Assembly: GCA_016930315.1 (NCBI GenBank)
Contig: JAFGGX010000010.1
Location: 1 to 36,084, forward strand
DNA from: Candidatus Buchananbacteria bacterium
GTDB taxonomy: Bacteria; Patescibacteriota; Patescibacteriia; Buchananbacterales; UBA6539
Length of the DNA stretch: 36,084 nucleotides
Direction of reading: 5' to 3'
The position numbers and the translations under genes are program-made. How positions within the stretch are numbered: the first letter of the stretch is position 1; every line of letters begins with the position of its first letter. The notes under the pieces were generated by a model. It had not been told where the DNA came from. It did not search any database and was given only the letters and a program-made list of their open reading frames with translations. Below, piece after piece: positions 1 through 36,084 of this stretch.

Positions 1-344
1 AATAATTCAAGAATTTTTTTAGCATCTTCAAAATCAGTTTGGCTCAATTTGCCTGCCAAAACATATTTCCAAAATTTTCGACGAATAGACATTTTAGTGT
101 AATAGGGGATTTTACCTCCGATGGGTAGTCTTTTTAAGTGTGGTTCAATTTCACCGATAATGAGGTCGGCATCGGCTTTACTTAAATTTTGACCAGCATA
201 ACCGCCATAAACTAAATTACGGAATTTAGTCATTGAAGAGCGTAAACTAGCAGAATTATAAGGACTACCGAATTTTCCTTTGGTTGAATATTGAGTGCCT
301 TTTTTGACTTCGCCAAAAATTTTTTTGTAAATATCATCACTCAT
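1..344 (-). CDS. Conserved hypothetical protein, C-terminus cut by window edge
   Basis: Open minus-strand frame from ATG at 344 (MSDDIYKKIFGEVKKGTQYSTKGKFGSPYNSASLRSSMTKFRNLVYGG...) to base 1 without a stop; not in ORF track because it is truncated. Confidence 0.7.
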   Translation of the reverse strand, partial: MSDDIYKKIFGEVKKGTQYSTKGKFGSPYNSASLRSSMTKFRNLVYGGYAGQNLSKADADLIIGEIEPHLKRLPIGGKIPYYTKMSIRRKFWKYVLAGKLSQTDFEDAKKILEL

Positions 345-358
345 ATATTTTTATTATA

Positions 359-1315
359 TCACAAAAATATGTTAAATAAGTATCCCAAAATAATAATTCC
401 CACACCAACAATGCCAAAAAAACTAGCTAGCAATGGCCACTTCATCACCTTTTTTAAAATCAACGCTTCGGGTAAAGACAAGCCAACGGCGGCCATCATA
501 AAGGCTAAAGCGGTGCCCAACGGAACGCCTTTGGCCACTAATGCTTGAATGATTGGAATCACCCCGCTGGCGTTGGAATAAAGCGGAATGGCTAAGATTA
601 CCGCCATTGGCACGGCAAAAATATTTTTGGTAGCTAGGTATTTTTCAAAATAACCAGCCGGTATGTAGCCATGGATAATTGCGCCAATGGCAATGCCGGC
701 TAAAAGATAGGGGACGATTTTTCTAGTAATTTCAAATGCTTCTTTGGAAACAATAACGGCAATTTTTTTGGCCGGCAATTTTTTTATTGATAAATTTTGG
801 TGGTTTAATTTGGTTTGATAAATAAAGTTTTCAACATATTTTTCCAAATGTAGTTTGCCTAGAATATATCCGCCAATTATGCCAATAGCCATGCCACTGA
901 TCAAATAAATCATTGTAATTTTTAAACCAAACAAACCGATAAATAATGCCAGGGCCACCTCGTTGACTAGCGGTGAAGTGATTAGAAAACTAAATGTTAT
1001 ACCTAGCGGAATGCGCGCACCCAAAAAACCAATAAACAGCGGAATTGATGAGCAAGAGCAAAAGGGAGTAACCGCGCCAAATAGGGAAGCTAGAAAATAA
1101 TCAAACCCATAAAATTTTTTATTAAGTAAAAAATCTCTGAGTTTTTCGATTGGTAAAAAGTAGCGGACTAAACTCATCAGGTGGGTGATGACAATTAATA
1201 AAATTAAAATTTTAATACTGTCATAAATGAAAAATTGAACACTGGCTTGCAGGGCTGAGTTTTGATTTAAACCAAAAACGGTTACGGTTAAATAGTGGCT
1301 GATTAAGTTAAGCAT
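359..1315 (-). CDS. Permease of the DUF318/YraQ (ArsP-like) family
   Basis: 318 aa polytopic membrane protein with TPFCSCSSIPLFIGFL and ITSPLVNEVAL motifs; co-directional with thioredoxin-like and ArsR genes. Confidence 0.85.
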   Translation of the reverse strand: MLNLISHYLTVTVFGLNQNSALQASVQFFIYDSIKILILLIVITHLMSLVRYFLPIEKLRDFLLNKKFYGFDYFLASLFGAVTPFCSCSSIPLFIGFLGARIPLGITFSFLITSPLVNEVALALFIGLFGLKITMIYLISGMAIGIIGGYILGKLHLEKYVENFIYQTKLNHQNLSIKKLPAKKIAVIVSKEAFEITRKIVPYLLAGIAIGAIIHGYIPAGYFEKYLATKNIFAVPMAVILAIPLYSNASGVIPIIQALVAKGVPLGTALAFMMAAVGLSLPEALILKKVMKWPLLASFFGIVGVGIIILGYLFNIFL

Positions 1316-1547
1316 TTTTTAGTATTTCTTTTATTTCCGTTACCTCCGGAACGCGACCGGCAATCACCAACTTTTCATTAACCACTAAAGCCGGCATGCC
1401 CATGGCACCAAACTGAACAATTTTAATTAAGTCGGTAATTTTTTCCACCTTCGCTTCAATTTTATTTTCGGTTACCGCTTGGTTGACGTTATTTTCTAAA
1501 CGTTGGCAATTAGGGCAGCCGGAACCTAGGACTTTGATCGTAATCAT
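1308..1547 (-). CDS. Small thioredoxin-like redox-active disulfide protein (MTH895-like)
   Basis: 79 aa, MITIKVLGSGCPNCQRLENNV CxxC motif and GMPALVVNEK; overlaps the downstream permease start. Confidence 0.85.
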   Translation of the reverse strand: MITIKVLGSGCPNCQRLENNVNQAVTENKIEAKVEKITDLIKIVQFGAMGMPALVVNEKLVIAGRVPEVTEIKEILKNA

Positions 1548-1834
1548 AGTAGTATGTTTTTTAATTCTTTTTGCAGTTGATTAATATTTTTTTGATTGAT
1601 TGAATAAATAATTTTTTTACCCTCTCTTTTGTTATCTACCAACTTAGCTTCTAATAAAATTTTTAGATGATGAGACGCTAAATTTTGGGGTAGTTTAAGA
1701 GTAGGAAAAATTTGACAAACACAAAGCGGATTTGTCTTGAGTAAACAAATAATTTTTAGCCGGTTGGGTTCGCCTAAAACTTTAATTTGGTCAGCTAGAG
1801 CAATAAGATTTTTAGTTGAGCAGTGTTTATTCAT
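1544..1834 (-). CDS. ArsR/SmtB-family metalloregulator
   Basis: wHTH with NPLCVCQIFPTLKLPQNLASHHLKILLEAKLV; start moved to ATG at 1834 (MNKHCSTKN) from the track's 1891. Confidence 0.85.
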   Translation of the reverse strand: MNKHCSTKNLIALADQIKVLGEPNRLKIICLLKTNPLCVCQIFPTLKLPQNLASHHLKILLEAKLVDNKREGKKIIYSINQKNINQLQKELKNILL

Positions 1835-1853
1835 ATCAATGTATATTGATATG
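1832..1853. promoter_or_regulatory. Perfect inverted repeat, probable ArsR operator
   Basis: CATATCAAT-GTAT-ATTGATATG, 9-bp arms, overlapping the arsR ATG and lying just after a minus-strand TTGACA-17-TAACAT promoter. Confidence 0.75.
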
Positions 1854-1907
1854 TTATTATAGAATGTTAAACTTGTCAAGTGGTAAGTCAAATAGCCTTT
1901 TAACTAA

Positions 1908-1932
1908 AAAATCGCCACCAGGGCGATTTTTT
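1908..1932. terminator. Intrinsic (bidirectional) terminator
   Basis: AAAAAATCGCCACCAGGGCGATTTTTTAG between arsR and csp. Confidence 0.7.
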
Positions 1933-1957
1933 AGTAAGATTGATTTCTAAAAGAATC

Positions 1958-2158
1958 TTAAACTTTTTTGACGTTGATAGCTGATGGGCCTTTTTCGCCT
2001 TCTTCAACTTCGAAAGTAACAGTATCACCTTCTTTTAAGTCAGCGTAAGCGACTCCGTCAAGCTTGGCTTCACTAAAAAAGACGTCTTTTTCGACCCCTT
2101 CTTGGCTAATAAAACCGAATTTTTTTTCGGCTACTAATTTTTTGATTGTTCCCTGCAT
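1958..2158 (-). CDS. csp: Cold-shock protein (CspA family)
   Basis: MQGTIKKLVAEKKFGFISQEGVEKDVFFSEAKL...GDTVTFEVEEGEKGPSAINVKKV; start trimmed to ATG at 2158. Confidence 0.93.
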   Translation of the reverse strand: MQGTIKKLVAEKKFGFISQEGVEKDVFFSEAKLDGVAYADLKEGDTVTFEVEEGEKGPSAINVKKV

Positions 2159-2319
2159 ATTGTTATAGAAATACAGTGAATTAATTTGCAATAGCAATTA
2201 GGAATTCGACTACATTTCTAATTTAACTATACTCTGTAGCATTTACACTTTTTACAGTGGCAAGCTTTCAGAACCTTAAAGAAAGTAACATGATCGGTGA
2301 TTCTTTAGGGAGCTAATCA

Positions 2320-2348
2320 ATTCTACCATAGTTATGCATCAGTGTCAA
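2320..2348 (-). promoter_or_regulatory. Sigma70-type promoter of csp, leading into a ~155-nt leader
   Basis: Minus strand TTGACA (2348-2343), 17-nt spacer, TAGAAT (2325-2320). Confidence 0.65.
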
Positions 2349-2392
2349 TCTGGGAGTAAAAAAGTAATTAGTTTGGTGGTGATTATTTTTGG

Positions 2393-2697
2393 TTAATGAT
2401 AAAAAATCAAAATCCAAGTCATCAATAAAATAGTCAATAAGGCAAGGTTGATAAAAACACTGATGGCTAAAAAATTAGATTTGCGACTTGATAAATCATC
2501 GGCTAGTTGGTTTTCGGCCTGTAATTCTTTTTAGCATGATCAATTCGTTTATTGTCTTCTTGTTCTTGTCTTTCATTGATGATCCGGTGAGTTTGTGCAT
2601 TTTCCTCTGCTTTGTTGGCTATTTGTTTTTTAGTTTGGTTTTTGCCAGCCACTAAATATTTTATTTTTTTTAAGATATGCAGATGTTCAAGGGGCAT
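2393..2697 (-). pseudogene. Small membrane protein gene with an apparent 1-nt frameshift
   Basis: MPLEHLHILKKIKYLVAGKNQTKKQIANKAEENAQTHRIINERQEQEDNKRIDHAKK then in the -1 frame ELQAENQLADDLSSRKSNFLAISVFINLALLTILLMTWILIFYH*; break at an A5 run. Confidence 0.6.
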
Positions 2698-2815
2698 AAT
2701 AGTTAAATTAGGGATTAAACGTTGGTAACAGTGAGTATACTAAAAAATTGTCTGATTGGGAATTATCAACTATTCTTAAATTAAGTATTTATTTTATAGA
2801 TTAAATTTTAATATT

Positions 2816-3078
2816 ATGCTAGGTCAATTAAATAATAGTAATCAAGCTAAAAATAGTGGTCTGACAGACGGCGCCGAAGAATGGCTCGATGAAAATGGTA
2901 ATCCAACCTATGCTTTCTTGAGTCTTTAGTGGAAAATGATAATCAGGAATCACTCGAAGCTTTGCGAGTGATTGCCAGCGATCATGATGTCAGTTACGAT
3001 GATACGGTAACGGCTCAAGATTTGGTGGAAAAAATTATGCTGGCCACTCAAAAAGAAATGGGAGACGGTTCAATCTAG
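2816..3078 (+). pseudogene. Small acidic protein gene with an apparent 1-nt frameshift
   Basis: MLGQLNNSNQAKNSGLTDGAEEWLDENGNPTYAF/(L)ESLVENDNQESLEALRVIASDHDVSYDDTVTAQDLVEKIMLATQKEMGDGSI*; one base missing in GCTTTCTTGAG; followed by a terminator. Confidence 0.6.
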
Positions 3079-3100
3079 TTTTTAAAAAAGTTTTCATCAT

Positions 3101-3131
3101 TGAACTACCTTTTAGAGTGGGTAGTTTTTTG
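3101..3131 (+). terminator. Intrinsic terminator after the frameshifted small gene
   Basis: AACTACC-loop-GGGTAGTTTTTT. Confidence 0.7.
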
Positions 3132-3156
3132 GTGATAAAAAAATAGTCAATAAATT

Positions 3157-3345
3157 TCAGAAGATAAACAAATCGTCGATTTTGGTTTTTAGGATTTTGG
3201 CAATATCGTGAGCCAATTTTAAAGACGGATTGTATCTATTTTGTTCTAAAAAAACAATAGTCTCTCTGCGTACGCCCGCTTGATTAGCAAGTTGCTCTTG
3301 AGTCAAATTAAATTTAGCCCGCAGTTCTTTGATCCGGTTGTCCAT
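3157..3345 (-). CDS. Xre/Cro-CI family HTH regulator (YgzD-like)
   Basis: [60 protein letters not shown]. Confidence 0.9.
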
Positions 3346-3352
3346 AGATATT

Positions 3353-3745
3353 TTAGACTTTTTTTGTTTTGAAATAATAAAATACGGCGACTTGCAAAAG
3401 CATTAAAATACAAGTGGTGTAAGCCAAAACATAAGCGACAGTTTCAATTGTTTGATTGCCGTTTCTGCTAGCAAAAAAAATCAGCATTGCCATTACTGAT
3501 AGCCAGGCATAAATTCTAATCGTTACAATGGCGGCCTGGCCGGCGATTTTATTGTCGCGTTCATCAACCATAATTTCTTTAACTTTCGATCGGAAATAAA
3601 ACAGCAGCAAGATGGCCACCGCCATGGCGATAATTGGGACAAAAAAGTTTTGGTAGACAACCGATTGGCCGACTAAAATGGCCAAGATAATGACGATAAT
3701 TAATTTAATCGCTCTAAATTTTTGTGAGGTCATGTTTTTTATCAA
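3353..3745 (-). CDS. DUF2178-type membrane protein, operon partner of the HTH regulator
   Basis: Four TM segments and central [12 protein letters not shown] motif; directly upstream of the Xre gene. Confidence 0.75.
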
Positions 3746-3765
3746 GTTAATTATTTCTAACTATT

Positions 3766-3791
3766 TTAATGTTATATTATTCTAACATTAA
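3766..3791. promoter_or_regulatory. Inverted repeat, probable autoregulatory operator of the HTH/DUF2178 operon
   Basis: TTAATGTTA-8 nt-TAACATTAA embedded in a minus-strand TTGACA-17-TAACAT promoter. Confidence 0.65.
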
Positions 3792-3863
3792 TGTCAAGGG
3801 GCTAAAAGCATGTCAAACAAAAAATCGTCCAAGGGACGATTTTAAATGATTATTAATGATAAA

Positions 3864-4196
3864 TTATTTTGTATTAGAAAACCAGAAAAAAATAGTTACT
3901 AAAAATATTATTAAACCTAATAATAGGCTAATTGTTAAGAATTTTTTTTGTTTTTTCTTTTCTTCTTCGCTCAGTGGTCTAATCAATCCTTGGTCTTTAT
4001 ATTTTTTTTCTGTTGCAGTACCAATCGCCAGTCCGATCGCTAATCCAATCGGGATGCCCAAAGAAATATTATCCATTGGAATTCCTAAAGGTACTCCCAG
4101 GGCAATACCAACTGCCATCCATTTGCTCACGAAGTGGCCTTCCGGGTATTTTTTTGGTTCGGTATTATTTTGCGTTAATTCTTTTTTATTATCCAT
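3864..4196 (-). CDS. Small membrane protein with glycine-rich segment and C-terminal TM
   Basis: IALGVPLGIPMDNISLGIPIGLAIGLAIGTATEKKYKDQGLIRPLSEEEKKKQKKFLTISLLLGLIIFLV. Confidence 0.6.
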   Translation of the reverse strand: MDNKKELTQNNTEPKKYPEGHFVSKWMAVGIALGVPLGIPMDNISLGIPIGLAIGLAIGTATEKKYKDQGLIRPLSEEEKKKQKKFLTISLLLGLIIFLVTIFFWFSNTK

Positions 4197-4375
4197 AGTT
4201 TTGATTTATTTTTTAATAGATTTTTTTGATTTTTTATAATAATGATGATGGCAACCACAATGATTATTAATCCTAGTAACTGTCCGCCTGGGCTGTCATC
4301 GATTTCACCATAGCAAAATAAAAATGCTCCAAATAATATTGCTAGAATAGATATTAGTAATTTAGCTTTATTCAT
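4175..4375 (-). CDS. Small two-TM membrane protein
   Basis: 66 aa ORF overlapping the next gene start; hydrophobic segments. Confidence 0.5.
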   Translation of the reverse strand: MNKAKLLISILAILFGAFLFCYGEIDDSPGGQLLGLIIIVVAIIIIIKNQKNLLKNKSKLWIIKKN

Positions 4376-4439
4376 TTTTATTATAACAAAAAATCGTTAG
4401 TAGGACACATTGTTTGTGAATAACGTTTTGAATTTGATG

Positions 4440-4468
4440 TTGACATATTATTATCTATATTGTATATT
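4440..4468 (+). promoter_or_regulatory. Sigma70-type promoter
   Basis: TTGACA (4440-4445), 17 nt, TATATT (4463-4468), upstream of the 4545 CDS. Confidence 0.65.
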
Positions 4469-4544
4469 AAAAAATCGTTTTAAGGCTGCGTGTGTAGCCT
4501 AGCGATAATACTCTACGGCACATGTGCCGGGAAAGAGGCTTGAC

Positions 4545-5366
4545 ATGTCAAGCTCTGTGAAACTTACCATTGGACAAACGTTTTTGCTGACTGTAAAGTT
4601 GGCAGAGGTTGGGTTCACGACCGAAGAGGTGGCCATGCTCGGGCAGGCACAAAATCTGCTCAAGTATTCGCCAAGAATGCTGGGCATCCGAGACGTGCTA
4701 GATGGCTATTCGAAGATTGAAAGCAGACCCTGGAAACCTGAGTTTAACCAAGCTCTCTGGAGCTCGATCGGCAAGTCGGGATTAGATTTTCAAAAGTATT
4801 CCTATGTACCGATTGAGTCTTACCGTCTGATGAGATGCCTTGAGTTCGCCGGTTTCAGTCCAGAAGATGTCACGAAACTAGGCCAGTTCGCTGACCTTGC
4901 CGAGGTTCGCAAACTTTTGGCGGGAAAATCCAGAATCGTTTTGCGTCAGCACCAGCTCGACCTGGATGTGGCACCCAACGAAGTTTATTGCATCAGGAAT
5001 ACAGGTGTCGTCAAACATGTTCTGGGCGGGCAGATCGTCTTCGACCAAAAGAAGTTCGTTCCTCAGCCCCTTAATCACAGCACGAAGGGCAGAAAAAACA
5101 AAACCCTTCGTCAACTTGTCGCTGAGCTTGGCGACAAGCAATTGTGCAACGCCGCCCTGCTGAAGTTTTATATTAGGTATCCCAAGCTGATACCTTTCCC
5201 GGACTGGTCGAATGTTATTGTACTTTTTTGTGGTACGGTTTATCGGGATCCTGACGGCGAGTTTGTTCTTTGCCTTGAATACGTGGGAGGCGACTTCTGG
5301 CGTTGCCGCAAGGCCTATCTGGACCGGGAGGCTAACCAAAAGTGCCAGGTGTTGGTTGTGGCCTAA
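4545..5366 (+). CDS. Orphan hypothetical protein with an internal helical repeat
   Basis: Start set to ATG 4545 behind GAAAGAGG; internal duplication VKLAEVGFTTEEVAMLGQ / MRCLEFAGFSPEDVTKLGQ; C-terminal LIPFPDWSNVIVLFCGTVYRDPDGEFVLCLEYVGGDFW. Confidence 0.8.
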   Translation: MSSSVKLTIGQTFLLTVKLAEVGFTTEEVAMLGQAQNLLKYSPRMLGIRDVLDGYSKIESRPWKPEFNQALWSSIGKSGLDFQKYSYVPIESYRLMRCLEFAGFSPEDVTKLGQFADLAEVRKLLAGKSRIVLRQHQLDLDVAPNEVYCIRNTGVVKHVLGGQIVFDQKKFVPQPLNHSTKGRKNKTLRQLVAELGDKQLCNAALLKFYIRYPKLIPFPDWSNVIVLFCGTVYRDPDGEFVLCLEYVGGDFWRCRKAYLDREANQKCQVLVVA

Positions 5367-5403
5367 GCCCTCCGCTGTAACACTTTTGGAACTTGTGAGC
5401 TTG

Positions 5404-5436
5404 GGTCCGAGGAAATTACCTCGGACCTTTCTTTTT
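5404..5436 (+). terminator. Strong intrinsic terminator
   Basis: GGTCCGAGG-AAATTA-CCTCGGACC-TTTCTTTTT. Confidence 0.9.
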
Positions 5437-5511
5437 ACTAAAAAAAATCACCATCGAGATGGTTGATTGGGGGGGGGAGAGTTTTAAAATATTGAAGTTA
5501 GTTTTTATCGG

Positions 5512-5874
5512 TTAGGCCTCAGGAGTTCCTTGGTGAAATTCCATTTGCCATTGGCCTTGATTTTTTTTCCAGATCGAGCTTCTTAAGGAAAGATTTTTTT
5601 CGCTATCTTCCTCTTGTTTGTTGGTTTTGTATGTTGCTAATATAACATCATCAGCTAACTCTCGTATTTGAAAGTCTGAAATTTTGTATTTAGGTGAAAT
5701 TGAGCTTGGCAGCCTTTCGATGATATTTTTTTTGTCATAAATTTTTCCAGAAGATCCAAATTCTATGAAATTATCTACTAAAAGTTCATTAAGCCTTTCA
5801 GCTGATTTTCTTGTTTCTGGCCGTAACAAATCAGTTTCAAGTTCAAATATTTTTTCTTTTAATTTTTGGTTCAT
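5512..5874 (-). CDS. DUF4440 / NTF2-like protein
   Basis: 120 aa, ERLNELLVDNFIEFGSSGKIYDKKNIIERL...SSIWKKNQGQWQMEFHQGTP. Confidence 0.8.
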   Translation of the reverse strand: MNQKLKEKIFELETDLLRPETRKSAERLNELLVDNFIEFGSSGKIYDKKNIIERLPSSISPKYKISDFQIRELADDVILATYKTNKQEEDSEKNLSLRSSIWKKNQGQWQMEFHQGTPEA

Positions 5875-5955
5875 ATACTCTTAGTATATCAAAAAATCGC
5901 CAGATATGTGAGGTTTATTAAGTAGGTTAATTAACCGTCTAAGTAGAAATTTTAT

Positions 5956-7035
5956 TTATAGTTTTATGTCGCCTGTCAAGGCGCCCATTTTTGATATGGC
6001 TTGGCAACATTTTGTAAAAGTTACTACTGGTACAGGGCTGCCTGCAAGTTTTATATATAAGCTACTACCAGAAAAAAATGATCCATTTTGACAAGGAATA
6101 ATTTGACTCTTATTGTCTTTAATAGCATTAATTAGAGTTATGCCTCCAATTTTTCCAAGTCCCTTTTCTTCAGATAAGCTCTTAACTTCCATGTTTAAGA
6201 TGGCAGCTTCCATCAAATGATCTTTGTTATTGCTAGAATCGTGGAATTCTAATTTTACCAATAGTTCTTCTGATGCGTCTTCTTTAGAGATGTTGTTGGT
6301 TCCATAAAATAAAAATTCTCCCCATTCCGCCTTATCTTTAACAAGCCATGCATCTCCCTTTGATGGTCTAATCAGTATGCCAAAAATTAATGAGTCCGGC
6401 ACTCCAGTCATTTCATTGAATTTATTGTCTAATGCTTTTTGTATAGATGGCTTGATTGTTGGCACGTGTGATTTTTCTAATACTGCAAAAATATCTTTTT
6501 TAGCGTCCACTAGTAATTTTTTGTTTAATAGTTGGAGTCTTTCGTCAGTCTTTAGAGTTTTTTTGATTAGGGGAGTGTAATCTTCCTTTTCTTTTTTACT
6601 AGCTTTGTTAAATGTTTTTAGCATTTTTTGTAATTTTTTTGGATTGATTTTTTTAGGGCGACTATCACAAGTACCAGCAAATAATAAGCAGCAACTTTTT
6701 TTATAATCTTTTTTCAAGCCAGAAAGCCAGTAGTCTACTTTTGGTTTAATAAATTCATCAATTTCATCATATAATTTTCTTATATCTCCAGATAATTGTT
6801 TCTTTGCGAGAGCATCATTAATTGCTTTGTATAGAAAATTAATAAATTCTAAGTTTCCCGCTGTCGCTAGACTGATATGATTTTCATCTTTGCATTCACG
6901 ATCTAAGATGGTCTTACCATAAATGGGCATTATTTTGCATACATTATCAATTTTTATTTGATCATTGACTGTTACTCTTGTGTCAGCCATTAAGTATAAT
7001 CTATCGCTTAGATTTAATCCGGCGATTAAAGTCAT
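5956..7035 (-). CDS. Putative N-terminal-nucleophile hydrolase related to proteasome beta/Anbu/HslV, with a central insertion
   Basis: MTLIAGLNLSDRLYLMADTRVTVNDQIKIDNVCKIMPI: after Met removal Thr1, Asp17, Lys33; TAGNLEFINFL resembles the segment after the beta-subunit core strands. Confidence 0.65.
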   Translation of the reverse strand: MTLIAGLNLSDRLYLMADTRVTVNDQIKIDNVCKIMPIYGKTILDRECKDENHISLATAGNLEFINFLYKAINDALAKKQLSGDIRKLYDEIDEFIKPKVDYWLSGLKKDYKKSCCLLFAGTCDSRPKKINPKKLQKMLKTFNKASKKEKEDYTPLIKKTLKTDERLQLLNKKLLVDAKKDIFAVLEKSHVPTIKPSIQKALDNKFNEMTGVPDSLIFGILIRPSKGDAWLVKDKAEWGEFLFYGTNNISKEDASEELLVKLEFHDSSNNKDHLMEAAILNMEVKSLSEEKGLGKIGGITLINAIKDNKSQIIPCQNGSFFSGSSLYIKLAGSPVPVVTFTKCCQAISKMGALTGDIKL

Positions 7036-7279
7036 ATTTGTTCAAAATTTTATAATAAAAAGATGGATTATCTCCACCCCCTTTCATAAGTTTATTACTA
7101 ATTTAAGGTTATCCTTATGGCCACGTTTTGTCAATGCCGTGGGTAAAAAAACAACCGTTATCGCGATTGTTAATGATGAATGGCTGGTCACGTCAATCGT
7201 GATCGACGTGGGGATGAATGGGCCGGCCTACATTTAATTTCGGCAGGCAGGAAATTTAAGCAAAATAAAAATTGCAAAG

Positions 7280-7310
7280 CGGGGACGGCCGGGCTCGAAC
7301 CGGTGACCTC
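7280..7310 (-). pseudogene. 3' remnant of a tRNA gene (T-arm and acceptor 3' strand)
   Basis: Minus strand GGTCACCGGTTCGAGCCCGGCCGTCCCCG; no matching 5' half. Confidence 0.6.
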
Positions 7311-7348
7311 CCTCCTACGCTCTCACTGTCGTTTCGAGCTTCGGAGGG
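7310..7348. repeat. GC-rich palindromic element
   Basis: CCCTCC-TAC-GCTC ... GAGC-TTC-GGAGGG hairpin starting inside the tRNA remnant. Confidence 0.65.
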
Positions 7349-7361
7349 CGGGTCTGCGTGA

Positions 7362-7395
7362 CCCCGCAGCATTTCGCTTCGCTCAATGTGCGGGG
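7362..7395. repeat. GC-rich palindromic element
   Basis: CCCCGCA-g-CATT ... AATG-TGCGGGG. Confidence 0.7.
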
Positions 7396-7422
7396 CAGGC
7401 AGGCAATAAAAAAAATCCAGAG

Positions 7423-7496
7423 CGGGGACGAAGGGGCTCGAACCCTCGACCTTCTGCGTGACAGGCAGACGCTCTAACCAACTGAGCTACGCCCCC
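7423..7496 (-). tRNA. tRNA-Asp (GTC)
   Basis: GGGGGCGTAGCTCAGTTGGTTAGAGCGTCTGCCTGTCACGCAGAAGGTCGAGGGTTCGAGCCCCTTCGTCCCCG; no encoded CCA. Confidence 0.95.
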
Positions 7497-7526
7497 GCTC
7501 TGGATTTTTTATCTATAATTAAGTTT

Positions 7527-7577
7527 TCTACCAACTGAGCCCTGCCCGGACACGAAGTGGACGGGTACGCCCCCGCT
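7527..7577 (-). pseudogene. 5' remnant of a tRNA-Asp-like gene interrupted by a palindromic element
   Basis: Minus strand AGCGGGGGCGTA-[CCCGTCCACTTCGTGTCCGGGCAGG]-GCTCAGTTGGTAGA. Confidence 0.6.
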
Positions 7578-7612
7578 TAACCGTTAACTTTTAACAATTA
7601 ACTGTTGGTATT

Positions 7613-7960
7613 TTATTTTTTGACTGTTTTCACCAACGCTTCAAAAACTTCCGGATAATCAACCGCGAGGTTGGCTAAGACTTTTCGGTCCAATTCAATT
7701 TTGTTTTTCTTCAACAAGTTCATGAATTTTGAATAGCTTAATTCGTATGGTCGAACCGCGGCATTGATTTTGATTTGCCACAAGCTGCGAGCAGTTCTTT
7801 TTTTAGCCCGACGATCACGAAAAGCATTCACGCCAGCTTTTAAAACGGCGGTTTTACCGAGCCGGGCAGTTTTTTTCCGACCCCATTTATAACCCTTGGT
7901 TGCTGTTTGCAACTTTTTTCGTCTGGCGACATGAGTTGTTCCACGTTTGACTCTTGGCAT
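7613..7960 (-). CDS. rplT: 50S ribosomal protein L20
   Basis: MPRVKRGTTHVARRKKLQTATKGYKWGRKKTARLGKTAVLKAGVNAFRDRRAKKRTARSLWQIKINAAVR. Confidence 0.97.
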   Translation of the reverse strand: MPRVKRGTTHVARRKKLQTATKGYKWGRKKTARLGKTAVLKAGVNAFRDRRAKKRTARSLWQIKINAAVRPYELSYSKFMNLLKKNKIELDRKVLANLAVDYPEVFEALVKTVKK

Positions 7961-8057
7961 AATTGTATAATTTTAGAATTTTAAATTTTTAATTTCGAAT
8001 TAATTTCTAAATTCTAATTTTAAGTTTCAGTCAAAATTCGAAATTTAGAATTCTTGA

Positions 8058-8261
8058 TTATGAATATGGTAACAATCTTCTAACATTTTTTTCGTCGGTT
8101 GGTGAGATACTAGCCGCTCGGCGTTTGTTGCGTTTTTGTTTACCACTTTCGCGAGCATTAAAATGATCTTGGCCAACTTGTTTGGTGACGTATTTTTTCT
8201 TTTTTTTGCCCCCGGAAACTTTAATTTTTTTGGCGGTGGCTTTGTGGGTTTTTAATTTCAT
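8058..8261 (-). CDS. rpmI: 50S ribosomal protein L35
   Basis: MKLKTHKATAKKIKVSGGKKKKKYVTKQVGQDHFNARESGKQKRNKRRAASISPTDEKNVRRLLPYS; between infC and rplT. Confidence 0.93.
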   Translation of the reverse strand: MKLKTHKATAKKIKVSGGKKKKKYVTKQVGQDHFNARESGKQKRNKRRAASISPTDEKNVRRLLPYS

Positions 8262-8266
8262 ACAAT

Positions 8267-8358
8267 ATGATACGAATTACGAATAAATGCTAATTTACGA
8301 ATTATCCTTTAGTCATGATACGAATTACGAATAAATGCTAATTTACGAATTATCCTTT
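8267..8358. repeat. 44-bp direct repeat, two copies, 48-bp period
   Basis: ATGATACGAATTACGAATAAATGCTAATTTACGAATTATCCTTT at 8267-8310 and 8315-8358. Confidence 0.9.
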
Positions 8359-8435
8359 TTTTGATTCGTATTTTCGTAGCAGTAATCAAAAAGCAGCTAA
8401 TTGGCTGCAAACTAATCTTATCTCTTTTTAGTTTT

Positions 8436-8990
8436 TTAACAAACTATAATTGAGAGTTTACCGCCCTGAACTGATAGTGGTTGTTCGACTTTAACCTCTT
8501 TTATCTGGTTTAAGCTGTCAACGAATTGTTGGATATTTTTTCTAGCTAGATCAACGTGGCCTTTTTCTCTGCCTTTTAGAATCATTTCGATTCGCACCTT
8601 ATCGCCGTCTTCTAAAAATTTTTCGGCTTGTTTGATTCTAAAGTCTTTATCATGTTGGCCAATTCTTAAAGATAACCGAATACCTTTAATTTCTACTTTT
8701 TTTTGTTGAGCTTTGCCTTTGCGCTTAATCTTTTCTTCCTGATACTTCATTTTACTATAATCTAGAATTTTGGCAACCGGCGGTTTGGCTAAGGGAAAAA
8801 CTTCAACTAAATCTAGATCTTTTTCTTGAGCCATGGCGAGAGCTTGACTGGTATCAACTACGCCGACATTGTCGCCATTTTCATCAATTAATCTTACCTG
8901 TTCGGCCCTGATGTGTTGGTTGATATGATAACGCTTTGCCTGTTCAGCTTTATATTTATTGGCTTGATGGCGTTTACGGGATATTCTCAA
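8436..8990 (-). CDS. infC: Translation initiation factor IF-3
   Basis: NQHIRAEQVRLIDENGDNVGVVDTSQALAMAQEKDLDLVEVFPLAKPPVAKILDYSKMKYQEEK. Confidence 0.96.
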   Translation of the reverse strand: MRISRKRHQANKYKAEQAKRYHINQHIRAEQVRLIDENGDNVGVVDTSQALAMAQEKDLDLVEVFPLAKPPVAKILDYSKMKYQEEKIKRKGKAQQKKVEIKGIRLSLRIGQHDKDFRIKQAEKFLEDGDKVRIEMILKGREKGHVDLARKNIQQFVDSLNQIKEVKVEQPLSVQGGKLSIIVC

Positions 8991-9022
8991 TTTTTTGAAA
9001 TTATTTTTTAATTATTTTGCTA

Positions 9023-9050
9023 GTCCTTCTTCGCTAATGCTACGAAGGAC
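9023..9050. repeat. Palindromic element
   Basis: GTCCTTCTTCGC-taat-GCTACGAAGGAC. Confidence 0.65.
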
Positions 9051-9096
9051 ATTCTTCTACTTCTTATGGCTTTTCTTCCTAAAATAGTCGGCACGC

Positions 9097-9129
9097 CATT
9101 CGAAGTTCGCCTGCGGCGAACGAAGAATG
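9097..9129. repeat. Palindromic element abutting the tmRNA 3' end
   Basis: CATTCGAAGTTCGCC-tgc-GGCGAACGAAGAATG. Confidence 0.65.
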
Positions 9130-9520
9130 GTGGAGATGAGGGGAATCACACCCCTGTCTAGTCGCAGATCATCTTTAATTCTACAGGCTTATTTCGCTTG
9201 AGTATCTTGGTCAATAGCTTAAAACGAAAGAAAAACTATTGATTCAAAGCCTTCTTTGTACTAGTTGATCACGAGGCAATAATCAACTAGATTCTACTAA
9301 TTACACCAGATATCCAGCTAGTAGACGTCGCTGGGCTGATGGCTTTAGGTTTTAGGCTAAAGCAGGAGCTAAAGCAAAAGAGCTGAAAGCGCTTTTAACT
9401 CTAGCGACAAGTGATTTGACACTTAATTTGATGAAACATTGAGATTAACAAGCTAATATTTCAACGCTTGACCTGCTTTAAAGAACAATCCAAGCTGACT
9501 ATCAATTTTGAGACATCCCC
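9128..9520 (-). ncRNA. ssrA: Transfer-messenger RNA (tmRNA)
   Basis: 5' GGGGATG pairs with 3' CATCTCC-ACCA (G3-U70 retained); tag frame GCT AGA GTT AAA AGC GCT TTC AGC TCT TTT GCT TTA GCT CCT GCT TTA GCC TAA = ARVKSAFSSFALAPALA*; adjacent to smpB. Confidence 0.9.
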
Positions 9521-9601
9521 AAGGCCGTAAAATTTATAAATAAATTTTACGGAAATTCTAATTCCCAAACTATAATTTCTAAATTTAGGAGCTAAAATCT
9601 A

Positions 9602-10054
9602 TTATCTTTTATTTAATGTCCGGCGGATTTGGCGGTCTAGATCTCTTTTTTTAATGCTTTCGCGCTTGTCGAACTTCTTTTTTCCAACCGCTAAAGCGAT
9701 CTTAACCTTAATCAAACCACCTTTAGTATATACAGAAAGTGGCAGAATTGTCAAGCCTTTTTCCTTCTCTTTACCGCGTAAATAATCGATTTCTTTTTTG
9801 GTTAATAAAAGAGCACGATCATGAGTTGGCGAATAATTAATTTGGCTGTTTTTGGCCGGTTTATAAGGAGAAATATGAGCCCCAACCAGCCAGGCATTAC
9901 TTTTGTGATCAATAGTAATATAGCTGCCTTTTAGGCTGATTTGGCTGGCTTTGGTTGATTTGACTTCTGGCCCGGTTAAAACAATTCCAGCTTCAATTTC
10001 TTCTTGAATTTTGTAGTCAAATTTAGCTTTTTTGTTTAAGGCTAGTGTTGGCAT
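9602..10054 (-). CDS. smpB: SsrA-binding protein SmpB
   Basis: LNKKAKFDYKIQEEIEAGIVLTGPEVKSTKASQISLKGSYITI...KRDLDRQIRRTLNKR. Confidence 0.96.
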   Translation of the reverse strand: MPTLALNKKAKFDYKIQEEIEAGIVLTGPEVKSTKASQISLKGSYITIDHKSNAWLVGAHISPYKPAKNSQINYSPTHDRALLLTKKEIDYLRGKEKEKGLTILPLSVYTKGGLIKVKIALAVGKKKFDKRESIKKRDLDRQIRRTLNKR

Positions 10055-10133
10055 GATTTTAGTATATCATAATCAAAAAAAATAATTGACCACTAATATT
10101 AATTTTTGTTATAATTTAAGCAAACAAAACTCT

Positions 10134-11222
10134 ATGGAGGTCAACAAAAATATTACCATTAATGTTTCAACCGGCACAATCCTAAAAATCATTGGTATAA
10201 TTTTAGCTTTATTATTCCTGTGGTTGGTCAGAGATGTAGTGCTGGTTATTTTTATTGCCATTATTTTTGCCGCCCTGATTGAACCAATGGTTAATAATTT
10301 AGAAAGAAAAAAACTCCCCCGGTCATTGAGTGTAATTTTACTATATGTAGCAATCATCTTATTTTTAACATTGGTAGTGAGGTTATTGATTCCGCCAATT
10401 GCTGAACAGGTTAATAATTTAACCGTTCAGTTTCCAAAAATTTGGCAGCAAGCAACCGCTAATTTTGATAGCATTAAAAATTATTCTGATCAACAAGGAT
10501 TTTTAGGCAATGTTCAGCAGGGTCTGCAGACATTGCAAAAAAGTTTAGCCGGAGCAGCCGGTAGCGCTTATGGATTTATTGTTACGGTTTTTAGAAATGT
10601 TGTTAATTTCTTTTTAATTTTAGTGATTACTTTTTATTTAGTTGTGCAACGCGATTCATTAGGTAAAAGTTTAAAGATTGCTTCGCCGATTAAATATCAT
10701 AACTATTTAGATGATTTAGCAATTCGGATCCAACAAAAAATTGGTGCTTGGGCTAGGGGTCAGTTGATTTTAGGTTTAATTATTGGAATTTTATCCTTTA
10801 TTGGATTGATTTTTTTGTTGCCGCAGTATGCTTTAGTTTTGGCAATTGTCGCCGGCATTACCGAGTTGATCCCTTATCTGGGGCCAGTTTTAGGAGCTAT
10901 CCCAGCAGTATTTTTGGGTTTTACCGTTTCACCGGGTCATGGCTTGGCTGTTTTGATTCTTTATATTATTATTCAACAATTAGAAAATAATGTTGTGGTG
11001 CCACAGGTAATGCGCCGTCAACTGGGTTTAAATCCAATTGTCATTATTATTGCCATGCTAATTGGTACGCGTTTAATTGGTATGGTTGGTTTAATTTTAG
11101 CAGTCCCGGTCGTTACCGCTCTTGATGTGGTGTTTAAAGATTTTTTTCGTAAGTCAGAAATTGCTAAAATTAAAAATGAGGCTGATAATTTTGATAATGT
11201 TTCGACTAGTCAATCGCCTTGA
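10134..11222 (+). CDS. AI-2E family transporter / PerM-like membrane protein
   Basis: GQLILGLIIGILSFIGLIFLLPQYALVLAIVAGITELIPYLGPVLGAIPAVFLG; start at ATG 10134 behind TTGACC-18-TATAAT. Confidence 0.9.
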   Translation: MEVNKNITINVSTGTILKIIGIILALLFLWLVRDVVLVIFIAIIFAALIEPMVNNLERKKLPRSLSVILLYVAIILFLTLVVRLLIPPIAEQVNNLTVQFPKIWQQATANFDSIKNYSDQQGFLGNVQQGLQTLQKSLAGAAGSAYGFIVTVFRNVVNFFLILVITFYLVVQRDSLGKSLKIASPIKYHNYLDDLAIRIQQKIGAWARGQLILGLIIGILSFIGLIFLLPQYALVLAIVAGITELIPYLGPVLGAIPAVFLGFTVSPGHGLAVLILYIIIQQLENNVVVPQVMRRQLGLNPIVIIIAMLIGTRLIGMVGLILAVPVVTALDVVFKDFFRKSEIAKIKNEADNFDNVSTSQSP

Positions 11223-11304
11223 AATTATTTATAATTAGTTTGTTGAAATTTATTTACTAATTCGCAAGTCTTACCACTTGCCTAACAAAATAGGAGGAGA
11301 TTAA

Positions 11305-11931
11305 ATGGCTTATCAATTTTCAAAACCAAAAAACACTAAAGAAGCGGTCAAGCCGGTTGCGCCGACTCAAAAAGCAACCAATGATTCAGCTCGGTCTAAT
11401 CTGCGCGGGTTAATTACTTTGATTGTCATCATTATTATTGTGGCTGGTGGAATTTATTTTTTAAATCGTTATACTGGCAATGGTTTATTGGGTGGTAGTA
11501 GCCAGAAGGCAGATTATCAGGCAGTCTTTTTGGATAACGGCCAGGTTTATTTTGGTAAGATTACTAAGATGGCAGATGACTATATTAATTTACGAGATAT
11601 CTATTATTTGCAAGCCGTCGATCAACCATTACAAACCAGCCAACAGGGCGATACAACCACTACTGCCAATCAACAAACCCAACAACAGTTGAAATTAATT
11701 AAATTGGGTAATGAAATTCACGGACCAAAAGATGAGATGAGTATTAATCGTAGTCATGTGGTAATTATTGAAGACTTAAAAGATGATTCTCAGGTAGTTA
11801 AAGCCATTAAAAATTATTTAAGTGGTGAAAAAAATTCTCAACAACAGGTTCAACAACCAACCCCTAGTCAGCCAGTCCAGCAGCCGCAAGAAGTTCAACC
11901 ACCAGTTGAAACCACAGACACCAATCAATAA
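11305..11931 (+). CDS. Membrane-anchored hypothetical protein with Q/P-rich tail
   Basis: AGGAGG RBS before ATG 11305; single TM; DYQAVFLDNGQVYFGKITKMADDYINLRDIYYLQ. Confidence 0.8.
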   Translation: MAYQFSKPKNTKEAVKPVAPTQKATNDSARSNLRGLITLIVIIIIVAGGIYFLNRYTGNGLLGGSSQKADYQAVFLDNGQVYFGKITKMADDYINLRDIYYLQAVDQPLQTSQQGDTTTTANQQTQQQLKLIKLGNEIHGPKDEMSINRSHVVIIEDLKDDSQVVKAIKNYLSGEKNSQQQVQQPTPSQPVQQPQEVQPPVETTDTNQ

Positions 11932-11948
11932 TATTTTTTAGGGTTAAG

Positions 11949-11982
11949 TAAAAGCCAGTTTTTTGAAGCTGGTTTTTGCTTT
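11949..11982 (+). terminator. Intrinsic terminator
   Basis: AAAAGCCAG-TTTTTTGAA-GCTGGTTTTTGCTTTT. Confidence 0.75.
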
Positions 11983-12041
11983 TAGTTGGATTTTTAGTTA
12001 TAATATTATTGATTTCTATTTTAATTTTTATCCTTTTGGAG

Positions 12042-12764
12042 ATGAAAAATTTTTTAGTTTATTTTTTGATTATTGCTTGTAGTTTTTCTTTTCTACCTTT
12101 GTCAGTGGCAGGGCAAATGACTTCTGGAAATTATCAAATTGATGCCGACGTTTTTAGTACCGGTGGTAATGATACTAGCAGTTCGGCTAATTTTAAGCTT
12201 TTAGACTCATTGGGAGAACCGGTAGTTTATTCGGCCACTTCAACCTCGGAAACCTATGGAACCAAAGCCGGTTTTAGGGAAATGTATCCAGATCAATTTT
12301 TAACTTTAGATCTTGGTTCTGGTTCAATTGATTTTGGAACTTTAAGCACCAGCGAAACAAAAACTGCCAGTCATACCCTAACGATTGATTCTAATGCTAT
12401 TAATGGTTTGAGTGTCACTGTTTCTGGCAGCACCTTGACTGCTGGTGCTAACCAGATTGCGGCGATTGGTGCAACGGCCGCCGCCGCTCAGGTGGGGACC
12501 GAACAATTTGGCATTAATTTAAAATCTAACACTACTCCGGCAGTCGGTGCTGAGCCGGTTGGCGATTCACCTCAGGCCGAGCCAAATGGTCAATATGCGA
12601 CTGCCGATCAATTTGCTTTCCAATCTGGCGATACAATTATTAGTGCTACCTCTGACATTGCTAAAACCACAACCACTGTTTCTTATATTGCTAATATTAG
12701 TTCTTCAACTGCTGCCGGTTCTTACTCAACTACTTTAACTTATGCGGCCACTGCCAATTTTTAA
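12042..12764 (+). CDS. Secreted WxL-like surface protein
   Basis: Signal peptide (MKNFLVYFLIIACSFSFLPLSVAG), Thr/Ser-rich beta repeats ending VSYIANISSSTAAGSYSTTLTYAATANF; start at 12042 behind TTTTGGAG. Confidence 0.65.
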   Translation: MKNFLVYFLIIACSFSFLPLSVAGQMTSGNYQIDADVFSTGGNDTSSSANFKLLDSLGEPVVYSATSTSETYGTKAGFREMYPDQFLTLDLGSGSIDFGTLSTSETKTASHTLTIDSNAINGLSVTVSGSTLTAGANQIAAIGATAAAAQVGTEQFGINLKSNTTPAVGAEPVGDSPQAEPNGQYATADQFAFQSGDTIISATSDIAKTTTTVSYIANISSSTAAGSYSTTLTYAATANF

Positions 12765-13698
12765 AAAAACCAGTTTTTATTTTTTAGCTTTGTTAATTGG
12801 CTTTTCTTTTTTTATTTCGCCAGCTGAGGCGCTAACGATTTTTTCACCAGTGGTTGAATTGGCCACCAAGCCGGGTGTGCCGGTTAATGGGATTGTAAAA
12901 ATTTATAATGAAACTAATCAGGCTGTTTCTTTACGATCAAGTGTGGAATTGTATCGTGGATCCCAGTCAGTTAAAATGAATTCAATTTTACCGGCTGATT
13001 TTTTAGGCTGGTTTAAAGTTAGTCAGCCATCTTTGGTTTTACAAGCCAAGCAGGCCATTTTTATCCCTTTTACTGTTAATGTTCCGGCCAAAACCACCCC
13101 AGGCGGTTATTACGCGGTAATTTATTGGCAACCGGAAACATCAACTAAAAATCAAACCGGTGATGTCGGGGTGAGCAGTAAAGTTGGCACTACTGTTTTT
13201 TTGCGCGTGGAAGGAGATATCGTTGAAAGTTTAGATTTAACGGATTTTAATGTTTATCCATTAAAGCCGGTTTATTTTTCCTTGCCAATCAATTTTAATG
13301 TTAGTTTAAAAAACGCTGGCAACATTCATTTGCAGCCAACCGGCACTATTGAAATTAAAAATTGGTTAGGGAGTAAAACTTTGACTTTTAATCAAACCAA
13401 AAATTTTATTTTACCCGACAACAATCGGCAATTTGGGTTAATTTTTAGGGGGAGTCATAATCAATCAAATATTTTTAGTCAGTTTATTTCCGACCTAACT
13501 GATTTTGGGCCAGCAGAAGCAACGTTGACAATCGCTTACGGTCAAGAAAAGCCACAAACAATTAGTAAAACCATTTATTTTTGGTTGGTTCCGGTTAAAG
13601 CAATTGTCGGCTTGGTGATCATCTTAATTTTGTTGGTCATATTTTTAGTGGTTAATAAAAAAATAAATATTTTAAAAAAAGGTGCTACAAAAAAATAA
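12742..13698 (+). CDS. DUF916-like (WxL-interacting-like) surface protein with C-terminal TM anchor
   Basis: Signal peptide; LTIFSPVVELATKPGVPVNGIVKIYNETNQAVSL...VPAKTTPGGYYAVIYWQP; C-terminal TM. Confidence 0.65.
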   Translation: MRPLPIFKKTSFYFLALLIGFSFFISPAEALTIFSPVVELATKPGVPVNGIVKIYNETNQAVSLRSSVELYRGSQSVKMNSILPADFLGWFKVSQPSLVLQAKQAIFIPFTVNVPAKTTPGGYYAVIYWQPETSTKNQTGDVGVSSKVGTTVFLRVEGDIVESLDLTDFNVYPLKPVYFSLPINFNVSLKNAGNIHLQPTGTIEIKNWLGSKTLTFNQTKNFILPDNNRQFGLIFRGSHNQSNIFSQFISDLTDFGPAEATLTIAYGQEKPQTISKTIYFWLVPVKAIVGLVIILILLVIFLVVNKKINILKKGATKK

Positions 13699-16600
13699 AA
13701 AACTAATTTTATTTAGCGGTCTAATTTTATTTTTAGGTGGTTTTTTATTTTTTTCAAACCAACCAATTTCGGCAGCCGATGTTACTGTCAGCGGGGAAGT
13801 GCCGTCAACTTCACAATGTGTAGATAGTTCAACCTGTAACAGCAATGAACACTATAATGGGTGTGTTTGTGTCCCAAACATCTCTTGCATTCCTTCTACT
13901 TATTCTTGTTTGTGGGGTGTTTGTGTTGATGGTTATCAAAATGGCATTTGTTCAAATGGTTGTGTGACGGTAACTCAGGTTCAGGCTTGTACTCCAGAGT
14001 CATGTGGTGATGGAGTCTGGGATGAATTTAATGAAGAATGTGATTCTGGCCCTTTAAACGGTCAAGCCTGTGTTCCTGATGGCGGCTATGGCTCAGAGGC
14101 ATTTTGCCGTTATTGTAGTGATATGTGCAAAACTATCACAATTTTTGCGCCGTATTGTGGAGATGGTTTAGTCCAAACAGATTACGGTGAAACTTGTGAA
14201 CCTCCAAATCAAGATAATTGTGATAATAATTGTCATACTATCTTAGGCTGTGGCAACGGTGTAATTGAGCCAGAAAAAGATGAAATTTGTGATGATGGCA
14301 ATTTAATTTCCGGCGATGGTTGTGATAATAATTGCCAGCCAACCGGTTGTGGCAATGGCTTTACCACTCCGGAAACCGGCGAAGAATGTGATGACAGCAA
14401 TACTATTTCTGGCGATGGTTGCTCAGCCAATTGTATTTTAGAGAATTGTGGCAATGGTCAGTTAGATAATGGCGAGCAGTGCGATGATGGCAATCAATTC
14501 TTAGACGATGCCTGCGACACCTTTGGTCAGGCGCCAGAAACTCGTGGTCGTTGTACAGCCACCTTTTGTGGCGATGGTTTTGTTCAGACTGTTAATGGTG
14601 AACAATGTGATGATGGTAATAATGTGTCTGGCGATGGTTGTTCTGGCAGTTGTTATGATGAGTTAATAATTCTTAATCATTCAGTCGCTAGTATTCAGAG
14701 TGATTCGGCTAGAATTATTTGGCAGACAAATTTTAACAGCAGTTCGGTTTTACAATGGCAGCAAGCCGATGGTCAAGGTCAGGGCTCAGCTGAAGGTGGG
14801 TTGATTGGTACTAATCTAGCCTATACCATCAATAATTTACAGCCAGGCACTTGGTATACCTATACAATTGTTGCCACTAGGCAATCAGCTCCTCATGATC
14901 AGGATACAAAGAGTCGCGAATTTTTTACTACCGCCATTGGTTTTTGTCCGGACGGAATTTGTAATGCCGACGAGACGCCGGAAACCTGTCCACAAGACTG
15001 TCGTGTGGTTTGCGATCCGGAGTGGAGCTTGGGTTCCTGGAGTGAATGTGTCAACAGTATCCAAACTCGCGAAGTAATTAATTTAAAACCAGAATGTCCA
15101 GGCGTTGGCCAACCGCCGGATCAGCGTTGTTGCGGTTCGAGCTGTAATGTTGCTTGCGGTATTTGTCAAAATATTAGCGTCGCTAATAATACTTGTACGC
15201 CGGTTCATCCTTGTTGTGGCAATCGAATTTGTGAAAGCCCAGAAAATGCCGACAGTTGCCCGGTTGACTGCGCGGTTTCGCCAAGCTACGGTCTTGTTTT
15301 AAACCAGTGTGCTGATGGCAAAGATAATGACAATGATGGCTTAGTAGATTATCCCGATGATTCTGGTTGTAGTAGTCCAACTGATAATAGTGAATTAAAT
15401 TTTTCGGAAGTAATCAGCCGAATTATTGAAATCATGAAACAGCCGTTAGTCCAAAAGGCTAACGAACAGGTGGTAGCCCCAGCCGTCATTGCCTTGGCTA
15501 CTTTAAATAGTCTTAGCGCTTTTTCTCTTTTTAATTTATTAACTTATCTACGCTACATTTTAACTCAACCATTGGCTTTATTATCACGGCGGAAACGAAA
15601 AAAATGGGGGACGGTTTATAATTCATTAAGCAAACAACCAATTGACTTGGCAATCGTTCGGCTTTTTAATAAAAACAATGGTCAACTGGTTCAATCTCGC
15701 GTCACTGACAAAAATGGTCGCTTCAGCTTTTTAGCGCCGCCGGGCCTTTATTATTTAACGGTGACCAAGCCAAAATTTAATTTTCCAACTGGTTATTTGA
15801 AAGAGAAAAAAGAAGATGTTAAATTTTTGGATTTGTATCATGGTGAAACTCTAAAAGTAACTGAACAAAATGCCAATATCGTTGTAAATATTCCAATTGA
15901 TCCACTAGAAGACACTCGACCGCCAAAAAAAATTATTTTTCAATATTATGCTCGCAAAGTGCAGTATGCGGTCGCTTTTTCGGCTGTGCCAATCGCCGCT
16001 TTATCGTTGGCAATTAGTCCAAGTTTATTTACCGCCACTTTATTTTTAATACATATTTTGCTTTACATTTTATTCCGACGGTTGGGCTATCAAAAGAAAC
16101 CAAAGAGTTGGGGGATTGTTTATGATCAAGATAATAAAAAACCGGTTGGGTTGGCTATTACCAGAATTTACGACAAGGTTTATAATAAGTTGTTGGAAAG
16201 CCGGGTGACCGATGCTCGCGGGCGTTATGCCTTTTTGGTAGATAATAATATTTATACCGTTACGGCCGAAAAATTGGGTTATAGTCCGTCAAAAATTGAT
16301 GAGATCAATTTGATGGGCGGTAAAAAAGATACGATTGTTGATTTGAATATCGCTTTAAATAAAGGCGCTATTGCTCAGCCCGCCACTCCGCAAACATCAA
16401 CTGAATCAGCGGCTCAAACTCCGCCTACTCCTGTTCAGCCGTCTCGAGACGATGTTGCCACTCAATTATCTTCGGTTGAAAAAGAAGTCAGCCGTGAATC
16501 TTTGGAGGAATTGTTAAAGACTAAAGAAAAATTAGCCGGCATCGAAAAAACGATCGATCAAAAACAAGCTGAGTTAGAGAATTTGGAAAAACAAGCCCAA

Positions 16601-16858
16601 GGCTTAGAGCAAAAAGTTGAACAAGAAATTAGCGAGAAAAAACAGCCGTTAGTCAAAGAGGATGAATCGGAACCTAAAACCAAAATCGAAACCAAGCCAG
16701 AATCAGTCAGTCAGCCAACTGGCCAGCCTGCGGCTTTGCAAACACCACCTGCTCCGTTAATTCCAGAAACTAAACCAGAGTCACCAAGTCAACCCGAAGC
16801 TAAGCCAGAAGAAAAGAAAGAATCAGCAGATCAGCCCAAGCCAAGTATTTTTGGTTAA
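13682..16858 (+). CDS. Large surface protein with DUF4215 Cys-rich repeats, TM segments, carboxypeptidase-regulatory-like domains and a coiled-coil/PEQ-rich tail
   Basis: Repeated CGNGxxxxxExCDDGNxxxGDGCxxxC; two GRYxFL/GRFSFL regulatory-like domains; GTG start at 13682. Confidence 0.85.
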
Positions 16859-16914
16859 TTTTGGCAATTATTGTAATTGACAGTTATTTAAGTTTAAGCT
16901 AAAATCTACCTACT

Positions 16915-18294
16915 ATGTTAGAACAAAATTCAATGGAAAAAATTGTTTCTTTAGCCAAAAGACGTGGTTTTATTTTCCAATCCTCAGAGATTTATGGCGG
17001 CCTTAATTCTTTTTATGATTACGGCCCACTTGGTGTTGAGTTGAAAAATAATATCAAAAAAGCTTGGTGGCAGGCAATGGTTTACCAACATAGCAATATT
17101 GTCGGGTTGGACTCGGCGATTTTAATGCATCCAAAAATTTGGGAAGCCTCCGGTCATATTGCTAATTTTACTGATCCATTAGTTGATTGCAAAAAATGTA
17201 AAAAACGGTTTCGGGCCGATCATTTGTTAGAAGCGGCTGGCATTAAACCAGATTTGGGCACGATGAAAAATCCACCCAAAGAGCTAAAAGAATGTCTCGA
17301 ATGTGGTGGGCAGTTAACCGAAGTGCGACAATTTAATTTGATGTTTAAAACTTTCATGGGCCCGGTTGAAGATGCCGGTTCGGTTGTTTATTTACGGCCA
17401 GAAACCGCTCAGGGTATTTACGTTAATTTTCAAAACGTGATGGAAAGTATGCGCCTGAAATTGCCATTTGGGATTGCTCAAATTGGTAAAGCATTTAGAA
17501 ACGAAATTACTCCGGGTAATTTTACTTTCCGCACTCGCGAATTTGAACAAATGGAAATGCAGTATTTTGTTCACCCGAGTCAAGCGGATGAAGTTTTTGA
17601 GAAATTTAAAGAAGCTCGGTTGCAATGGTATATTGATTTAGGAATTAAAAAAGAAAATTTACGCTTCCGTGAACACGAAAAAGATGAGTTGGCTCACTAT
17701 GCCAAGCGGGCCGTTGATGTCGAATATAACACGCCATTCGGTTGGAAGGAATTAGAAGGGATCCATAATCGTGGTGATTGGGATTTGTCGCGGCATTCGG
17801 AATTTTCTGGTCAAGATTTACGCTGTGTTGATGTTGGAAGTGGCGAAAAGTTTTTTCCTTATATTATTGAAACTTCAGCTGGGGCTGATCGAGCGACTTT
17901 AATGTTTTTGCTTGACGCTTATCAAGAGATTGAAGGGGGTAGGACCACCACTACCGAAAGTACTAAAGAAATGGAAACGATTTTGAGTTTTAGTCCAAAA
18001 ATTGCCCCGGTTAAAATCGCTGTTTTGCCTTTATCTAAAAAGCCCGAGTTAAACGAGGTTTCCAAAAAGGTATTAGACAGCTTACAGTCAGATTATTTTT
18101 GTCTTTATGACGAGACCCAAAGTATTGGTCGACGCTATCGTCGTCAAGATGAAATTGGGACTTTGTATTGTGTTACGATCGATTTCGAAACATTAGAAGA
18201 TCAAGCTGTCACTGTTCGTGACCGCAATACCATGCAACAGGAAAGAATTGCTATTGATCAGTTGAAAGATTATTTTAAGCTTAAACTCAGCTAA
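16915..18294 (+). CDS. glyS: Glycyl-tRNA synthetase, homodimeric class II type
   Basis: [93 protein letters not shown]. Confidence 0.97.
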
Positions 18295-18383
18295 GTTCAC
18301 GCAGCATGTAACATATAACATGTAACATTTTGCAATGTTGCGTGTCATGTGTTCCATGTTTTATTAGTTACTATTAAACTTAC

Positions 18384-19655
18384 ATGTATCAAGAAAAAAA
18401 ATTAGCCAATGGTTTAAAATTAATCCTTTCACCGCTCAAAGAAACTAAAGCGGTAACTGTTTTAATTTTATTGCCGGTTGGCTCGCGCTATGAAACCAAA
18501 GAGATTAATGGTGTTTCTCATTTTATTGAGCACTTAATGTTTAAAGGCACTGCTAAACGACCAAACACGTTAGCGATTAGTAAAGCGCTTGATGCGGTTG
18601 GGGCTGAATATAACGCTTTTACTTCTAAAGATCACACCGGTTATTATGTTAAAGTGGCAGCGGATAAAATTGAATTGGCCTTTGATATTTTATCAGACAT
18701 GCTTTTGAATTCGATTTTTGATACCAAGGAGATTGATAAAGAAAGGGGAGTGATCGTTGAAGAAATTAATATGTACGAAGACAATCCTTTAATGTATATT
18801 CAATCGGTTTTTGAACAAATTACTTTTGGCGCCGATCAACCTCTGGGCCAACAAATTGCTGGTCCGCGATCTGTCATTAAAAATGTTTCTCGTGAAAAAA
18901 TTATTGCTTATCGTGATAAATTTTATAATCCGGCTAATATGATTGTAACAGTGGCCGGTAATTTTGATGCCAAAAAGGTGACTGCTTTAAGTCAGAAATA
19001 TTTTTCTACCCCGAAAAATAAGATTGTTGAACAAAAATTCAAACCGGTAAAAATTACTCAAACCAAACCGCAAATTGATTTGTTGCATAAAAAAACCGAG
19101 CAGGTTAATCTTTGTCTGGGCTTCCCGGCTTTTAGGCTTGGTGATCCAAAAATTTATCCGCTTTTGCTTTTAGCTATTATTTTGGGCGGCAACATGAGTT
19201 CTCGATTGTTTATTAATGTTCGAGAAAAAGAGGGTTTAGCATATTTTATCAGAGCGTCAGTTGATAGTTATCAAGATATTGGTACAATTTTTGTTCAGGC
19301 CGGCTTAGATCGCAAAAGAATTAAGCAGGCTATTAGCTTGATTTTGTTGGAATTGAAAAAGATCAAAAAAGATGGTGCTACGTCAGAAGAATTGCAATCG
19401 GCTAAAGAATTTGTTAAAGGCAAGTTAGTTTTGGATTTGGAAGATTCGGAAAATATTGCTGATTGGCTAGGTAAACAACAGTTGTTGTTAAACAAAATCA
19501 TTCTGCCTTCTGAATACCTAAAAAAGATTATGGCAGTTAAATCATCTGACATTAAAAAAATTGCCAATGAAATTTTTGTGACCAAAAAAATTAATTTGGC
19601 GTTGATTGGCCCGTATAAAAATAAAGAAGAATTTAAACCTTTGCTTAAAGTTTAA
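18384..19655 (+). CDS. M16 family zinc peptidase
   Basis: HFIEHLMFKGT (HxxEH) and ERGVIVEEINMYEDNP. Confidence 0.95.
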   Translation: MYQEKKLANGLKLILSPLKETKAVTVLILLPVGSRYETKEINGVSHFIEHLMFKGTAKRPNTLAISKALDAVGAEYNAFTSKDHTGYYVKVAADKIELAFDILSDMLLNSIFDTKEIDKERGVIVEEINMYEDNPLMYIQSVFEQITFGADQPLGQQIAGPRSVIKNVSREKIIAYRDKFYNPANMIVTVAGNFDAKKVTALSQKYFSTPKNKIVEQKFKPVKITQTKPQIDLLHKKTEQVNLCLGFPAFRLGDPKIYPLLLLAIILGGNMSSRLFINVREKEGLAYFIRASVDSYQDIGTIFVQAGLDRKRIKQAISLILLELKKIKKDGATSEELQSAKEFVKGKLVLDLEDSENIADWLGKQQLLLNKIILPSEYLKKIMAVKSSDIKKIANEIFVTKKINLALIGPYKNKEEFKPLLKV

Positions 19656-20109
19656 ACAAAAGGTAAATAATCGCGGCAAAAAAAATCGCTTGATAGAAAA
19701 AACCAATTCGGTAAGGAGTTGGTTTTTTAGTCATCAGGCGGTGTGAGAGTTGATTGATTTTAGCAAATGGATTGAATATTTTTGCATCAGTTAAAATATG
19801 TAGACCATTTAAAAAGTCCGGCAAGATGCTGCCAACTACAGCGGCCATTGCATTGTTTAGGTTTGGCAGCTGGTTTTGATAGAGTAAAAAAATTAACCAA
19901 AGCCCCATGATTGAAAAATCAATTGCGGCGATCGTACCGACCACTAATTTCCATTTTTTACCATCGAATTTGGCAAAAAAATCTTCATCACCATGAGGGA
20001 TGCCATCAAGGAGATAATGAGAAATAAACCCACCTAAAAAAGCGACGATTGGATTGGGGGCAATCTTGGCAATGATTAGAGCAGTGGTAGCGTGAACGGT
20101 TAAAAACAT
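19645..20109 (-). CDS. Polytopic membrane protein, possible membrane-bound metal-dependent hydrolase-like fold
   Basis: VHATTALIIAKIAPNPIVAFLGGFISHYLLDGIPHGDED; convergent 11-bp overlap with the M16 gene. Confidence 0.6.
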   Translation of the reverse strand: MFLTVHATTALIIAKIAPNPIVAFLGGFISHYLLDGIPHGDEDFFAKFDGKKWKLVVGTIAAIDFSIMGLWLIFLLYQNQLPNLNNAMAAVVGSILPDFLNGLHILTDAKIFNPFAKINQLSHRLMTKKPTPYRIGFFYQAIFFAAIIYLLFKL

Positions 20110-20200
20110 ATTATATATTCTAGCAGAAAAATCCTAATTAAAAAAATCGCTTTATCGCGATTGATGTCATTAGTTAATTGTTAATAATCAATGGTTATCA

Positions 20201-20275
20201 TGGTAGCGGCGGAGGGATTTGAACCCCCGGCCAAAGGATTATGATTCCTCTGCTCTACCACTGAGCTACGCCGCC
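20201..20275 (-). tRNA. tRNA-Met (CAT), elongator-type
   Basis: GGCGGCGTAGCTCAGTGGTAGAGCAGAGGAATCATAATCCTTTGGCCGGGGGTTCAAATCCCTCCGCCGCTACCA. Confidence 0.9.
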
Positions 20276-20276
20276 T

Positions 20277-20352
20277 TGGTTGCAGGAGGGGGACTTGAAC
20301 CCCCAACCTCCAGGTTATGGGCCTGGCGAGCTGCCAATTGCTCTATCCTGCT
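20277..20352 (-). tRNA. Initiator tRNA-Met (CAT)
   Basis: AGCAGGATAGAGCAATTGGCAGCTCGCCAGGCCCATAACCTGGAGGTTGGGGGTTCAAGTCCCCCTCCTGCAACCA; 1-72 mismatch and A11-U24 are initiator hallmarks. Confidence 0.9.
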
Positions 20353-20400
20353 ACGATTACCACCATAATATATCTTAATTATTGGTTTTTGTCAAATCTA

Positions 20401-20790
20401 TTAATCAATAATGCTACCGCCAATGTCAGTTTGTTCAAGTGTCTTGGCAAGTATTTCTTCGGTTGTATCTAAATCATTCCAGTCCAGACTTCCTTTTTCT
20501 ATCTCTAATTTAATTTCATCAATCAATTTTTTAGTGTCAGAATATTTGACTAATCTCGGCAACGCTTTCAGTAGTCTCGTCGCATGGGTATAATAAATTT
20601 TATTTAGTTCTGTTTGTTCGACACCCAACTCTTCCCAGGTTACTATTCCGTTTTTTATTCCATCTCTTATACTTTGGATATCAGTTTGGAGTGTATTAAA
20701 ATTACCAAGCATCATCCTATCTTTTAAATCTCTAACCCTTTCAACTAAATATGTTTTTTCAAGTTCTTTTCTGGTTTCGCTGTATTCCAT
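20401..20790 (-). CDS. Hypothetical helical protein between tRNA genes
   Basis: 129 aa with two similar helical units (IRDGIKNGIVTWEEL / IKLEIEKGSLDWNDL). Confidence 0.65.
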   Translation of the reverse strand: MEYSETRKELEKTYLVERVRDLKDRMMLGNFNTLQTDIQSIRDGIKNGIVTWEELGVEQTELNKIYYTHATRLLKALPRLVKYSDTKKLIDEIKLEIEKGSLDWNDLDTTEEILAKTLEQTDIGGSIID

Positions 20791-20797
20791 ATTTTTT

Positions 20798-20882
20798 TGG
20801 TGCCGATGGTGGGACTCGAACCCACATGCTTTTCAGCACACGATTTTGAGTCGTGCGTGTATACCAATTTCACCACATCGGC
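20798..20882 (-). tRNA. tRNA-Leu (CAA)
   Basis: GCCGATGTGGTGAAATTGGTATACACGCACGACTCAAAATCGTGTGCTGAAAAGCATGTGGGTTCGAGTCCCACCATCGGCACCA, long variable arm. Confidence 0.95.
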
Positions 20883-20965
20883 TTAATTTTGTCTTATCAA
20901 CAACCCTGATTTTGTAAAAAAGGGCAGATTTAAATACGCAACCATTATAAAAGAAAATTTTATAA

Positions 20966-20994
20966 TTGTCAAAAGGTTGAAATTTTATTATAAT
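20966..20994 (+). promoter_or_regulatory. Promoter of parA, positioned for a leaderless transcript
   Basis: TTGTCA-17-TATAAT, only 6 nt before ATG 21001. Confidence 0.6.
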
Positions 20995-21000
20995 AGAGGC

Positions 21001-21774
21001 ATGTCTAAAATCATTTCAATTGTTAACCAGAAGGGTGGTGTGGGTAAAACGACTACCGCCATTAATCTGGGCGCCTATTTGGCCTGGCTAGGCAATTTTG
21101 TTTTATTGATTGACCTTGATCCACAGGCTAATGCCACCTCGGCTTTGGGTATCAATCAACGGGAGCTTGGTAACAGTATTTATCACAGTATTATTAATCC
21201 GGAAATTAAATTAAGGGATATTGTTGTTGATACTAATCATAAGGGTTATCGGGTTGCTCCAGCTAATCAAGATTTAGCCGGTGCTAGAGTAGAATTAGTT
21301 TCGCTTGATAGTCGAGAATTTCAGTTGCGGAATTTGCTTTTAGAGATTCGTAACGATTATGATTATATTATTATTGATTGTCCACCGTCGTTAGATTTGT
21401 TGACCTTGAATGGTTTGGTGGCGGCTGATGAAATTTTAATTCCAGTTCAGGCTGAGTATTTGGCTTTGGAAGGATTGGGGCAATTATTGCAAACGATTGC
21501 TTTAGTTAAAGAAAATTTGCAGCCAAATCTAAAAATTTTAGGGGCGGTGTTAACCATGTATGACAAAAGAAATAAATTATCGGGCCAGGTGTTTGCTGAA
21601 TTAAAAAAACATTTTCCGTTTAAAATTTTTGAACCCCCGGTCCCCAGAAATGTTCGATTAACCGAAGCGCCGAGTTATGGCCAATCAATTTTAGCTTATG
21701 ATCCAAAATCAAAAGGCGGGCGAGCTTATGAAAATTTAGCCCGTGAAATAATTTCTCATTATCAAACTTTTTAA
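21001..21774 (+). CDS. parA: Chromosome partitioning ATPase ParA/Soj
   Basis: MSKIISIVNQKGGVGKTTTAINLGAYLAWLG; LLIDLDPQANATSALG. Confidence 0.97.
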   Translation: MSKIISIVNQKGGVGKTTTAINLGAYLAWLGNFVLLIDLDPQANATSALGINQRELGNSIYHSIINPEIKLRDIVVDTNHKGYRVAPANQDLAGARVELVSLDSREFQLRNLLLEIRNDYDYIIIDCPPSLDLLTLNGLVAADEILIPVQAEYLALEGLGQLLQTIALVKENLQPNLKILGAVLTMYDKRNKLSGQVFAELKKHFPFKIFEPPVPRNVRLTEAPSYGQSILAYDPKSKGGRAYENLAREIISHYQTF

Positions 21775-21785
21775 AACAAAAAATT

Positions 21786-22667
21786 ATGTCTAATCGACCA
21801 TCAGGTTTGGGCCGAGGATTGGGGTCGCTAATCCCAAGCAAAATTAAAACCGAAATTTTACCGGCTAATTCAGCCGTCAAACCTAAAGAAGAAACCGTTC
21901 AACAAATTGATGTTGATGCAATCGAAACTAATCCACATCAGCCGCGAACTGAATTCAATCACGATGCCTTGGAAGAATTAACCAATTCAATTAAAGAGCA
22001 TGGTATTTTGCAGCCGTTGATTTTGACTAAAATTGATGGTGGTTATCAGTTAGTGGCCGGTGAACGGCGGTTGCGGGCGGCTAAAATGCTTGATTTGGAA
22101 ACAGTGCCGGCAATTGTCCGAGAAATTAAAGACCAACAGAAATTAGAATTGGCATTGGTGGAAAATATTCAGCGCCAAGATCTAAATCCAATTGAAGAGG
22201 CAATCTCTTATCAGCGGTTAATGGATGAATTTAGTTTAACTCAAGATCAGGTAGCTAAAAAGGTGGGTAAAAGCCGAACAGTGGTTACCAATCTTTTGCG
22301 GTTGTTAAATTTACCAACCGAAGTTCAAAAAGGTTTAATTGATGGTAAAATTAACTATAGCACCGCCAGAGTAATTGCCGGGTTGCCGGACGATCAACAG
22401 TTAACTTTTTTTAATCAGGTTTTAAAAAACGATTTAACTGTTCGGGCAGTTGAAGGTCAAGCTCAAAAGATTGCGGTTAAACGCCATTTTAGAAAAAGCA
22501 AAGACCCAGACTTACGATTGAAAGAGGAAACTTTAGAAAAAGCCTTGGGGACAAAAGTGACAATCAAAAAATCCGGCGAAACCGGTCAAATTGTGATTGA
22601 ATTTTATTCGCCTTCAGACCTTGATGATTTAATTAATAAAATCAACCGCTCGGGCTTTAGTGTCTAG
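21786..22667 (+). CDS. parB: Chromosome partitioning protein ParB/Spo0J
   Basis: RPSGLGRGLGSLIP; NPHQPRTEFNHDALEELTNSIKEHGILQPLI; GERRLRAAKM. Confidence 0.97.
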   Translation: MSNRPSGLGRGLGSLIPSKIKTEILPANSAVKPKEETVQQIDVDAIETNPHQPRTEFNHDALEELTNSIKEHGILQPLILTKIDGGYQLVAGERRLRAAKMLDLETVPAIVREIKDQQKLELALVENIQRQDLNPIEEAISYQRLMDEFSLTQDQVAKKVGKSRTVVTNLLRLLNLPTEVQKGLIDGKINYSTARVIAGLPDDQQLTFFNQVLKNDLTVRAVEGQAQKIAVKRHFRKSKDPDLRLKEETLEKALGTKVTIKKSGETGQIVIEFYSPSDLDDLINKINRSGFSV

Positions 22668-24162
22668 ATGAGTTTGAACGAATTTTACTTTTAGCGGCGT
22701 GAGTTTTTACAAATTTAAGCCAATCGTGGCTTGGACCCTTACGATTTTTGTCGGTGGTGATTTCTATGATATCACCATTTTTTAATTTTCGATCTAGAGT
22801 GGCAATTTGGTTGTTAACCTTGGCGCTAGTGCAGTGGTCGCCAATCCAACTATGGACATGGTAGGCAAAATCAACTGGTGTGGCTTCTTCCGGTAGATCA
22901 ATCACATCGCCTTGAGGGGTAAAAACAAAAATTCGATTTTGGAAAACATCCAAAGTTAAAGAATTCAAAAATTGTTCATTGTCAGCAATATCTTTTTGCC
23001 ATTGGACTAAGTCTTGCACCCATTTTAATTTTTTTGGCGAAGTGTAACCTTTTTTGGTGGTATCTATATTTTTTACATTCTCTTTGTATTGCCAGTGAGC
23101 CGCAATACCAAATTCGGCTTGGGCATCCATTTCCTTGGTCCGGATTTGGATTTCGGCCAGCTTGCCATCAACACAAAAAACCGTAGTATGCAAAGACTGA
23201 TAGCCGTTGGGTTTTGGTTGAGCAATATAATCTTTAATTCGGCCTGGCATTGGTTTCCACAAATCATGTAGCGCGCCTAAAACTGAGTAGCAACCAGAAA
23301 CATCATCAACAATTACACGCACTGCTGCTAGGTCGTAAATTTTGCCAATTTCACGATTGTAGTGGGGCTTAATTAATTTTTTATATAGACTAAATAAACG
23401 TTTCGGCCGGCCATGAACAGAATAGAATTTAATTTTTTTGGCTGATAATTCTTTTTTGATAATTTTAATCACTTTTTCAATATATTCCATCCGCAGTTCA
23501 ATTTTTGGCATTACTTCTTTTTTCATCCAAGCGTATTCTTCTGGGTAAACATAAGAAAAAGCCAGATCTTCAATCTCACCTTTAATTTGGCCCATACCTA
23601 AGCGATTGGCAATTGGCGCGTAAATATCCAAACTTTCTTTGGCGATCCGAAGACGTTTTTCTGGTGGGAGTGACTCTAAAGTTTTTAAATTATTAATTCG
23701 ATCGGCCATTTTAATAATAATAATTCGAACATCTTGAGCCATCGAAATAAACATCTTGCGTAGATTCTCGGCATATTTTTCGATGCCGCGATATTTTAAC
23801 ACGCCAAGCTTGGTGATGCCGGTAACTAGTTTAGCCACCCCTGAACCGAAATTTTTTTCAATATCAACCAAAGTAAAATGAGTATCTTCTGGTACATCGT
23901 GGAGTAGACCGGCAATAATTGTATCTTGGTCCATACCCATTTGAGCTAAAGTGATAGCAGTTTCTAGCGGGTGATTGATGTAGGGAATGCCTGATTTTCT
24001 TAATTGGCCTTTATGGGCATCAGCGGCAAAATCATAAGCTAGCCGGATCAAATCGAGGTCGACTTTGGGCCGATTTTTAAAGTTATTAAAAACTTGCAGC
24101 TTATATTTATTTTTTTGGCTGCCTTGTTTAATAATTTTGATTAAATCATCAATAGTACTCAT
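22657..24162 (-). CDS. RelA/SpoT homolog with HD, synthetase and TGS domains, no C-terminal ACT
   Basis: LLHDVPEDT; RIKDYIAQPKPNGYQSLHTTVF; VFTPQGDVIDLPEEATPVDFAYHVHS; ends soon after TGS. Confidence 0.94.
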   Translation of the reverse strand: MSTIDDLIKIIKQGSQKNKYKLQVFNNFKNRPKVDLDLIRLAYDFAADAHKGQLRKSGIPYINHPLETAITLAQMGMDQDTIIAGLLHDVPEDTHFTLVDIEKNFGSGVAKLVTGITKLGVLKYRGIEKYAENLRKMFISMAQDVRIIIIKMADRINNLKTLESLPPEKRLRIAKESLDIYAPIANRLGMGQIKGEIEDLAFSYVYPEEYAWMKKEVMPKIELRMEYIEKVIKIIKKELSAKKIKFYSVHGRPKRLFSLYKKLIKPHYNREIGKIYDLAAVRVIVDDVSGCYSVLGALHDLWKPMPGRIKDYIAQPKPNGYQSLHTTVFCVDGKLAEIQIRTKEMDAQAEFGIAAHWQYKENVKNIDTTKKGYTSPKKLKWVQDLVQWQKDIADNEQFLNSLTLDVFQNRIFVFTPQGDVIDLPEEATPVDFAYHVHSWIGDHCTSAKVNNQIATLDRKLKNGDIIEITTDKNRKGPSHDWLKFVKTHAAKSKIRSNSSRH

Positions 24163-24231
24163 AATTTTAGTTTAGCTTAAAAAGTCGATTTTGGGCAATG
24201 GGGCTTAATCTTAGATTTTAATTAAAAAGAC

Positions 24232-24260
24232 TTGACAAAATCGTTAGGATATGCTAGTAT
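24232..24260 (+). promoter_or_regulatory. Sigma70-type promoter of a tiny transcription unit
   Basis: TTGACA (24232-24237), 17 nt, TAGTAT (24255-24260). Confidence 0.65.
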
Positions 24261-24266
24261 GGTTTT

Positions 24267-24332
24267 GATACTAGGAATGACTCCTAGAAACCGGGAAACA
24301 CCTCATGGAAACTTGAGGTGTTTCTTTTTTTT
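24267..24332 (+). ncRNA. Candidate ~63-nt small RNA with two hairpins, the last an intrinsic terminator
   Basis: CTAGGA-ATGAC-TCCTAG then AAACACCTCA-loop-TGAGGTGTTT-CTTTTTTTT immediately downstream of a promoter; no credible ORF. Confidence 0.55.
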
Positions 24333-24350
24333 AAGGTTTTTGTAAATGGG

Positions 24351-24387
24351 AAGGCCGCGGGGTTGCGTTGTCGCATAATCCCGCGGC
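24351..24387 (-). terminator. GC-rich hairpin downstream of small membrane-protein gene
   Basis: GGCCGCGGG-loop-CCCGCGGCC; no clear U-tract. Confidence 0.6.
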
Positions 24388-24413
24388 CTTAAAATTGGTA
24401 CATCTGATTTGCT

Positions 24414-24617
24414 TTACCTCCTTGGGTGGCTTAGACGATTTGTCCATCGCCATAAATGAGCTTGCTCGAATTGTGTAGACCACGCCCTGAAACGATAATG
24501 AATTGGCATAATGTATTTTCGCCAAACAAAATCCGCGAGGAATAACAATGGGAGCCCCAATACGAGCAATAGGGGAACCCAGTTGATGATTTGGTCCGAG
24601 CTTGACGCGGCGATCAC
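24414..24617 (-). CDS. Small single-TM membrane protein
   Basis: GTG start at 24617 behind AAAGGAA; VIAASSSDQIINWVPLLLVLGLPLLFLADFVWRKYIMPIHYRFRAWSTQFEQ...; upstream TTGACT-17-TACAAT. Confidence 0.55.
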   Translation of the reverse strand: MIAASSSDQIINWVPLLLVLGLPLLFLADFVWRKYIMPIHYRFRAWSTQFEQAHLWRWTNRLSHPRR

Positions 24618-24868
24618 TTCCTTTCTGGTAGTTTCTCCTGTATGCTCGGTCGTTACCTTTATTGTAAATAAATATTGCCAAACAGTCAAACTTTTGTTAA
24701 TATTACGATGCGGTCTCAAAGTAGCACCCTAGTATCAACAAGGTTTCGGGGTCTAACTATCTTTGAGCCGCTTTTGGTTACTTCCGTACTTTTGTAACCC
24801 CCGCCATTCGGCGGGGCAGGCGCCACTACCAAAATTTTGGTAAGCAATGATTATTTTATTTTGTTGTC

Positions 24869-24926
24869 GCTCTGAACTTGTTTCAGAGCCTCTGGAAATA
24901 TTGAGGTCCTGAACCAAGTTCAGGAC
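24869..24926. repeat. Two adjacent palindromic elements
   Basis: GCTCTGAActtgtTTCAGAGC and GTCCTGAAccaagTTCAGGAC. Confidence 0.75.
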
Positions 24927-24966
24927 GACTAATCATGTGCTAATTTTGATTTTTTAGATTCCAGAT

Positions 24967-24995
24967 TTGACATTTTTCTTTAGGTATGCTATACT
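24967..24995 (+). promoter_or_regulatory. Sigma70-type promoter
   Basis: TTGACA (24967-24972), 17 nt, TATACT (24990-24995). Confidence 0.65.
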
Positions 24996-25001
24996 GATAT
25001 T

Positions 25002-25204
25002 AAGTGATAGGCGAATGGCCTATCCTTCTTTATTTACCGCTAAACGCGGTTTAAACGCCCCAAGAAAATACGCGGGCAAAAACAAAATAAAAAAACACCA
25101 TTAAATCCAGACAAGTTATTGGTCATAAAATAAATTGCGCGGATTTCAAATCAGTGTTTATTGGGTTTTTAAAAATTGAATAGATAAAAAATAAAAACAA
25201 AAAT
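25002..25204 (+). promoter_or_regulatory. Structured ~200-nt leader upstream of a small membrane-protein gene
   Basis: Hairpins GATAGGC-gaatg-GCCTATC, ACCGC-taaac-GCGGT, GCCC...GGGC, and AACACcattAAATCC...GGATTTcaaatcaGTGTT. Confidence 0.5.
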
Positions 25205-25363
25205 ATGGCTCAAGCGCTACAAAGTCAAGCCGTCCAATCTTTTGAGATTTCTGAAATGGATTTTGACATGACCAGAACGTTTAGTGTGCTATTGGCAGTA
25301 TTAGTGATTCCGATTAATCTGGCATTAATGTCGCTGGTGTTTTCAATCAGTTTAGTGACATGA
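25205..25363 (+). CDS. 52-aa small membrane protein
   Basis: MAQALQSQAVQSFEISEMDFDMTRTFSVLLAVLVIPINLALMSLVFSISLVT*; below ORF-track size cutoff; promoter and terminator flank it. Confidence 0.5.
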   Translation: MAQALQSQAVQSFEISEMDFDMTRTFSVLLAVLVIPINLALMSLVFSISLVT

Positions 25364-25382
25364 CATATTTTTTAAAAAGAAA

Positions 25383-25411
25383 AAATCCCGCCCTCCAGGC
25401 GGGATTTTAAT
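25383..25411. terminator. Intrinsic terminator
   Basis: AAATCCCGCC-ctcca-GGCGGGATTTT. Confidence 0.8.
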
Positions 25412-25424
25412 AGTAATTATTACA

Positions 25425-25982
25425 CTATTCTAATTGACAGTTTTCTAATATTAAATTATCACTTCCGTAGTATGAGGTTATTTGACCTCCAAATTTTATC
25501 AAATCCCATTGTTTCAATATTGATAAAGATTGTCCCCATTCTTCGTTAAATACGCATGTTAGAAATAATATTTTTTTAATGTTTTCGTTGGCTTCATCTG
25601 AATTGTATTCTGGATTATCATTTTCATTTTTTATTACATTATTGCAAAAAATTTCTTTTATATTGTCCTTCGGTGACAATGTGACAAAATATTTATCTAT
25701 ATTCCCGATATGATATTTTGCTATATTAATTATTATCCCATTCTCTGATTTAACGATTAACCCATTTATTTTTTCTACTATTTCTTGTTTTTCCAGTGTT
25801 GTATCCTTTGAGTTTATTTCTTTGATTAAATTATATATTGAACCTTTGAAAAAGTTTGATCCATTTAATTTTTCATTTTGTATATTATTTTTTGGCCATT
25901 GCCATGCCCCGAAAGCTATAGCTAAACCTAATACGCCTATTATTAGAGTTATGAGTATATAATGTTTTTTAATTTTCTCCAT
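25425..25982 (-). CDS. Hypothetical protein with N-terminal TM anchor
   Basis: 185 aa; MEKIKKHYILITLIIGVLGLAIAFGAW. Confidence 0.65.
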   Translation of the reverse strand: MEKIKKHYILITLIIGVLGLAIAFGAWQWPKNNIQNEKLNGSNFFKGSIYNLIKEINSKDTTLEKQEIVEKINGLIVKSENGIIINIAKYHIGNIDKYFVTLSPKDNIKEIFCNNVIKNENDNPEYNSDEANENIKKILFLTCVFNEEWGQSLSILKQWDLIKFGGQITSYYGSDNLILENCQLE

Positions 25983-26072
25983 ATAATATTTTTTTGTTTA
26001 AACTTGTCATCATTTTATCACGTCTAAATTAAAAATCAAACCTTGTTGAGCTCCACCGAAACTTAGCTCTAG

Positions 26073-26226
26073 ATTCCGGCTCTTCGGCCGGAATGACAGG
26101 TAAAGAAAGCAACCCCTCCCGGCCTCCCCTGTAAGGTGAGGAGTCGTTACTAAACACTCCCTCTCCCCTTACAGGGGAGAGGGAGTTTAAGTTCAAACTA
26201 AGCTCGGGCCTGCCTGCGCAGGCAGG
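26073..26226. repeat. Cluster of palindromic interspersed elements
   Basis: ATTCCGGC..GCCGGAAT (26073-26094), ACTCCCTCTCCCCT..AGGGGAGAGGGAGT (26156-26186), CCTGCCTGCGCAGGCAGG (26209-26226). Confidence 0.8.
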
Positions 26227-26235
26227 GTGAGGGGT

Positions 26236-28470
26236 TTAAATTTCGCCTTGGTATTTACATTCTTTATTACTGCAGGCCAAAGAATCATTTTTACCGTAAA
26301 CCAGAATTGATTCGCAGTCTGGGCATTTCTCGGGTTCGGTTTGACCTTCTTTTATATACGGCTTAGACCAGAATGCGGTTTTACAATCCGGATATTGATC
26401 GCAGGCATAAAACACGCCACGTTTGCCGCGCTTGGTAACAATGTGGCCTTTTTTGCAAACCGGGCAGGTGCCGAATTTTTGAGCGGCTTCTTTTTTGATA
26501 TATTTGCATTTCGGATAGTTGGAACAACCAACAAATTCACCAAAGCGGCCGCGGCGTTTAACTAAAGCGGCACCACAATCCGGACAGCTTTCGCCAGTTA
26601 CTTCTGGAGCGGCTACTTCTTTTTCGCCGTTGAGTTGTTTGGTATTTTTACAATCCGGATAACCAGTACAGGCTAAAAATTTGCCGTAGCGGCCGACTTT
26701 AATTACCATTGGCTTGCCACACTTATCGCAAACTTCGTCTGATTTTTCTTCCGTTAATTCTTTTTTAGTTAATTCTTTATCTTTGATCTCTAAATTCTCT
26801 TTGAATGGTTCCCAGAAGTCTTTAATCACCGGTTGCCATTCTTTGTCGCCTGAGGCGACTTGGTCTAAATTGTCTTCCATATTGGCGGTAAATTGATAGT
26901 CAACAATATTTGGAAAATGTTGAACTAATAAATCATTAACTAAAATTGCAATGTCGGTTGGCTGCAACCTTTTTTCTACTTTTTGAACATAACCACGATC
27001 TTGAATGGTGGCAATAGTTGGCGCATAGGTTGACGGCCGGCCGATGCCGTATTCTTCCAATGCTTTAACTAAAGTCGCTTCGGAATAGCGGGCCGGTGGC
27101 TGAGTAAAGTGTTGGTTTGGAGTAATCTGTTTTAGTTTAACGGCGTCTTTTTCTTTCAAATCAGGTAAAATGTTTTCTTTGGTGTCAGTTGGATAGATTT
27201 TCAAAAAACCAGGGAACTGAATAACCGAACCGTTACTGCGGAATAAGTAATCGGTATTTTCAGCCGTAATATCAATTTTAGTGTTGTCGATTTTAGCCTC
27301 GGCCATCTGGCTGGCCACTGCCCGTTGCCAAATTAATTGGTAGAGTCTAAATTGTCGTGGTTCCAAGTATTCTTTAATTGAAGTCGGATCGTTTAAAGCC
27401 GAAGTCGGCCGAATTGCTTCGTGGGCTTCTTGGGCCATTTTTGATTTGGCTTTGTAGTATTTTTTGCCGGTAGTAAATTCTTTACCTAATTTATTTTGAA
27501 TATAAGTTTGAACTTCGTCTAAAAATTTCTCGGCCAAATTCACCGCGTCGGTTCTCATATAAGTAATCAAACCAACTGAACCTTGGTCGCCTAATTTAAT
27601 TCCTTCGTAGAGTTGTTGGGCAAGCATCATGGTTTGCTTGGCCGAAAAACCCAATCGGTTATTGGCTGCTTGCTGTAAGGTGGAGGTGGTAAACGGTGGT
27701 AAAGGTTTTTTGGTAGTTTGTTTTTTTTCAACGCTACTTATCTTATAAGCAGCGTCTTTTAAATCAGCAAGAATTTTATCAGCTTGAGTTTGATTTTTAA
27801 TTTCAAACTTATCAACGCTTTTACCTTTAATCTGAGCGAGCTTGGCTTCAAATTCAGTTGGTTTCTCTGCTTGGTCGGAAAACATTGCATCAATTGACCA
27901 ATATTCTTCCGGTTTAAAAGCTTGGACTTCACGTTCACGTTCAACGATTAATCTAACCGCCACCGATTGAACCCGACCGGCCGATAAACCACGGGCTACT
28001 TTCTTCCATAAAAAAGGGGAGAGTTGATAACCAACTAAACGATCCAATACTCGACGGGCTTGCTGAGCGTCAACCATGCTTAAATTAATTGTACGCGGAT
28101 TTTTTAGCGCTTCGTCAATCGCGTCTTTAGTTACTTCGTGGAAAACAATTCTTTTAATTTTATCTTTTGGTGTTTTTAAAATTTCCGCTAGGTGCCAGGA
28201 AATGGCTTCTCCTTCGCGGTCTTCGTCAGTTGCAAAGTAGATTTGGTCGGCTTTGGCCGCATCTTTTTTTAACGTTTCAACCGCCTTTTTGGCCTTGGCC
28301 GGAATTACGTATTGCGGTTCAAAATTATTTTCTAAATCAACGCCGAGTTTACTTTTTGGCAAATCGCGGATATGACCAAAAGAGGACTCGACTTTATAAT
28401 CAGAGCCCAAAAATTTTCCGATGGTTTTTGCTTTAGTTGGTGACTCAACAATTACTAAATTTTTTCCCAT
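26236..28470 (-). CDS. topA: DNA topoisomerase I with C-terminal zinc-ribbon repeats
   Basis: MGKNLVIVESPTKAKTIGKFLGSDYKVESSFGHIRDLP; ATDEDREGEAISWHL; four CxxC...C zinc modules. Confidence 0.98.
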   Translation of the reverse strand: MGKNLVIVESPTKAKTIGKFLGSDYKVESSFGHIRDLPKSKLGVDLENNFEPQYVIPAKAKKAVETLKKDAAKADQIYFATDEDREGEAISWHLAEILKTPKDKIKRIVFHEVTKDAIDEALKNPRTINLSMVDAQQARRVLDRLVGYQLSPFLWKKVARGLSAGRVQSVAVRLIVEREREVQAFKPEEYWSIDAMFSDQAEKPTEFEAKLAQIKGKSVDKFEIKNQTQADKILADLKDAAYKISSVEKKQTTKKPLPPFTTSTLQQAANNRLGFSAKQTMMLAQQLYEGIKLGDQGSVGLITYMRTDAVNLAEKFLDEVQTYIQNKLGKEFTTGKKYYKAKSKMAQEAHEAIRPTSALNDPTSIKEYLEPRQFRLYQLIWQRAVASQMAEAKIDNTKIDITAENTDYLFRSNGSVIQFPGFLKIYPTDTKENILPDLKEKDAVKLKQITPNQHFTQPPARYSEATLVKALEEYGIGRPSTYAPTIATIQDRGYVQKVEKRLQPTDIAILVNDLLVQHFPNIVDYQFTANMEDNLDQVASGDKEWQPVIKDFWEPFKENLEIKDKELTKKELTEEKSDEVCDKCGKPMVIKVGRYGKFLACTGYPDCKNTKQLNGEKEVAAPEVTGESCPDCGAALVKRRGRFGEFVGCSNYPKCKYIKKEAAQKFGTCPVCKKGHIVTKRGKRGVFYACDQYPDCKTAFWSKPYIKEGQTEPEKCPDCESILVYGKNDSLACSNKECKYQGEI

Positions 28471-28471
28471 T

Positions 28472-29809
28472 TTAAATTTTCCTTTCTTTTAAAATTTGTT
28501 CTTCGCTGCGCCAAAGTTCTCGAATATCGCCAACCAAATAAAACGAACCGGTGACTAGAATCAAATCTTTTTTGGTCGCTAGCTTCAAGGCTTTTTTCAT
28601 CGCTTGATGAGGGTCGAGAAAGATTTCTTTTTTGGCCTTGGTTTTAATGATTTTTTTCAATTTTAGTGGCGAATAGCATTTACGACTACTGGTTTGGTAG
28701 CGGGTGATAAATAGATGGTCGGCCAGCTTGCCAACTTCTTTAAAAATTTTTTGGCCGTCGCGTTCAGCAGTCAGGGCAATAATAAGATATAATTTTCGAT
28801 ATGTCAACTTTTTGACCTTGCTTAGGGTTGACCCTGAGTTTTTCGAATAGGTCAAATTTTCGATATTTTTTACCACACTTTGCATTTTTGATTCGTTGTG
28901 GGCACCATCTAAAATTACCAATGGATTTTTTTGAATGATTTCAAAGCGGCCAGCCATTTTAGTTTTGGCTAATCCATGATTAATAGCGCTTTCTTTTACT
29001 CCTAAACGACGGCAGGCATTAGCGGCGATTTCAGCATTAATTTGTTGATGTAGTCCGGTCATGAGTAGGTTGTATTTTTTAACTGGTGGTTTAATCAAAT
29101 TAAATTCAGCGCCAACTTTTTGGCAGGTTTGCTTCAAGACTTTTAAAACAGCTGGGCTGTTGGTGTTAGGGGTAAAAAGAATACTGTTAGGTTTGATAAT
29201 GCCGGCTTTTTCTTTGGCAATTTCGCTGATGGTATTACCTAAAACGTCAACGTGGTCTAGCCCAACTTTGTTAATAATGGCAATTTCACTTTTTTTAATA
29301 ATATTAGTGGCATCAAAGCGACCACCCAAGCCGACTTCCAATACTACGTAATCACATTTTTTATTTCTAAAATAAACAAAAGCCATTGCCGCCCAAATTT
29401 CAAACCAAGATGGGCGGCCATAAGGTGAATGTTGGTAGGCGTAGTCAATCGCTGGTTTAATTGAATTTAAAACAGCTACGAATTCATCTGGGCTGATTAG
29501 TTGATTTTTCACTTTAATTTTTTCAATTGGGGCAGTGACGTTTGGCGAGGTAAATAAGCCGGCATTAAATCCAGCTTGAGTTAAAATACTTTGGACCATG
29601 GTTGAAACCGAACCTTTGCCGCTGGTACCGCCGACATGGATGTATTTAAAATTATTTTGAGGGTTGCCAAGTAATTTTAAAAAATATTCAAATCGTTTTA
29701 AAAATAGAGCCCGGCCATTTGGTTTTTTTAAACGATTAGGCGAGGAGATATTGCCGATTTGGTTTAAATAATCAAGAGCTTGGTGATAATTGTCGTAATT
29801 AATTTTCAT
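28472..29809 (-). CDS. folC: Folylpolyglutamate synthase / Mur-ligase-family FolC
   Basis: YIHVGGTSGKGSVSTMVQSILTQAGFNAGLFTSPNVTAPIEKI; LEVGLGGRFDATNII; ILDGAHNESKM. Confidence 0.93.
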   Translation of the reverse strand: MKINYDNYHQALDYLNQIGNISSPNRLKKPNGRALFLKRFEYFLKLLGNPQNNFKYIHVGGTSGKGSVSTMVQSILTQAGFNAGLFTSPNVTAPIEKIKVKNQLISPDEFVAVLNSIKPAIDYAYQHSPYGRPSWFEIWAAMAFVYFRNKKCDYVVLEVGLGGRFDATNIIKKSEIAIINKVGLDHVDVLGNTISEIAKEKAGIIKPNSILFTPNTNSPAVLKVLKQTCQKVGAEFNLIKPPVKKYNLLMTGLHQQINAEIAANACRRLGVKESAINHGLAKTKMAGRFEIIQKNPLVILDGAHNESKMQSVVKNIENLTYSKNSGSTLSKVKKLTYRKLYLIIALTAERDGQKIFKEVGKLADHLFITRYQTSSRKCYSPLKLKKIIKTKAKKEIFLDPHQAMKKALKLATKKDLILVTGSFYLVGDIRELWRSEEQILKERKI

Positions 29810-30907
29810 TTAATTTTTTGAATAAATTTGATTGCCTAGGTTTTTTATTATCCCTTTCATTTCCATAATTGATAGGGTAGCGCTAATTGCACTGATATCA
29901 AGTCTAGCTAATTGAATAATTTTGTCAATATGGATTGGTTCGAGCTTGATAATTTCAAAAATAATTTTTTCGTTTTTGGTTTGCGGTTGAATTTGTTCAA
30001 TAATTTTTTGGGTTTGAATTTTTTCTAAATTTAATGTTTCTAAAATGTCATTGACATCGGTTACCAGTCGAGCGCCAAGTTTAATTAGTTGATTAGTGCC
30101 GGCGGTATTTTCGTTATAAATATTACCGGGCACGGCAAACACCTCGCGGTTTTGTTCCAGAGCGTAACGGGCAGTGATTAAGGCCCCGGAATTTATTTTA
30201 GCCTCGGTTACCAAAACGCCCAAACTTAAGCCGGCAATAATGCGATTGCGCCGAGGGAAATTAAACGGTTGGGGAGTGGTGCCAATTGGAAATTCAGAAA
30301 TAATTAGGCCGTCTTTTTTAATTATTTCTTCGGCTAAATGGCGATTGCTGGCTGGGTAAATTTGATCGAGACTGCTGCCTAAAATTGCAATTGTTCGGCC
30401 GCTATTTTTTATTGCTGTTTGGTGGGCAATTGCATCTACGCCCAAAGCTAAACCCGAGACTACCGTTAATCCAACCTCAGAAATTTGACGGCTAAGTTGT
30501 TCGGTGACTTGCTTGCCGTAGTCGGAATTTTTCCGGCTGCCCACAATTGCTAAACATAAATATTCAAAATTTTTTATATCCCCACGATAATAAAGAAGCG
30601 GTGGAGCGGCATAAATTTCTTTTAAAATTTTTGGATAATTTTGATCCTGAGCGGTGATTACTTCTAGGTTATGTTTTTGCAGTTTTTCCATTTCGTAATC
30701 CGGATCGATTTTATTTTTCACTGCAAAAAATTTTTCAATTGTTTTGTAATCCAACGGACTTTTTTGCCAGTCGGCCATATCTGCCTGCCAGGCATTTTTG
30801 ATTGATCCAAAATATTTTTCGATTATCTGCCAGCGCATCGGGCCAATAGCGGTGATTTGATTAAAAGCTACCCAGTATTTTAACTCCTCGTTTTTTTGCT
30901 TATTCAT
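29810..30907 (-). CDS. dprA: DNA processing protein DprA
   Basis: AIVGSRKNSDYGKQVTEQLSRQISEVGLTVVSGLALGVDAIAHQTA; FPRRNRIIAGLS. Confidence 0.96.
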   Translation of the reverse strand: MNKQKNEELKYWVAFNQITAIGPMRWQIIEKYFGSIKNAWQADMADWQKSPLDYKTIEKFFAVKNKIDPDYEMEKLQKHNLEVITAQDQNYPKILKEIYAAPPLLYYRGDIKNFEYLCLAIVGSRKNSDYGKQVTEQLSRQISEVGLTVVSGLALGVDAIAHQTAIKNSGRTIAILGSSLDQIYPASNRHLAEEIIKKDGLIISEFPIGTTPQPFNFPRRNRIIAGLSLGVLVTEAKINSGALITARYALEQNREVFAVPGNIYNENTAGTNQLIKLGARLVTDVNDILETLNLEKIQTQKIIEQIQPQTKNEKIIFEIIKLEPIHIDKIIQLARLDISAISATLSIMEMKGIIKNLGNQIYSKN

Positions 30908-30925
30908 GTTGTTTTAAGCTAATTA

Positions 30926-30954
30926 TTGACATTTATTAGTTTTTATGATAAATT
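30926..30954 (+). promoter_or_regulatory. Sigma70-type promoter of a candidate ncRNA
   Basis: TTGACA (30926-30931), 17 nt, TAAATT (30949-30954). Confidence 0.65.
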
Positions 30955-30960
30955 GTAGTG

Positions 30961-31115
30961 TCGTTATTAAAGCTTTCATTAGTCTGCTTTGCCAGCAGCC
31001 AAAGTTCTGGTCACCCCTCCTGACCTAGATTAGTAGCTACAAGTCAAAATGTTTATGCATTCTTGCATTATCCGTTTTGCGCTGGCAGGCAGATTATTGG
31101 AAGCTTTTTTATTTA
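30961..31115 (+). ncRNA. Candidate ~155-nt rod-shaped ncRNA (6S RNA-like architecture)
   Basis: AAAGCTTTCATTAGTCTGCTTTGCCAGC pairs with GCTGGCAGGCAGATTATTGGAAGCTTT, followed by TTTATTTATTT; internal hairpin GGTCA-cccctcc-TGACC; no ORF. Confidence 0.55.
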
Positions 31116-31125
31116 TTTGCTTGGG

Positions 31126-31158
31126 ATGTAGGTGCAAAACAGTGTTCTGCACCTACAT
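31126..31158. repeat. Near-perfect 33-bp palindrome
   Basis: ATGTAGGTGCA-A-AACA-G-TGTT-C-TGCACCTACAT. Confidence 0.7.
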
Positions 31159-31178
31159 TTATTTATATTGATTAAATA

Positions 31179-31202
31179 AAAAAGCGCCACAATGGCGCTA
31201 TA
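31179..31202 (-). terminator. Intrinsic terminator of pth
   Basis: Minus strand AGCGCCATTGTGGCGCTTTTTTATTT. Confidence 0.8.
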
Positions 31203-31222
31203 TTGATTAGATTTTTTTTGCC

Positions 31223-31789
31223 CTAATTAAATTGATTCATGGTTTTTTTAATATCATTATTATCTAAAGCCGTCTGAATCGCTTGAGCGGTTTGTTCAAT
31301 GGCGATTTGGGCTTCTTTGACACGATTGATTTTTTCTAAAACATATTTTTCGGTTGGCAGCTTATTTTCAGTTTGCATAATGCCAATCCGAAACCGAACA
31401 AAATCCTGGCGGCCTAGATGTTGAATAATTGATTTGATGCCGTTGTGTCCGCCACTGGAAGCATCAACTGAAATTCTAATTTTACCCAATGGTAAATCGA
31501 TGTCATCGTGGATTATCCAAAGATCAGCCGGTTCGATTTTATAGAAGTTGACCAATTCTTGTACTGCTAGGCCGGAATTGTTCATAAAGGTTTGAGGTTT
31601 GACCAAAATGATTTTTTCCTCGTTGATTTGGCCTTCAGTAATTTCAGCTTGAAATTTTTTATTGATTTTTGGCTTACTGAAATTTTCTTCGACACTATCA
31701 AAAAAAGCATCTAGGGCCAGCCAGCCTAAATTGTGCCAAGTATTTTTATATTTTAACCCGGGGTTGCCCAAGCCAACGATTAATTTCAT
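31223..31789 (-). CDS. pth: Peptidyl-tRNA hydrolase
   Basis: MKLIVGLGNPGLKYKNTWHNLGWLALD; QTFMNNSGLAVQEL; HDDIDLPLGKIRI; GGHNGIKSI. Confidence 0.97.
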   Translation of the reverse strand: MKLIVGLGNPGLKYKNTWHNLGWLALDAFFDSVEENFSKPKINKKFQAEITEGQINEEKIILVKPQTFMNNSGLAVQELVNFYKIEPADLWIIHDDIDLPLGKIRISVDASSGGHNGIKSIIQHLGRQDFVRFRIGIMQTENKLPTEKYVLEKINRVKEAQIAIEQTAQAIQTALDNNDIKKTMNQFN

Positions 31790-31824
31790 GTCTTAATTCT
31801 AAAATATTATTAATTTTAGAGCAA

Positions 31825-33234
31825 TCAATTTTTTTTTAATCTTTTTTCAACCACTTTTTCAATTTTTAATCTGATTGGCGCACCGAAAAAATCAAATTTT
31901 TCCCGAATTTGGTTTTCAATATATCTCAAATAAGAAAAATGAATTGATTGGCCTTTGCCGATAGTAATAGTGAATTGCGGTGGGTTGACCCGGCTTTGAA
32001 CTAAACTATAAATGTAAGGCCGCACCATTCCTTTAGCCTGAACAGGACTTTTGTGAGCGACTATCTTTTTTAGGAGGCTGGCTAATTTAATATCTTCAAT
32101 TTTTTGGCTTTTTTGTTCATAAACGGCAATCACCTGATCAAGAATTTTTTCGACATTACGGCCAGTGAAAGCCGAGACAAATACAATCGGTGCAAAAGAT
32201 AGGTAACTAAAGGCTTGACGGTAATAATCCATCATTTCGCGGTCAATGGTTGGGGTTTTGTCGCGGATTAAATCCCATTTATTGCCAACAATAATTAAAC
32301 CGTCTTTAGTATCTTTAATTAAACCGGCCAAGTGGTTGTCTTGGCTGGTGAGTCTTGTTTGCGCTTCGGTGACGAGTAAAGCCACGTCGGCTTTTTTTAA
32401 AACCTCTAGAGTTTTTCTAGCAGCTTGTTTTTCAATTCCACGTTCAATTTTACCTTTTTTTCTTAAACCGGCCGTATCAATCAAGATAATTTGGTAGTCT
32501 TTGTAATCAATGATAGTATCTTGCGGTTCGCGGGTGGTTTGGGCAACTGGCGAAACAATCACTCGCTGTTCACCGAGAATCTTATTAACTAAGCTTGATT
32601 TACCAACATTTGGTCGACCGACAATGGCAATTTTAATTGTTGGTTTTTCTACTACCGTTTTTGGCCGGCCGCGGGGAATTTTTAAATTTTTATTAATGAC
32701 ATCAAGCAAATCACCAGTACCCGAACCGTTGATGGCCGAAACCAAAACTGGCTGGCCCAAACCGAGTTGAAAAAATTCACTCGTTTGGTTTCTTAGTTTT
32801 GGATTGTCGGCTTTGTTACAAACCAAAATAATTGTTTTTTTAATTCTTTTTAGAGTGTTAACCAATTCCTTGTCTTGCGGCATTACGCCGGCTTGAGCGT
32901 CAACTACTAACAAAATCAAATCAGCTTTTTGTAAAGCGGTTTTAGTTTGTCTGATAATTTCAATTTCGATTGGATCGTCGGTTTTTGCTTTAGCTTTAAA
33001 TTTTTTGGTGGCCAAAGCCTTGATGCTGGATTGAACCAAATCGCTGTTAACGCCACCGGTATCAATTAAATTAAAAACTCGCCCTTGCCAATTAACAGTG
33101 GCGAAGTTATAGTCGCGAGTGGTGCCGGCGACTTTGGAAACAATTGCTTTGCTGCTTTCGGTTAAACGGTTAAACAAGGCGGATTTACCAACATTGATTC
33201 GGCCGATGATGACGATTTGGGGAATTTTTATCAT
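31825..33234 (-). CDS. der: GTPase Der (EngA), two tandem G domains
   Basis: GRINVGKSALFNRL and GRPNVGKSSLVNKIL; start trimmed to ATG 33234 (MIKIPQIV). Confidence 0.97.
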   Translation of the reverse strand: MIKIPQIVIIGRINVGKSALFNRLTESSKAIVSKVAGTTRDYNFATVNWQGRVFNLIDTGGVNSDLVQSSIKALATKKFKAKAKTDDPIEIEIIRQTKTALQKADLILLVVDAQAGVMPQDKELVNTLKRIKKTIILVCNKADNPKLRNQTSEFFQLGLGQPVLVSAINGSGTGDLLDVINKNLKIPRGRPKTVVEKPTIKIAIVGRPNVGKSSLVNKILGEQRVIVSPVAQTTREPQDTIIDYKDYQIILIDTAGLRKKGKIERGIEKQAARKTLEVLKKADVALLVTEAQTRLTSQDNHLAGLIKDTKDGLIIVGNKWDLIRDKTPTIDREMMDYYRQAFSYLSFAPIVFVSAFTGRNVEKILDQVIAVYEQKSQKIEDIKLASLLKKIVAHKSPVQAKGMVRPYIYSLVQSRVNPPQFTITIGKGQSIHFSYLRYIENQIREKFDFFGAPIRLKIEKVVEKRLKKN

Positions 33235-33255
33235 ATTTTTATAAAGATAGCATGG

Positions 33256-33284
33256 TTGACAAATTATATCAAGTTTGATATTAT
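33256..33284 (+). promoter_or_regulatory. Sigma70-type promoter
   Basis: TTGACA (33256-33261), 17 nt, TATTAT (33279-33284). Confidence 0.65.
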
Positions 33285-33379
33285 ATATATCATTCAATCA
33301 AAAAGTGATTGAGTAGTCAGGCCTCGGCGTAAGGGGCAAATCTATTCGGGCGAAATGAGCCTGAAAAAGGAGGATGTCC

Positions 33380-34177
33380 ATGTTAAATAATCCTGGACAA
33401 TCTTTTGGTGGTGGTTTCAGAGTAGATTCTGGTGGTCACTTTGTGAAAGGTGATGAAAAACTTTTCCCTCATACAGAACCCACACTTGATTTATTGCTGG
33501 AACGATGGCAAGAAATGTTCAAGCAGCCTGGGCTTACCTCATCTGAGTTTGAAAGTTGTCTGTCAGCTATCATTGAAAAAATCAGTAGCAATCTCAGAGT
33601 TGCCAATCTGCTTATCGGCGCCAATTTCCCGGTTCTTCTTCCTCAGATTTCACCGAGCGCAGGTGGGTACGGTGGGATGATCACAGAATCAATCCTGCCG
33701 GTTTTGAGCCAGGTTGCTTCTGTCTTTGACACGGTTTTGTCTAACTCTCTAGACGGATCGGGTGTTGAGATGACCATTGTCGAACCTCGTCACGCAAAGC
33801 TTGTAGAGAGTCTGACTCAAGGCCCAATCCTTGGCATTATTTGTTTTTCCTTTCGCGGATTAACGCTGTCAGATCAACTCAGTATATGTGCAGAACTGCC
33901 CGAGGAGATGTCACTGTGTGGTGTTCTTGACATGGCAGTCTTTGAGGCGATTTACGCTGATATGCTTTTATTGTCTGGAGGTCATCAACACGGGCTTGAC
34001 TGCTCGGCAGTCAGTGTGAATAACCCAGAAGACGGTCGTACATTACTACCGTACTTCGATTTCTACCGCACCCCTTTAAGTTGTAATTGGGGTTGGCTAG
34101 ATTTAAACTGTAGGGGTGATTATTGTGAATCACGTCAGGACTGTTTTAGTGGGCTCTTTATTCGCGGTGATAAGTAA
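33380..34177 (+). CDS. Orphan hypothetical protein
   Basis: AAAAAGGAGG RBS 6 nt before ATG 33380 (MLNNPGQSFGGGFRVDSGG...); own promoter and terminator. Confidence 0.8.
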   Translation: MLNNPGQSFGGGFRVDSGGHFVKGDEKLFPHTEPTLDLLLERWQEMFKQPGLTSSEFESCLSAIIEKISSNLRVANLLIGANFPVLLPQISPSAGGYGGMITESILPVLSQVASVFDTVLSNSLDGSGVEMTIVEPRHAKLVESLTQGPILGIICFSFRGLTLSDQLSICAELPEEMSLCGVLDMAVFEAIYADMLLLSGGHQHGLDCSAVSVNNPEDGRTLLPYFDFYRTPLSCNWGWLDLNCRGDYCESRQDCFSGLFIRGDK

Positions 34178-34259
34178 GTTTTTGACTTTTAGTGCCTTTG
34201 GCTACGCCCTTGCTCTTTGAGCTTCGGCGGTCAGGTCAAGCTACACTACTTATTTTTTC

Positions 34260-34300
34260 GAGAGGTTTCTTACACGAGTAGGCGGCCTCTCTTTCTTTTT
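34260..34300 (+). terminator. Intrinsic terminator
   Basis: GAGAGG...CCTCTC-TTTCTTTTT. Confidence 0.75.
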
Positions 34301-34364
34301 ATAAAAATTAGGTAGGTGGCGTGAAAGGTATGGGCTTTTTGTGGTTTATTTTTTAAAATAAAAA

Positions 34365-34394
34365 AAACATAAATCAAAAATGTTTTATGTTTTG
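34365..34394. terminator. Bidirectional intrinsic terminator between convergent genes
   Basis: AAAACATAAA-tcaaaaatg-TTTTATGTTTT. Confidence 0.6.
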
Positions 34395-34419
34395 TTCTTC
34401 ATGATTTATTTTTTTAGTT

Positions 34420-35844
34420 TTATAATTCTTTCCGATCTTGGCCTAAAATAATTAAAATGTCGGCGTTAGGACTAACCAGCTGACTGCTGGTGGCGGTCAC
34501 CCAGCTTGGTAAACTAGGGGATACCTCGCTATTAAGTAACAAACCAACATTTTTGGCTGTGTCTTTTGGATCCGGGTCTTGGTTTAAATTATAGACAACG
34601 GTTTTTTGATAATCTTGGGTGGGGGCATTACGGCTGGTGATTACTTGATAGCCCAAACTTTGCAGATATCGAGTGGTGCGAGAAGCTAGCCCCTCGATTT
34701 TTGTCCCATTTTGAACTTCGATTTTTCTCGGTTTAGCCGAGGCTAAAGCCATTGGGTCAAAAATGTTTTGGGCAATATTTTGCAATTCAGAAAAATCGCC
34801 GATCTTTGTTTCTAATACCCAGGCGCCTTCACTGGTGATAGTTGATTTCAATGGGCCGTCTGGACTGTCATCAAATACTCGATTAATAATTTCGTCATGA
34901 TTAATATTTTTACCCATTTGATAAAGCTTTAATAACTCCCAAACTTGCATGTTGGTTGATAAGTGCTGGCTTAAAGTATCCATTAACTGGCTGACTTTAT
35001 AAGGGTTAGCCAACGTACTAAGTTTTAAAGCCTTATCTTTGACTGCTAATAATATTTTTTGTTGGCGTTGACTTCTGGCAAAATCCGAACCTTCAATCCC
35101 TTTAGCTTGCCTGGATCGAACATATTTTAAAGCGGTTGCTCCATCAAAAGTATATTGACCGGCTGGAATATATAAATGCTCGTAACGTTCGGTGGTGGTG
35201 GCCGTTTCTTTGCCGGGGATTGGATAAAGCGAATCATCTAAAGTATTGTCGACATTTAAAGTTAGGCCGCCTAAGTCATTAATAATTTTTACAAAACCGG
35301 CGAAATCGATTCGTAAATAATATTGGATGGGAATATTTAAAACTTGGCTGACCACCTGCATGGCCAGTTCGCCGCCATGTTCGGGATTTTGGGCTTCGCC
35401 AAATGCGTCGGTGCTATTAATTTTACGCCAGCCATAGCCGGGGATAGGGACTAGCAAGTCTCTAGGCAAGGAAATTAAAGAGACTTGTTTGGTTGATAGT
35501 TTTAAACTTAAAACAATCATGGTGTCGGTTAAGTATGGTCCATCGTGATCGCCGCCGCCAATGCCCAGTAGCAAAACATTAATTCGATCTTGATCCTCAC
35601 CTTGTAACGCTTTGTTGTCGCTAGATATTAATTTGCCAATTTGGCCGATAATACCGACATTGCCGAATTTTTGGGCTAAATTTTCACCCGATGAAATAAT
35701 GCCGATACTATAAATAATGCCGATAACAAGAAAAACAGCCACTAGATAGATGGCGAGTTTACTTAGTTTAATTGCCTTTCTTTTCGGTTGAGGGGTGACA
35801 ATTTTATTTTTTTCATCTAGAAAATCAACTTCTGGCTTATCCAT
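34420..35844 (-). CDS. LytR-CpsA-Psr (LCP) family protein with LytR_C-like C-terminus
   Basis: DRINVLLLGIGGGDHDGPYLTDTMIVLSL; SLPRDLLVPIPGYGWRKINSTDAFGE; SDFARSQRQQKILLAV; C-terminal IEVQNGTKIEGLASRTTRYLQSLGYQV. Confidence 0.95.
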   Translation of the reverse strand: MDKPEVDFLDEKNKIVTPQPKRKAIKLSKLAIYLVAVFLVIGIIYSIGIISSGENLAQKFGNVGIIGQIGKLISSDNKALQGEDQDRINVLLLGIGGGDHDGPYLTDTMIVLSLKLSTKQVSLISLPRDLLVPIPGYGWRKINSTDAFGEAQNPEHGGELAMQVVSQVLNIPIQYYLRIDFAGFVKIINDLGGLTLNVDNTLDDSLYPIPGKETATTTERYEHLYIPAGQYTFDGATALKYVRSRQAKGIEGSDFARSQRQQKILLAVKDKALKLSTLANPYKVSQLMDTLSQHLSTNMQVWELLKLYQMGKNINHDEIINRVFDDSPDGPLKSTITSEGAWVLETKIGDFSELQNIAQNIFDPMALASAKPRKIEVQNGTKIEGLASRTTRYLQSLGYQVITSRNAPTQDYQKTVVYNLNQDPDPKDTAKNVGLLLNSEVSPSLPSWVTATSSQLVSPNADILIILGQDRKEL

Positions 35845-35918
35845 AGATTATTTATCATCTAATTTTATATCATTCTGCCATAAAAATAGAGGTTTTGTAA
35901 AGTAAGTTTTATAATGTC

Positions 35919-36002
35919 ATTCCGGACCTGCCTGCCGGCAGGCAGGCTTGATCCGGAATCTAGTGTTTAACTTAAGCCTTGTACTTTTGTGACCAAAAGT
36001 AC
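35919..36002. repeat. Palindromic interspersed elements
   Basis: ATTCCGGA...TCCGGAAT enclosing the perfect 20-bp palindrome CCTGCCTGCCGGCAGGCAGG, then GTACTTTTG-tgac-CAAAAGTAC (35981-36002). Confidence 0.8.
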
Positions 36003-36012
36003 CAAAAGTCCT

Positions 36013-36084
36013 GGGGGCACAAATTCGCCCTTCAGCGATGATTAGTTTTTATTCGGGTTTATTTTGGGGCTCAGTTGTGCCCCC
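36013..36084. repeat. 72-bp unit bounded by perfect 10-bp inverted repeats at the window end
   Basis: GGGGGCACAA (36013-36022) and TTGTGCCCCC (36075-36084). Confidence 0.7.

Follow-up and report, generated by a model that had tools for sequence, protein, structure and literature searches.

The window analysed here is the whole stretch of 36,084 nucleotides. It comes from a member of the Patescibacteria, a bacterium with a tiny genome. The gene of interest lies behind a tRNA-Asp gene. The first-pass annotation of this DNA had reported an open reading frame at this place and left its strand unstated. The ORF is real and uninterrupted; it is read from 7035 to 5956 on the minus strand and encodes 359 aa. 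The features of the locus are as follows.

5512–5874, minus strand: DUF4440/NTF2-like gene (PF14534, E = 3e-19), 81 bp downstream of the gene below
5956–7035, minus strand: proteasome-like Ntn-hydrolase gene, P0001 (359-aa ORF, profile matches, AF2 model)
6142–6147, minus strand: Gly-Gly of the C-terminal IGG motif (residues 297–298), invariant in the four close members (alignment A10)
6400–6672, minus strand: 91-aa Lys-rich hairpin insertion (residues 122–212), predicted to be helical at low confidence
6856–6858, minus strand: codon of Gly60 in an AG motif, aligned with the oxyanion-hole Gly47 and nearly invariant in alignment A6
6934–6936, minus strand: codon of Lys33 (residue 34), invariant in A6
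6982–6984, minus strand: codon of Asp17 (residue 18), invariant in the 14-protein alignment A6
7030–7032, minus strand: codon of Thr1 (residue 2), the predicted N-terminal nucleophile after Met removal; Thr or Ser in 22/22 relatives
7279–7301, minus strand: second copy resembling a tRNA 3' end, a candidate att remnant, 20/23 identical to the 3' end of tRNA-Asp
7422–7496, minus strand: tRNA-Asp(gtc), a conserved anchor adjoining rplT, with variable DNA past its 3' end in relatives

The spacing of Thr1, Asp17 and Lys33 proposed in the first-pass annotation is exact in P0001 once Met1 is dropped from the count. Thr directly follows Met1, without a propeptide. Removal of Met requires a small residue after it. 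The spacing alone is suggestive only, since about 0.24 ORFs with Thr, Asp and Lys at these positions are expected by chance in a genome of about 950 ORFs, given the composition of the ORFs in the window. It is the homology evidence from profile, profile-profile and PDB searches that places the Ntn assignment above chance.

Searched alone, P0001 has no match in Pfam, NCBIfam, PDB, plasmids, phages, IMG/VR or the first GTDB scan, and neither PF00227 nor NCBIfam recognises it. In a single-protein search, PHROG_1040, "peptidase HslV family", matches residues 1–78 with E = 3.8e-4. Single-sequence searches are mostly silent and profile iteration is needed to reach the relatives. When the phylum is scanned with P0001, the single clear relative is P0002 (E = 4.7e-11), from a Candidatus Doudnabacteria genome; scans with PHROG_1040 and PF00227 give scattered Patescibacterial proteins that start with M-T or M-S. 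An HMM of seven Patescibacterial Ntn proteins, built without P0001 and P0002, recognises both, P0001 with E = 4e-7 and P0002 with E = 3.8e-5; among 1,000 shuffled copies, the best reaches 0.24. Iteration of the profile added two close relatives, L085 (genome G084) and L092 (genome G461), plus more distant subfamilies. With the translated matches judged by eye, a clear relative is seen in 18 of the 362 scanned genomes of the phylum, the own genome included. No relative was found with P0001 in six genomes of the same family, one of which (G004) encodes a distant Ntn protein (L038) elsewhere in the genome. A tblastn search of 50,697 phage records gave no match, and no relatives were found in IMG/VR.

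Comparison by hhalign of the four-member subfamily with the seven other proteins gives a probability of 97.2% (E = 4e-11). The 14-protein profile A6 matches 308 distinct sequences in PDB with a best E-value of 2e-11, and the best 60 of the 308 are all proteasome alpha or beta subunits. In the tree, P0001, P0002, L085 and L092 group together with support of 92/90; P0001 is on a long branch and joins another long branch (P0002/L002), so this pairing may be exaggerated. P0001 had been called an orphan that fits no named family. No named profile indeed fits it, but it is not an orphan, because it belongs to the proteasome-like family that Fuchs, Alva and Lupas surveyed in 2021 (PMC8665760).

All 14 proteins of A6 have Asp and Lys at the positions equivalent to 17 and 33. 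Of the 22 relatives, 13 have Thr and 9 have Ser as residue 2, a count that is partly favoured because the profile hits were selected in part via their M-T/S start. Since Ser is an accepted Ntn nucleophile, this mixture indicates conservation of the function rather than a break in it. Both Thr1 and Ser1 are named as nucleophiles in the text of the survey, where Gly47 is assigned to the oxyanion hole (PMC8665760).

AF2 gives no usable model from P0001 alone (pLDDT 33). With the 14-sequence alignment, pLDDT is 66.8 and pTM is 0.71; A6 was the alignment used for folding, and A7 and A8 were set aside because they misplace the insert or the IGSG strand. The core has pLDDT of about 75–92, and most of the insert and the C-terminus are below 57. 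The order of elements is S1-S2-strand-strand-H1-H2-strand-[insert]-strands-H3-H4-strands. The N-terminal part is composed of strands 3–8 and 13–18, two more strands, H1 (62–77), H2 (85–106) and strand 115–123. It is followed by the insert (132–210 helical, at low confidence), strands 214–253, H3 (256–263), H4 (272–290) and strands 300–316. A further helix is drawn at 338–351 with pLDDT below 50. In a Foldseek search against PDB, 146 chains are matched at E <= 0.001, and the best 50 are all proteasome or Anbu, with E-values from 1e-5 to 2e-4, modest TMt values of 0.34–0.60 and a probability of 1.00 for the leading matches. The best viral structural match, in BFVD, is a predicted phage "proteasome beta" protein. 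The predicted structure thus has the Ntn topology. On this, and on the conservation of the three catalytic residues, the earlier proposal had been made dependent, and it is supported on both points. The model and the alignment are not fully independent, because the 14 sequences were chosen by homology.

The Lys-rich insertion described in the first-pass annotation is also real. It measures 91 aa and separates the strands LLFAG and PDSLIFGILI. It contains 21 Lys and has a net charge of +12 in an otherwise nearly neutral protein; the share of Lys is 23% in a 90-aa count of the insert versus 11% in the rest. In the same hairpin, L085 and L092 have 64 aa each and P0002 has 43 aa. The six proteins compared from other subfamilies have 3–7 aa there, which makes the insert a trait of the clade. 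Its Lys-richness is private to P0001, and the insert itself is common to the three relatives. The text of the survey places insertions at the N-terminus, at S3/S4, after H1/H2, between H3 and H4, and at the C-terminus (PMC8665760). The site in P0001, the hairpin after the strand that follows H2, is absent from these described sites; it is thus set apart by description.

As had been noted, the DUF4440 gene follows P0001 on the same strand. An operon of P0001 and this gene was considered and is not supported: no DUF4440 gene was recognised beside the relatives (neighbourhoods read by eye, some of them scanned), and the DUF4440 gene has a promoter-like site of its own. It had also been stated that no unfoldase or alpha-type subunit is nearby. 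PF00227 finds neither an alpha nor a beta subunit in the own genome. No unfoldase neighbour was recognised within the window, and strong AAA_2 (Clp/HslU-type) matches are found on other contigs, in frames of 917 and 831 residues. Farther downstream, on the plus strand at 4524–5366, there is a 280-aa ORF with a GC content of about 49%, versus about 33% around it. It has no Pfam, NCBIfam or PHROG match. Homology of this ORF to an ORF behind the same tRNA in another genome (G003) was tested, and none was found.

P0001 starts 387 bp behind tRNA-Asp. Related genomes retain the infC-rplT-tRNA-Asp block, and the DNA past the tRNA is different in each genome examined. In one of them (G008), a 525-aa serine recombinase is encoded past tRNA-Asp. 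The second copy of the tRNA 3' end in the window is 143 bp from tRNA-Asp, and none is expected from shuffled sequences. Such a duplicated 3' end is expected of an integration site. The T-stem of this copy differs from that of tRNA-Asp, as if it had been imported with another tRNA end.

Several relatives of P0001 are found in mobile-type surroundings. The P0002 locus (L022) is a phage-like module with a ParB-DNA methylase, a gp3-like gene, a serine recombinase and a terminase, the last based on a sub-threshold Pfam match. L085 adjoins a ParB-methylase that is 53% identical over 420 aa to the one by P0002, and is near an AbiU2 HEPN gene. Of the more distant relatives, L116 immediately follows tRNA-Leu, and L117 has an AbiV HEPN gene nearby. 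A third, L088, is a Ser1 Ntn gene; in L088:6225-13283 it is located between tRNA-Leu and a serine recombinase, an HTH protein and a ParB-like/methylase frame, and its surroundings resemble the P0002 module. Beside P0001 itself, no integrase or phage gene was recognised. A search of the own genome for a terminase of the L022 type, run without a positive control, found none; of a ParB-methylase there are just a ParB-like match on the chromosome and one weak match to a methylase. Because no recognisable phage gene adjoins P0001 and no terminase was found, its mobile origin is deduced from the site and the relatives. The label of a defence system was rejected, as PADLOC gives no match for the Ntn proteins.

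Taken together, P0001 is best explained as a catalytically competent proteasome-like Ntn hydrolase of an unnamed subfamily marked by the insert, self-sufficient and carried as cargo of a mobile element. This explanation is given a probability of roughly 80%. P0001 is a variant within an established enzyme family and does not represent a new kind of machine; it is probably an active, distant single-gene cousin of the cutting subunit of the proteasome. Methionine aminopeptidase would remove Met1 and leave Thr1 as the nucleophile. Lys33 and Asp17 would then activate Thr1 for attack on an amide bond, and Gly60, the glycine equivalent to Gly47, would form the oxyanion hole. As it has no alpha subunit, propeptide or linked unfoldase, P0001 should act alone or as a homo-oligomer. 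The insert would serve as a lid or a docking element that restricts P0001 to specific substrates. P0001 would have arrived as accessory cargo with an element that integrated at tRNA-Asp, like its prophage-borne relatives. The mobile-type surroundings suggest an accessory role of P0001 in phage-host conflict. It can be speculated, with little confidence, that the helical hairpin insert is a substrate-capturing lid throughout the subfamily, and that these proteins are highly specific, self-sufficient proteases or ligases used as weaponry or counter-weaponry of Patescibacterial mobile elements in such conflict.

P0001 could instead be a phage morphogenesis or early-gene protease, the leftover of a decayed prophage without function in its own genome. 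The relatives in prophage modules near a terminase and ParB-methylases, and the tRNA-Asp site with its duplicated 3' end, are consistent with such an origin, and phage proteasome homologues exist (the BFVD matches, and PPH as described in PMC8665760). However, the ORF of P0001 is intact, its catalytic residues are conserved, and the mobile loci of the relatives bear the HEPN-type genes AbiU2 and AbiV; therefore accessory cargo fits better than virion assembly. That no relative was found among the phage records or in IMG/VR also argues against a phage leftover, which is considered unlikely.

A non-specific, uncapped peptidase ring of the HslV or BPH type that receives its substrates from housekeeping Clp ATPases would suit the match of the fold to ring formers and the presence of the two AAA_2 proteins in the own genome. 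These two frames, however, are sized like large Clp proteins and not like HslU, and no unfoldase was recognised as a neighbour in the window. NCBIfam gives no HslV match, the ring would have to accommodate a basic insert of 91 aa, and the rare and patchy distribution does not suggest housekeeping. Such a ring is quite improbable for P0001.

A transpeptidase or protein ligase like connectase would use the same Thr1 chemistry, with the insert closing the site and the acyl-enzyme being passed to another peptide. The insert is helical in the AF2 model, a mobile helical insert confers specificity on connectase, and a proteasome-like fold need not mean a protease, according to the survey's account (PMC8665760). 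Connectase, however, lacks H1 and H2 and carries its insert at S3/S4, while P0001 has both helices and an insert elsewhere, so that a ligase is very unlikely here. Finally, it is hardly conceivable that the spacing of Thr1, Asp17 and Lys33 is coincidental and P0001 not an Ntn hydrolase: despite the chance expectation given above and the silence of Pfam and NCBIfam, profile, profile-profile and structure searches converge on proteasome-like proteins, which refutes a coincidence unless they all share one misalignment.

Other Ntn proteins were met in Patescibacteria during the searches. A well-conserved Ser1 Ntn protein of about 320–340 aa (MSL.INTTTPEG.VLAADSRQSYRN) is encoded in six Patescibacterial genomes of different families (L050:877-1836, L097:832-1797, L099:850-1800, L100:703-1671, L102:787-1797 and L103:679-1671) and forms a distinct clade with support of 100/99. 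Near the Ntn genes of two different subfamilies there is a 129-aa Cys-containing protein without a Pfam match (L115:8361-8747:+ and L117:9210-9599:+), 62% identical across the two genomes. Two proteins of about 570–590 aa (L024:187-1899:- and L037:452-2218:+) combine an Ntn domain (PF00227) at the N-terminus with a long C-terminal extension, which DUF6941 matches weakly and below threshold. One Patescibacterial genome (G694) encodes canonical-looking beta-type proteins with N-terminal extensions at L049:1081-1668:- and L069:1501-2097:+; the latter has a match to 20S_bact_beta (3.3e-31) that stays below the curated cut-off.

Proteasome-like enzymes for which neither partners nor functions are known pose a standing puzzle. 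The survey distinguished 22 novel subfamilies and did not report any genomic context pointing to a specific function for them (PMC8665760). The clade of P0001 has a recurring context of phage-type ParB-methylases, serine recombinases, tRNA sites and HEPN-type AbiU2/AbiV. Together with the shared insert, this context is a concrete place to seek substrates. The clade is also a compact single-gene system for the effects of inserts on specificity in the Ntn fold.

Among known systems, the proteasome-like family as described in the survey resembles P0001 in Thr/Ser1, Asp17, Lys33, the equivalent of Gly47, and the beta core with H1–H4. Its members are likewise single genes without an unfoldase, and some are found in phages. 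Compared by description, P0001 differs in the long insert at the hairpin after the post-H2 strand (PMC8665760). In PHI and PMI-2 to PMI-6, a long insert is placed after H1/H2 or between H3 and H4; in the model of P0001, the loop from H2 to the next strand and the gap between H3 and H4 are each about 8 aa. PPH shares the phage or prophage association, but has about 140 residues and no H2, whereas P0001 has 359 residues and H2 at 85–106. Connectase (DUF2121) likewise uses Thr1 chemistry and has a proteasome-like fold with a helical insertion; its insert is of two helices, and the H1 and H2 that it lacks are modelled at high confidence in P0001. The 20S proteasome beta subunit has a propeptide and an alpha partner, in contrast to P0001. 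HslV is similar over the N-terminal 78 residues matched by PHROG_1040, but P0001 is about twice as long and no HslU partner is seen. Anbu shares the fold (ranks 2–4 and many others in the PDB Foldseek search), the lack of a propeptide and the single gene. The identity between P0001 and Anbu is about 10%, the 91-aa insert is absent from Anbu, and, while Anbu has a C-terminal coiled-coil helix H5, the C-terminal helix drawn in P0001 (338–351) is of low confidence.
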